A stretch of 37,998 nt of DNA, taken from positions 1 through 37,998 of IMG/VR virus record IMGVR_UViG_3300043436_004263; one strand, given 5' to 3'. Source of the stretch: a virus. This document shows positions 1 through 37,998 of this stretch, one piece after another; positions within the stretch are counted from its first letter, which is position 1; each line of letters opens with the position of its first letter. Below the pieces are notes generated by a model. That model saw only the letters and a program-made list of their open reading frames with translations. It had not been told where the DNA came from and searched no databases. Both the position numbers and the translations under genes were made by a program.

Positions 1-114
1 CAAATGCATGAATTAGAATTTAATGTTTCTAATGAAGAATTAATTTCAATTACAACTTGTATAATATTTGAAAGCGATTTAATTTCTAAAATTTCTAAAA
101 TTTCAAACATTTAA
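1..114 (+). CDS. 3' end of a small early protein (partial; second copy of the 37636 gene's 3' end)
   Basis: The window opens inside a reading frame encoding the last 37 residues (QMHELEF to SKISNI) and the stop codon of a small protein. The sequence is identical to the 3' end of the complete 91-aa gene at 37636-37911, so this is the same gene seen again because the genome is circular. It is not a separate truncated gene. The function is not recognised. Its final codons lie in a 38-base direct repeat shared with the end of the next gene. Confidence 0.85.
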   Translation, partial: QMHELEFNVSNEELISITTCIIFESDLISKISKISNI

Positions 115-127
115 TTTTTCACTCACT
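90..127 (+). repeat. 38-bp direct repeat, left copy
   Basis: This perfect 38-base copy covers the last codons and stop of the upstream gene plus the start of the next leader (it begins AATTTCTAAAATTTC and ends TTCACTCACT). The other copy is at 385-422. The two flank a 295-bp unit containing one small gene. The junction allele at 37887-37924 has a single copy, as expected from recombination between the two. Confidence 0.9.
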
Positions 128-160
128 CAATCTTTTCACTCACTTAAAAACTCAAACAAA

Positions 161-409
161 ATGGAAACTAAACAACAAATCAACAAAGCAGAATTAGTAA
201 CATCATTACTAAAACATCTAATAGAAAATGATGAAAACTATTTATCAATTGCTGAGAGATTAAAAACATTATTTTTTATGCGTGATCAATTAAATAAAGA
301 AGTATCAAATGATCCATTAAATTATATTGGAACTGAAGAGTTTCATAAAATGTATGCAACAATTGATTCTATAAAAGTTAATTTAATTTCTAAAATTTCA
401 AACATTTAA
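161..409 (+). CDS. Small early protein of unknown function (82 aa), on an excisable cassette
   Basis: This short protein, rich in Lys, Glu and Asn, is predicted to be mostly helical, with no recognisable domain, signal peptide or membrane segment. It begins METKQQ after the A/C-rich leader CACTTAAAAACTCAAACAAA, with no Shine-Dalgarno sequence. Its C terminus (LISKISNI) repeats the C terminus of the preceding gene, because both gene ends lie in the 38-bp repeat copies at 90-127 and 385-422. The gene is missing from the allele at the right end of the window. It is probably dispensable early or host-interaction cargo, which is an inference from position and variability. Confidence 0.7.
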   Translation: METKQQINKAELVTSLLKHLIENDENYLSIAERLKTLFFMRDQLNKEVSNDPLNYIGTEEFHKMYATIDSIKVNLISKISNI

Positions 410-422
410 TTTTTCACTCACT
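385..422 (+). repeat. 38-bp direct repeat, right copy
   Basis: Second perfect copy of the 90-127 repeat, covering the last codons and stop of the 82-aa gene and the start of the following leader. Bases 385-496 are identical to the last 112 bases of the window (37887-37998), which shows the joint formed when the 295-bp segment is absent. Confidence 0.9.
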
Positions 423-453
423 TAATTTTTCAAACACTTAAAACTAAAACAAC

Positions 454-1266
454 ATGGAAACTTCAATCAACATCAACAACCTTTCAAATTCAGAAATTGA
501 ATTAATTGCTAAAGTTCGTGAAGAACAATTACAATTAGAACAAACTAGACGAGATGAATTAAATAAAAAAAGAAATGATTTAATTCATACAATTAAAAAA
601 GAAGTTGATCAAGCGAATAAGCAAGTAGAAGCGGCAACTGAATATTTTAATGAATTAAATAAATTAAATCCTGATTTTTACGAATTAATATTAAATGAAC
701 GTAAAATACAAAAGAACCTTTATGATATTTATTTTGGTAGTGGAGTAATTGAAACATTAGAAGAAACAGTTAATGTTGCCACAATTAAAGTATTAAATAA
801 AGATTATAAACAAGAAATAAATATTGAATTGCATATTACGTATTCATCAAGATGGGACGTTAGAGGTACTAATAATGGATATAAGATGACAATTAAAGAT
901 GAGAATTATAATACTAAATATTATAAGAATGTAAAAACATTAAATGAAAAAATAACTTCAAAATTAGATTCTATTAATAATGCTAGATTATCTAAAGAAA
1001 AACAATTAGATGCTTTAGAGAATGCCGTGTATGAATTAAATATGCAATATGGTAATCAAGCTGAAATAACGACATCAAAAGGGTATAAAAGATATGGGAC
1101 TAAATATTCAGATTATTCTGAATACGATATTATAATAGTTAAATTTAATAATGGAATTAAAGCGACATTTAGAGTTTACTCAGATGGATCATTAGGAAAA
1201 GAAAGCGTTGAATATCCATGTTCAGCAAATGAATTACTAGAGAAACTATCGCAAATATCATTTTAA
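454..1266 (+). CDS. Coiled-coil protein of unknown function (270 aa)
   Basis: The N-terminal third (residues about 15-85) is highly charged, with heptad-like spacing, and is probably a coiled coil. The rest looks mixed alpha/beta (YSSRWDVRGTNNGYKM and a later repeat of aromatic and Lys residues) with no motif I recognise. There is no signal peptide or membrane segment. It starts METSIN after the leader CACTTAAAACTAAAACAAC. It is the largest gene of the early block and directly follows the excisable 82-aa cassette, so it probably belongs to the same transcript. No function can be assigned. Confidence 0.75.
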   Translation: METSININNLSNSEIELIAKVREEQLQLEQTRRDELNKKRNDLIHTIKKEVDQANKQVEAATEYFNELNKLNPDFYELILNERKIQKNLYDIYFGSGVIETLEETVNVATIKVLNKDYKQEINIELHITYSSRWDVRGTNNGYKMTIKDENYNTKYYKNVKTLNEKITSKLDSINNARLSKEKQLDALENAVYELNMQYGNQAEITTSKGYKRYGTKYSDYSEYDIIIVKFNNGIKATFRVYSDGSLGKESVEYPCSANELLEKLSQISF

Positions 1267-1285
1267 TCACATCAGACGCATTCTT

Positions 1286-1507
1286 ATGGCTTCAACTGTT
1301 AAATACTATAGAAACAAAGAGAAGATTCACCAGAGCGCTTCTAATGCGAAAACGGCAATAGGAATAGTGGCTAGGATTCTGGATGAATACATAGCCGATG
1401 ACAACAAATCAAAATATTATTCAGTAATAAATCAAGATCATAAATCAATAATCGTATTTATTAATCATAGTAATTGTATTAACACATTAGAATTTTATAA
1501 TAATTGA
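1286..1507 (+). CDS. Small hypothetical protein (73 aa)
   Basis: A short soluble protein starting MASTVKYYRNKEK, with a basic N-terminal stretch followed by a predicted helix-strand-strand pattern (ADDNKSKYYSVINQDHKSIIVFI). It has no membrane segment. Its stop codon TGA overlaps the ATG of the next gene (TGATG at 1505-1509), so the two are likely translationally coupled. The codon use of its first half is slightly less AT-rich than that of its neighbours. The family is not recognised. Confidence 0.6.
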   Translation: MASTVKYYRNKEKIHQSASNAKTAIGIVARILDEYIADDNKSKYYSVINQDHKSIIVFINHSNCINTLEFYNN

Positions 1508-1692
1508 TGAATATTAAAATCAAAAGAGGTGGTTGGAGGCCTAATGCTGGTCGTAAAAAAAAGTATGATGAAGATACTGAAATGACTTGCTTTAGGCTTC
1601 CAATTTCACATAAAAAGAAAATCAAGAAAATTGTATCAGAGTATTTAAAAACAATTGAAATAAATAGAAATGATGGAAACACCACAAAATGA
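1507..1692 (+). CDS. Small basic DNA-binding-like protein with a GGWRPNAGRK motif
   Basis: The N terminus MNIKIKRGGWRPNAGRKKK matches the GGxRPGAGRK signature common in small phage proteins that carry a ribbon-helix-helix or other nucleic-acid-binding segment. The following part (MTCFRLPISHKKKIKKIVSEYLK) has the strand-helix look of a ribbon-helix-helix: a strand containing FRLP, then a basic helix. ATG 1507 is preferred over the upstream TTG 1504 because it overlaps the previous stop. The target and role are unknown; a small early repressor is a reasonable guess. Confidence 0.65.
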   Translation: MNIKIKRGGWRPNAGRKKKYDEDTEMTCFRLPISHKKKIKKIVSEYLKTIEINRNDGNTTK

Positions 1693-1975
1693 TTTAAAAT
1701 TAGACCACGCGCTTCCAAGCGCTATTATTGAACAAACAATCAATATCATTAAAGAAAAAGTTGGTGATGCTGATAATGGGAAATTTCCAATAATGATATT
1801 AACTGCATTAAAGAATAGATTAGAAATTGAAGAAAAACATTATATGCAAAAATCATATATAGTAGGATGGGATTGTGGTTGGGAAGAATGTGGATCTAAT
1901 TATAGAGATAAAAAAGATGAGAAATTAATTATTGATTTTGAAACATTTTATAATAAAATAAAAAATGAACAGTAA
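1670..1975 (+). CDS. Hypothetical protein (101 aa)
   Basis: Overlaps the end of the previous gene. Two adjacent ATGs (1670 and 1673) are possible starts; METPQND from 1673 resembles the many MET-x starts of this phage. The middle is a helix-rich stretch with a basic-acidic pattern (LTALKNRLEIEEKHYMQKSY) followed by a Trp/Cys segment (VGWDCGWEECGSNY). The two cysteines are not enough to call a metal site. No family is recognised. The next gene overlaps its 3' end by 11 bases. Confidence 0.6.
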   Translation: MMETPQNDLKLDHALPSAIIEQTINIIKEKVGDADNGKFPIMILTALKNRLEIEEKHYMQKSYIVGWDCGWEECGSNYRDKKDEKLIIDFETFYNKIKNEQ

Positions 1976-2267
1976 TAATAAATCGCCGATTACACAATTA
2001 ATCGAATTATACGTTGATAAATCAGAAAGTGCATATAATAAACATTTGGAAACAATGCACACTGATATTAAAACAAGTGAAAAATACTATGATCGTTGTC
2101 ATATAATTGGTAATTTAAAGCAGCAATTAGTTGACGAATTTCTAATTATTGAAAAGAATTATATTCTAGAATTAATTGATGAAATCAAAAATCATTTAAT
2201 TAATAATGAAAAAGAATTAATTGGAGACAATGATTATTTTAATAATGATTTTTGGAAAACAAAATAA
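1965..2267 (+). CDS. Hypothetical helical protein (100 aa)
   Basis: A charged, helix-rich protein beginning MNSNNKSPITQLIELYVDK and containing long amphipathic stretches (LKQQLVDEFLIIEKNYILEL). No cysteine cluster or membrane segment is seen. The same kind of small helical protein occurs in many phage early blocks without a known role. The start overlaps the previous gene by 11 bases, consistent with translational coupling inside one operon. Confidence 0.6.
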   Translation: MNSNNKSPITQLIELYVDKSESAYNKHLETMHTDIKTSEKYYDRCHIIGNLKQQLVDEFLIIEKNYILELIDEIKNHLINNEKELIGDNDYFNNDFWKTK

Positions 2268-2269
2268 TT

Positions 2270-2497
2270 ATGGTAAAAACTAAAACTAGAACACTATTCT
2301 ACAATGACGTAGAAATAGAAGTGGAATACGAATACGAGCCATTTGATGCAAATGAATACAATAGCACAGGACTTGGCGGGGGAGTTGAAATATTAAAAGT
2401 TTATGCTATTAAAAAAGATATAACAGAATTATTCTTTTATAAAATAGACATAGCTCATTTAGAAGAAAGAATATTAGACATAGAAGAAAATGAATAA
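2270..2497 (+). CDS. Small hypothetical protein (75 aa)
   Basis: Starts MVKTKTRTLFYNDVEIEVEYEYEP at ATG 2270, two bases after the previous stop. An upstream in-frame TTG at 2252 is possible but would overlap the preceding gene. The sequence is strand-rich and acidic, with a glycine turn (STGLGGGVEILKVYAI), suggesting a small beta protein. No family is recognised. Its 3' end overlaps the next small membrane-protein gene. Confidence 0.6.
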   Translation: MVKTKTRTLFYNDVEIEVEYEYEPFDANEYNSTGLGGGVEILKVYAIKKDITELFFYKIDIAHLEERILDIEENE

Positions 2498-2606
2498 GAT
2501 CTTCGTAGAAACGCTTATTGGCTCATTGGCAATAATTCTTATAGGGATTGGAATATCGTTAATCCTGGCGCATCTATTTTACAATTGGCTTGAAAATAAA
2601 GATTGA
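2490..2606 (+). CDS. Single-pass small membrane protein (38 aa)
   Basis: A very short open frame translating to MNKIFVETLIGSLAIILIGI and continuing to YNWLENKD. Residues about 8-30 form one strongly hydrophobic segment flanked by polar ends, which is a clear transmembrane helix. The start overlaps the previous gene (ATGA-type overlap) and the stop is 23 bases before the next start, so it fits the operon spacing. The role is unknown; small membrane proteins in early blocks can affect host membranes or exclude other phages. Confidence 0.5.
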   Translation: MNKIFVETLIGSLAIILIGIGISLILAHLFYNWLENKD

Positions 2607-2629
2607 TGTAAAAAAAGAAATAGAAAATT

Positions 2630-2854
2630 ATGGCTGAATCAGCAATTAAATATTTAAAAAGATTAGTATTCCCATATCTTACTCATGAAGAAAAAATGTT
2701 TACTGGTAAATTCTTTTATGAAGCAGAGATGATGGAGAAGGAGCAGATAAAAGAGGCTTACATATTACCATTATCATCAGAATATTGGTTTAAAGACGAA
2801 GATTTTTTTCAAACAGAAGCAGAAAAATACTACAACGAAACCTATGGAAAATAA
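2630..2854 (+). CDS. Hypothetical acidic protein (74 aa)
   Basis: A short soluble protein, MAESAIKYLKRLVFPYLTHE, with many aromatic and acidic residues, predicted mostly helical. It overlaps the following gene by 11 bases. Codons 59-60 are TTT TTT inside a seven-T run. This is the same heptamer as proposed below for the tail chaperone, but here the next gene is not in the -1 frame, so no frameshift is proposed. Function not recognised. Confidence 0.6.
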   Translation: MAESAIKYLKRLVFPYLTHEEKMFTGKFFYEAEMMEKEQIKEAYILPLSSEYWFKDEDFFQTEAEKYYNETYGK

Positions 2855-3233
2855 TTTATTATTTATACCATGTGCAATTGAATCAATTAGCACTAGAAAA
2901 GATAAAACATTAAAAATAATAATTGGAACACAAGAATTAAATCCATTATCAATGTCTAATCTATTAGATCAATGGTCAAATGGTTATGGAATAATGGCAT
3001 TTAAAAAAGAAGAATTTAATATCCAAGAAAAAGAATTATTAGAATCAATTAAAATAAATCAAGAAGAATTAAATACTAAAACACCATCACAAAGATTAAG
3101 ATCTGTATTATATATCTTATATACAAAAAATAATGAAGGTTATAATGATTTCACTAATTACTATCTATCTAAATTAGAAAAGATAATACAATCAATCACA
3201 AAAAAAATAGATCAATACGACAATAATTTTTAA
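2844..3233 (+). CDS. Hypothetical protein (129 aa)
   Basis: Starts MENNLLFIPCAIESISTRKD. The N-terminal half contains short predicted strands (TLKIIIGTQELNPLSMSNLL). The second half is helical and ends in LEKIIQSITKKIDQYDNNF. The pattern resembles small phage proteins of the replication/recombination region that act on single-stranded DNA, but I see no diagnostic motif. It is the last gene of the early block; the -7 box of the packaging operon follows 13 bases after its stop. Confidence 0.6.
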   Translation: MENNLLFIPCAIESISTRKDKTLKIIIGTQELNPLSMSNLLDQWSNGYGIMAFKKEEFNIQEKELLESIKINQEELNTKTPSQRLRSVLYILYTKNNEGYNDFTNYYLSKLEKIIQSITKKIDQYDNNF

Positions 3234-3246
3234 TTAATTATTTTTT

Positions 3247-3254
3247 TAGTTTTG
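3247..3254 (+). promoter_or_regulatory. Bacteroidota-type -7 promoter element of the packaging operon
   Basis: TAGTTTTG fits the TAnnTTTG -7 consensus and is followed by TAA, as at four other places in this genome. The ATG of the next gene is 14 bases downstream, so the transcript would have a very short 5' leader. No clear -33 TTTG is visible at the usual distance. Confidence 0.55.
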
Positions 3255-3267
3255 TAAAAAATATTAT

Positions 3268-3429
3268 ATGCCATTAATGCAAGGTGAATCACAAGCAGTG
3301 ATAAATGCTAATATTAAAAAATTAGTAGAAGAAGGCTACACAAGATCACAAGCTTCAGCAATAGCATATAATGAAGCAAAAAAATCAAAAGATAAAAGAT
3401 TAAATAAATTATATGCAAACAGGTCGTAA
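3268..3429 (+). CDS. Conserved small phage protein upstream of terminase (53 aa)
   Basis: Begins MPLMQGESQAVINANIKKL and continues with EEGYTRSQASAIAYNEAKK. It matches a widespread small phage protein pattern: PL..G.S at the start, then a NI..L...G segment, then QA.AIAY and a basic tail. These proteins are usually near packaging or head genes and have no established biochemical role. The gene follows a -7 box directly and overlaps the start of the terminase small subunit by 17 bases. It is a two-helix protein with no membrane segment. Confidence 0.75.
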   Translation: MPLMQGESQAVINANIKKLVEEGYTRSQASAIAYNEAKKSKDKRLNKLYANRS

Positions 3430-3847
3430 AACATTATATAAAAAAGAATTCGATAATATGGCATATAAATTATGCTTATTAGGATATACAGACGATGATT
3501 TAGCAGAATTCTTTGAAGTAACAAAACAAACCATAAATCATTGGAAACACAAGCACGATAGCTTTTTTGACTCGTTAATACGTGGTAAATCACATGCCGA
3601 CGCTGAAGTAGCAAATGCATTATATAATCGTGCAATTGGATTAATTGTAAAAGAAGATGCCGTAACTAGAGATGGTAATATCGTTACATTAAATAAACAA
3701 TTAGCTCCAGATGCTGCAGCGGCTAAGCATTGGTTATCTAATAGACAACCTAAATATTGGCGTAAAGAAAATGATCATAATTTAAATATTAATAATGTCG
3801 AGCCATTAGTAATTATTAGAACTGAAAAAGATAATAATAATAATTAA
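3413..3847 (+). CDS. terS: Terminase small subunit
   Basis: Recognises phage DNA and hands it to the large subunit for packaging. Residues about 20-45 (YTDDDLAEFFEVTKQTINHW) form a helix-turn-helix of the type found in many terminase small subunits. It is followed by a linker with HADAEVANALYNRAIG and then GNIVTLNKQLAPDAAAAKHW, both typical of this family (the latter resembles the PDP/AA.FWL segment). The length of 144 aa is normal. The stop overlaps the start of the large subunit (TAATG). Assignment is from motif and position. Confidence 0.85.
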   Translation: MQTGRKTLYKKEFDNMAYKLCLLGYTDDDLAEFFEVTKQTINHWKHKHDSFFDSLIRGKSHADAEVANALYNRAIGLIVKEDAVTRDGNIVTLNKQLAPDAAAAKHWLSNRQPKYWRKENDHNLNINNVEPLVIIRTEKDNNNN

Positions 3848-5124
3848 TGCAATTTAAATTAACCGCTACTCAAACAGAGGCGTACGATTTAGCTATTAAT
3901 AATAAGAAAAGAGTTATAGTATTCGGCGGCGCAATTAGAGGCGGAAAGACATATTGGCTATTATTAACTATATCATATTTATGTTTACGCTATCCAAGAT
4001 CACGATATGCGATAATTCGTAAATCATTGCCAGATTTAAAACGTACTACGTTTCCATCATTTACTTCAATATTAAATGATGGATTAATTAATTATTTAAA
4101 ATCGTGGAATAGAGATACAAATGTTGTAACGTTTATTAATGGTAGTGAATTAATATTTATGTCTGAATCTTATGATGATGATAAAGATTTAAATAGATTT
4201 AGAGGATTAGAAATTAATGGCGCTGGATTAGATGAAATAAATGAATTACAAGAAGTAACATTTTATAAGGTACAAGAAAGAATTGGTAGTTGGAATAAAG
4301 CAATTGGTAAGCCTCCAATAGTTTGCTTAGCAACATGCAATCCGGCACAAAATTGGGTAAAAGAATTAATATATAATCGATATAGAGAAAATACATTACC
4401 AGATAAATGGGAATATATTAATTCAAAAATAACTGATAATCCTTATTTAGATCCTGAATATTTAGAATCATTAAAAGAATTGCCACCTATTCAATATGCT
4501 AGATTTGTTGAAGGCGATTGGGATATTTCTGATGAAGTAGTTAATCCATTTTTATATTCATGGAATGATGATAAGAATATCGATGACTCTATTATTTTAA
4601 ATAATAATTTACCTGTATATATTTCTGTCGATTTTAATGTTAATCCATTATGTGCATTAGTGATTCAAAATATTGGAAGAGATAGTTATATCGTTGATGA
4701 AATTAAAATTGAAAAGGGTAGCATAGACGCATTCTGTGATCGCGTTATTAGTTATGGTATTCCTAATGGATTATTGCGCATCACAGGCGATGCAATGGGC
4801 AAGGGATCATCAATTCAACAAAGAGATAATTCTTCGGCTTATTCACAAATAAAAAGAATATTAAAATTAGTAGATAGCCAAATAATTATTCCAGCTAATC
4901 CGACTCATTATAATTCTAGGATAGATTGTAATAATGCTTTAAATAGATTAAAAATAAAAGTTAATTCTAAGAAATGTAAAGGATTTGTATTTGATGCAAA
5001 GCAAGTACAATGTGATGCTGATGGAAAGATAATTAAATCAAATAGAAATAATTTAGCACAACGAGCAGATTTATTAGATTGTTTTAGGTATTATATTAAT
5101 GCAATAATTAAAAGATATTTATAG
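3847..5124 (+). CDS. terL: Terminase large subunit
   Basis: The ATP-driven packaging motor and nuclease. The N-terminal ATPase has Walker A GGAIRGGKT (residues 27-35), Walker B with its catalytic Glu in GAGLDE (125-130) and a coupling motif ATCNPAQ (162-168). The C-terminal RNase H-like nuclease shows SVDFN with Asp262, then GDAMGKGS (about 315-322) and a final acidic site ADLLDCFRYY (Asp408/411). The length of 425 aa is normal. The organisation is that of headful or cos terminases alike; circular assembly with end redundancy suits headful packaging. It overlaps terS by one base. Confidence 0.95.
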   Translation: MQFKLTATQTEAYDLAINNKKRVIVFGGAIRGGKTYWLLLTISYLCLRYPRSRYAIIRKSLPDLKRTTFPSFTSILNDGLINYLKSWNRDTNVVTFINGSELIFMSESYDDDKDLNRFRGLEINGAGLDEINELQEVTFYKVQERIGSWNKAIGKPPIVCLATCNPAQNWVKELIYNRYRENTLPDKWEYINSKITDNPYLDPEYLESLKELPPIQYARFVEGDWDISDEVVNPFLYSWNDDKNIDDSIILNNNLPVYISVDFNVNPLCALVIQNIGRDSYIVDEIKIEKGSIDAFCDRVISYGIPNGLLRITGDAMGKGSSIQQRDNSSAYSQIKRILKLVDSQIIIPANPTHYNSRIDCNNALNRLKIKVNSKKCKGFVFDAKQVQCDADGKIIKSNRNNLAQRADLLDCFRYYINAIIKRYL

Positions 5125-5129
5125 ATTTG
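5122..5129 (+). promoter_or_regulatory. -7 promoter-like element after terL
   Basis: TAGATTTG followed by TAA overlaps the end of terL and fits TAnnTTTG. The next ATG is 23 bases downstream (5152). A short dyad, TGTAATTAATAAAATTACA (5129-5147), lies between them and could form a small hairpin in the leader. Confidence 0.45.
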
Positions 5130-5151
5130 TAATTAATAAAATTACAATATC

Positions 5152-5508
5152 ATGTGTGATTGCCATAAATGCTTTAATTCAGGAATTATTGTTGACTATT
5201 GCAATAGCGGAATTAAATTCGGTGTAGCGCCAGTTAATTTTAATTTAGTTGTAAATGTCCAACATAATGCCACTAAAAAGATCCAAACATTTGATGTTAT
5301 TAGTGATGAATTTGGTATGATTGAAATACCGAATATTAAATTAGATAATATGCAAGGATATACGATCACGTTGCGTAATTGTAATAAATTTATTATTTGT
5401 GAAGTAGAATATGATTGCATCACATTTAAAGTATCTAATACATCTAATTATACATTAGAAACTCCAATTAATATAATTGAATGCTCATGTCCAGAATTAA
5501 ATCCATAA
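5152..5508 (+). CDS. Cysteine-rich hypothetical protein (118 aa)
   Basis: Starts MCDCHKCFNSGI and carries about ten cysteines, including the N-terminal CxCxxC and the C-terminal IIECSCPE. The centre is strand-rich (VNFNLVVNVQHNATKKIQTF, then YTITLRNCNKFIICEVEY) and looks like a small beta-sandwich. Several virion genes of this phage begin with similar Cys motifs, so it may be a minor virion protein. It has no signal peptide. The next gene starts inside its 3' end. Function unknown. Confidence 0.6.
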   Translation: MCDCHKCFNSGIIVDYCNSGIKFGVAPVNFNLVVNVQHNATKKIQTFDVISDEFGMIEIPNIKLDNMQGYTITLRNCNKFIICEVEYDCITFKVSNTSNYTLETPINIIECSCPELNP

Positions 5509-5714
5509 TTAAAAAGATTAAAGCAATTATTAAAGGATGGTGGTTCTTGATCACTGATAATAAGACTTCTAGATTAGTATCAGAGCCGAGAATTAAAATA
5601 TGTAACAATTGCGAATACAAAAATAAATTAACTAATTCATGTGAATTATGTGGGTGTTTTATTCCTGCTAAAACAAGAGTAATAGAAGAAGAATGCCCAA
5701 ATAATATGTGGTAA
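5481..5714 (+). CDS. Zinc-ribbon-like small protein (77 aa)
   Basis: After a basic N terminus (SRIKSIIKKIKAIIKGWW) there is an ordered cysteine set: ICNNCEY, then CELCGCFIPAKT, then ECPNNMW at the end. The pattern CxxC...CxxCxC...CP.xxW is a recurrent small metal-binding protein of Bacteroidota phages and mobile elements; it probably binds one zinc. Its partner is unknown. It may start at ATG 5481 or 5487. Its stop overlaps the next start (TAATG at 5712-5716). Confidence 0.65.
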   Translation: MLMSRIKSIIKKIKAIIKGWWFLITDNKTSRLVSEPRIKICNNCEYKNKLTNSCELCGCFIPAKTRVIEEECPNNMW

Positions 5715-5974
5715 TGTTTATTATAGTTGACACGGTAATTTATTTAGTAGATCATTCTATTGAGGATGAAGAAATAAGAAGTCTAACTACTCAAGAAGTT
5801 GGATATACAAAAGCATTAATAGCAATTAAAGATATATCCTACGCTTATCAAAAGAAAGATAATGATCATTGTCAAATAATATTTAATAATGGTCATGTAA
5901 TTGAAATAAAAGAAACTGTAAATGAAGTTATTGAAAAGATTAATAAAGCGTCTTTATTACAAAAAATCCAATAG
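5714..5974 (+). CDS. Hypothetical protein (86 aa)
   Basis: Begins MFIIVDTVIYLVDHSIEDEE at ATG 5714, which overlaps the previous TAA; a GTG at 5708 is also in frame. The alternation of strands and a final helix (IIFNNGHVIEIKETVNEVIE) resembles the layout of small LytTR/FlbD-like beta proteins, but no diagnostic residues support a DNA-binding call. It lies directly before the candidate tail-assembly chaperone, so a tail-assembly role is possible by position only. Confidence 0.6.
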   Translation: MFIIVDTVIYLVDHSIEDEEIRSLTTQEVGYTKALIAIKDISYAYQKKDNDHCQIIFNNGHVIEIKETVNEVIEKINKASLLQKIQ

Positions 5975-6551
5975 TAAAATAATTGAATATAATTTAATTG
6001 AATTATTTAATAGAGACGGAATTAAATATTATAAATTCCCTAAGGAAACTAATATGCCATTGGAAAGATTCGCTATGGCAATGTCTTTGCTGGAAAGACT
6101 TTCATGCGGATTAAGTGGAACAGAAATGGAGAGCATATTAATTAAAATGGAAGAAGCATTATCTAGCGGATTGTCTAATCCAAAAAATGCTGCATTAGTT
6201 GCTGCATATATTCATGTAATTAGAGAAAGGCAAAGCACAGTAATTCATAGAGATATTTTATTAAATATTGCAGCGACTTGGATTATTAGAGAAGACGAAG
6301 ATCCTACAATAATTAATGATGATATTCATAGAAATAAATTAGAAATATTCGAAGCGATGTGTAAGGAGGGATCGCATGATTTTTTTACCAAAGCGCATAT
6401 AGAGCCACTAATTCCCTTGCTAAGTATTACGCCAGAAGAATTTCAGATATTATGGGAATACAATTTGACACAAATAAAACAATTAAACGATATTCTCAAG
6501 CGATTGAATACTCACCTAACTATAGAGCATCGAAAATTAAAAAGCAATTAA
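5922..6551 (+). CDS. Candidate tail assembly chaperone (G-like product, 209 aa)
   Basis: The only sizeable protein directly upstream of the tape measure gene, where siphoviruses encode the G/GT chaperones that coat the tape measure protein during tail assembly. It is helical (PLERFAMAMSLLERLSCGLS, ESILIKMEEALSSG) with an acidic middle segment. No sequence family is recognised. At 6380-6386 the frame passes through a seven-T heptamer (GAT TTT TTT), and the -1 frame is open from there to 6691. The start overlaps the previous gene. Role inferred from context. Confidence 0.55.
   Translation: MKLLKRLIKRLYYKKSNSKIIEYNLIELFNRDGIKYYKFPKETNMPLERFAMAMSLLERLSCGLSGTEMESILIKMEEALSSGLSNPKNAALVAAYIHVIRERQSTVIHRDILLNIAATWIIREDEDPTIINDDIHRNKLEIFEAMCKEGSHDFFTKAHIEPLIPLLSITPEEFQILWEYNLTQIKQLNDILKRLNTHLTIEHRKLKSN
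6380..6386 (+). other. Candidate -1 ribosomal frameshift heptamer T TTT TTT
   Basis: Seven T's lie in the phase X XXY YYZ of the G-like frame. The -1 frame has a TGA at 6377-6379 directly upstream and then runs open to TGA 6689-6691, so a slip here would give a 256-aa G-T fusion. No convincing downstream stem was found, and seven-T runs occur elsewhere in this AT-rich genome. Confidence 0.4.
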
Positions 6552-6691
6552 ATGAAACTTTGATGGATATTGTTGATTCAAATATTGCCGAATTTAATTT
6601 GATAAATAAATCAAGTGTAGATTTATTTTTAATTAAATTTGAATACAAATTTAAATCTAATCAAAGTGTCAAAGGTACTAATTCAATATGA
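6452..6691 (+). CDS. Overlapping -1 frame: candidate T extension of the tail chaperone
   Basis: This open frame, 79 aa from ATG 6452, is in the -1 frame relative to the upstream gene and is actually open from 6380. Read as an extension it adds about 101 residues (beginning YQSAYRATNS, ending NQSVKGTNSI) to the first 155 residues of the upstream protein. The arrangement of an overlapping -1 frame ending at the tape measure start is that of lambda G/GT. Independent initiation at 6452 is the alternative. No domain is recognised. Confidence 0.45.
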   Translation: MGIQFDTNKTIKRYSQAIEYSPNYRASKIKKQLNETLMDIVDSNIAEFNLINKSSVDLFLIKFEYKFKSNQSVKGTNSI

Positions 6692-9530
6692 AGCTGATGT
6701 AACATCATTAAAGGCCGCTGTAAATGACGTAGTTAATTTAAATGATGATATTGTTACAGCGGCGCAAAAGAGCGCAAATGAGGTAGGGAAAGCATACAAA
6801 GGAGCCGCAAAATCAGTTACTGGTGCATTCGCAGTTAATGATGTAAAAAATACATTAAAAGGCCAAACAGATGCATTAAATGAAGTTGCTAATTCAACGC
6901 AAACGGCTGGCGCAAGATTAAAACAATTAAAAGCCGAATTAAATTTATTAGCAATTGAAGGTAAAATTGGATCTGATAGATTTAAAGAATTATCATTAGA
7001 GGCTGCCAAATTATCTGATACAATTGGTGATACCGCATCTAATGTAAAGAATTTAGCTTCAGATACATTTAAATTTGATGTAGCTGTAGAAGCCACACAG
7101 GCACTTGCCGGTACATTTCAGGTGGCGATTGCAGCGTCAACATTATTTGGTGCCGAGACACAAGATTTACAAAAACAATTAGTAAAAGTAAATGCCACAG
7201 TTGCATTAGCAAATGGAGTAAATCAATTAGCTGGAATATTTTTAACTGAAAATAAATTAAAAACACAAGCATTAGCTACTGCGACAAAAGTATATACATT
7301 CGTCACAACTGGAGCCACAACAGCCACAAAGCTTTGGAGAGCAGCATTAGTGACTATTGGAATTGGTGGATTAATTACTGTATTAGGATTATTATTTGAT
7401 AAAATAACCGGTACTTCAAAGGCAACTGAAGAAGCTACCGATAGTGCACGTGAATATCAAAAAGCAATTGATGATTTAAATAAATCAGTTGGTAAATCAG
7501 CAACATCTGCCGCTAATGCACAAATTGAATTATTAAATAAACAAGGAAGAATAAGTGATGAAACATCAAAGAAATTAATTGCTGCAAATAATTTAAATAC
7601 TGCAATTAGCGATAATAATACTGCCGCTAAAGAAAAAGAAACTGAAGCATTTAAAAGATTTGAAGAACAAAAAGTAAAAGATAAAGAATTATTTGGAAAA
7701 GAATTACAAGTCACAAGTGATCAATTAAATAAAGATTTAAAGGCTATTGAAGAAGAAAGAGTAAATAATGAAAAAGCATTAAATTCTAAATTACAATTAG
7801 ATATTATAGCCATTAATGAAGACGCGGCAAATAAGCGCAAAGTTGCCGCTGAAAAAGCTATTGAAGAAACAAATAAATTATCTATTGAAAGATTAAAAAT
7901 AATTCAACAAGGATTAAAGAGAGAAGAAATTATATTAGGAATAAATGAAGAATTAAAGATTAAACAAATAAAGAATAATGCTGATATAGAAAAACAAGAA
8001 GCTAGGAATTCAATTAAAAATGCTGAATTATTAAATGCTACATTATTACGAATTGAAGCAGAAAAGAATTTAGAAATTGAAAATATAAAATTTGAATTTG
8101 CTAAGAAAGAAGCAGATAATGAAATAAAGAAATTAGAAATACTATCAACGCTAAAAAGATCAACATTAAATGATGAATTAAAATTAATTGAATTTAGACG
8201 TGTATCACTAGAGAATCAAGCAAAGCAAGAAATTAAAAATAAAGAAGAATTAGAATTAAGAATAACTGAAATAGAAGCTAATGCATTAAATGAAAGAAAT
8301 GAAGCACAATTTAATTACAATAAACAAATATCGGAATTGGCCGCAGCTCAATTAGAATTAAATAAAGCGCTTGGTGATCAAACATTGTCTAATGAGATTG
8401 GAATAATTAATCAGAAATTCTTATTAAGAGAACAAGAATTAAGAAATAATGCGGCTAATACTATTGAAGCTCAAAAGAAATTAAATGTAGATTTATTATT
8501 ATTAGAACAAGAAAGAATAGATGAGATTAAAAAAATAAAAAATCAATCTATTATTGATGAAATAGAATTAGAGAATACAAAGCTAAAAACGTTGATAGAG
8601 ATAGGAAATGGATCAATTAGTGATAGAATTAAATTAATTCAAAATGAAGGTGAAATAAGGAAAAAAGAAGTTGACAATGAAATAAAAGATGCAAAAAGAA
8701 AAGCCGCTGAAATTGAATTAATTAATGCAGAAACAGAAAGTGCAATTAGAAAAGAAAGAAAAAATAGTTTAGATGATGGAATTGCAAAAGCTGAAGAATA
8801 TATTGGTGAAATACAAAATGTATTTGGCGCATTAAATGATTTATCAAAAGCCAATACTGAAGCCAGGATTAGCGATATTGAAACACAAAGCTCTGCTGAA
8901 TTAGATGCAATTAATAGGGCACAAATAAGTGAACAAGAAAAGAATAAACAAAAGCAAGCATTAGAATTAAGGACAAATAGAGCAATTACAATTGAAAAAA
9001 TTAAACAAGCAAAACGTGATAAAGCAATTGCGATATTTAATGCCGCAATTGATGTAGCAATGGCGATATTAAAAACTGGTGCTCAATTAGGTTATCCAGC
9101 TGCCATTCCATTTCAAATTGCTGCTGGAGTTGTTGGTGCCACGCAAATAGCGGCAATTAATGCACAACAATTACCTAAATTTAAAAAAGGTGGATTAATT
9201 AAAGGGCGTTTACATAGTGAAGGTGGAACGATAATTGAAGCCGAAAGAGGTGAATATATAGTTAATAGATCTCAATCTTCATTATATAAAAACGAATTAG
9301 AAGCAATTAATTCATCATCATCAGCTTTTAAGAAATTAATTAATGAAAAATATATTCGACCAGCATTAATTGATTTTGCGTTAAATTCTAAGAATTCAAA
9401 TCCAATAATTAAAGCAACTCTTAATTCTAAATCAATGGAAAAAGAGATTAAATCTTTAAATAAGAAAATGAATAATAAGAATATTATAATTAACATTAAC
9501 CAGAACGATTCTAGATACACATGGCAATAG
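6639..9530 (+). CDS. Tape measure protein
   Basis: Sets tail length and is threaded through the tail tube. The 963 aa are dominated by long coiled coils (residues about 270-750, runs of ENxKxE-type helices), with a hydrophobic segment around 225-255 (LWRAALVTIGIGGLITVLGL) and a second Ala/Gly-rich one near 840-880. The C-terminal motif KFKKGGLIKGRLHSEGGTII then EAERGEYIVN is typical of Bacteroidota phage tape measures. No in-frame ATG exists near the start; the probable starts are TTG 6639 or GTG 6666, both inside the end of the preceding frame. Confidence 0.9.
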   Translation: MNTNLNLIKVSKVLIQYEADVTSLKAAVNDVVNLNDDIVTAAQKSANEVGKAYKGAAKSVTGAFAVNDVKNTLKGQTDALNEVANSTQTAGARLKQLKAELNLLAIEGKIGSDRFKELSLEAAKLSDTIGDTASNVKNLASDTFKFDVAVEATQALAGTFQVAIAASTLFGAETQDLQKQLVKVNATVALANGVNQLAGIFLTENKLKTQALATATKVYTFVTTGATTATKLWRAALVTIGIGGLITVLGLLFDKITGTSKATEEATDSAREYQKAIDDLNKSVGKSATSAANAQIELLNKQGRISDETSKKLIAANNLNTAISDNNTAAKEKETEAFKRFEEQKVKDKELFGKELQVTSDQLNKDLKAIEEERVNNEKALNSKLQLDIIAINEDAANKRKVAAEKAIEETNKLSIERLKIIQQGLKREEIILGINEELKIKQIKNNADIEKQEARNSIKNAELLNATLLRIEAEKNLEIENIKFEFAKKEADNEIKKLEILSTLKRSTLNDELKLIEFRRVSLENQAKQEIKNKEELELRITEIEANALNERNEAQFNYNKQISELAAAQLELNKALGDQTLSNEIGIINQKFLLREQELRNNAANTIEAQKKLNVDLLLLEQERIDEIKKIKNQSIIDEIELENTKLKTLIEIGNGSISDRIKLIQNEGEIRKKEVDNEIKDAKRKAAEIELINAETESAIRKERKNSLDDGIAKAEEYIGEIQNVFGALNDLSKANTEARISDIETQSSAELDAINRAQISEQEKNKQKQALELRTNRAITIEKIKQAKRDKAIAIFNAAIDVAMAILKTGAQLGYPAAIPFQIAAGVVGATQIAAINAQQLPKFKKGGLIKGRLHSEGGTIIEAERGEYIVNRSQSSLYKNELEAINSSSSAFKKLINEKYIRPALIDFALNSKNSNPIIKATLNSKSMEKEIKSLNKKMNNKNIIININQNDSRYTWQ

Positions 9531-11542
9531 ATATAAGGTTTATCATAGATGGATCTGATAGAGGTCAACCACTAAATCCTAATGACTTTTCAATTAATAT
9601 TAATGAAGAGATTTCTATTAATACAAGAATAACATCGTTCAATAATGATCTATTATTTAGCGGCGATATATTTAGTTATTTATATAATAAATTAAAAATA
9701 GGTGATGCTTGTTCATTATCTGAAGTCGTCGTCCAGTATTATTGTGGAAATAGTTGGAAAGAATTAGTTAGAGGTTATTTTGTAATATCAGAATGTATAT
9801 TCGATTTAGAAAAATGTTTTGTAAAAACTAAATTATACGATCGAATATTCTCTACTAAAATAAATAATAACAAAGCAATTAAATTCTCAACGGCAGCAAC
9901 TGTTACAAAGAATTTAGTGCCGACAATTCCAGCTAGGGTAATTATGGCTGAAGTATTTAATCCAGCAAATGGTTTGTATTTTACTGAAAAAGCAAATGTT
10001 AGTAGCGTATTTGAAGTATTTAAACACCTAATTAATTGCATGAGTGATGGATTAGTTGATTTTGCTTCAACATTCTTTTTTAATAAAGGAGAAAATGTTT
10101 CTCCATTACCTAAATTTGATGGTTTATTTATTTCAAATGGTAAATCATTATCTACTAAATCTAATAATGAAACAATGATTTCATTTCAAGATTTATTTAA
10201 CGCATTAAATAAAAAATATAGATTAGGAATTGGATTTGAAATTCAAACAAATGGTAGACCATTATTACGAATTGAAGAAGCCGAATATTTCTTTGAACAA
10301 AATAGTAATTTATATTTTATTGATCAACCGAATATAACAATGCAATTCGAAACTGCTGAATTATATTCTGCAATTAATGTTGGTTGTAGTGAATTTTATA
10401 ATCAATATGAATGCAATAATGGAAGTGGTGGTTGTCAATTCGCACAATTAACATATTATGGATTTAGAGATGAAACATTTGGACTAATAGGTGAATGCAA
10501 TACCGGTGTTACATTAGAGGTAGTATCTAATGAAGTTATATTTGATCCTAATATAATTGAAGATTGTGTTAGATTTGGAAATGAATCATTTAATGATAAT
10601 CCAATTTTAATTATTTGTCAATATTCAAGATTATTTGCGCCAATAACATATTTTGCTAGGGCACAAAAATTTGATCCTTATAATATTGGACAAACAATTT
10701 ATAATGGCACATTAAATAACGAAAATGTATTATCTAATTGGATTAATGGTTATCCGCAATCAGTATATAATTATATTTCTGGATTTCCACCTGCATCAAC
10801 AGTTGTTACAGCATTTCTTAGTCCACCTCCATTACAAACATTTGGGATAATTAATTCTGAATATACAAGGTTTAGCGAGTTTTTTGGATATTATATTATT
10901 TGGGGCCAAACAACAAATGATCCAGGAAGCAACTTTATTAATGGAAGAGATTATATAGTTCCATATAATGGAATATATACTGTGCAATTAATTTTATTAG
11001 CGTATTGCGATGGTGGCATAGCAAATGGGGCAGCAATAATAAATCATAGGAGTCCATCAGGAAATACTTATAATGATTATTCAACACCTTATCAATTATT
11101 TGATAATAACCAAGGAGTTGGACAACCGGTTTTTACATTGAATGTATCATTTGTGGCTCAAGCACAAGATCGGATTTCAATTGATTTTATTGCAATTGTG
11201 ACTAATACAACTAATGCCAATGTAGTTATTGATAATTTTAATTCATTTCAATCTAATCCACAAAATCAATTATCATTTTTATCAATTAGCGGTCAACCAT
11301 TGCAACCAACGGTTTTACAACCATACGATCCTAATGATTATAAGAAATTTGTTTATAAATTTACACGCAAATTAACAATGGATGAAATTACAACTGTGAT
11401 TAATAATCCATCATTACCAATATTTTTAAATTATAGAGATGATAATTTTTCTACGATAAAAACATATATTAAAAATATTGATGTAAAATCAATTGTTACA
11501 CAATCTGCTGATGTCCAATTAAAATCAAATCAAGTATTATAA
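9521..11542 (+). CDS. Large tail protein, probable distal tail/baseplate hub component (673 aa)
   Basis: Begins MAIDIRFIIDGSDRGQPLNP, a strand-rich N-terminal domain like those of distal tail or hub proteins. The early part reads like a tail hub (SINTRITSFNNDLLFSGDIF; VRGYFVISECIFDLEKCFVK). The later half (residues about 400-640) has a beta-rich, Asn/Tyr/Gln-rich composition, with a segment resembling a C1q/jelly-roll (NGIYTVQLILLAYCDGGIAN). It directly follows the tape measure (overlap of 10 bases) and ends overlapping the next tail gene. Exact role inferred from order; no catalytic motif seen. Confidence 0.6.
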   Translation: MAIDIRFIIDGSDRGQPLNPNDFSININEEISINTRITSFNNDLLFSGDIFSYLYNKLKIGDACSLSEVVVQYYCGNSWKELVRGYFVISECIFDLEKCFVKTKLYDRIFSTKINNNKAIKFSTAATVTKNLVPTIPARVIMAEVFNPANGLYFTEKANVSSVFEVFKHLINCMSDGLVDFASTFFFNKGENVSPLPKFDGLFISNGKSLSTKSNNETMISFQDLFNALNKKYRLGIGFEIQTNGRPLLRIEEAEYFFEQNSNLYFIDQPNITMQFETAELYSAINVGCSEFYNQYECNNGSGGCQFAQLTYYGFRDETFGLIGECNTGVTLEVVSNEVIFDPNIIEDCVRFGNESFNDNPILIICQYSRLFAPITYFARAQKFDPYNIGQTIYNGTLNNENVLSNWINGYPQSVYNYISGFPPASTVVTAFLSPPPLQTFGIINSEYTRFSEFFGYYIIWGQTTNDPGSNFINGRDYIVPYNGIYTVQLILLAYCDGGIANGAAIINHRSPSGNTYNDYSTPYQLFDNNQGVGQPVFTLNVSFVAQAQDRISIDFIAIVTNTTNANVVIDNFNSFQSNPQNQLSFLSISGQPLQPTVLQPYDPNDYKKFVYKFTRKLTMDEITTVINNPSLPIFLNYRDDNFSTIKTYIKNIDVKSIVTQSADVQLKSNQVL

Positions 11543-13179
11543 TGAGCTACGAATCAATTCCAAATCAACCATTAATATTTAGCGAAATAATTGAAGAAGG
11601 TTGCCCAGGTTGCAATTCTGAATTTGTTCAATTAGCGGATTTTAATGATCAATTATTTTATCAAATAGAAACTACTATTTGCGAAGATATTTATTTAAAA
11701 TTTTATCAAGAGCAGTCTGTTGGTAATTGGTTTATTAATGGTTCATTTATTGGAAAAGCAGTTCCTGATAACGGAATATATAGCAAGCAATATTATAGAA
11801 ATGATTTATCAGTAGTATTTAAATTAAATATTACAATATTGACAATTGAAGGTGAATTAAAATGCCAAATGACAATGGGCACTTTTCAATTATTTAATTC
11901 GCCAGGTAATTATGAATTTTATTTATCCACTAATAGTGGAAGTAATTTAGTAGCATTTAATTTTAGCGGATTAACATTTGCTGGCGAATTTATAATTAAT
12001 TCAATAGAGATAATTCCAACTAATGCATTATTTACTGGATTAGTTGATCCTGAAACACTTACGCCTATTATTAGATTTAATCCAACATTAATTAGAAATA
12101 ATCAATATTTAACTGCTGCAATTAATTTAGCTGATTATGAAATTCCAGAGGGTTGTTATCGTTTGGCTTATGCTGATTATTGTAATAATATATGCGCACA
12201 ATATCATTTAAATAATCCATTATTCGTTGATGATAATGGATTATCATGGACCTCAACACCTATATTTGGTTCAGCAAATTGGGATTATTCATTTAATTAT
12301 GCTGAAATATTATTTAATTTTGGTTTACCACAAGGCCAAACATTATTAACTAATTCAATTGAATTATGTACTGATGTAGAATATTCTGTTACAATTGTTG
12401 TAAATCAAATAAATGATGCAACATTACAATGCCAAATAGGTAGTCAATTATTATTTCCAATAATAACTACTCCAGGAACATATCAATTTAATGTTATTCC
12501 GACCGGATTAAATAATTTCCCATCATTATTAGCTACAGATGATGCTGATCCTAGTGTTCGTGGCTATGTTCAAGTGTCTAAATTTGATGTTAGAATGTTT
12601 AAAGAATGGGCTATTTATGATAAATATTCACCAATAATTAAAGTTGGAGAATATAATGATGAATGTAAATTTTTTAAAATAGAAGGTTGTAATGCCGAAA
12701 ATCAATTCGGTCTTGGATTTAGTGGCACTTCATTTTTACCTGGAATTAGATTAGAAGGAAGGAAATTTAGAGCACAATATTTAGCCGATATTGAATTATT
12801 TAAATATTCATCAGGAAAAACAGTAACGGCTTTTTATGATAGAAAAAAGAAATGGACATTTAATTTTGGTCGTTTGCCGGAGTACGTTTTAGATTTTCTA
12901 AGTATAATATTTTATTTTGATAATTGCTATATTAATGGCGAATTATATGCGCCATCTGAAGATCAATTTCCAGATATAGAATATAATGACGCAGATAATT
13001 TAGGTGATTTATCAATTGATTTAATTAATAAAAATGAAAGAATTAAAAAATCAATATGTTCAGCATCAGATGCTAATTGTTTACCAACCATATTGGATAT
13101 TAACGATGAGCCATTTTTATTGAGCCAATTTGAAGATAGATTAATTACTCAATCTAATATTAATTTATATCAAGAATAA
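11542..13179 (+). CDS. Large tail/baseplate protein of unknown subtype (545 aa)
   Basis: A beta-rich, Cys-containing protein starting MSYESIPNQPLIFSEIIEEG, then CPGCNSEF. It contains two similar segments with carbohydrate-binding-module-like strands (NWFINGSFIGK... and TLQCQIGSQLLFPI...), suggesting duplicated jelly-roll domains that could contact host surface sugars. The C-terminal part (GRKFRAQYLADIELFKYSSG) is more globular. The stop codon is followed by the promoter of the tail tube gene. The tail location is well supported by its neighbours; adhesion is inferred. Confidence 0.5.
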   Translation: MSYESIPNQPLIFSEIIEEGCPGCNSEFVQLADFNDQLFYQIETTICEDIYLKFYQEQSVGNWFINGSFIGKAVPDNGIYSKQYYRNDLSVVFKLNITILTIEGELKCQMTMGTFQLFNSPGNYEFYLSTNSGSNLVAFNFSGLTFAGEFIINSIEIIPTNALFTGLVDPETLTPIIRFNPTLIRNNQYLTAAINLADYEIPEGCYRLAYADYCNNICAQYHLNNPLFVDDNGLSWTSTPIFGSANWDYSFNYAEILFNFGLPQGQTLLTNSIELCTDVEYSVTIVVNQINDATLQCQIGSQLLFPIITTPGTYQFNVIPTGLNNFPSLLATDDADPSVRGYVQVSKFDVRMFKEWAIYDKYSPIIKVGEYNDECKFFKIEGCNAENQFGLGFSGTSFLPGIRLEGRKFRAQYLADIELFKYSSGKTVTAFYDRKKKWTFNFGRLPEYVLDFLSIIFYFDNCYINGELYAPSEDQFPDIEYNDADNLGDLSIDLINKNERIKKSICSASDANCLPTILDINDEPFLLSQFEDRLITQSNINLYQE

Positions 13180-13184
13180 TTAAT

Positions 13185-13192
13185 TATATTTG
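13185..13192 (+). promoter_or_regulatory. -7 promoter element of the tail tube gene
   Basis: TATATTTG followed by TAA fits TAnnTTTG. It precedes an 80-base untranslated leader and a single-gene unit closed by a terminator at 13828, as expected for an abundant virion protein. Confidence 0.55.
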
Positions 13193-13223
13193 TAACACTT
13201 TAATGCAAAAACGTAGGCATAAT

Positions 13224-13249
13224 TTAATTCAGCCTAATTAATGAATTAA
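13224..13249 (+). other. 5' leader hairpin before the tail tube gene
   Basis: TTAATTCA (13224-13231) and TGAATTAA (13242-13249) pair perfectly over 8 bp with a 10-base loop. The hairpin sits about 23 bases before the start codon and could stabilise the transcript or tune translation; that effect is inferred. Confidence 0.4.
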
Positions 13250-13272
13250 TTAACCAATCTAAAATTTAAAAA

Positions 13273-13809
13273 ATGTCTTGCGTATCATTTTGTTCATCAG
13301 ACTTGCCAGATCATAATTTAGTTGATTGTGGTGAGTATAAATTGGGTGGCGTTTCAGCTATTCTTATTGGCGCTTGTGGTACTGAATTAGTTGATCCTTC
13401 AGATGATGAAGCTATTAATAATTTAGTTACCGCCGATCTTGCAGTATTAATTAAAGATATTAGATTCTCAATGGCCGCTGGAAGTCCAATTACGGTTGAT
13501 TCTCCAATTGGTTGTGGTGTACCTATTAGAATTAATGAAGATCGTACAGCTACATTATTTGACGCTAACGTTACCGATGAGAATGTTGCGTTTTGGAATG
13601 ATATTAATGGTCGTCGTATTGCTTGGATTCTTGCTTATTTATGTGATAGTAATAAAGTAATTTATATTGATCCACCGCAAGGAATTACGACTTCTTGTGC
13701 ATTCATTATTCCGGAACAAAACAATGAATTACAACGCTTTGAGGCTACATTTTCTTGGAGGGATAAAAATATTCCACTTCAATATCCTGCGCCTCCAGGT
13801 GTGTTCTAA
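13273..13809 (+). CDS. Probable major tail tube protein
   Basis: A 178-aa beta-rich protein (MSCVSFCSSDLPDHNLVDCG; ITVDSPIGCGVPIRINEDR; FEATFSWRDKNIPLQYPAPP). Its size, its lower AT bias (more C and G at third positions than its neighbours) and its isolation between its own promoter, leader and terminator all suggest an abundant virion protein. It lies at the end of the tail block, and the capsid gene is separately identifiable, so tail tube is the best fit. No hallmark motif proves it; a capsid decoration protein is the alternative. Confidence 0.6.
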   Translation: MSCVSFCSSDLPDHNLVDCGEYKLGGVSAILIGACGTELVDPSDDEAINNLVTADLAVLIKDIRFSMAAGSPITVDSPIGCGVPIRINEDRTATLFDANVTDENVAFWNDINGRRIAWILAYLCDSNKVIYIDPPQGITTSCAFIIPEQNNELQRFEATFSWRDKNIPLQYPAPPGVF

Positions 13810-13827
13810 TTAATTTATTTTTTTAAT

Positions 13828-13858
13828 AAAGCCTCGCTTAATGTGGGGCTTTTTTATT
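13828..13858 (+). terminator. Intrinsic terminator after the tail tube gene
   Basis: AAAGCCTCGC and GTGGGGCTTT pair over 10 bp, including two G-T wobbles, around the loop TTAAT, followed by a T-rich tract. It closes the tail tube unit. Confidence 0.85.
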
Positions 13859-13891
13859 TAATTTGTATTTATAATTAATAATTAAATAATT

Positions 13892-14281
13892 ATGGCAACA
13901 AGTAAGAAAACAAAAAAGCAAGTAGTTGTATCTGAAAGCATTGATAATACTACTGAAATAAATGAAGTAATACAAGAAAATAAAGATCCATTAATAAATA
14001 ATAAAGCTATTGGTTTGGATTCTAATAATTTTTTTGTTTTAGAAAATTCTTCAGAAATTAATTTATTGGAATTTGATTTAGATTATGTTGTGGTAAATTC
14101 TATTTCCACATGGACAAAAGCTATTTCTGAATTTAAATTAATTAAAAAACATTTATCAACAAATGGTGTTATTGTCTATTTAAAACATGATAATAATGAA
14201 CTAAATAAGTTTATTAATTATATTAAAAACAATAGACATAATGCTGTTGAATTTAAAAACGACTTTTATATCGTTCAATAA
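13892..14281 (+). CDS. Hypothetical protein (129 aa)
   Basis: The N terminus is a basic, then acidic low-complexity stretch (MATSKKTKKQVVVSESIDNT) of about 40 residues. The rest is a compact alpha/beta piece (FFVLENSSEINLLEFDLDYV; HLSTNGVIVYLKHDNNELNK). No family is recognised. It stands alone between the tail tube terminator and the portal operon. It could be a small head/tail accessory protein; nothing in the sequence decides this. Confidence 0.55.
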   Translation: MATSKKTKKQVVVSESIDNTTEINEVIQENKDPLINNKAIGLDSNNFFVLENSSEINLLEFDLDYVVVNSISTWTKAISEFKLIKKHLSTNGVIVYLKHDNNELNKFINYIKNNRHNAVEFKNDFYIVQ

Positions 14282-14282
14282 C

Positions 14283-14326
14283 TAAAAAGCAAAATTCGAG
14301 CAAATAAAAAGCAAGAATTGAGCAAA
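14283..14326 (+). repeat. Tandem 22-bp imperfect repeat
   Basis: Two directly adjacent 22-base units (14283-14304 and 14305-14326) match at 19 of 22 positions; each begins TAAAAAGCAA and ends GAGCAAA. They are followed by an AT-only run of TATAAATA-like units to about 14370. This lies in the non-coding stretch before the portal gene. Role unknown; a protein-binding or replication-related site is possible. Confidence 0.55.
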
Positions 14327-14373
14327 GCTAAAGCGTATAAATATAATTATAAATATAAATATAAATAAATAAC

Positions 14374-14442
14374 ATGTTTTGTAGAACTAAGAGTTGCGGA
14401 TCAAATATCATTAATAAACCAACAACTAAAGCAATAGCGTAA
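14374..14442 (+). CDS. Possible 22-aa leader peptide before portal
   Basis: A tiny open frame, MFCRTKSCGSNIINKPTTKA, then IA. Its stop overlaps the portal ATG (TAATG), so translation of the two would be coupled. It repeats the Cys-rich start seen in other structural genes of this phage. It may be only a translational leader; the short length makes the call weak. Confidence 0.35.
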   Translation: MFCRTKSCGSNIINKPTTKAIA

Positions 14443-16361
14443 TGGCATTAAGCGTCATAGAAATAAATAGCATATTAAATGATTTTATTTCTAAATATAA
14501 AAATTGGAGTGCAAAGTCGTCTCAATCTCCTTATGATCAAATATCAAAAGAGAGAATTAATGTGAGTAAATATCCTGAATATTGGACAGGATATAATTAC
14601 GCAGCTTCAATGTATGATGCTATAAAGCCACATTCAAGAGCTGATATATATCCTGAGCATTTATTCGCCGTACGCGCGCCTAATCAAACTGAGGAGCAAG
14701 CCAGATATATTAAGGCTAATTATAAAGCAATAACACTTGGTGTTTTTGAAGATTTTAAAGCCACAATTAGTAGGGCATTTGCTGATCAAAATTGGAGTAT
14801 TAGATATAGCGAAGAAAAAGATGTACGTTTTGGTGACGAAACATTTCAATCTTATGTAAATAAAGAAATTGAAAATTATGGATCTATTGAAGCATTTGCT
14901 AAAAGTATGATCCCTTCATTAAAATTAGTTGATGCCAATGGTATTATAGCTATTTATCCAACTCAAATTAATTATACTACAATAGAAGAATCAAATGAAT
15001 TAGATGATGATATTATAGATAATGAATTAATTAGACCATTGCCAAGATATTACCCATGTAAATCAATTGTTGGCCAAGAATTAGGAAGATGGTATTTAGT
15101 TATTAGTGATGAAAAAACAATAATTAAATCTAATAATAAAGATATTAAAGAAGGTTTGATTTTAGAATTATTTGATGATGAATATATTTATCGAATAAAA
15201 CAAATAGGAAAAAAATCTGATTTTAGATTTGGTGAGGTAGAAATTTATTTCAAGCATGATCTGGGTTATGTTCCATGTATTAAATTAATGGGAACTCCGC
15301 AATTAATAGATCAAACAATTGCATATCAATCTCCATTTATTACAGCAATTCCATTATTAGAACAAGCATTATTAGATGAAAGTTATTTGCAAATAAGCAA
15401 GGCCGGTAGTGCGTTTCCATTTATGGTAGCGCTTGGTGAAATTTGTGAATTTACGGATCGAGAAGGAAATAAATGTGATAATGGTAGAATATTTGATTCA
15501 ATTAATGGAGGATTTAGAACATGCCAATCATGTAGTGGCGCTGGAGTTAAAAGTAGATTTAGTCCAAGTGGAGCGTTATTAGTAAAGCCTAAAACATCAA
15601 TGAATGATGGTGATACGGGTATTAGCGGTGATTATTTAAAATTCGTTTCGCCGCCTATGGATACGCTTAATTTTTTAAGAAGTGAAATAGATTCTTTATT
15701 ATCAAAATCAAGATCTATTTTGCATTTGCCATCATCTGATGCGGCAATATCAATTGGCGAGTCTCAAACAGCAACTGGATCATTAAATAAATTAAGAGCG
15801 TTACATGCTTTTATTAAACCAATATCAGATCAAATATTTACTATTTACGAATTTGTTTTAGAAACAATTGGCAGAATGCGTTATGGTGAATATTTTGGAG
15901 GATTTAATTTGGTATATCCAACATCATTCGATATTAATACCCCAAGTGATTATCTGGCTTTGATTTCAGAAGGTCAAAAAGCTGGAGTTGCGCCATCAAT
16001 TACATTCGCGAATATGTATAATTATATTAAAGCAATTAATTATACAGATGAAGAAACAACCGCTATTTATGATTTAATTCTAGAAGCTGATGAATTATTA
16101 TTAATGAGTAGTGCTGATATTATTGCAAGAGTAGCCAATGGATCTATTGAAAAATGGCAAGATGTTTTACATTATTCTGCGCCACAATTAATCATGTATT
16201 TAATTCGCAATCATATTGCCACTCCAGAAGCGCCAAGATTCATTGATTTACCTATGAATGATAAAGTATCTTTATTAAAGCAATTAGCTGTTTCTAAGAT
16301 AGTAGAGCAATTAGATCCAATTGAGCAAATAAGACAAGATTTATTAAATGGCGTCAATTGA
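14442..16361 (+). CDS. Portal protein
   Basis: Forms the DNA entry/exit vertex of the capsid. The 639-aa length, the position directly before a MuF-like gene and the scaffold, and the central long-helix region (QTATGSLNKLRALHAFIKPI then SDQIFTIYEFVLETIGRMRY) fit siphovirus portals. Residues about 335-370 contain an inserted zinc-finger-like cluster, CEFTDREGNKC ... CQSCSGAG, resembling a DnaJ-type finger, which is unusual for a portal. The stop overlaps the next start. Assignment rests on context and fold-like features. Confidence 0.75.
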   Translation: MALSVIEINSILNDFISKYKNWSAKSSQSPYDQISKERINVSKYPEYWTGYNYAASMYDAIKPHSRADIYPEHLFAVRAPNQTEEQARYIKANYKAITLGVFEDFKATISRAFADQNWSIRYSEEKDVRFGDETFQSYVNKEIENYGSIEAFAKSMIPSLKLVDANGIIAIYPTQINYTTIEESNELDDDIIDNELIRPLPRYYPCKSIVGQELGRWYLVISDEKTIIKSNNKDIKEGLILELFDDEYIYRIKQIGKKSDFRFGEVEIYFKHDLGYVPCIKLMGTPQLIDQTIAYQSPFITAIPLLEQALLDESYLQISKAGSAFPFMVALGEICEFTDREGNKCDNGRIFDSINGGFRTCQSCSGAGVKSRFSPSGALLVKPKTSMNDGDTGISGDYLKFVSPPMDTLNFLRSEIDSLLSKSRSILHLPSSDAAISIGESQTATGSLNKLRALHAFIKPISDQIFTIYEFVLETIGRMRYGEYFGGFNLVYPTSFDINTPSDYLALISEGQKAGVAPSITFANMYNYIKAINYTDEETTAIYDLILEADELLLMSSADIIARVANGSIEKWQDVLHYSAPQLIMYLIRNHIATPEAPRFIDLPMNDKVSLLKQLAVSKIVEQLDPIEQIRQDLLNGVN

Positions 16362-17262
16362 TAAAATAGTAAAACAAAAAATTAAATTATTAGAGGAAAC
16401 TCCAAATAAATTAATTGATGAATCTAAAAGAGTAGAATTAAAAGTTTGGAAACAATTACTACCATTAATTAAAGAATTAGAAGTTGATAGTAAGACTGGA
16501 TCAATAATTCAAAGCGATAGCAACATAAATAAAATTGCATCAATTACAGATGCATTTAATAAATATTTAGCCGGTGATGAATATAGAGTTGCAATTAAAA
16601 ATTTCTTAAATGCAATTGATAAAAATGTAAAATTAACTAATGATATTGCTAGGGAAATTGAAAAAGGATTTGAACCAACTGAAGCTCAAACTAGATTAAT
16701 TCAAATTACAAAGCAAAATGCAATTGATGCATTTGTTGGAAGCGGATTAAAGAATAATGTAACTCGTCCATTTTTAGAACAACTAACAGCCAATATTGCA
16801 TCTGGGGCAACACTTACAGACGCGGTAAATAGCTTAGAAAAAATAATAATTGGTGATAAAGAAAATGATGGAAGATTATTAGCGAATACTAAGACAATTG
16901 CAAAAACTGCACAAACAATTGCTAATAGTAGTTATAATGCAGCAATTTATGAATATTTAAATATTGAATGGTTTAGATATGTTGGCGGAGAAATACCGAC
17001 TACTAGAGAATTTTGTAGAAATAGAGAAGGCGGTATATTTCATAAAAAAGAAATTGAAATGTGGGGCGAAGGAAAAAATAGTGCAGGAATAGATGATATT
17101 GAAGATGGAACATGGTCTGGAAGGATTGATGGCACAAATGAAAAAACTATATTTGTTAATAAAGGTGGTTGGGAATGTAGGCATGAATTTGTGCCAATAA
17201 ATAAAGAACAAATACCGGATGAAATAATTCAAAGAGTAAGAAATGAAGGATTTATTGAATAA
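16348..17262 (+). CDS. MuF-like head morphogenesis protein (304 aa)
   Basis: The C-terminal half carries the MuF-type pattern: TTREFCRNREGGIFHKKEI, a glycine-rich loop, then NKGGWECRHEFVPIN. That is, R.fC, a G-containing loop, and GG..C+H...P. The N-terminal half is helical. MuF proteins are minor head proteins packaged near the portal, made next to it in the operon, and some carry toxin domains; here there is no extra C-terminal domain. It overlaps the portal by 14 bases. It probably acts in early capsid assembly. Confidence 0.75.
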   Translation: MASIDKIVKQKIKLLEETPNKLIDESKRVELKVWKQLLPLIKELEVDSKTGSIIQSDSNINKIASITDAFNKYLAGDEYRVAIKNFLNAIDKNVKLTNDIAREIEKGFEPTEAQTRLIQITKQNAIDAFVGSGLKNNVTRPFLEQLTANIASGATLTDAVNSLEKIIIGDKENDGRLLANTKTIAKTAQTIANSSYNAAIYEYLNIEWFRYVGGEIPTTREFCRNREGGIFHKKEIEMWGEGKNSAGIDDIEDGTWSGRIDGTNEKTIFVNKGGWECRHEFVPINKEQIPDEIIQRVRNEGFIE

Positions 17263-17467
17263 AAAATTTATTAAAATAGCTATGCCGGATGGTAAAATAA
17301 AAGAGGCTAATGGATTAGTTAAAAAATATTTATTATCAATTGGCGGAAGAGAATTAATTTTACAACCTATAAATTTTAATTATGAAAATGAAACAAGAAG
17401 AAGCGATGGAATTAGTGAAATTCCTAAATCTAGAAGAGGCAGAAAATCTAGACGAAGCGAAAAATAA
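17243..17467 (+). CDS. Small basic hypothetical protein (74 aa)
   Basis: Starts MKDLLNKKFIKIAMPDGKIK, has a strand-rich middle (LLSIGGRELILQPINFNYEN) and a very basic tail (PKSRRGRKSRRSEK). The last 86 bases overlap the N terminus of the scaffold gene in another frame, and the tail composition partly reflects this overlap. No family is recognised; by position, a small head assembly factor. Confidence 0.5.
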   Translation: MKDLLNKKFIKIAMPDGKIKEANGLVKKYLLSIGGRELILQPINFNYENETRRSDGISEIPKSRRGRKSRRSEK

Positions 17468-18206
17468 ATTTCAAGAAAATTGGATTCAACAAAAAGAATT
17501 AAATTCTAAAATTGGAAAAATAACTGGATCTATTAGTAATGTTACCAGGAAAGCATTTGAACCATTTGGAGTTACATTAAATGAAGATGATTTTAAAGAA
17601 CAAAAAATCGAAGATGTTTTACGTTCTGCATCTGAAAAAGCTAAAATAGAATTTGAAAAACAAAAAGACGAATGGGAAAAAAGAGCTAGTAAAGATGGAT
17701 CAAGTGATTTAATTAAAGAATGGGAAAAAAAATATTCTAATTTAGAGAAAAAATTTAATGAAACAGATTCAGCAAGGCAAGATGCCATTGTTCAATTTGA
17801 TAATTTTAAAATTAAAGTAGAAGAAGAAAAAAAGGAATTAAAAATTAATTCTGTTTTTGAAAAAGAATTCGCATCAATTAAAGTGGATCCAACGATAAAT
17901 CAATTGACTATTAAAGGATTTAAATCTGATTTATCTGAAAAATATATATTTGATTTAGACACTGATGGAAGCGTGATCATTAAAGATAAAAAATCACAGG
18001 AAAGAATTAAATCAACAATTAAGGCTGGTACTTTTTTAGGAATTAATGATGTTTTAATTAAAGAGGCTACTGATGCTGGAATAATTCAAAAAAATCCACA
18101 TGCCGGTAAACCAAATTTAAATAAGTCATTTATTGTTCCTATAGAAAATAATAATAATTCAAATAAACAAAAAGGAGTTAATCCTAGATTTTTTGGAGGA
18201 GTATAA
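17382..18206 (+). CDS. Probable capsid scaffold protein
   Basis: A highly charged protein of 274 aa with a long predicted coiled coil (residues about 20-155, for example KAKIEFEKQKDEWEKRASKD, then FNETDSARQDAIVQFDNFKI). It then has a compact domain (TIKGFKSDLSEKYIFDLDTD) and a Gly/Asn-rich end NPRFFGGV. This composition and its position between the portal/MuF genes and the capsid gene are typical of scaffold proteins of Bacteroidota and Gram-positive siphophages. It has no protease motif. Several ATGs at the start are possible. Confidence 0.75.
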   Translation: MKMKQEEAMELVKFLNLEEAENLDEAKNKFQENWIQQKELNSKIGKITGSISNVTRKAFEPFGVTLNEDDFKEQKIEDVLRSASEKAKIEFEKQKDEWEKRASKDGSSDLIKEWEKKYSNLEKKFNETDSARQDAIVQFDNFKIKVEEEKKELKINSVFEKEFASIKVDPTINQLTIKGFKSDLSEKYIFDLDTDGSVIIKDKKSQERIKSTIKAGTFLGINDVLIKEATDAGIIQKNPHAGKPNLNKSFIVPIENNNNSNKQKGVNPRFFGGV

Positions 18207-18208
18207 TT

Positions 18209-18478
18209 ATGCCAGAATATGAAGGTTATACAGTCACTGTTTCCAATAGAGAAGGAAAGAAATATAAAGCCATAGATGATGATGGTAATGAAGTTCATTT
18301 CGGCGCTTCGGGCTATAGGATTAAACCAGGAACAATTGCAGGGAATTCTTACTGTGCACGTAGTAGTGGCATCGCTTCTGAGAAAGGCTCAGCGAATTGG
18401 TGGGCAAGGCAATTATGGAGTTGTGAAGGTAAAAAATCTATTAATGAAAAACCTTTTTTCGGCAAAATAGAATTATAA
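18209..18478 (+). CDS. Small conserved-looking phage protein near the head genes (89 aa)
   Basis: The sequence MPEYEGYTVTVSNREGKKYK ... NEVHFGASGYRIKPG ... YCARSSGIA ... WWARQLWSCEGKKS follows a pattern seen in small phage proteins: a K.yKA strand, V.FG, an aromatic-Cys-Ala-Arg segment, then W.C.G..S. It may bind a metal through its two cysteines, but this is not shown. It starts two bases after the scaffold stop and is the last gene before a terminator. Function unknown; a head accessory is likely from context. Confidence 0.6.
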   Translation: MPEYEGYTVTVSNREGKKYKAIDDDGNEVHFGASGYRIKPGTIAGNSYCARSSGIASEKGSANWWARQLWSCEGKKSINEKPFFGKIEL

Positions 18479-18502
18479 TTTAATTAAATATTTTAATTAA
18501 TT

Positions 18503-18536
18503 AAAAGCTCGATTAATTCGGGCTTTTATTTTTTAA
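18503..18536 (+). terminator. Intrinsic terminator after the portal-scaffold operon
   Basis: AAAAGCTCGA and TCGGGCTTTT pair over 10 bp with one G-T wobble around the loop TTAAT, then ATTTTTT. It separates the portal-scaffold operon from the capsid gene. Confidence 0.85.
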
Positions 18537-18551
18537 TTTAAAATAAAAAAT

Positions 18552-18559
18552 TATTTTTG
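18552..18559 (+). promoter_or_regulatory. -7 promoter element of the major capsid gene
   Basis: TATTTTTG followed by TAA fits TAnnTTTG and precedes an untranslated leader of about 100 bases in front of the capsid gene. Confidence 0.55.
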
Positions 18560-18607
18560 TAATGCATTAGAGTACATAGTAGTTTGGCGAAACTTTAAAC
18601 GCATTTG

Positions 18608-18639
18608 TAGGTCTAAATTTACTAAACCTAAATTAGTAA
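18608..18639 (+). other. Possible pseudoknot in the capsid mRNA leader
   Basis: TAGGT (18608-18612) can pair with ACCTA (18626-18630). TTACTAA (18619-18625), in the loop, can pair with TTAGTAA (18633-18639). The two stems are arranged as an H-type pseudoknot with a 6-base first loop and a 2-base last loop. The short last loop makes the simultaneous fold uncertain; either hairpin alone is also possible. Confidence 0.35.
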
Positions 18640-18664
18640 TATAACCAAATAAATATTTTTAAAA

Positions 18665-19708
18665 ATGCCTATTTCTTCGATTTTGAGCGAATGTCCTAAT
18701 ATACAAATGGCGCTCAGTGAATTATTTATGGAAGTTGGTCAACGTGAATCGTTGCCTTTTATCGAATTTTTAAATTCGCCTGAAAATGTGAAAATGATTA
18801 AACAAGAAATTTCACCAGGTGGAGGAAAATTAAAAACAGTTGAAGCTCGTTGGATCCAACGTCTACCTGAAACTGTTGTAGAAGAAGGTGAAGATATTCT
18901 CACTTGTACATCAACTAATACCTACGGTGATACAACCACAACGTATACATTAGAATCTTCAGATACGTATATCGCTAGTCAATTAATTAAAGCTGATGAA
19001 ATTGCTCGTCATTGCCAAGCAAATAATGTTTACATTATGGAGGCAATTATGCGATTAATGAATGCGATGGATCGTAAAATTAATTCAGTCGCCGCTACTC
19101 AAGCCGTTGCCGGTATTGGGAATTGGGGTACTGATGTTGAAGATTTCTACACTGTAACTGGTGATTGTCTTACAATTGCTACAATGAATGGGGACACAGA
19201 ACCAAACCCATTTGCCTTGGCTGATATAACTCAGGCGACGCGTATGGCTAATTATCCTGGAGCTCCAATTGCATTTGGTGGACCAGCAATGCAGCGTTAT
19301 GCAAATGCGGTGCAAGCTGGTTGTTGCACCCAATACGGAATTGATTTAGCTACAATTACCGCGCAGAATGGCTTTGGATTCGCTTACGATGCTCGTGTTG
19401 CTGAAGCATTGGGAAGTGTTAATAAAGCGCTTGTAACAACACCAGGTGCAATACAGTGGTTATCGTATAATTTAGCTGGATGGAATGCAAATATGCAACC
19501 AATTGCCGGAGCTAATTATACTAAAACACAAGTAATTACTCCATCTGGCGTTCCGTGCGATTTAACATTAAAAGATGATTGCGGTAATTTATCAGTTGTA
19601 TTAACTACAGTTGGTAAAGTAATTACATTGCCATCAACGATTTATCAAGCTGAAGATAAATATGCAGGTGTTAATTATGTTAACTGTGTGACTATTGTAA
19701 ACCCGTAG
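18665..19708 (+). CDS. Major capsid protein
   Basis: A 347-aa protein forming its own transcription unit, with a promoter, a long structured leader and a terminator. Codon use is richer in G and C than in its neighbours, as for a highly expressed gene. It follows the scaffold, and the segments MRLMNAMDRKINSVAATQAV (a long spine-like helix) and ANYPGAPIAFGGPAMQRYAN suit an HK97-type fold of the Bacteroidota phage type without a cleaved delta domain. The stop codon TAG directly follows the heptamer AAACCCG, and a -1 shift would add 26 residues. Confidence 0.8.
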   Translation: MPISSILSECPNIQMALSELFMEVGQRESLPFIEFLNSPENVKMIKQEISPGGGKLKTVEARWIQRLPETVVEEGEDILTCTSTNTYGDTTTTYTLESSDTYIASQLIKADEIARHCQANNVYIMEAIMRLMNAMDRKINSVAATQAVAGIGNWGTDVEDFYTVTGDCLTIATMNGDTEPNPFALADITQATRMANYPGAPIAFGGPAMQRYANAVQAGCCTQYGIDLATITAQNGFGFAYDARVAEALGSVNKALVTTPGAIQWLSYNLAGWNANMQPIAGANYTKTQVITPSGVPCDLTLKDDCGNLSVVLTTVGKVITLPSTIYQAEDKYAGVNYVNCVTIVNP

Positions 19709-19785
19709 AGGGCTCGCAATTTTTATTATCACAAAGTGATGAAGAATTGTTGAGCCAACTAGGTGACAATTTAGTGTCGGAATAA
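19697..19785 (+). CDS. Predicted -1 frameshift extension of the major capsid protein
   Basis: In the -1 frame after AAACCCG (19699-19705) the reading continues through the 0-frame stop for 26 more codons: VEGSQFLLSQ, then SDEELLSQLGDNLVSE, ending at TAA 19783-19785, two bases before the terminator stem. The product would be a minor 373-aa capsid form with an acidic amphipathic tail, comparable in principle to T7 gp10B. The frame has no start codon of its own, so translation needs frameshifting. Confidence 0.6.
19699..19756 (+). promoter_or_regulatory. -1 programmed frameshift signal (slippery heptamer, stop codon, stem-loop)
   Basis: The heptamer A AAC CCG is in the correct phase (GTA AAC CCG TAG) and has the XXXYYYZ form. 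The 0-frame stop TAG follows at once. After a 5-base spacer, GGCTC (19711-19715) pairs with GAGCC (19752-19756), CAATTTTT (19717-19724) with AAGAATTG (19742-19749, one G-T), and ATCAC with GTGAT around an AAA loop (19728-19740). Confidence 0.65.
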
Positions 19786-19787
19786 TT

Positions 19788-19819
19788 AAATAGGGGATTA
19801 ATGTCCCCTATTTTTTTTT
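19788..19819 (+). terminator. Intrinsic terminator after the capsid gene
   Basis: AAATAGGGGA and TCCCCTATTT pair perfectly over 10 bp around TTAATG and are followed by a run of T's. It begins two bases after the stop of the frameshift extension. Confidence 0.9.
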
Positions 19820-19846
19820 ATATATTTACATTATAAAAAATTAATT

Positions 19847-20896
19847 ATGTGCTATGAATCTTTAGTTGGTTTAAAAGGTTGTGGAGATCAACAACCATCA
19901 ACAGGATTATTTATTGATACATTAGGTATTAACGAATCTTTTTTAGGCCAATTAATTACCGATCAATATGATACAGGCTATGATTTATTTATAGATAAAT
20001 TAGGTTTATCTTATAAAAGAATTAGTAGCGAAATATTAAATAAATTATCTCCAGCTTTAAAAGCTGATACAATAATTGAAAATAGAAGAATTGGGCAATT
20101 ATTAACTAATTATAAAAATTATCAAACGCCTTTGCCAAGTGGCGTTTATGGCGGTATTAGAGTAAGAATAAATCCAAATGAAAATTCATTTTTAAATTTT
20201 TATTTAAGTGATATAACTTTAAATATTGATGATATAAATATTAGTGAAACTATTTATGTATTTGATTTAAATAGAATGAAATTAATTGAATCATTTCTTT
20301 ATGATCAAGGATCTATATCTCAATTCATTGGTAAACAATATAAATCGGCAAAAAGAAAATTAGATTTAGCTATTGTTTATGAACAAAATTTTGATGCTGC
20401 AAAAACAGTAACTAAAAATGGATCTTGTACATCATGTGGAGGAGGAATAAGATATTCGCATATATGTCCATTTGTTGATGCCGTTGGAGTTAATTTATTA
20501 TTTAATAATCAAAATGAAGTTACTTCAGTAAACAACGTAATGTACACTTCTGGAATGAGTATTAATTATAATATTAATTGTGATAGAGAAAGTTTTATTT
20601 GTTCTATTGGCGCAAATATTTCAATGGCATTGGCATATTTAACCGCAATTGAAATATATGATTATGCATTAACAATTAGTCCAAATCAAAGAATTAATAC
20701 ATCGGTAATTATTAATCGAGGACAAAAGCCATTTGCGACAGCCGCAGCTGTCGAAGGTGTTGTGGCAGCAAGAGATATAGCCACAGAAAAATATAACAAT
20801 GAATTAAATAATTTAATTTCAAATATGAGATTGCCAGAAGATAATCATTGCTATGATTGTCGTAAAAATATTAATTACATAGTTTCTCTTCCATAA
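19847..20896 (+). CDS. Virion structural protein, probable head-tail connector region (349 aa)
   Basis: Starts MCYESLVGLKGCGDQ and contains two cysteine pairs: NGSCTSCGGGIRYSHICPF near residue 190 and CYDCRKN near the C terminus. Mixed alpha/beta, with no signal or membrane segment. It is the first gene after the capsid unit, where head-completion proteins are encoded. A weak -7-like TATATTTA is at 19821. No family with a known function is recognised. The next gene starts one base after its stop. Confidence 0.55.
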   Translation: MCYESLVGLKGCGDQQPSTGLFIDTLGINESFLGQLITDQYDTGYDLFIDKLGLSYKRISSEILNKLSPALKADTIIENRRIGQLLTNYKNYQTPLPSGVYGGIRVRINPNENSFLNFYLSDITLNIDDINISETIYVFDLNRMKLIESFLYDQGSISQFIGKQYKSAKRKLDLAIVYEQNFDAAKTVTKNGSCTSCGGGIRYSHICPFVDAVGVNLLFNNQNEVTSVNNVMYTSGMSINYNINCDRESFICSIGANISMALAYLTAIEIYDYALTISPNQRINTSVIINRGQKPFATAAAVEGVVAARDIATEKYNNELNNLISNMRLPEDNHCYDCRKNINYIVSLP

Positions 20897-20897
20897 A

Positions 20898-21497
20898 ATG
20901 GTAACTGTAAAAGAATTAAGTGGCAGAATTGATGAATTAATTGCTGAATGGGAGTCAGGATTTGAACCTTTATTTAGAGCGGTATTTGATATTAAAGGTG
21001 AAATGTTTATTAGAATATTTGGAGAAGGAACTACGAGTGGTTTTAATAGCCAAGGCGTTGATCTACCAACTGTTCCATACTCAATAACACCTATTTATGT
21101 GTCAAAAGTAATTGCAGGAAATAAAGGGACTTTCGCTAGTACAAAAACAAATAAAATCGTAAAAAATAAAAGTAAGAATAGTAAGAGTGTTGGAACTAGG
21201 AAAAATGAAATTAAATCAGCATATTTTCCAGGCGGTTATGCACAATTAAAACAAGCTTTGGGCAAACCTGCATTAGAATTAACTGGATTTTTGCGATCAT
21301 TTTTTTTAAAAGGCGAACCAATTAATGAAGGTTTTGGATCATATATCGTAATTGATGAATCTCAATCAGGTAAAGTTCAAGGCTTAGAAGATAAATATGG
21401 CATAATATTCGATATGACTGAATTTGAATTTGAAAAGTTCATTGAATATCATACAAACTATATTACAGAGTCTATAAATAATAAAATCGGAAATTAA
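20898..21497 (+). CDS. Tail completion/virion morphogenesis-like protein (199 aa)
   Basis: The sequence pattern RIFGEGTTSGFNSQG ... VPYSITPIYVSK ... KSAYFPGGYAQLKQALGKPA, then LELTGFLRSFFLKG, matches the layout of Mu gpG-like/HK97 gp10-like proteins: a glycine-rich strand, P-I-Y-V, a conserved Y/F-P-GGY helix start, and L.G.L..s. Such proteins act at the head-tail neck or tail completion. A basic linker (VKNKSKNSKSVGTRKNE) lies in the middle. It is between the connector-like and tail-terminator-like genes, which supports the call. Confidence 0.6.
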   Translation: MVTVKELSGRIDELIAEWESGFEPLFRAVFDIKGEMFIRIFGEGTTSGFNSQGVDLPTVPYSITPIYVSKVIAGNKGTFASTKTNKIVKNKSKNSKSVGTRKNEIKSAYFPGGYAQLKQALGKPALELTGFLRSFFLKGEPINEGFGSYIVIDESQSGKVQGLEDKYGIIFDMTEFEFEKFIEYHTNYITESINNKIGN

Positions 21498-21499
21498 AA

Positions 21500-22048
21500 A
21501 TGACAATACTTAAAGCGTCAATTGATTATTTAAATAATAAAATAAATCAAGCTAATATTTTCGATCGCATTTATGGATTATGTGAATTAATTAAATCACC
21601 AAATGATAATTTCTGGGGATATTATATTGGCAATGGTCAGTATGAATCGATAAATAATTTTGACGCTAATAACGCTACATTGTTTTGGGCTAAAAGATCA
21701 AATGTTTCAATAATTAAAGTTGATAGTTTAACTACTACAGGTTGCGTTCAAATGTATAAGACAGTATTTCCATTGAATTTATACGTGATAGCTAATAAGA
21801 GCGCTTTAATATGCGATAATGAATCTAGTTCAGATTGGTTGGCAAATGCTATATTTAAATTAATATCTGGAAAAGATCCTATATTTAAAAAAGAGATTTC
21901 TGTTTCATTATTTGAAGTAATTCCAATAGCGTATTCTACTGAAGTAAAGAATATAATTTCAAATTATAATTATGCTACATTAGAAATGAAAATTGATATT
22001 GAAATTATTTCATCATCAAAAGAATCTTGTTATGATTTCTGTATTTAA
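21500..22048 (+). CDS. Probable tail terminator/neck protein (182 aa)
   Basis: A compact alpha/beta protein (MTILKASIDYLNNKINQANI; KVDSLTTTGCVQMYKTVFPL; ATLEMKIDIEIISSSKE), with the size and strand-helix order of siphovirus tail terminator proteins. It starts two bases after the gpG-like gene and ends the head-tail operon. No motif is diagnostic; assignment is by order and size. Confidence 0.45.
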   Translation: MTILKASIDYLNNKINQANIFDRIYGLCELIKSPNDNFWGYYIGNGQYESINNFDANNATLFWAKRSNVSIIKVDSLTTTGCVQMYKTVFPLNLYVIANKSALICDNESSSDWLANAIFKLISGKDPIFKKEISVSLFEVIPIAYSTEVKNIISNYNYATLEMKIDIEIISSSKESCYDFCI

Positions 22049-22062
22049 ATAATAATTAATTT

Positions 22063-22070
22063 TAATTTTG
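22063..22070 (+). promoter_or_regulatory. -7 promoter element of the fibre/lysis operon
   Basis: TAATTTTG followed by TAA fits TAnnTTTG. The ATG is 15 bases downstream, so the leader would be only a few bases, as with the packaging operon promoter at 3247. Confidence 0.55.
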
Positions 22071-22084
22071 TAAAAAATAAAAAT

Positions 22085-23032
22085 ATGGCTGGCGTAAAAA
22101 TCACTGATTTACCAATATTATCAACACCAAATGGCACTGATTTATTTTATATTGTTGATACAACTGGTAATGTATCATGTGCTATTACATTAAATGATTT
22201 AATTAATTCATTTGTTGGATTAATTCCTTATATACATTTAAATGGCACAACTGAAGGTGGACAAGGCCCGGTTACTGGTGTAATTGACTGCGAAGCTGGT
22301 GGTACAAAAGGTGCAAGAATTATTTTTACATATCCAAGTGGAGATATTATTTCATTCGGTGGAGAATATAATGACGGATTTAGTGATTATCCTACTATAA
22401 CATTTTTTAATAATACTAATTCAGAAACTTTGCAATTATATATGCGAGGTGGAGATTTAATTTTATTAAATGAAACATTAGGAACGGGTACGAGCAATAT
22501 AATTCAATCTTTTAGTGCATTTAATACTCTAAGAGTATTATATGGAATAGATGTTAATCAAACACCTGCTCAACCTGGTCCAGACGCCGGTAGACAAGTG
22601 ATTAGTTGGAATAGCCTACCATTTATATCAAATGGTGGTTCAACTTATAAATCTTGGACTCCATTACCGACTCATTATTTTAATGATTCTTGCCAATATA
22701 CTCAAACAGGAACTAATGCTCCAAATGTAGATTCTATATTTGAAACTCAAGTTGGGTTATTAATAGGTAAAACAGTTACGCGTCAATCTGTAGGGCATTA
22801 TCACATTACTTATAACGTTGGGATATATGCAGCATATATGCCGACAAATGCAAACAAAGTCAAAGTTGTTGCTACAAGTGGCATAGATAACGCTGCTTGT
22901 ATTATTGCTGCACAAGCTTCATTAATATCTGCGACAGAAGTTCAGATTTCTGTTTTTACAAGGGGGAATAATGGAAACCTTACAGATGGATTATTAAAAG
23001 GTGCATTTGTAGACGTTTATTGGTACAAGTAA
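22085..23032 (+). CDS. Tail fibre or baseplate-associated adhesion-like protein (315 aa)
   Basis: The N terminus MAGVKITDLPILSTPNGTDL, then FYIVDTTGN, is a recurrent start of Bacteroidota phage fibre and spike proteins (tDLP....D.fyvVD), which forms the virion-anchoring part. The remainder is glycine- and Asn/Thr-rich and strand-rich (GGEYNDGFSDYPTITFFNN; SVGHYHITYNVGIYAAYM), like a trimeric receptor-binding head. No enzymatic motif is visible. It begins a new transcription unit shared with the endolysin, which starts one base after its stop. Confidence 0.6.
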   Translation: MAGVKITDLPILSTPNGTDLFYIVDTTGNVSCAITLNDLINSFVGLIPYIHLNGTTEGGQGPVTGVIDCEAGGTKGARIIFTYPSGDIISFGGEYNDGFSDYPTITFFNNTNSETLQLYMRGGDLILLNETLGTGTSNIIQSFSAFNTLRVLYGIDVNQTPAQPGPDAGRQVISWNSLPFISNGGSTYKSWTPLPTHYFNDSCQYTQTGTNAPNVDSIFETQVGLLIGKTVTRQSVGHYHITYNVGIYAAYMPTNANKVKVVATSGIDNAACIIAAQASLISATEVQISVFTRGNNGNLTDGLLKGAFVDVYWYK

Positions 23033-23033
23033 T

Positions 23034-23486
23034 ATGTATTCAATTTCAGAAAAAGGATTATCATTAATTAAAAGCTATGAAGGGCTTAAATTAGAGGCAT
23101 ATTTATGTCCAGCAAAAGTGTGGACAATTGGCTATGGTTCTACATTTTATTTAAATAATTCTAGAGTAAAACAAGGCGATAAATTAAATTCAATAAATGA
23201 AGCTAATTCATTATTACTTCATTCATTAAAAAATTATGAAGCTTGTGTAATTGCTGGAATTAAAAATACTAACATAAATCAAAATCAATTTGATGCTTTA
23301 GTATCATTTACATATAATGTTGGATGCGCTGCTTTTATTAGATCTACGCTACTTAAATTAATTTTAATAAATCCAAATAATGAATTAATTAAAAATGAAT
23401 TAATTAAGTGGAATAAAGGTGGTGGTAAAGTATTGCCAGGATTGACAAAGAGAAGAGAGTCGGAAATTAAACTTTACTTCTCTTAA
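23034..23486 (+). CDS. Endolysin, GH24 lysozyme (muramidase)
   Basis: Hydrolyses the bonds between N-acetylmuramic acid and N-acetylglucosamine of peptidoglycan at lysis. The N-terminal catalytic motif is SYEGLKLEAYLCPAKVWTIG, with Glu16, Cys25 and Thr31 in the E-8aa-(D/C)-5aa-T spacing of P22/R21-type lysozymes. The second motif QNQFDALVSFTYNVG and the C-terminal LPGLTKRRESEIKLY are also typical. The length of 150 aa is standard. No signal peptide or SAR segment is seen, so a holin is needed for export. Confidence 0.93.
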   Translation: MYSISEKGLSLIKSYEGLKLEAYLCPAKVWTIGYGSTFYLNNSRVKQGDKLNSINEANSLLLHSLKNYEACVIAGIKNTNINQNQFDALVSFTYNVGCAAFIRSTLLKLILINPNNELIKNELIKWNKGGGKVLPGLTKRRESEIKLYFS

Positions 23487-23569
23487 TTTTTTTTATTGAT
23501 CTAAAAAAATAACTGTAATTTTTTTAGTTAGTATTGAAACAATAATTAGCAAATTGAATATAACTAAAT

Positions 23570-23776
23570 ATGATTGATGCTAATAAATACAAGAAACTAT
23601 TTAAAATAATTCTAGAATATTGGAATTATACAATGGGTAGTTTAATAATGTTATCATCATTAATTTTATTAAGCTTTGGTAAAATAGATAAAGAAACATT
23701 TTATATGATCTTTGGCGCTATTGCAACAATTGGTTGGTTACCTAATAAAAGAAAGGAGCAGAAAAATGACAGCTAA
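23570..23776 (+). CDS. Holin candidate (68 aa, two membrane segments)
   Basis: Hydrophobic segments at residues about 20-40 (YTMGSLIMLSSLILLSFG) and 44-58 (FYMIFGAIATIGWLP), separated by a short charged turn, and a basic C-terminal tail NKRKEQKNDS. This is the two-helix layout of class II holins. It directly follows the endolysin. The homology family is not recognised, and a role as antiholin or pinholin cannot be excluded. The leader between them (23487-23569) contains an AT-only dyad, TAAAAAAAT/ATTTTTTTA. Confidence 0.6.
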   Translation: MIDANKYKKLFKIILEYWNYTMGSLIMLSSLILLSFGKIDKETFYMIFGAIATIGWLPNKRKEQKNDS

Positions 23777-24197
23777 TTATTTAATTTTTTTAGATGAATT
23801 TAAAGGTAGAAAATTTGATACTACTTACACAATTATTAGACGTGAAAGAGTTGATATGATTGATTCATCTTTATATTGTAACGATACTACAATTAGTGAA
23901 ATTGAAATGGTTAAAGCTATAAAAATTAAACCATTAATTAAATTAATTGATAATAAAGAGATCAAAGAAATTAATAAAATAGATAGTTTAATTGAAACTA
24001 ATAATGATGTTATTCAATATAAGCAGGAAATAGAAATTAAAAAAGAAAATATAATTAAATTTGAAAATAAAAATGTAAATAATATGGGTCAAAACTTACT
24101 AAATATATCTGTATTATTTGCAACAATGTCATACATTGCAATATCATATACTGCTTGGATTTCTTTTTATAAAGAAATAAAAATGTTATTTAAATAA
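23766..24197 (+). CDS. Lysis-module protein with a C-terminal membrane segment (143 aa)
   Basis: Starts MTANYLIFLDEFKGRKFDTT at ATG 23766 (an upstream in-frame TTG at 23712 would sit inside the holin candidate). The N-terminal part is a small alpha/beta region, the middle is a charged helix, and residues about 110-135 (LLNISVLFATMSYIAISYTA) form one membrane helix. It overlaps the holin candidate by 11 bases. It could be an antiholin, a spanin component or a membrane anchor; nothing decides between these. Confidence 0.5.
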   Translation: MTANYLIFLDEFKGRKFDTTYTIIRRERVDMIDSSLYCNDTTISEIEMVKAIKIKPLIKLIDNKEIKEINKIDSLIETNNDVIQYKQEIEIKKENIIKFENKNVNNMGQNLLNISVLFATMSYIAISYTAWISFYKEIKMLFK

Positions 24198-24239
24198 ATA
24201 GTATTTTAGCTAGGTCCATTTGTTTTTTTAGTGTTTAGT

Positions 24240-24276
24240 AAATGCGACGACTTTATGTTGTCGCATTTATTTTTAT
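24240..24276 (+). terminator. Intrinsic terminator between the lysis genes and the PAS-HisKA gene
   Basis: AAATGCGACGAC and GTTGTCGCATTT pair over 12 bp (one G-T wobble) around TTTAT and are followed by ATTTTTATT. The stem lies inside the longest open frame of the next gene, which suggests that gene starts further downstream. Confidence 0.7.
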
Positions 24277-24290
24277 TGTTATATTTTTAT

Positions 24291-24308
24291 GGCATAAAAC
24301 TTTATGCC
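24291..24308 (+). other. Perfect hairpin immediately before the GTG start of the PAS-HisKA gene
   Basis: GGCATAAA and TTTATGCC form an 8-bp perfect inverted repeat with a 2-base centre, ending one base before GTG 24309. It could restrict ribosome access or be a dimeric protein's operator. Confidence 0.4.
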
Positions 24309-24872
24309 GTGTCTACTAAATTTATATTACATAATTCCTTAGATATACTATATTGTGTATGCGATTTACAAGGTCAAATAATAACTAGCAATGATTTATT
24401 CAAATCATCAGTTAATCATATAAGACCTAAAAAAATAAATGATATTATATCTAATGATGATCTAGATGATTTCATTGATGTAATAAATAAATCTAAAAAT
24501 AATTATTCAGATCCAATTAGAGTTTATTCAAAGACAATTCAAAAGAATGGATCTTTGAAATGGGTTTTATGGAATATTTATTTTATTAATAATACTCTTC
24601 ATTTTATCGGTATTGAAATTAGAGATGTAAATTCTATAACTCAATACGAATATGAAAGACAAAAAAAATTAATAGAAGAATTTAGATTTATGTTATCGCA
24701 TGAAATACGGCACCCATTAACATCAATTGCCGGTTTAGTTCAATTACTAATTAAAGATAAAGTAATTGATCAAGAAGAGTTTAACGAGTTATTATTAATG
24801 TTGGATAAATGCGTAATTGATTTAGATCAATCAATTCTTAAATTAGTTAAAAAAATAACTAAGCAATTATGA
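24309..24872 (+). CDS. PAS-HisKA protein lacking the kinase ATPase domain (187 aa)
   Basis: Residues about 5-110 have a PAS pattern: LDILYCVCDLQGQIITSND, then GSLKWVLWNIYFIN and IGIEIRDVNSIT. A helical HisKA segment follows, with the H-box MLSHEIRHPLTSIAGLVQLL (phosphoacceptor His131). The protein ends about 55 residues after the His with no N, G1 or G2 box of a HATPase domain, here or in the next gene. It may accept or sequester phosphate from host two-component proteins. GTG 24309 is chosen because the upstream open part (to 24231) is a terminator; a longer form with a hydrophobic N terminus from ATG 24255 is possible. Confidence 0.75.
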   Translation: MSTKFILHNSLDILYCVCDLQGQIITSNDLFKSSVNHIRPKKINDIISNDDLDDFIDVINKSKNNYSDPIRVYSKTIQKNGSLKWVLWNIYFINNTLHFIGIEIRDVNSITQYEYERQKKLIEEFRFMLSHEIRHPLTSIAGLVQLLIKDKVIDQEEFNELLLMLDKCVIDLDQSILKLVKKITKQL

Positions 24873-25591
24873 TACTAAATAAATATTTCAATATAGATCC
24901 AAAAGAAGTGATACTAATAATAATAATAATCTTATTGGTAATATTCCTTTTTGATACTTGCAATCAGAATTATAAATTAAATCAACAAATAGATGATTTA
25001 AATAATGAAATCGATATTTATAGTGATCTAAATTCTGATTATGTAAAAACAATTTATAAAGATTCAATTTTAATTTATAGTCAGAAAATTAATTTAATAA
25101 ATGAAAGCAAAGCTAGGCAAATAATTAATGAAAAATATTTAGATCTAAAAAAAACAAATAATAAAAATATTTCTCAATTAATTGATTTAAAAACAAAGAC
25201 TAAAATAGATTTTGAAATTGATCTTAAAGATAGTCTGGTCAATGATTCAGGAAGATATAGATTAAAATTACCTAAATACTTTCAACAATCAAATAAATAT
25301 TATTCTTTAAATGGAATGATCAATAGATTAGGCTATTTACAAATAGATTCTTTATCTATAAATACAAATATTATTTTATTTGAAAGCGACACAATAAAAA
25401 AAGGATTAATAAATAAATTATTTCGTAATAAAGATAAAGTATTAAGAATTAATGTTGACAATCCATACGTTAATATTTCTGGATTTAATAATTATAAAAT
25501 AAATAACAGTAGAAATATTAAAAAAGATTTAATTATTGCTGCTATATATGGCATTACGTGCGTGTATGTAGGATATAGGATTAAACAATGA
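24869..25591 (+). CDS. Membrane protein with periplasmic coiled coil, spanin-like (240 aa)
   Basis: One N-terminal membrane helix (residues about 13-30, VILIIIIILLVIFLFDTC) is followed by a coiled coil (NQQIDDLNNEIDIYSDLNSD, and on to about 100), a strand-rich middle (FEIDLKDSLVNDSGRYRLKL) and a second hydrophobic segment at the C terminus (LIIAAIYGITCVYVGYRIKQ). Its layout and its place at the end of the lysis module resemble i-spanins or unimolecular spanins, but no lipobox is seen. It overlaps the PAS-HisKA gene (ATGA), so the two are translationally coupled. Confidence 0.5.
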   Translation: MILNKYFNIDPKEVILIIIIILLVIFLFDTCNQNYKLNQQIDDLNNEIDIYSDLNSDYVKTIYKDSILIYSQKINLINESKARQIINEKYLDLKKTNNKNISQLIDLKTKTKIDFEIDLKDSLVNDSGRYRLKLPKYFQQSNKYYSLNGMINRLGYLQIDSLSINTNIILFESDTIKKGLINKLFRNKDKVLRINVDNPYVNISGFNNYKINNSRNIKKDLIIAAIYGITCVYVGYRIKQ

Positions 25592-25605
25592 TGTTAATTT
25601 TTTTA

Positions 25606-25677
25606 AATTGACAATCAATCATTTGCATATTTTTTTAATCAGAAGTGTAATACGTATTCAGTTAGTTCGTATCTTCG
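25606..25677 (+). promoter_or_regulatory. Early promoter cassette 1
   Basis: AATTGACAAT (25606-25615) and TGTAATACGTATTCAGT (25646-25662) recur at 37231 and 37271 with the same 40-base start-to-start distance. The second motif contains the palindrome AATACGTATT. A -7-like TATCTTCG lies at 25670-25677, followed by an A/C-rich leader. It drives the replication/modification genes from 25707. Confidence 0.65.
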
Positions 25678-25706
25678 CAATGTCAAACAATTAAACACTT
25701 AAAAAC

Positions 25707-26048
25707 ATGGACACAACAAAATCAATTAATTGGGCTGAAATGCCTACTGATCAAGCAAAGCAATTGCTATTAAACATGTCTACTATTGATAGACTTGAGG
25801 CAATGGAGGATGCCCCTACAATTGGGAATCTTTATGAACATCTTAGGAAATTAAGTTCTAAAGAATTAATTCAAATGTACATGAATGCAAGAATTACTTG
25901 CGCAATGTGTGGAGGTCATGCAAAAGCGAATGCTAATTTTATTCAAACTCAATATTTAAGAGAATTAATTGAATGGTATAATTTACCTGTTCCTAATGAT
26001 GATATTTGTTTTATCATGGGTGAATTTAATTCAATTGGATCTAAATAA
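25707..26048 (+). CDS. Hypothetical early protein (113 aa)
   Basis: A helical, acidic N-terminal half (MDTTKSINWAEMPTDQAKQL; DAPTIGNLYEHLRKLSSKEL) is followed by ITCAMCGGHAKANANFIQTQ, a CxxC plus His segment that is too sparse for a definite zinc site. It is the first gene behind early promoter cassette 1 and is closed by a strong terminator at 26057, so it may be transcribed more than its downstream neighbours. No family is recognised. Confidence 0.6.
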   Translation: MDTTKSINWAEMPTDQAKQLLLNMSTIDRLEAMEDAPTIGNLYEHLRKLSSKELIQMYMNARITCAMCGGHAKANANFIQTQYLRELIEWYNLPVPNDDICFIMGEFNSIGSK

Positions 26049-26056
26049 AAATAATT

Positions 26057-26089
26057 GGGGAGCAGTATTCTACACTGCTCCCCTTTTTT
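26057..26089 (+). terminator. Strong intrinsic terminator after the first early gene
   Basis: GGGGAGCAGT and ACTGCTCCCC pair perfectly over 10 bp, with a 7-base loop and six T's. Genes downstream need partial readthrough, antitermination or their own promoters. Confidence 0.9.
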
Positions 26090-26116
26090 AAACTTTAACA
26101 ACTTAAAAACAAAAAC

Positions 26117-26272
26117 ATGTACTCACTTAATTGTAATTATTACACAGAAAAATTCTTCACAGTTGAAGAATTAATTCATAACGCAATTTCAAATTGTGTT
26201 GATTTAGATTGTGAAATTCTTTTTAATGATCGTCTAACTGGTGAAATTTTAGCTGATCTTATTCAATTGTAA
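26117..26272 (+). CDS. Small hypothetical protein (51 aa)
   Basis: Translates to MYSLNCNYYTEKFFTVEELI, with an acidic C-terminal half ending TGEILADLIQL. The ATG follows the leader AACTTAAAAACAAAAAC, which is the same kind of A/C-rich leader used by neighbouring genes; that supports it as a real gene despite its length. No family or membrane segment is recognised. Confidence 0.5.
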   Translation: MYSLNCNYYTEKFFTVEELIHNAISNCVDLDCEILFNDRLTGEILADLIQL

Positions 26273-26319
26273 CTTTTAATTTTCTTTTTTAACAACTAAA
26301 CACTTAAACAAAAACAATC

Positions 26320-27213
26320 ATGGAAACAAATCAATTATTTGAAAAAACGTTCAAAATCTTGGACGAAACAGGTACAAATTTTAATGTATCTAAAGAGCAA
26401 TTTTATTTTCCTAATGGCCACATTGCTGATGGATATTATGGAATAATGAGATCAGACAATAATAAATGTTTGGGATCTGTTGGTAAACGATATACAGTTT
26501 ATCAAAATAGCCAATTAGTAGAACATTTAATTCAAGCAACTGAATTATTAAATTTAGATGTAACTAATGGTGGAATATTAAAAAATGGCGCTTATGTTTT
26601 TTATCAAATGGAATTGCCAACTGAATTTATTGGTAAATCAAATATTAAACGTCAAATTACTGCGCTTAATACGCATGATGGAAGTAAATCAATTGGATTT
26701 GGAAGTAGTAATACAGTTGTTGTTTGTCAGAATACATTTCATAAAGCATATCGTGATATGACAAAAGCAAAGCACACATTTAATGTAAATGAAAAAGTAA
26801 ATGAATTAGCTAATGGTATTAAAAATACTATTGAGCAAGATTTATTATTAATGGATTCATTTAAAAGAATGGCAGATGTTGAATTAAAAGATGAAATGAT
26901 CGAGCGAGTAATTAATAAAATATTTAATGTAAATAAGAATGATCATCAATCTGAAATATCAACTAATAAAAAGAATAAAATAGTATCATTTGCAAATGCA
27001 TTAGAAACTGAAATTAATTTAGAAGGCAAAACAATTTGGGGATTATTTAATGCAGTTACCAGGTATACAAACCATGTTGATGGACCAAAAAGAAAAGATG
27101 ATTTAAATGAATATTTAATGAATGGCCAAGGCTATCAAATCTCAAATCTTTGTTATGATGAATTAATGAAGTTTATTGAGAAGAATACATCATCATTCCA
27201 ATTTTCAATTTAA
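26320..27213 (+). CDS. DUF932-type phage/plasmid protein (297 aa)
   Basis: The region RSDNNKCLGSVGKRYTVYQN, then AYVFYQMELP and GSSNTVVVCQNTFHKAYRD, shows the conserved layout of DUF932 (phage/plasmid-like TIGR03299 group): g.v...Y.v.qN, a central strand, then a (R/N).vCqNt helix. These proteins are abundant in phages and plasmids, with links to replication or recombination but no proven reaction. The C-terminal part is helical (WGLFNAVTRYTNHVD). It starts METNQ after an A/C-rich leader. Confidence 0.85.
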   Translation: METNQLFEKTFKILDETGTNFNVSKEQFYFPNGHIADGYYGIMRSDNNKCLGSVGKRYTVYQNSQLVEHLIQATELLNLDVTNGGILKNGAYVFYQMELPTEFIGKSNIKRQITALNTHDGSKSIGFGSSNTVVVCQNTFHKAYRDMTKAKHTFNVNEKVNELANGIKNTIEQDLLLMDSFKRMADVELKDEMIERVINKIFNVNKNDHQSEISTNKKNKIVSFANALETEINLEGKTIWGLFNAVTRYTNHVDGPKRKDDLNEYLMNGQGYQISNLCYDELMKFIEKNTSSFQFSI

Positions 27214-27239
27214 CATTTAAACATTAAACACTAAACAAT

Positions 27240-27267
27240 ATCTGGAGCGCATTAGAGCGCTCCAGAT
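27240..27267 (+). other. Perfect 11-bp hairpin without T-tract
   Basis: ATCTGGAGCGC and GCGCTCCAGAT pair perfectly around ATTAGA. It is much more GC-rich than the surroundings. No T-run follows, so it is a poor intrinsic terminator; an mRNA-processing or stability element, or a protein site, is more likely. The next ATG is 20 bases downstream. Confidence 0.55.
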
Positions 27268-27287
27268 TAATTCAAACTCAAAATCCA

Positions 27288-27596
27288 ATGACTAATATGG
27301 AAAATCAAATTGAAAGCGCTGAGCGCATTGAAACATTCTTCAGAGGCAATGACAATGGGAATTATTATTACTACGATCATTTAGGTGGATCTTTAATAAT
27401 AATCGTTGATAATGGTTGTGAAAAAGGGATCTTCATAAGATGCGATTCACAATGCGCAACAATTGTTAGGCAATATCATAAAGAAATAATTAATGGTGTG
27501 CCAAAAGAATATCGATTATATGATGAATTAAATCGCAAAGAATTCTTTGCTGTATTAGATAAAGTAGAAGTTGAAATTTCACGAAATATTCCTTAA
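27288..27596 (+). CDS. Hypothetical protein (102 aa)
   Basis: Starts MTNMENQIESAERIETFFRG, with an alternative ATG at 27297. It has strand-rich alternating segments (YYYYDHLGGSLIIIVDNGCE; KGIFIRCDSQCATIVRQYHK) and a final helix. The beta-rich N terminus could form a small barrel. No family is recognised. It lies between the DUF932 gene and the XRE regulator, behind a strong GC-rich hairpin. Confidence 0.55.
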   Translation: MTNMENQIESAERIETFFRGNDNGNYYYYDHLGGSLIIIVDNGCEKGIFIRCDSQCATIVRQYHKEIINGVPKEYRLYDELNRKEFFAVLDKVEVEISRNIP

Positions 27597-27624
27597 TTTT
27601 TAAACAATCAAAAACTAAATAAAA

Positions 27625-28032
27625 ATGGAAACTAAAAACAAACACATTGTTGATGTAGACAAAGAATCTATTTCTAATTATTTGAAAAAAAATAGACTTA
27701 GAAAAGGTTATAATCAAAAAAAATTAGCTAGTCTAATTGGTGTTTCATCATCTTGTATTTCTAAATTCGAAACGAATGCCTCAATGTTATCTGAAATAAC
27801 TTGTAAGAAAGCATGCGAAGTATTAAATGTTAATTATGATAATTTAATTAATAATAATAGGCTATTTAATGATAATAAAATAATTAATAAAAGATATGAA
27901 ATAAATAAACCAGATATATCGCATATACTTACTAAGGATGATATTATTTTAATGCTTCAATTAGAAGGATATAAAATATATAAACCTATTGTAGAAACTA
28001 CTTACGTCGAATTAACCATTTCAAATAAATAA
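27625..28032 (+). CDS. XRE-family helix-turn-helix regulator (135 aa)
   Basis: Residues about 14-66 form a Cro/CI-type DNA-binding domain: LKKNRLRKGYNQKKLASLIG, VSSSCISKFETNA, then CKKACEVLNVNYDNL. The C-terminal part (residues 70-135) is helical or strand-like and lacks a LexA-type peptidase motif. It may repress early promoters; the palindromic AATACGTATT in the two early promoter cassettes is a candidate operator. With no integrase present, a lysogeny switch is uncertain. Starts METKNK after a leader of the usual A-rich type. Confidence 0.85.
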   Translation: METKNKHIVDVDKESISNYLKKNRLRKGYNQKKLASLIGVSSSCISKFETNASMLSEITCKKACEVLNVNYDNLINNNRLFNDNKIINKRYEINKPDISHILTKDDIILMLQLEGYKIYKPIVETTYVELTISNK

Positions 28033-28054
28033 TTAATCAATTAAAACAATTAAC

Positions 28055-28690
28055 ATGAATAATTTTGAATTAAACGCACCAGTAGGTGGATCTGGAAATC
28101 GTAAAATCGCTCCAGAAGGAATGCACATAGCTAGATGCTATCAAATAATTGATCTTGGAACTAGTGAACAAGGTGGACAATTTCCTGGCAAAAAACGTAA
28201 AATTAATTTCGTTTGGGAATTGCCAGAAGAAATGGAAATATTTGATCCAGAAAAAGGACAACAACCATTTATTGTCAAAGCTCAATACACATTATCATTT
28301 AATGAAAAATCATCATTACGTAAATGTGTTGAATCTTGGATAGGCAAAAAAATGGATGATCAACAAGCGGCTAAATTTAATATTGGATTATTATTAGGAA
28401 AGCCTTGCATGTTAAATATTGTGCATAATAAAAAAGGCGATAATATATATGCAAATATTAGTGCAATTACACCATTAGCCAAAGGTGTCACATGTCCTGA
28501 ATCATTTAATAAACCAATTGCTTTTAATGTAAATATTCCTGATATGGAAATATTTAAATTATTGCCACAATTTATTCAAGATAAAATTAAAGAGAGTGAT
28601 GAATTCATTAAATACATGGAAAATTCAATGAATAAAAATGATGAATCAAATTTCTTTAATGTTAATTCAGATAATGATTTACCTTGGTAA
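28055..28690 (+). CDS. Single-stranded-DNA-binding-like protein, DUF669 type (211 aa)
   Basis: The pattern GMHIARCYQIIDLGTSEQGG, KRKINFVWELPEE, FIVKAQYTLSFNEKSSLRKC, VESWIGK and LLLGKPCMLNIVH resembles DUF669-type OB-fold proteins of phages. The last residues, NSDNDLPW, mimic the acidic-hydrophobic tip of SSB proteins that recruits replication partners. It probably coats single-stranded DNA during replication or recombination. Its stop is followed by a terminator, in keeping with an abundant protein. Confidence 0.8.
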   Translation: MNNFELNAPVGGSGNRKIAPEGMHIARCYQIIDLGTSEQGGQFPGKKRKINFVWELPEEMEIFDPEKGQQPFIVKAQYTLSFNEKSSLRKCVESWIGKKMDDQQAAKFNIGLLLGKPCMLNIVHNKKGDNIYANISAITPLAKGVTCPESFNKPIAFNVNIPDMEIFKLLPQFIQDKIKESDEFIKYMENSMNKNDESNFFNVNSDNDLPW

Positions 28691-28706
28691 TTAATAAACA
28701 AATAAT

Positions 28707-28732
28707 GGGCGGTTAATTCCGCCCTATTTTTT
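28707..28732 (+). terminator. Intrinsic terminator after the SSB-like gene
   Basis: GGGCGG and CCGCCC pair over 6 strong bp around TTAATT, followed by TATTTTTT. Confidence 0.8.
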
Positions 28733-28753
28733 AAACAATAAAATCAAAGCAAA

Positions 28754-29413
28754 ATGACGACAACTAAATTAGCAATTCCAATTCAAGATCTTTACGCGGC
28801 AATTAATTCTAAAATTGTATTAAATGCTCAAAATGTTTTATCTAATGCACCTAAATCAATCAATGACAAATATGATTATGATTTGACTGAAAGCATTATG
28901 AGAACAATAAATGAAGCTATTAAACATGTTGAATCAGCGCGTAAGAATGTCACAATACCATTAGACGCGTATAAGAAATCTTTAATCGAAATAGAAAAAG
29001 AATCTACTATATTATTTACTGAATTTATTAGTAGTAGAAAAAAGATGCTATTAGATTATAATGAAGAATTAATTAAGAAACAAGAAGAGGCTAATAGAAA
29101 GATCAAAGAAGAAGCAGATAATATGCTAAAGCAAAGCGGGGCCGAAGCATTAGCAGATATTATGGGGCATTTTACTGATAAATTAATTAATGCAAATATT
29201 GAATTAGAAAAGCCTAAAAATATTAGAACAACTATTAAAGCAAGAATTAATGGAGATGTTGATTGGCGTACTGTTGTGGTAGTTTTATTGGCATCTAAAT
29301 TATTAGAAGAAGAAGAATTATTAAAGCAATTACCAAAAGCGATGAATATATGTAATTATACATCAATAAATGGAATTGAATTATATGAACATAAAACACA
29401 AATATTAAAATGA
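28754..29413 (+). CDS. Coiled-coil phage protein of the recombination region (219 aa)
   Basis: Residues about 45-135 are a long charged helix (INEAIKHVESARKNVTIPLD; SSRKKMLLDYNEELIKKQEE). The ArgLys...P..(A/F)..y pattern is typical of DUF1351-like phage proteins found beside SSB and nuclease genes. The C-terminal part (KARINGDVDWRTVVVVLLAS) is more compact. A DNA-recombination accessory role is inferred from family resemblance and location. It overlaps the next gene (ATGA). Confidence 0.6.
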   Translation: MTTTKLAIPIQDLYAAINSKIVLNAQNVLSNAPKSINDKYDYDLTESIMRTINEAIKHVESARKNVTIPLDAYKKSLIEIEKESTILFTEFISSRKKMLLDYNEELIKKQEEANRKIKEEADNMLKQSGAEALADIMGHFTDKLINANIELEKPKNIRTTIKARINGDVDWRTVVVVLLASKLLEEEELLKQLPKAMNICNYTSINGIELYEHKTQILK

Positions 29414-29679
29414 ATATTCTAATTGAGGCGAATGATATTGTTTACAATAGATCGCAAGAAAAAGAAAGGCAATATGGTCCATTTAAAGATAGCATGCAAA
29501 AAGCATCTAAAATAGCGTCATTAATGAGTAATAAAGATTTAACTGTTGAAGATATTTATAATTGCATAATAGCAATTAAATTATCTAGAGAATCATTTAG
29601 CCATAAAGAGGATAATTTATTAGATGCCGTTGCTTATATAGCATCATTAAATGATTATAAAAACTCACTTACGTTATGA
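29410..29679 (+). CDS. DUF6378-like small protein (89 aa)
   Basis: A helical protein with the signature RQYGPFKDSMQKASKIASLM ... LTVEDIYNCIIAIKLSRESF ... HKEDNLLDAVAYIAS. That is, an Arg..YG start, an IKlsR motif and a Dn..D..AYia motif, as in DUF6378-type phage proteins. The all-alpha pattern with conserved acidic residues recalls MazG/HisE-like nucleotide pyrophosphohydrolases, but activity is not established. It is fused by overlap to both neighbours, so it may share the modification operon. Confidence 0.65.
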   Translation: MNILIEANDIVYNRSQEKERQYGPFKDSMQKASKIASLMSNKDLTVEDIYNCIIAIKLSRESFSHKEDNLLDAVAYIASLNDYKNSLTL

Positions 29680-30569
29680 AAAAAGCAATAATTGGAATAT
29701 TAAATAATCCAGCTACTTCTGATAACTCACATTCAGCTGGAATGAATTACATAACATCTAAGTTGTTTGATGCGCCCATATTAAACGAGAATGATAATTG
29801 GAATGAATTTGATATGTTGATAATATATCATGGTCCTAATTTCAAGGAAGGTTCTTTTAATATTATTGGAGGATTTACTGAAGATGTATTTACAAGAATT
29901 AAAAAATTAATTGATTTTAAAGGACAAATAAAAACATTAGATGGTTTTCAATTAAATGATTTAATTAGAGTTAGGAAATTATATAATTATAATTATGATC
30001 TAATATTTGATCGTATTGAATTGCCTAGTAAAGATAAATTAGTAATTGGGGATTCTCATTCATTATCTGTTTGGCCTAATGATGAATTTGGAATATCTAG
30101 AAATGATGGTAAAACATTACATGGATTTCTTAAATTAAATATGGATTTAAGTCAATATAAAGAATTAATATTTTATTTCGGAAACATTGATATTAGATTT
30201 CATTTAGCTAGACAATCAAATCCAATTGAAGCAACTAAATATTTATTTAATAACTATTGTAATTATGCTTCAAAATATAATTCTTCTATAACTCAATTAT
30301 TGCCAATTGAACCGGAGTCTAGGAAAATACCATCTACCGGTTTATATAAAGGACAACCATTTTTTGGCGATATTGAATTAAGAAAAGAATTAAGAAATAT
30401 AGCCAATGATATTATGAGAAAATCTGGAATTAAATATATAGAATGGCCTGATTTTTTTCAAGATCATAATGGTGATTTGAGATTTGATATTATGGAACCT
30501 AAGCAATCAGTTCATATACGTCCTAAATATTATCAAAGAAATATTAAAAAACAATTATCATTATTCTAA
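29676..30569 (+). CDS. SGNH/GDSL-like protein of the modification cluster (297 aa)
   Basis: The segment KLVIGDSHSLSVWPN (residues about 120-134) has the GDS block I of SGNH hydrolases with the nucleophile Ser. IFYFGNIDIRFHLAR fits the GxxD/N block III area, and DFFQDHNGDLRFD with QSVHIRP near the C terminus suggests the Asp-His pair. The N-terminal 100 residues form another alpha/beta part (AIIGILNNPATSDNS; DMLIIYHGPNF). An esterase or acyl/phosphoryl transferase acting on a modified base is inferred from its neighbours. Overlaps both flanking genes. Confidence 0.55.
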   Translation: MKKAIIGILNNPATSDNSHSAGMNYITSKLFDAPILNENDNWNEFDMLIIYHGPNFKEGSFNIIGGFTEDVFTRIKKLIDFKGQIKTLDGFQLNDLIRVRKLYNYNYDLIFDRIELPSKDKLVIGDSHSLSVWPNDEFGISRNDGKTLHGFLKLNMDLSQYKELIFYFGNIDIRFHLARQSNPIEATKYLFNNYCNYASKYNSSITQLLPIEPESRKIPSTGLYKGQPFFGDIELRKELRNIANDIMRKSGIKYIEWPDFFQDHNGDLRFDIMEPKQSVHIRPKYYQRNIKKQLSLF

Positions 30570-31612
30570 TGGAATATTCTTTTGAAATAAATCAAGATTT
30601 ATTATCGTCTGTTGATGAATATCATTATAAAAGTATGATAATGGAAAAGCATATTATTGAAAAGAATTATTATAATGGAGATATTAAGACATCAATAGAC
30701 GATGATTTAATTTTTAATGTTCCGATATATGATATGGGATCAAGAAGATATGCAGCTTTTTGTTCTTTTACTGAGGCAGTTTGGAAAAAAGAAAATGATG
30801 TAAAAGGAAATGGTATTTATTTTTTAGATCATAAAATAAATAATGATTTTGATTGGTTTATGTTATTTTATTTATTTAGATTATGTGGATCTGGAATTAA
30901 TTATAAACCTAAAAAAAATGATTTATTTTCTTCATTTGAAGGCACACATGGATTTGGTAATTTTTGGATAGTAGATTTAATAATTAAAAATAAATATACA
31001 CATCAAGAATGGCTAGAAGAATTAAAGAATATTAATAAACCATTTACCGATAATAAAGGATATTTATTACCTCAATTTTCTTTTAAAGGAATTAATTCTA
31101 ATCATTTAAAAAAATATATTCTAGAATATTCAAAAGATTTGGTAGATCATCTTTTTAATTATGTTATTAAATCAAAAAGAGATATATATCAAATAACTGA
31201 TGAAGGAAATAAATGGCTAAATAATAAAGGATTTAAAAAGCAGAATTTTGTTTTAACAGCTTTTGCTGCAGATCTAGCAGAATATTATCCTCAATTTGTA
31301 AATATAAATGGATTAGTTTATGCAGGAACAAATGCTACAAAATGTATTAAAGCCATATTTCCTAAAATAAATAAAAAAATAAGTGAATTTGAATATATAA
31401 ATGAGGTTCTTCAATTCCAATCTAAGAGATATAGTTTAACTCCAATAGATTGTGAAGACTCAAGAAATTGTGATGTTGTAAGATATTTCCAAGAATACCA
31501 ATCTAAATATCATATAGAAAAAAATAATGGAGTTGTAATGAAAAATAATTCTATTCTTAAAAAAATATATGGTCAAAATAAATATTACGAATTTGCAAAA
31601 AATCTAAAATAA
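30569..31612 (+). CDS. Helical protein resembling aGPT-pyrophosphorylase / 5-hmdU DNA kinase group (347 aa)
   Basis: The family of helical phage proteins that acts on 5-hydroxymethyl pyrimidines in DNA has an N-terminal R...F...E region, a central helix-hairpin-like section with a G.ga.kgi motif, and a C-terminal D.E...C...KY block. Here FCSFTEAVWKKENDVKGNG, FAADLAEYYPQF then LVYAGTNATKCIKAIFPK, and SLTPIDCEDSRNCDVVRYFQ follow that order. The resemblance was judged by eye. Its neighbours (PLP enzyme, hydroxymethylase) support a base hypermodification role. One-base overlaps on both sides. Confidence 0.5.
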   Translation: MEYSFEINQDLLSSVDEYHYKSMIMEKHIIEKNYYNGDIKTSIDDDLIFNVPIYDMGSRRYAAFCSFTEAVWKKENDVKGNGIYFLDHKINNDFDWFMLFYLFRLCGSGINYKPKKNDLFSSFEGTHGFGNFWIVDLIIKNKYTHQEWLEELKNINKPFTDNKGYLLPQFSFKGINSNHLKKYILEYSKDLVDHLFNYVIKSKRDIYQITDEGNKWLNNKGFKKQNFVLTAFAADLAEYYPQFVNINGLVYAGTNATKCIKAIFPKINKKISEFEYINEVLQFQSKRYSLTPIDCEDSRNCDVVRYFQEYQSKYHIEKNNGVVMKNNSILKKIYGQNKYYEFAKNLK

Positions 31613-32496
31613 TGGCACATAATAATCATATAATTGATCGAATAAATAAAGATATAAATGTTTTATATCCAAATAGAAACGCATATTTAGAATTAACAAA
31701 AGATTTTAAATCTTTATTGCCAGATATATTAATCAAAGAACATGAAGGAATTAAAGTAGTTAGAGAAGATTTAATATTAAAAGGTGGAACTAAATCTAGG
31801 GCTGGAGAATTTCTAATTTCTCAAACAAAAAAGAATACTTTGGTTTACGTTGTCCCGCGTGTAGGTCATGCCGGTATTGCGATTATGGAATTAGCAAAGT
31901 TATATAATAAAGATGTTATTTTCTTTATGCCAGCGTGCAAAGAAATATCAGATCATCAATCTTATATAATTAATATGCAACCTAAAGATGTAATATTTGA
32001 AAGAATTGCAGCAATGCCTAATTTAAATCGAATTGCACATAAATATGCTATTGATAATAATTATGAATTTTTACCTTTTGGATTAAATCATCCACATACA
32101 ATTGCTGGTTTTGTAAGAACATGCGAAAATATATTAAAAAATTATGATGAACCAGAAGAATTGTGGAGCGTAGTTTCAACTGGTGTTCTTACAAGAGGAA
32201 TTCAAATAGGATTTGAAAATACAAATATGAAAGGCGTATGTGTTGCTAGAAATATGAAGCAAGGCGAATTAGGTAGAACTGAAATTATTTCTGAGCCATT
32301 ACCATTTTTAAAAGATGAGAATAAAAATAATTTACCAGAATTTAATACAGTGCCAAGCTATGATGGTAAAGCTTGGAAATATATTCCAAAAAATACTGGA
32401 AGAAATATTTGGTTTTGGAATGTAGCCGGTAATATTGAAGCACCAATTAATTTTAATAAACAACAAATAAAATCATATAAATCATGGAAAAAATAA
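31612..32496 (+). CDS. Fold-type II PLP-dependent enzyme (294 aa)
   Basis: KVVREDLILKGGTKSRAGEF (residues about 48-67) is the (K/R)REDL..gG.K.R motif of the tryptophan-synthase-beta/threonine-synthase/ACC-deaminase superfamily, with Lys61 as the PLP-binding residue. VPRVGHAGIAIMELAKLYNK is the phosphate/substrate loop in place of S.GNHG, followed by the typical VIFFMP strand. A C-terminal glycine region (VVSTGVLTRGIQIG) could bind the PLP phosphate. In this cluster it may attach or process an amino-acid-derived group on a pyrimidine. Substrate unknown. Confidence 0.75.
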   Translation: MAHNNHIIDRINKDINVLYPNRNAYLELTKDFKSLLPDILIKEHEGIKVVREDLILKGGTKSRAGEFLISQTKKNTLVYVVPRVGHAGIAIMELAKLYNKDVIFFMPACKEISDHQSYIINMQPKDVIFERIAAMPNLNRIAHKYAIDNNYEFLPFGLNHPHTIAGFVRTCENILKNYDEPEELWSVVSTGVLTRGIQIGFENTNMKGVCVARNMKQGELGRTEIISEPLPFLKDENKNNLPEFNTVPSYDGKAWKYIPKNTGRNIWFWNVAGNIEAPINFNKQQIKSYKSWKK

Positions 32497-32792
32497 ATTT
32501 AACAAATGAATTTGAACCAATTAGAAATTGGGCTCAAGAAAGAGGCATCTATGAAAAAGGTGATGCAAAAACACAATTCTTAAAATTAATAGAAGAAATT
32601 GGAGAATTATCAAAATCAATTTTAAAAAATGACGAAGAAGAATTTATTGATGCTATTGGAGATTGCGTAGTTGTATTAACAAACCTAGCTGCTTTAAATG
32701 GAAAAAATATTGAAGATTGTATTAATTCAGCTTACGAAGTTATTTCTAAAAGAAAAGGCAAAATGATTAATGGAACATTTGTAAAAGATTAA
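32484..32792 (+). CDS. MazG-like nucleotide pyrophosphohydrolase (102 aa)
   Basis: The all-alpha motif LIEEIGELSKSILKNDEEEF, then IDAIGDCVVVLTNLA, contains the metal-binding residues Glu37, Glu38, Glu41, Glu53 and Asp56/60 of MazG-type proteins, ending with K/R residues of the active site (KRKGKM). Such enzymes hydrolyse dNTPs to dNMP and pyrophosphate. Beside a dNMP hydroxymethylase, it could remove the unmodified dNTP and supply the dNMP substrate. Overlaps the PLP gene by 13 bases. Confidence 0.85.
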   Translation: MEKINLTNEFEPIRNWAQERGIYEKGDAKTQFLKLIEEIGELSKSILKNDEEEFIDAIGDCVVVLTNLAALNGKNIEDCINSAYEVISKRKGKMINGTFVKD

Positions 32793-32794
32793 TT

Positions 32795-33037
32795 ATGGAA
32801 TATATAGTTAGAGCAAAGAAAGGCCCTTATGATGGGCCTTTCTCAAAAAATATTATAACGTATTTTCTTGAGAATAATAAAGGAGAAACAATTAAATGGC
32901 ATGAAGGACCTAATAAATCTTTTAATGCTGAAATTGGTGATATAGTAACTGGCATTTTCGTCAAGGATGACAATGTTATTGACTATAGAAATTCTAATAT
33001 TCAAATTATAATTAAACAATTAAAATTAGAATTATGA
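32795..33037 (+). CDS. Hypothetical protein (80 aa)
   Basis: A small beta-rich protein (MEYIVRAKKGPYDGPFSKNI; EIGDIVTGIFVKDDNVIDYR) without a recognised family. Codons 7-17 form a perfect 10-bp hairpin in the mRNA. It lies between the MazG-like and hydroxymethylase genes and overlaps the latter (ATGA), so a role in the same pathway is possible. Confidence 0.55.
   Translation: MEYIVRAKKGPYDGPFSKNIITYFLENNKGETIKWHEGPNKSFNAEIGDIVTGIFVKDDNVIDYRNSNIQIIIKQLKLEL
32817..32843 (+). promoter_or_regulatory. Intragenic perfect hairpin in the 80-aa gene
   Basis: AGAAAGGCCC and GGGCCTTTCT pair perfectly over 10 bp around TTATGAT, 22 bases after the start codon. It is far more GC-rich than its surroundings. 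No T-run follows, so it is more likely a translation or RNA-stability element than a terminator. Confidence 0.55.
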
Positions 33038-33726
33038 TTGAATCATATCATATTAAATATCCTAATGCTGATCAAGCATTTATTCATTTATATAATTATA
33101 TTAATCATTATGGCGAATTAATTAATGGAACTAAAACTATTTTTAACATTGGATTTTACATTATAAATCCTAAAGATAATTATATTAAATGTAAAAATAG
33201 AAAATGGTCTAAACGATATGCAGATATTGAATGGGATTGGTATTTATCTGGCAATACTAATGCAATTGAATTATCTAAAATAGCAAAGATTTGGCAAAAT
33301 CATTTGGATCAAAATGGGAATGTTAATTCTAATTATGGTTATCAATGGAATCAATCAAATCAAATAGATAATGTAGTTGATGAATTAATTAGAGATAAAA
33401 ATTCTAGACGAGCATTTATAACTATTTATGATGGCAAACAAATAATTAATTCTTCAGCTACTGATTGTGGTTATTCTAAAGACACTCCATGCACTTTAAA
33501 TATAGGATTTAATATTCATGAAGATAAATTAAACATGTGCGTTTATATGCGCTCTAATGACATCTGGTATGGGTTCTGTAATGATCAGTATTGTTTTAGT
33601 AATTTGATGCAATTAATTATTTTAAAATTATCAGAAAAGGGTTTTAATTATGAATGTGGATCTTATTATCATCATGTGCACAATATGCATATTTATCTAG
33701 ATAAATTAAATAAAAACATATTTTAA
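33034..33726 (+). CDS. Thymidylate synthase-family pyrimidine hydroxymethylase (230 aa)
   Basis: The nucleophile Cys153 lies in DTPCTLNIGFN. YMRSNDIWYGFCNDQY (171-186) is the nucleotide-binding block, Arg125-Arg126 is the phosphate-binding pair, and VHNMHIY (215-221) is the C-terminal sugar-binding block. At the position of the Asn that fixes dUMP in thymidylate synthase there appears to be Asp184, as in dCMP hydroxymethylases; this points to 5-hydroxymethyl-dCMP. At 230 aa it is shorter than bacterial ThyA, as phage hydroxymethylases are. It probably supplies the modified base for the cluster. Confidence 0.8.
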   Translation: MIESYHIKYPNADQAFIHLYNYINHYGELINGTKTIFNIGFYIINPKDNYIKCKNRKWSKRYADIEWDWYLSGNTNAIELSKIAKIWQNHLDQNGNVNSNYGYQWNQSNQIDNVVDELIRDKNSRRAFITIYDGKQIINSSATDCGYSKDTPCTLNIGFNIHEDKLNMCVYMRSNDIWYGFCNDQYCFSNLMQLIILKLSEKGFNYECGSYYHHVHNMHIYLDKLNKNIF

Positions 33727-33728
33727 TT

Positions 33729-34349
33729 ATGGACAGGGAAAAATATATTTATTACCCAGCATTATCAGCATCTAGAATTAAATCATTTTATAATGGAGAT
33801 ATTGGTTATTCAAATGCTGCATTGGATTTTGGTCAAACATTTCATTATCAGTTATTAGAAACTAAATATGAATTTATGCCAAAAGAAGTTCAAATAATTC
33901 ATGATAAAATATTAGATCATCCAATTGCTAAATATTTATTTAATGATTCTGAAAAAGAATTTGCAATGGTTAATGATTTAAATATTGATGGTATTGATGT
34001 TAATGCTAAAGCGATGTTTGATTTATATAATGGAGAAAAGAAAATAATTGCTGATATAAAAACAACTTCTGCAAATAATTTAAATTCTTTTACTTCCGAC
34101 ATGATAAAATATAATAATCATATACAAGCAGTATGGTTCAGTATGGTTGCTGGATTTGATCCTAAGAATTTTTATTATATAGGAGTAAATAAAAAAATTA
34201 ATAAAAATAAATTAACTCAAGATTGTATTTATGTCTATAGACATAGCGATCAAGAAATAGAACAAGGGCAATTTTTAATTAACAATTATATTAAAACTCA
34301 ATGGAAAGAAGTAAAAAAATATCTTGGGGAAAGAAACAAAATGAAGTGA
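33729..34349 (+). CDS. PD-(D/E)XK exonuclease, RecB/exonuclease VIII-like (206 aa)
   Basis: The nuclease core has ALDFGQTFHYQLLE (conserved His of the first helix), then NAKAMFDLYNGEKKIIADIK, where Asp of AMFD and the D-I-K of IADIKTTSA form the D...(D/E)xK metal site. YNNHIQAVWFSMVAG is the typical following helix with a conserved Q. Such proteins resect double-stranded DNA for recombination with a single-strand annealing protein. The SSB-like gene is nearby; no Erf or RecT is recognised. Confidence 0.82.
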   Translation: MDREKYIYYPALSASRIKSFYNGDIGYSNAALDFGQTFHYQLLETKYEFMPKEVQIIHDKILDHPIAKYLFNDSEKEFAMVNDLNIDGIDVNAKAMFDLYNGEKKIIADIKTTSANNLNSFTSDMIKYNNHIQAVWFSMVAGFDPKNFYYIGVNKKINKNKLTQDCIYVYRHSDQEIEQGQFLINNYIKTQWKEVKKYLGERNKMK

Positions 34350-34351
34350 TT

Positions 34352-34756
34352 ATGACTACTGGAGAACTAATGTTATCAATAATTAATAATAAACAAAATT
34401 ACACTTTCGATGAATGGATGGATTGTATTTATGAAAATGCAAAATTAATTTATAATTATATCCCAAATGGTAATAGACATACATCATCAGTGTGGCCTAG
34501 GAGAGCAATAATTGGTATTGCAGTAAAACATTGGAGAGGTACAAAATCATTAAATGAAATTGGTAGGGTAATGGCTAAATCAGAAAATAGAAAAAATAAA
34601 TTTGATCATTCAACTTTAATTTATAATCTCAATAAACATGATGAGCATTTAAAATATAAAGAATTTGGTTATGAAGATTATTATATGCTTTATAATAAGC
34701 TATTAAATAAATGTCGTAGTTGTGGATTAATTAAATACTATGATAATGAAAAATGA
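34352..34756 (+). CDS. DnaA domain IV-like DNA-binding protein (134 aa)
   Basis: The segment WPRRAIIGIAVKHWRGTKSL, NEIGRVM, then KFDHSTLIYNL reproduces the DnaA domain IV pattern: R.~.i..a......sL.eIG followed by DHST.iy. There is no AAA+ domain, so it may bind a phage origin or act as a repressor or initiator. Start at ATG 34352, two bases after the previous stop; an upstream in-frame ATG at 34301 overlaps the nuclease gene. A C-terminal CRSCG lies near the end. Confidence 0.7.
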   Translation: MTTGELMLSIINNKQNYTFDEWMDCIYENAKLIYNYIPNGNRHTSSVWPRRAIIGIAVKHWRGTKSLNEIGRVMAKSENRKNKFDHSTLIYNLNKHDEHLKYKEFGYEDYYMLYNKLLNKCRSCGLIKYYDNEK

Positions 34757-35135
34757 AGAAAGAGAAATATATAAAGCAATAACTAATTACTTAGGTTATC
34801 AATACCCTGATTTAATATTTAGATTTGATTTTGCAGCTGGATTATGGTTAAATAAATTTCATGCAATGCTTCATAGTAAATTAAATCCAATTAGAGGTTT
34901 TCCAGATTTATTTATTGCATATAAGAATTTAAAATATAATGGATTGTTTATTGAAATAAAAACAGAAAAATCTTCTCCATTTAAAAAGAATGGAGAATTA
35001 AGAAATGGCGATCATTTAATTGAACAGCAAATGGTTTTAAATAAATTAAATGATCAAGGATATTACAGTGTATTTGGAATTGGCTTTGATAATTGCAAAA
35101 AAATAATTGATGATTATATGAATAATAAACTTTAA
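34740..35135 (+). CDS. VRR-NUC domain nuclease (131 aa)
   Basis: The pattern NPIRGFPDLFIAYKNLKYNG, LFIEIKTEKSSPFKKNGEL, then EQQMVLNKLNDQGYYSVFGI, is the VRR-NUC fold: GfPDl (Asp), a strand ending in E-I-K, then a Q-containing helix and GY. These PD-(D/E)XK-related enzymes act on branched DNA (Holliday junction resolvase-like roles in phages). The length of 131 aa is normal. It starts at ATG 34740 or 34746, overlapping the previous gene. Confidence 0.85.
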   Translation: MIMKNEEREIYKAITNYLGYQYPDLIFRFDFAAGLWLNKFHAMLHSKLNPIRGFPDLFIAYKNLKYNGLFIEIKTEKSSPFKKNGELRNGDHLIEQQMVLNKLNDQGYYSVFGIGFDNCKKIIDDYMNNKL

Positions 35136-35147
35136 ACTCAAAATAAA

Positions 35148-35747
35148 ATGGACAAAAGAGACACATGTATTTTTTATAGATCAATATTTGAATCTATTCA
35201 AGAATTATCAAAAGAACAACAAGCAGATATTTATAATGCTGTATTTGAATATTGCCTTAATTTTAATGAAATAGAATTAAATGGAATATCTAAAACAATA
35301 TTCAATTTAGTTAAACCGGTATTGGCAGCTAATAATTCAAGGTATATTAATGGAAGTCAACCAAAGACAAATAAATACATTAAAAATAAAGCAAAAGAAA
35401 AGCAAATTGAAAGCAAAGATAATGTAGATAAAGAGCAAAAATCAAGCGAATCAGAAGCGTATAAATATAAGAATAAGTATAATTATAAATATTGGAGTGT
35501 AGAAGAATTTATTTCTTCAATTAAAGAAAATGGAAATGATTATGATTCTAAGATGTTAAATGATTTCTATAATCATTGGAGTGAGAAAGATGCTAATGGT
35601 AAAATGAAATTCCAATTAGAAAAAACTTGGGAAACAAATAAGCGATTATCTACTTGGAAAAAAAGATCTGATCAATGGTCGAATAATAAAACAAATAAAT
35701 CTTCTGTAGAACAAACCTCTAGATCTGAAAGAGGAATTAAATATTAA
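35148..35747 (+). CDS. DUF6291-type protein, candidate helicase loader/replication initiator (199 aa)
   Basis: The N-terminal domain (MDKRDTCIFYRSIFESIQEL ... GISKTIFNLVKPVLAAN) follows the DUF6291 pattern (FY.si.e....l..e.q..i..ai..Y). A Lys/Glu/Asn-rich linker of about 40 residues follows, then a small helical domain (MLNDFYNHWSEKDANGKMKF, TWETNKRLSTWKKRS) seen at the end of phage replication initiators. It lies directly before DnaB, so a helicase loader role is likely but inferred. Confidence 0.75.
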   Translation: MDKRDTCIFYRSIFESIQELSKEQQADIYNAVFEYCLNFNEIELNGISKTIFNLVKPVLAANNSRYINGSQPKTNKYIKNKAKEKQIESKDNVDKEQKSSESEAYKYKNKYNYKYWSVEEFISSIKENGNDYDSKMLNDFYNHWSEKDANGKMKFQLEKTWETNKRLSTWKKRSDQWSNNKTNKSSVEQTSRSERGIKY

Positions 35748-35752
35748 TTATT

Positions 35753-37132
35753 ATGGAAGATATTTTGTCTATTGAGCAAAGTGTATTATCTTATATACTT
35801 TCATCGCCAGAAAATTATAAAGATGTTTTAATTAAATTAAATGAAGATCATTTCTCAAATCAATTATGCGTAGATCTTTTTAAATTAATAACATCAATTA
35901 ATCAAAAGCATATTGAGCCAAATATTATTACAGTTAAAAATGAAAATCAAAATAGGGAATTAATATCCAAAAAGGATTTTATTGAAATTATTAAATGGCA
36001 AACTTCAATTAGTTATTATACTCCAATAAATGATTATATTGAAATATTAAATGATAATAGAATAAAGAGATTATTATCAAAGAAAATAACAACTACATCT
36101 TTTAAATTAAATGATAATATAAAAGGCAATGATATATGCCATGAATTAATTAAAGATTTAAATGATTTATTAGATCTTAAAGAAGATAAAGAAGCATTGA
36201 CTATGTTAGAATTAACTCAGCATGAAAGAGAATCATTCTATAATAGAAAAGCATTATCAGAATCAGGTAAGACAACTGGATTAAATTCAGGAATTAATTC
36301 ATTAAATAAATTCACAGGAGGATTTCAAAGTGAATTTGTGATTTTAGCTGGTAGACCATCAATGGGTAAAACAGCTGCGGCATTATTTCATGCTTGCAAT
36401 TTTAATGAGCCTGGAATTTATTTTAATTTAGAAATGAATAAATCCCAATTATGCCAAAGATTAATATTGCAAAATCAAGTTGATGAAATTAATAGTGCTA
36501 AATTAAGGGATGGCACATTATCAAAAGAAGAAATTTTAGCATTTGAAAAAACTGTTGGTGTAATAGAAAAAATACCAATTAAGATCTATGATAAATCTAG
36601 GTGTGGTGTACATGAAGCAATTAGAATAATTAAAAAAGAAGTTAAAAAAAATAATTGCAAATGGGTGATAATTGATTATTTACAATTAATGACAATTGAA
36701 GGCCATAAAGGAAATAATAGAGAATTAGAAGTTGCTGAAATTAGTAGAACATTAAAAGCCACACAAAAAGAATTAAATATTACAATTATTGCATTAGCAC
36801 AATTATCTAGACAAGTAGAACAAAGGCAAAATAAAAAGCCAATATTATCTGATTTACGTGAATCGGGATCAATAGAACAAGATGCAGATACAGTAATATT
36901 TATTTATCGTCCAGAATATTATGGTTTAATTAATGAAAATACAAATGAGCCATATACAAATGAGGTATTTTATTTGTTTGAAAAACATAGACAAGGTGCA
37001 ACAGGAGAAGTATTATTTAAACATAATAATACTATTACTAAATTCTATGATAATGATAATTCAATAATTAATAATAATAAATCAATTAAACGAAATAATT
37101 ATTATGATGTAGAAAAAGATGATCCATTTTAG
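35753..37132 (+). CDS. dnaB: Replicative DNA helicase, DnaB family (459 aa)
   Basis: Unwinds the phage DNA at the fork. The N-terminal domain (MEDILSIEQSVLSYILSSPE) is DnaB-like and shorter than in bacterial DnaB. The ATPase has Walker A AGRPSMGKTA (about 199-208), followed by FNLEMNKSQLCQRLI, Walker B WVIIDYLQLM, and the sensor/Arg-finger part LAQLSRQVEQR with LSDLRESGSIEQDAD. It ends with an Asn-rich tail. It is the last gene of the replication block, followed by the early promoter region. Confidence 0.95.
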   Translation: MEDILSIEQSVLSYILSSPENYKDVLIKLNEDHFSNQLCVDLFKLITSINQKHIEPNIITVKNENQNRELISKKDFIEIIKWQTSISYYTPINDYIEILNDNRIKRLLSKKITTTSFKLNDNIKGNDICHELIKDLNDLLDLKEDKEALTMLELTQHERESFYNRKALSESGKTTGLNSGINSLNKFTGGFQSEFVILAGRPSMGKTAAALFHACNFNEPGIYFNLEMNKSQLCQRLILQNQVDEINSAKLRDGTLSKEEILAFEKTVGVIEKIPIKIYDKSRCGVHEAIRIIKKEVKKNNCKWVIIDYLQLMTIEGHKGNNRELEVAEISRTLKATQKELNITIIALAQLSRQVEQRQNKKPILSDLRESGSIEQDADTVIFIYRPEYYGLINENTNEPYTNEVFYLFEKHRQGATGEVLFKHNNTITKFYDNDNSIINNNKSIKRNNYYDVEKDDPF

Positions 37133-37139
37133 CATAAAT

Positions 37140-37177
37140 GTTGCTACATATAAAAGTCTATGTAACGACATATATGT
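37140..37177 (+). promoter_or_regulatory. Clustered dyads in the 37133-37349 intergenic region
   Basis: The imperfect dyad GTTGCTACATA/TATGTAACGAC (37140-37169, 9 of 11 pairs) is followed by the perfect palindrome ACATATATGT (37168-37177). TACATA/TATGTA half-sites thus occur repeatedly in about 40 bases. This is a plausible operator or origin-protein binding site ahead of the early promoter. Confidence 0.4.
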
Positions 37178-37230
37178 AGGTGTATTCGCGCAAAATGATC
37201 GATTTTATACTTTTTCTATATAAATTATTT

Positions 37231-37308
37231 AATTGACAATGAATAAGTTGTAACTATTTTTATTTGGTTTTGTAAAACGTATTCAGTATTATATATACAT
37301 TAGCCTCG
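37231..37308 (+). promoter_or_regulatory. Early promoter cassette 2
   Basis: AATTGACAAT (37231-37240) and TGTAAAACGTATTCAGT (37271-37287) repeat the motifs of cassette 1 at the same 40-base distance, with one base changed in the second motif. A -7-like TAGCCTCG is at 37301-37308. It drives the small early genes from 37350 across the genome junction. Confidence 0.6.
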
Positions 37309-37349
37309 TTAAACAAACAACGACAGTCAAACACTTAAACACTCACACC

Positions 37350-37595
37350 ATGGAAACGATTCTTGCAAAAGCAGTTAATCAAAAAAATCAGAAATTATTT
37401 AATAAATCAATTAAATTATTAATTCGATATAATGAATTAAATGATCTAAGAGATAGAGCAGGCGATAATGATGATGAAAAATCATATAAAAAATATGATC
37501 GTATGTGCGAAGTGACTTATGATAAATTTCTTGATTCTATGGATGCACTTCCTAAATACGAGCAAAAAAGAATATATGATTCTGAATTGTATTAA
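37350..37595 (+). CDS. Small early protein (81 aa)
   Basis: A charged helical protein, METILAKAVNQKNQKLFNKS, with an acidic segment DRAGDNDDEKSYKK. No family is recognised, and there is no membrane segment or cysteine. It is the first gene behind early promoter cassette 2 and uses the MET-x start after an A/C-rich leader. It probably acts very early in infection; this is inferred from position. Confidence 0.65.
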   Translation: METILAKAVNQKNQKLFNKSIKLLIRYNELNDLRDRAGDNDDEKSYKKYDRMCEVTYDKFLDSMDALPKYEQKRIYDSELY

Positions 37596-37635
37596 TTAAT
37601 AATAATTTTCTCACTCACTTAAAAACTCAAACATC

Positions 37636-37911
37636 ATGAACACGATCACGGCAACAGTAGTAAAAATTGGACCATACGAAAATAATCCATCATTACTTGG
37701 TAAAACATTAAATGTTGATAGAATTGAAATTTGGAAAAATTATAATTATATCAATAAAGATGTTCTTTTAAATTACAATGGTAATATTGTTTCATTTCAA
37801 ATGCATGAATTAGAATTTAATGTTTCTAATGAAGAATTAATTTCAATTACAACTTGTATAATATTTGAAAGCGATTTAATTTCTAAAATTTCTAAAATTT
37901 CAAACATTTAA
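37636..37911 (+). CDS. Small early protein (91 aa)
   Basis: Starts MNTITATVVKIGPYENNPSL after the leader CTCACTTAAAAACTCAAACA and ends SDLISKISKISNI. The sequence alternates short strands (ITATVVKIGP; KDVLLNYNGNIVSFQMHELE), suggesting a small beta-barrel, possibly SH3/OB-like; no family is recognised. Its last 38 codons are repeated at 1-114 through the circular overlap, and its 3' end lies in the 38-bp direct repeat that flanks the excisable downstream gene. Confidence 0.65.
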   Translation: MNTITATVVKIGPYENNPSLLGKTLNVDRIEIWKNYNYINKDVLLNYNGNIVSFQMHELEFNVSNEELISITTCIIFESDLISKISKISNI

Positions 37912-37998
37912 TTTTTCACTCACTTAATTTTTCAAACACTTAAAACTAAAACAACATGGAAACTTCAATCAACATCAACAACCTTTCAAATTCAGAAA
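37798..37998. repeat. Right-end redundancy carrying the cassette-free junction allele
   Basis: Bases 37798-37924 equal 1-127 and bases 37887-37998 equal 385-496, with 38 bases (37887-37924) shared by both. The right end therefore shows the sequence expected after loss of 295 bp (one 38-bp repeat copy plus the 82-aa gene unit). Confidence 0.9.

Follow-up and report, generated by a model that had tools for sequence, protein, structure and literature searches.

The 3′ end of the major capsid protein gene of an uncultured phage very probably carries a programmed −1 ribosomal frameshift signal, by which a minority of capsid subunits would receive a short acidic tail; of the explanations weighed below, this is the best. 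The signal lies in IMG/VR record IMGVR_UViG_3300043436_004263, positions 1 to 37,998 of which were analyzed as one stretch of 37,998 nucleotides (hereafter, the window). Comparison with relatives shows conservation of the slip site, of the hairpin that follows it and of the −1 frame as protein-coding sequence, and couples the slip site to the presence of the extension.

The capsid gene and the elements at its end

The 347-aa product of the 0-frame is predicted to be a major capsid protein of the HK97 fold. This assignment draws on gene order, with terminase (3847) and portal (14442) genes upstream, and on a moderate-confidence AlphaFold2 model computed with 26 relatives as input (mean pLDDT 62, pTM 0.62), of which, given that pLDDT, the overall fold alone was used; its matches in the PDB and in BFVD, a collection of predicted viral structures, are HK97-fold capsid proteins. 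Searches of PHROG and Pfam with the capsid protein returned no family match, tblastn found no capsid relatives in annotated phages, and a search of prokaryote genomes likewise found none. The distant matches of the portal belong mostly to phages of Bacteroides, Parabacteroides, Alistipes, Croceibacter and Polaribacter, which suggests that the host is probably a member of the Bacteroidota.

A sequence-only reading of the window had described the gene as ending in GTA AAC CCG TAG, and this is borne out to the base: the heptamer stands in the X XXY YYZ phase, the 0-frame stop follows it immediately, and a hairpin is predicted 5 nt past it (Table 1). The remaining particulars of that description hold as well, namely a −1 frame open for 26 codons (GTA GAG GGC ... 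GAA, then TAA at 19783–19785), a gap of two bases between this stop and the terminator stem, and an extension that is short and acidic, its 26 residues (VEGSQFLLSQSDEELLSQLGDNLVSE) including not a single basic one. The predicted trans-frame tryptic peptide of the long capsid form is YAGVNYVNCVTIVNPVEGSQFLLSQSDEELLSQLGDNLVSE, and the matching C-terminal peptide of the short (0-frame) form is YAGVNYVNCVTIVNP.

Table 1. Positions of the capsid gene, the candidate recoding elements and related features in the window
Feature	Position	Strand	Remarks
In-frame C-terminal module of the 545-aa protein (11542–13179), EPFLLSQFEDRLITQSNINLYQE	13108–13176	+	resembles the capsid extension
Terminator upstream of the capsid gene	18502–18528	+	aligned in L001
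Predicted major capsid protein gene, 0-frame product 347 aa	18665–19708	+	HK97-fold model match, gene order
Slippery heptamer A AAC CCG	19699–19705	+	A AAC CCR in 102/108 extension-bearing relatives
−1 frame extension, 26 codons + TAA	19705–19785	+	
0-frame stop TAG	19706–19708	+	in relatives, TAA/TAG adjacent, or one codon later with the full heptamer kept
Spacer, 5 nt	19706–19710	+	5 nt in 43/76 distinct sequences; mostly 3–6 nt otherwise
Predicted stimulatory hairpin, 20 pairs, −20.5 kcal/mol	19711–19756	+	
Intrinsic terminator right behind the extension stop	19788–19813	+	

The extension has no match in Pfam or PHROG, and a profile of it found nothing meaningful among PDB sequences. A sub-threshold resemblance of the hairpin/terminator region to the Rfam family sraA (E 0.057, half the gathering score) is taken as chance, and transcriptional slippage is unlikely at a site that has no long run of A or T.

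Coupling of slip site and extension among relatives

Searches with portal and with capsid alignments gave 145 distinct capsid genes, all metagenomic. A homologous extension is found in the −1 frame in 108 of them, in frame 0 behind TGA in six and in the +1 frame in one (L081), and 30 have none. Wherever the −1 extension is present the slip site is present too, since all 108 genes carry CCC-R in phase at the capsid end, 102 of them as A AAC CCR. Homologues that keep the capsid C terminus and lack both the heptamer and an open −1 frame had been named in advance as evidence against a frameshift; what is found in the family is that the extension is lost along with the heptamer, which is absent from 28 of the 30 extension-less genes. 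In the nearest relative, L001 (85% nucleotide identity around the site), the heptamer, the frame and the stop are all conserved. Two capsid genes, those of L019 and L049, end in A AAC CCR and a stop with no extension behind, perhaps through a recent loss of the tail.

The heptamer is conserved beyond what the encoded amino acids need, as a Val-Asn-Pro end does not force the choice of codons. Among genes that end in Val/Ala/Thr-Asn-Pro, xxA AAC CCR is used in 86 of 86 extension genomes versus 2 of 19 extension-less or other genomes, where the codon usage of these genes would give about 10% (0.32 × 0.64 × 0.49). On an unrooted capsid tree, built without the C-terminus and with two truncated rows left out, the extension state changes about 15 times; of eight independent pairs with support, 6–7 have the heptamer changing along with the extension and none has it changing in the opposite sense (sign test, median p 0.016). 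Judged by this tree, heptamer and extension are gained or lost together. The deepest branches all have the −1 form, so that this form is probably ancestral and repeatedly lost, as far as an unrooted tree can show.

Conservation of the hairpin and of the −1 reading frame

Because no gaps are needed to align the first 18 codons of the extension, the RNA test is independent of any structure-guided alignment. RNAalifold, applied to such a gapless alignment of 37 sequences, returns five pairs, every one with compensatory changes (one of them is C-G in 14 sequences and G-C in 14). The hairpin as a whole has 109 double-change cells versus 49 ± 5.5 in shuffles, and its covariation score is 0.399 versus 0.208 ± 0.015 in shuffles, which ignore relatedness, and at most 0.28 in slid versions, which take it in. 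When the stem is compared to synonymous recodings of the same peptides, the mean z is −4.1, with p ≤ 0.01 in 95% of 76 distinct sequences; the hairpin of the window lies 3.7 s.d. below the recodings of its own peptide. A structure with compensatory change is found 5 nt past the heptamer in the window and in most relatives, where a programmed −1 signal would have it about 5–9 nt away, and the retention of pairing through such changes indicates that the stem is maintained by evolution. L056, which has the extension and no stable hairpin in the fold, is a clear exception, and the sequences of the L069 clade fold in another register.

The −1 frame evolves as a protein under purifying selection, as judged from 38 non-overlapping pairs of sequences: 0.52 of its changed codons are synonymous versus 0.27 under random scatter, and no stop is created versus 11 expected. 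The length of the extension is 25–28 codons in 92 genes. These observations bear on the possibility, which we regard as very improbable, that the −1 frame is an untranslated leftover, the remains of an ancestral capsid gene that was longer and lost its end to a frameshift mutation. Absence of the extension from about one-fifth of the capsid family, and hence its dispensability in some phages, would agree with a leftover; however, selection without a single stop, constancy of length, compensatory changes in the hairpin and the −1 state of all deep tree branches argue against it, and none of the 145 capsid genes is a plain in-frame fusion.

A separate small protein, started in the −1 frame by reinitiation or internal initiation, is a shade less credible still. 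Twelve of 92 genes do have an ATG or GTG within the first 12 codons of the −1 frame, and Bacteroidota seldom depend on a Shine-Dalgarno motif, but the other 80 have neither codon there, conservation starts exactly at the slip site, and initiation needs neither AAACCC-R nor a hairpin. Just as hard to sustain is a hairpin that acts only as an RNA regulatory element (terminator, attenuator or stability element) with the open frame as its by-product: strong conservation of the hairpin and the terminator directly after it would suit such a role, but the intrinsic terminator is distinct from the hairpin and is also retained in genomes that lack the extension, and coding selection goes on 3′ of the hairpin (synonymous fraction 0.53 versus 0.25 expected), where the structure of the hairpin cannot explain it. 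Programmed frameshifting, as proposed from the window at the outset, is the reading that slip-site coupling, compensatory stem changes and purifying selection in the −1 frame support.

Proposed mechanism of recoding

We infer the occurrence of the shift, its efficiency, the incorporation of the long form into virions and the role of the tail. Most ribosomes would terminate at TAG and yield the 347-aa capsid protein; some, when the hairpin sits at the mRNA entrance, would slip back by one base, read GTA GAG ... and produce a 373-aa form with the 26-residue acidic tail. Co-assembly of the two forms would then place the tail on a minority of subunits. The slip itself may take either of two routes, a tandem shift of tRNA-Asn and tRNA-Pro from AAC CCG to AAA CCC on the heptamer, or a shift of the P-site tRNA-Pro alone, CCG to CCC, with the stop codon occupying the A site. 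Both routes are suggested by the way in which stop position and completeness of the heptamer fit together: in the six genomes without AAA (CCC only) the stop always comes directly after CCG, and all six genomes whose stop lies one codon further on retain the complete heptamer, CCC-R being the invariant core of the site. A AAC CCG is not known to rank with the strongest slip sites of bacteria, and the efficiency of the shift could therefore be low.

Probable readthrough in one clade

In six relatives (L030, L031, L036, L047, L190 and L199), and not in the window, the homologous extension continues frame 0 immediately past a UGA that the standard code reads as a stop; these are the only members of the family whose capsid genes end in TGA. 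Recoding of UGA as Trp is ruled out in the four of these genomes that were checked, where about half of the remaining genes stop at TGA and are not read through. Compared with the other members of the clade, L199 has 3–6 synonymous and 3–5 non-synonymous codon changes and no stop in frame 0, and stops acquired in both other frames. A hairpin is predicted just past the TGA in the genomes of this clade. Although the data are few, UGA readthrough has likely replaced the −1 frameshift in the six. The minor coat form A1 of Q-beta arises from a leaky UGA, like the readthrough proposed here, but Q-beta is an RNA phage with a long extension, and the likeness is not one of common descent.

At L081:14377-15420 and following, AAC TCG TAA is succeeded by the extension in the +1 (or −2) frame, and a hairpin is present; this is either another recoding mode or an assembly indel.

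A related motif at the end of a probable tail-tip adhesin

When a profile of the extension was run over ~59,000 six-frame fragments of the loci, its matches in long ORFs were mainly C-termini of one family, to which the 545-aa protein of the window belongs (Table 1). The best non-extension match has an E-value of 3.4e-5, and most are weak singly, but they fall at one place in this one family. Nearly all homologues of the 545-aa protein with a complete C-terminus end in the motif, in frame, even where the capsid is without it; a tblastn search for the tail motif in phages found none. There is a hint that the extension resembles the 545-aa module of its own genome (p = 0.001 by permutation, a value that ignores relatedness and is driven by a few deep clades). 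In a deep clade made up of L069, L171 and L173 the capsid extension uses an FQDG-type repeat rather than LLxQ, and the 545-aa protein of L069 ends likewise. The presence of FQDG in both proteins hints that the two motifs evolve together.

The model of the 545-aa protein (pLDDT 80) contains beta-sandwich domains like those of carbohydrate-binding modules, its matches including a hyaluronan-binding module (Z 13.3, 131 residues, rmsd 3.1) and CBM16 and CBM4 (Z 11–12). The central fibre of mycobacteriophage Douge is matched domain by domain only (Z 10.3–10.4, 216–218 residues, rmsd ~15). Taken with a position upstream of the portal, these predicted domains and the likeness to the Douge fibre suggest that the 545-aa protein is a probable tail-tip adhesin. 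As the same type of repeat ends both this protein and the capsid extension, the capsid tail probably serves as a short motif for docking or adhesion; the surface-interaction role that had been considered for the tag thus receives indirect support from its resemblance to the 545-aa C-terminus.

Relation to known capsid recoding systems

Frameshift-derived minor capsid forms are a long-established feature of T7. Capsid frameshifting is described for T7, T3, A2, A118 and A500 (−1) and for PSA (+1), often adds Ig-like domains, and such Ig-like extensions have been noted to be indifferent to the type of shift (PMC5009743). In T7 gp10A/gp10B and T3 gene 10, as proposed for the window, a −1 shift where the capsid gene ends gives a longer minor form, which in their case is in the virion; T7, however, has a G GU-type site with a far-downstream stimulator, and the domain added in T3 is Ig-like (PMC5009743), compared with an A AAC CCR site, a hairpin at a distance of 5 nt and a 26-residue repeat-like module here. 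Lactobacillus phage A2 and Listeria phages A118 and A500 likewise pair a −1 shift in the capsid gene with a minor extended form, but the A2 extension is Ig-like (PMC5009743) and the hosts also differ; a title that PMC10885494 cites describes the second capsid form of A2 as an essential component. The extension of the window is too short, at 26 residues, for an Ig fold and has no Pfam match, and no annotated phage capsid came up in tblastn as a sequence relative of the capsid protein. The cps and tsh genes of Listeria phage PSA slip on proline CCC, in tsh just ahead of a stop, but by +1 and not −1, and Orsay virus also extends its capsid by a frameshift but is an unrelated animal RNA virus (PMC5009743).

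New here are the A AAC CCR site, a short repeat module common to the capsid and a tail-tip-like protein, and an apparent switch of recoding mode. The chances seem to us evenly balanced that a single principle underlies the family: the same tail, akin to the 545-aa C-terminus, would be added at low stoichiometry by interchangeable recoding (ancestrally by −1 frameshifting, by UGA readthrough in one clade and possibly by another shift in L081, with repeated loss), and selection would keep a minority of tagged subunits, with one docking or adhesion motif common to head and tail tip. The family amounts to a natural experiment of more than 100 wild genomes that have retained slip site, hairpin and tail, have lost them jointly or seem to use UGA readthrough instead. 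With this variation, and with a second protein whose in-frame C-terminus bears a similar motif, the function of a low-copy tag on the capsid becomes open to test. Ordinary gene calling misses the predicted long capsid form in this family.

Transcriptional setting of the capsid gene

Flanked by two terminators (Table 1), the capsid gene probably forms a transcription unit by itself. Between the upstream terminator and the capsid start, a leader of ~135 bases (18529–18664), most of it alignable in L001, is a possible promoter or 5′ UTR element.

Follow-up and report, generated by a model that had tools for sequence, protein, structure and literature searches.

A conserved gene cassette in an uncultured phage

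The window analysed here is a whole 37,998-nucleotide stretch of DNA from an uncultured phage (IMG/VR virus record IMGVR_UViG_3300043436_004263, positions 1 to 37,998), and it contains a run of closely packed genes that share one strand (Table 1). Every open reading frame of the run was recovered from start through stop, with neighbouring genes either overlapping by 1-13 bp or sitting 2 bp apart, which confirms the compact overlapping cluster described in the initial annotation of this DNA. Two genes of the run were absent from that annotation, one encoding a DUF6378 protein and the other an 80-residue protein.

Table 1. Genes of the cassette and the basis of their assignment (positions in the window)
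Feature	Position	Strand	Length (aa)	Basis or remark
DUF6378 protein	29410..29679	+	89	Pfam PF19905, 1.8e-10; first gene in overlapping run
SGNH-fold enzyme	29676..30569	+	297	SGNH-fold AF2 model, motif blocks
HEL, all-helical protein	30569..31612	+	347	AF2 model, structure matches
Fold-type II PLP enzyme	31612..32496	+	294	PHROG 7093, 1e-35
MazG-type pyrophosphohydrolase	32484..32792	+	102	Pfam MazG, 3.5e-6
ORF between MazG and hydroxymethylase genes	32795..33037	+	80	No family match (Pfam, PHROG)
dCMP hydroxymethylase (most likely), thymidylate synthase family	33034..33726	+	230	Pfam Thymidylat_synt, 4.4e-22

At least 553 relatives of HEL were confirmed, in uncultured viral contigs. Among the matches listed, a gene for the SGNH enzyme lies near HEL in 82 of the 83 well-flanked loci, and the same count was obtained for the PLP gene; because this linkage goes far beyond chance, we conclude that the cluster is a real, functional module. 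The SGNH, HEL and PLP proteins also evolve in parallel, since mirror-tree correlations between cassette proteins reached r values of 0.66-0.84 where no permutation exceeded 0.36, and their linkage recurs in three MAG contigs. Searched at the DNA level, the cluster had no match in phages, and a tblastn search with HEL found none in 50,697 phage records, so that no cultured carrier of HEL is known to us. Of the 74 cassette loci, 63 contain a member of the DUF6378 family (in the window its gene overlaps the SGNH gene by 4 bp). The 80-residue ORF is rarely conserved, with a tblastn match in 2 related loci.

A hydroxymethylase most likely of the dCMP type

The best match of the hydroxymethylase in the PDB is the dCMP hydroxymethylase of phage T4 (1b49, 1.2e-52), compared with 1.5e-29 for the best thymidylate synthase. 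Its Asp184 is equivalent to Asp179 of T4 gp42, which we take to be the position that sets specificity for cytosine, and this residue is present in 84/84 relatives, as is the nucleophile Cys153. The annotated dUMP-type enzymes of PaMx11 and PhiW-14 carry Asn at this site; none of the 84 proteins has the Asn of a dUMP-type hydroxymethylase that a 5hmdU pathway would call for. These alignments indicate that the enzyme is most likely of the dCMP type and therefore that the chemical handle would be hmC, not hmU. The family assignment of the initial annotation holds, and its leaning towards hmU does not. In three long relatives the search revealed no hydroxymethylase, which counts against the pathway proposed below.

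The MazG-type protein, also recognised as such in the initial annotation, scores above the Pfam cut-off for MazG (27.6 bits, cut-off 22) and matches PHROG 1992 at 1.9e-35. A gene for MazG or for dCMP deaminase is present in 64/74 loci, and in relatives genes for dCMP deaminase and dUTPase adjoin the cassette. We infer dCTP as the substrate of the MazG-type enzyme, which would probably remove dCTP and supply dCMP.

A PLP enzyme related to M6 gp52

The PLP protein was described earlier as a fold-type II enzyme and as part of an unfamiliar gene set. Its identity stands (PHROG 7093; Table 1), but the enzyme is no unfamiliar ingredient: by sequence comparison it is a member of the family of gp52 from Pseudomonas phage M6 (hhalign, 5.7e-9), part of a known pathway. 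Both share a C-terminal YDxKAW...WN block. The predicted Schiff-base lysine, K61, aligns with residue 42 of E. coli CysK and is kept in 161/161 sequences. General matches are fainter, with Pfam PALP at 5.6e-5 (23.1 bits, under the curated cut-off of 35) and, for the profile run against PDB sequences, nothing beyond weak matches to cysteine synthases (0.08). Some relatives of the PLP protein belong to DNA-modification loci, as in M6 and Pam3, and others are joined to a domain of the N6/N4-methylase type. Near one relative, in Microcystis phage Mae-JY30, a ParB/sulfiredoxin-type serine kinase is annotated; we considered such a kinase as a partner of the PLP enzyme and discarded the idea, having recognised none in the cassette loci.

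HEL resembles DNA-base transferases and glycosylases

HEL had no sequence match in Pfam, PHROG or the PDB. Its AF2 model is all-helical (pLDDT 88.3) and aligns best with PUGT, the 5-PmdU glycinyltransferase of PaMx11 (8z2n; VIA Z 9.2 over 211 residues at 8% identity, a Z of 9 being no proof by itself for helical proteins), followed by AGOG glycosylases (Z 7.0-8.4), the next fold scoring 2.9. Among viral models in BFVD, a protein with an amino acid:DNA transferase domain was matched with a TMq of 0.74 (E 1.4e-10), and further matches were to aGPT-PPlase1 and HMUDK_hel; a Foldseek search of the PDB alone gave a best E of 1.7, with PUGT at rank 4. Four residues (E296, D297, C301 and R305) are invariant in 179/179 sequences. 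Judged by the model, HEL resembles the structural group of amino acid:DNA transferases, HMUDK_hel and AGOG.

Sequence profiles carry less information here. PF18724 (ADDT) had no match in the window HEL, in the contigs of eight relatives or in 20 diverse HEL/HEL2 proteins, nor did Pfam PF18723 (HMUDK_hel) match HEL, the same 20 included. The motif register of HEL is similar to that of HMUDK_hel by eye and also in a profile alignment, although the latter was not significant (E 0.073). Comparing the HEL profile with the ADDT and HMUDK_hel alignments gave nothing significant; this comparison decides nothing, however, because the control of HMUDK_hel against ADDT failed as well (0.024), meaning that the two families miss each other. 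The initial annotation had placed this protein, by the order of its motifs, in the aGPT-pyrophosphorylase/5-hmdU kinase group and proposed structure prediction as a check: at the level of structure the placement is borne out by PUGT and the viral models, whereas profiles of little power lend it nothing, and a kinase or pyrophosphorylase activity of HEL does not follow from the fold. The proposal that the cluster looks like a base hypermodification pathway is supported.

An SGNH enzyme as putative partner of HEL

The SGNH protein had no Pfam match and carries GDSH, GNID and SVH blocks. Its AF2 model is confident (pLDDT 90.5). Acylhydrolases in the PDB were matched at E 1.3e-5, with a VIA Z of 10-12.8 over about residues 114-293. 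Ser127, Asn170 and His280 are in place in blocks I, III and V and are invariant across 165-167 sequences. An Asp three residues upstream of the catalytic His is missing, with Gln or Lys instead, in which case a Ser-His dyad would remain. Based on the modelled fold together with the Ser, Asn and His, we regard the protein as a true member of the SGNH superfamily, as first suggested.

Two fusions connect this domain with helical proteins. In one contig (L043) it is fused to HEL, and in Aeromonas phage 44RR it is followed, in one protein, by a C-terminal region that matches HMUDK_hel weakly (0.0036). The latter protein, ORF233c (795 aa, unannotated), is encoded by the T4-like Aeromonas phages 44RR and 31, and its SGNH domain is homologous over the whole length (3.9e-48). 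The HEL profile gave no significant match to the 44RR protein, which leaves shared ancestry of the helical parts in these two fusions unproven. From the modelled fold and these fusions, we propose that the SGNH enzyme is a putative acyl-transfer or activating partner of HEL; activation as such is a role that we consider possible but less likely than not.

An esterase-like enzyme of this kind may stand in for the kinase of the known thymine pathway. A 5hmdU-kinase profile, which detected both of its positive controls (M6 and PaMx11, each with an E-value no higher than 1e-71), found no kinase in the window and 11 long relatives; these records may be fragments, and the profile would miss a kinase unlike the 5hmdU type.

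A proposed pathway and its alternatives

We consider it probable that the cassette directs an hmC-based, amino-acid-derived hypermodification of phage DNA, a judgement on this outline rather than on each step. The MazG-type enzyme would deplete dCTP and supply dCMP, which the hydroxymethylase would convert to 5-hydroxymethyl-dCMP, and after phosphorylation hydroxymethylcytosine (hmC) would enter the phage DNA in place of cytosine. Following replication, the DNA-glycosylase-like HEL would present the flipped hmC base, and SGNH and HEL together would activate its hydroxymethyl group, an acyl ester being the probable form. This ester could then be exchanged for an amino acid, by analogy with M6 and PaMx11, where a kinase and an amino acid:DNA transferase reportedly act on hmU. 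Finally, the PLP enzyme would act on the amino acid now attached to DNA; decarboxylation is the most likely reaction and would give cytosine an aminoalkyl group at C5. Comparisons of sequence or structure show the type of hydroxymethylase, the family of the PLP enzyme, the folds of SGNH and HEL, and that the genes are conserved together; DNA as the substrate, the transfer of an amino acid and its decarboxylation are steps that we infer, and the role of SGNH is the weakest of the pathway.

The initial annotation ventured a possibly new final base, and this suggestion survives because the gene set leads to no characterised base. One specific version, an undescribed amino-acid-derived cytosine, seems to us possible but doubtful: an SGNH acyltransferase would work in place of the kinase and activate hmC in DNA as an acyl ester while the glycosylase-like partner keeps the base flipped out, an amino acid would displace the ester, and the PLP enzyme would trim the product on DNA.

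Also possible but doubtful is a cassette that makes hmC but uses SGNH as a late decorator or de-acylating editor, which would add an acyl group to the finished base or take one off, with activation left to HEL or to a distant kinase of host or phage. SGNH proteins are known chiefly for esterase and acyltransferase activity, in PaMx11 a putative acetyltransferase that might play such a part is encoded two genes past PUGT, and a distant kinase is conceivable since the loci may be fragments; against this, the fusions of SGNH to helical regions in L043 and 44RR (HMUDK_hel-like) suggest joint action on the base, and the 12 records searched revealed no 5hmdU kinase.

Improbable by a wide margin is a cassette that acts on free nucleotides or builds a small molecule and leaves DNA unmodified. 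MazG, dCMP deaminase and dUTPase are indeed enzymes of the nucleotide pool, and fold-type II PLP enzymes usually use free amino acids, but HEL shares its fold with DNA glycosylases and with a glycinyltransferase that acts on a DNA base, and the PLP relatives noted above belong to DNA-modification loci or methylase-type fusions. Very improbable, too, is an hmU-based pathway of the M6 or ViI kind in which the dUMP hydroxymethylase has diverged, a reading near to the view first taken of this DNA: the PLP family shared with M6 and the likeness of HEL to an hmU-pathway enzyme speak for it, but we rejected it on Asp184, and the nearer match to the T4 enzyme than to thymidylate synthase and the kinase search also count against it.

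Significance and comparison with known systems

To our knowledge, all amine or amino-acid hypermodifications placed on a hydroxymethylated base in phage DNA (M6, ViI, PhiW-14, PaMx11) are built on thymine. The favoured pathway, hypermodification of hmC, points to the cassette as a cytosine counterpart of the thymine pathway, distributed across hundreds of uncultured metagenomic phage contigs. If true, a new base is predicted in many such phages, along with enzymes that place amines on cytosine C5 and a route past host restriction. Our literature search returned no paper linking SGNH to phage DNA modification, and an SGNH enzyme acting on DNA would be without precedent in the literature searched.

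DNA of Pseudomonas phage M6 is described as containing 5-(2-aminoethyl)dU (PMC6449724). The M6/YuA locus resembles the cassette in that it has a thymidylate-synthase-family hydroxymethylase, that its PLP enzyme, gp52, is from the family found in the cassette, and that gp51 (PF18724), a helical amino acid:DNA transferase, is encoded next to gp52. Its differences are a 5hmdU P-loop kinase, gp54, accompanied by the HMUDK_hel protein gp55, and gp53, which flanks gp52 on the side opposite gp51, whereas the window encodes a dCMP-type enzyme together with SGNH, and its HEL forms a sequence family apart. In M6, gp52 reportedly is a decarboxylase acting on a DNA-linked amino acid and gp53 probably a radical SAM enzyme; since none of the latter was noticed in an unsystematic look at the cassette, the M6 chemistry is not transferable step for step.

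Phage T4 shares the dCMP hydroxymethylase with its Asp179-type residue (gp42), and the MazG-type pyrophosphohydrolase stands in the place of its dCTPase (gp56); unlike T4, the window cassette has HEL, SGNH and PLP genes, and no glucosyltransferase was seen in it. Among PDB structures HEL comes closest to PUGT of PaMx11 (gp46, PF18724 ADDT), which differs in its conserved residues as well as in sequence and Pfam family. The Aeromonas phages come closest to the SGNH side of the cassette: 44RR, which unlike the window has no PLP gene of the M6 gp52 family, encodes a dCMP hydroxymethylase and, like phage 31, the homologous SGNH domain fused to an HMUDK_hel-like region, so that if the proposed pathway is true ORF233c of a cultured phage gains a testable role.

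A conserved and largely unannotated gene cassette

The window (38 kb, AT-rich at 27% GC) comes from an uncultured tailed phage and carries terminase, portal and DnaB genes; as a virus record, it is possibly incomplete. A protein encoded outside the cassette matches HisKA (3.3e-7) and, weakly, PAS_3, which is unusual in phage. Seven plus-strand ORFs, overlapping by 1-13 bp or separated by 2 bp, make up the cassette, and an ORF check recovered every gene that the initial annotation had placed in a putative base hypermodification cluster.

Coordinates of cassette genes and of related features at compared loci
Feature	Locus	Coordinates	Length or content
Cassette	window	29410-33726	seven ORFs
SGNH	window	29676-30569	297 aa
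HEL (all-helical)	window	30569-31612	347 aa
PLP (fold-type II)	window	31612-32496	
MazG-type	window	32484-32792	
Hydroxymethylase (TS)	window	33034-33726	
HisKA-matching protein	window	24231-24872	213 aa
SGNH + HEL	L043	4882-7020	single 713-aa ORF
HEL2	L070	2500-3462	
HEL2	L072	3861-4835	
HEL2	L073	1481-2470	
HEL2	L074	1171-2157	
HEL2	L177	7200-8309	
PLP-methylase protein	L075 (ZS04)	2326-4764	
PLP and methylase domains	L076 (Mae-JY30)	6387-8705	
44RR ORF233c	L077	8001-10388	795 aa
Deoxycytidylate hydroxymethyltransferases	L079 (BF503P2)	5109-5915, 7989-8669	two genes

The cassette is real, widespread and conserved, and largely lacks annotation. HEL has no match in Pfam or PHROG and no significant sequence match in the PDB, and tblastn did not detect it in any phage of an annotated collection (50,697 records). 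A single-sequence search recovered relatives at 55 loci and an alignment search at least 553 confirmed relatives; a diverged HEL type has 138, which may overlap with both sets. Among 180 loci compared, 83 had more than 3 kb on each side of HEL, and 82 of these contained the SGNH gene, with the same count for PLP. Because gene order varies (SGNH-HEL-PLP-TS, SGNH-HEL-HEL2-PLP, HEL-HEL2-PLP-SGNH and others), this linkage goes beyond a single inherited block. Pairwise identities of the cassette proteins correlate (r 0.66-0.84, permutation maxima ≤0.36), and HEL, SGNH and PLP also occur on three bacterial MAG contigs. By eye, GroEL-, GroES- and HSP20-like genes lie upstream of SGNH in 28-32 loci of one group (L007, L009, L014 and ∼30 related).

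The helical protein and its SGNH partner

The initial annotation had noted in HEL the motif order of the aGPT-pyrophosphorylase/5-hmdU kinase group. Among viral models, the predicted HEL structure (pLDDT 88) matched a protein with an amino acid:DNA transferase domain (TMq 0.74, E 1.4e-10); its matches to aGPT-PPlase1 and HMUDK_hel proteins were weaker. Foldseek alone found nothing significant in the PDB; VIA aligned HEL with the 5-PmdU glycinyltransferase PUGT (8z2n; Z 9.2 over 211 residues) and with AGOG DNA glycosylases (Z 7.0-8.4), the best of all other folds reaching 2.9. Given this gap and the agreement of both structure libraries, HEL likely belongs to the PUGT/AGOG structural group, a Z of 9 being no proof by itself for a helical protein. 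Sequence profiles against ADDT and HMUDK_hel decided neither way, and the positive-control pair of these two families was likewise unmatched. Residues E296, D297, C301, D302 and R305 do not vary across 179 HEL sequences. A second helical family, HEL2, shares ∼90 related residues with HEL (3.7e-5); its profile matched at 59 of 180 loci, two of the matches being HEL proteins that fit both profiles, and HEL2 sits between HEL and PLP at many loci within one diverged group.

The SGNH model (pLDDT 90.5) adopts its fold over approximately residues 114-293 and resembles esterases (Z 10-12.8). Ser127, Asn170 and His280 are invariant among relatives, and Gln or Lys replaces the usual Asp three residues ahead of the catalytic His. 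SGNH and HEL form one ORF at one locus (L043), and in T4-like Aeromonas phages such as 44RR an unannotated 795-aa protein (ORF233c in 44RR) joins an SGNH domain (3.9e-48) to a region that matches HMUDK_hel weakly (0.0036; 4.1e-4 in a single-genome search), its C-terminal part recurring in 19 Aeromonas phage records. Both fusions link SGNH to a predicted helical partner. The 44RR genome codes for a dCMP hydroxymethylase (8.9e-54) as well and has no member of the cassette PLP family, so the SGNH domain recurs alongside a dCMP hydroxymethylase in a phage that lacks this PLP family.

The PLP enzyme

PLP matches PHROG 7093 (1e-35), whose member in phage M6 is gp52. The M6 locus runs gp51 (PF18724 amino acid:DNA transferase), gp52, gp53, gp54 (P-loop protein), gp55 (PF18723 HMUDK_hel) and gp58 (thymidylate synthase family). 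Lee et al. 2018 and subsequent studies reportedly describe the M6 PLP enzyme as a decarboxylase of a DNA-linked amino acid. The window and gp52 families match directly (5.7e-9) and share a C-terminal YDxKAW...WN block; K61 aligns with CysK residue 42, the PLP lysine of that enzyme. PaMx11 and ViI have no member of this family. M6 DNA contains 5-(2-aminoethyl)deoxyuridine (PMC6449724).

In Erythrobacter phage ZS04, one protein combines PLP and N6/N4-methylase-type domains, which by predicted domain content is a second tie of the PLP family to DNA modification. In Microcystis phage Mae-JY30 the two domains are fused or adjacent, and neighbouring genes are annotated ParB/sulfiredoxin. The arrangement in these two phages is possibly another DNA modification system.

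A probable cytosine hydroxymethylase

A hydroxymethylase profile built from 25 relatives matched T4 dCMP hydroxymethylase at 1.2e-52 and the best thymidylate synthase at 1.5e-29. The position of T4 Asp179 is Asp in 84/84 relatives; it is Asn in thymidylate synthases and in the hmU-pathway enzymes PaMx11 gp51 and PhiW-14 gp230. Alignments show that the PDB includes T4 sequences carrying Asn here, so the residue has already been probed. Based on the T4-type match and the Asp, dCMP is the most likely substrate and hmC the most likely base in the DNA. By analogy with T4 gp56, a dCTPase role would fit the MazG-type protein. Among the first 74 loci (the window and 73 relatives), 64 carry a MazG or dCMP deaminase gene and 42 a dUTPase. 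Bacteroides phage BF503P2 has two genes annotated as deoxycytidylate hydroxymethyltransferases, one 45% identical to the window enzyme.

Proposed pathway and relation to known systems

In the hmU pathway, a 5hmdU DNA kinase phosphorylates 5hmdU in DNA and further modification follows (PMC6449724). Five P-loop proteins from hmU-pathway loci gave a profile that found both controls (M6 and PaMx11, 1e-71 to 1e-76) and had no match in the window or in its 11 relatives searched (45-212 kb), records that are possibly fragments. These searches suggest that cassette phages may lack the 5hmdU kinase; other kinases could serve. Because the helical domain's partner is a P-loop kinase in the hmU system and SGNH here, analogy suggests that acylation takes the place of phosphorylation, and an acyl leaving group at the hydroxymethyl position is chemically plausible. 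Nearly as likely, SGNH would be a decorator of the finished product and not an activator.

On the favoured reading, the dCTP pool would be depleted, dCMP hydroxymethylated and hmC incorporated into DNA; HEL and SGNH would then activate the hydroxymethyl group and substitute an amino acid, and PLP would process the adduct. The pathway may well end in a new base. By analogy, the cassette would operate like an M6-type pathway transferred to cytosine: its first step is of the T4 type, PLP is the one enzyme family in common with M6, and two components form sequence families of their own. M6 also has two helical proteins, as do loci with HEL and HEL2.
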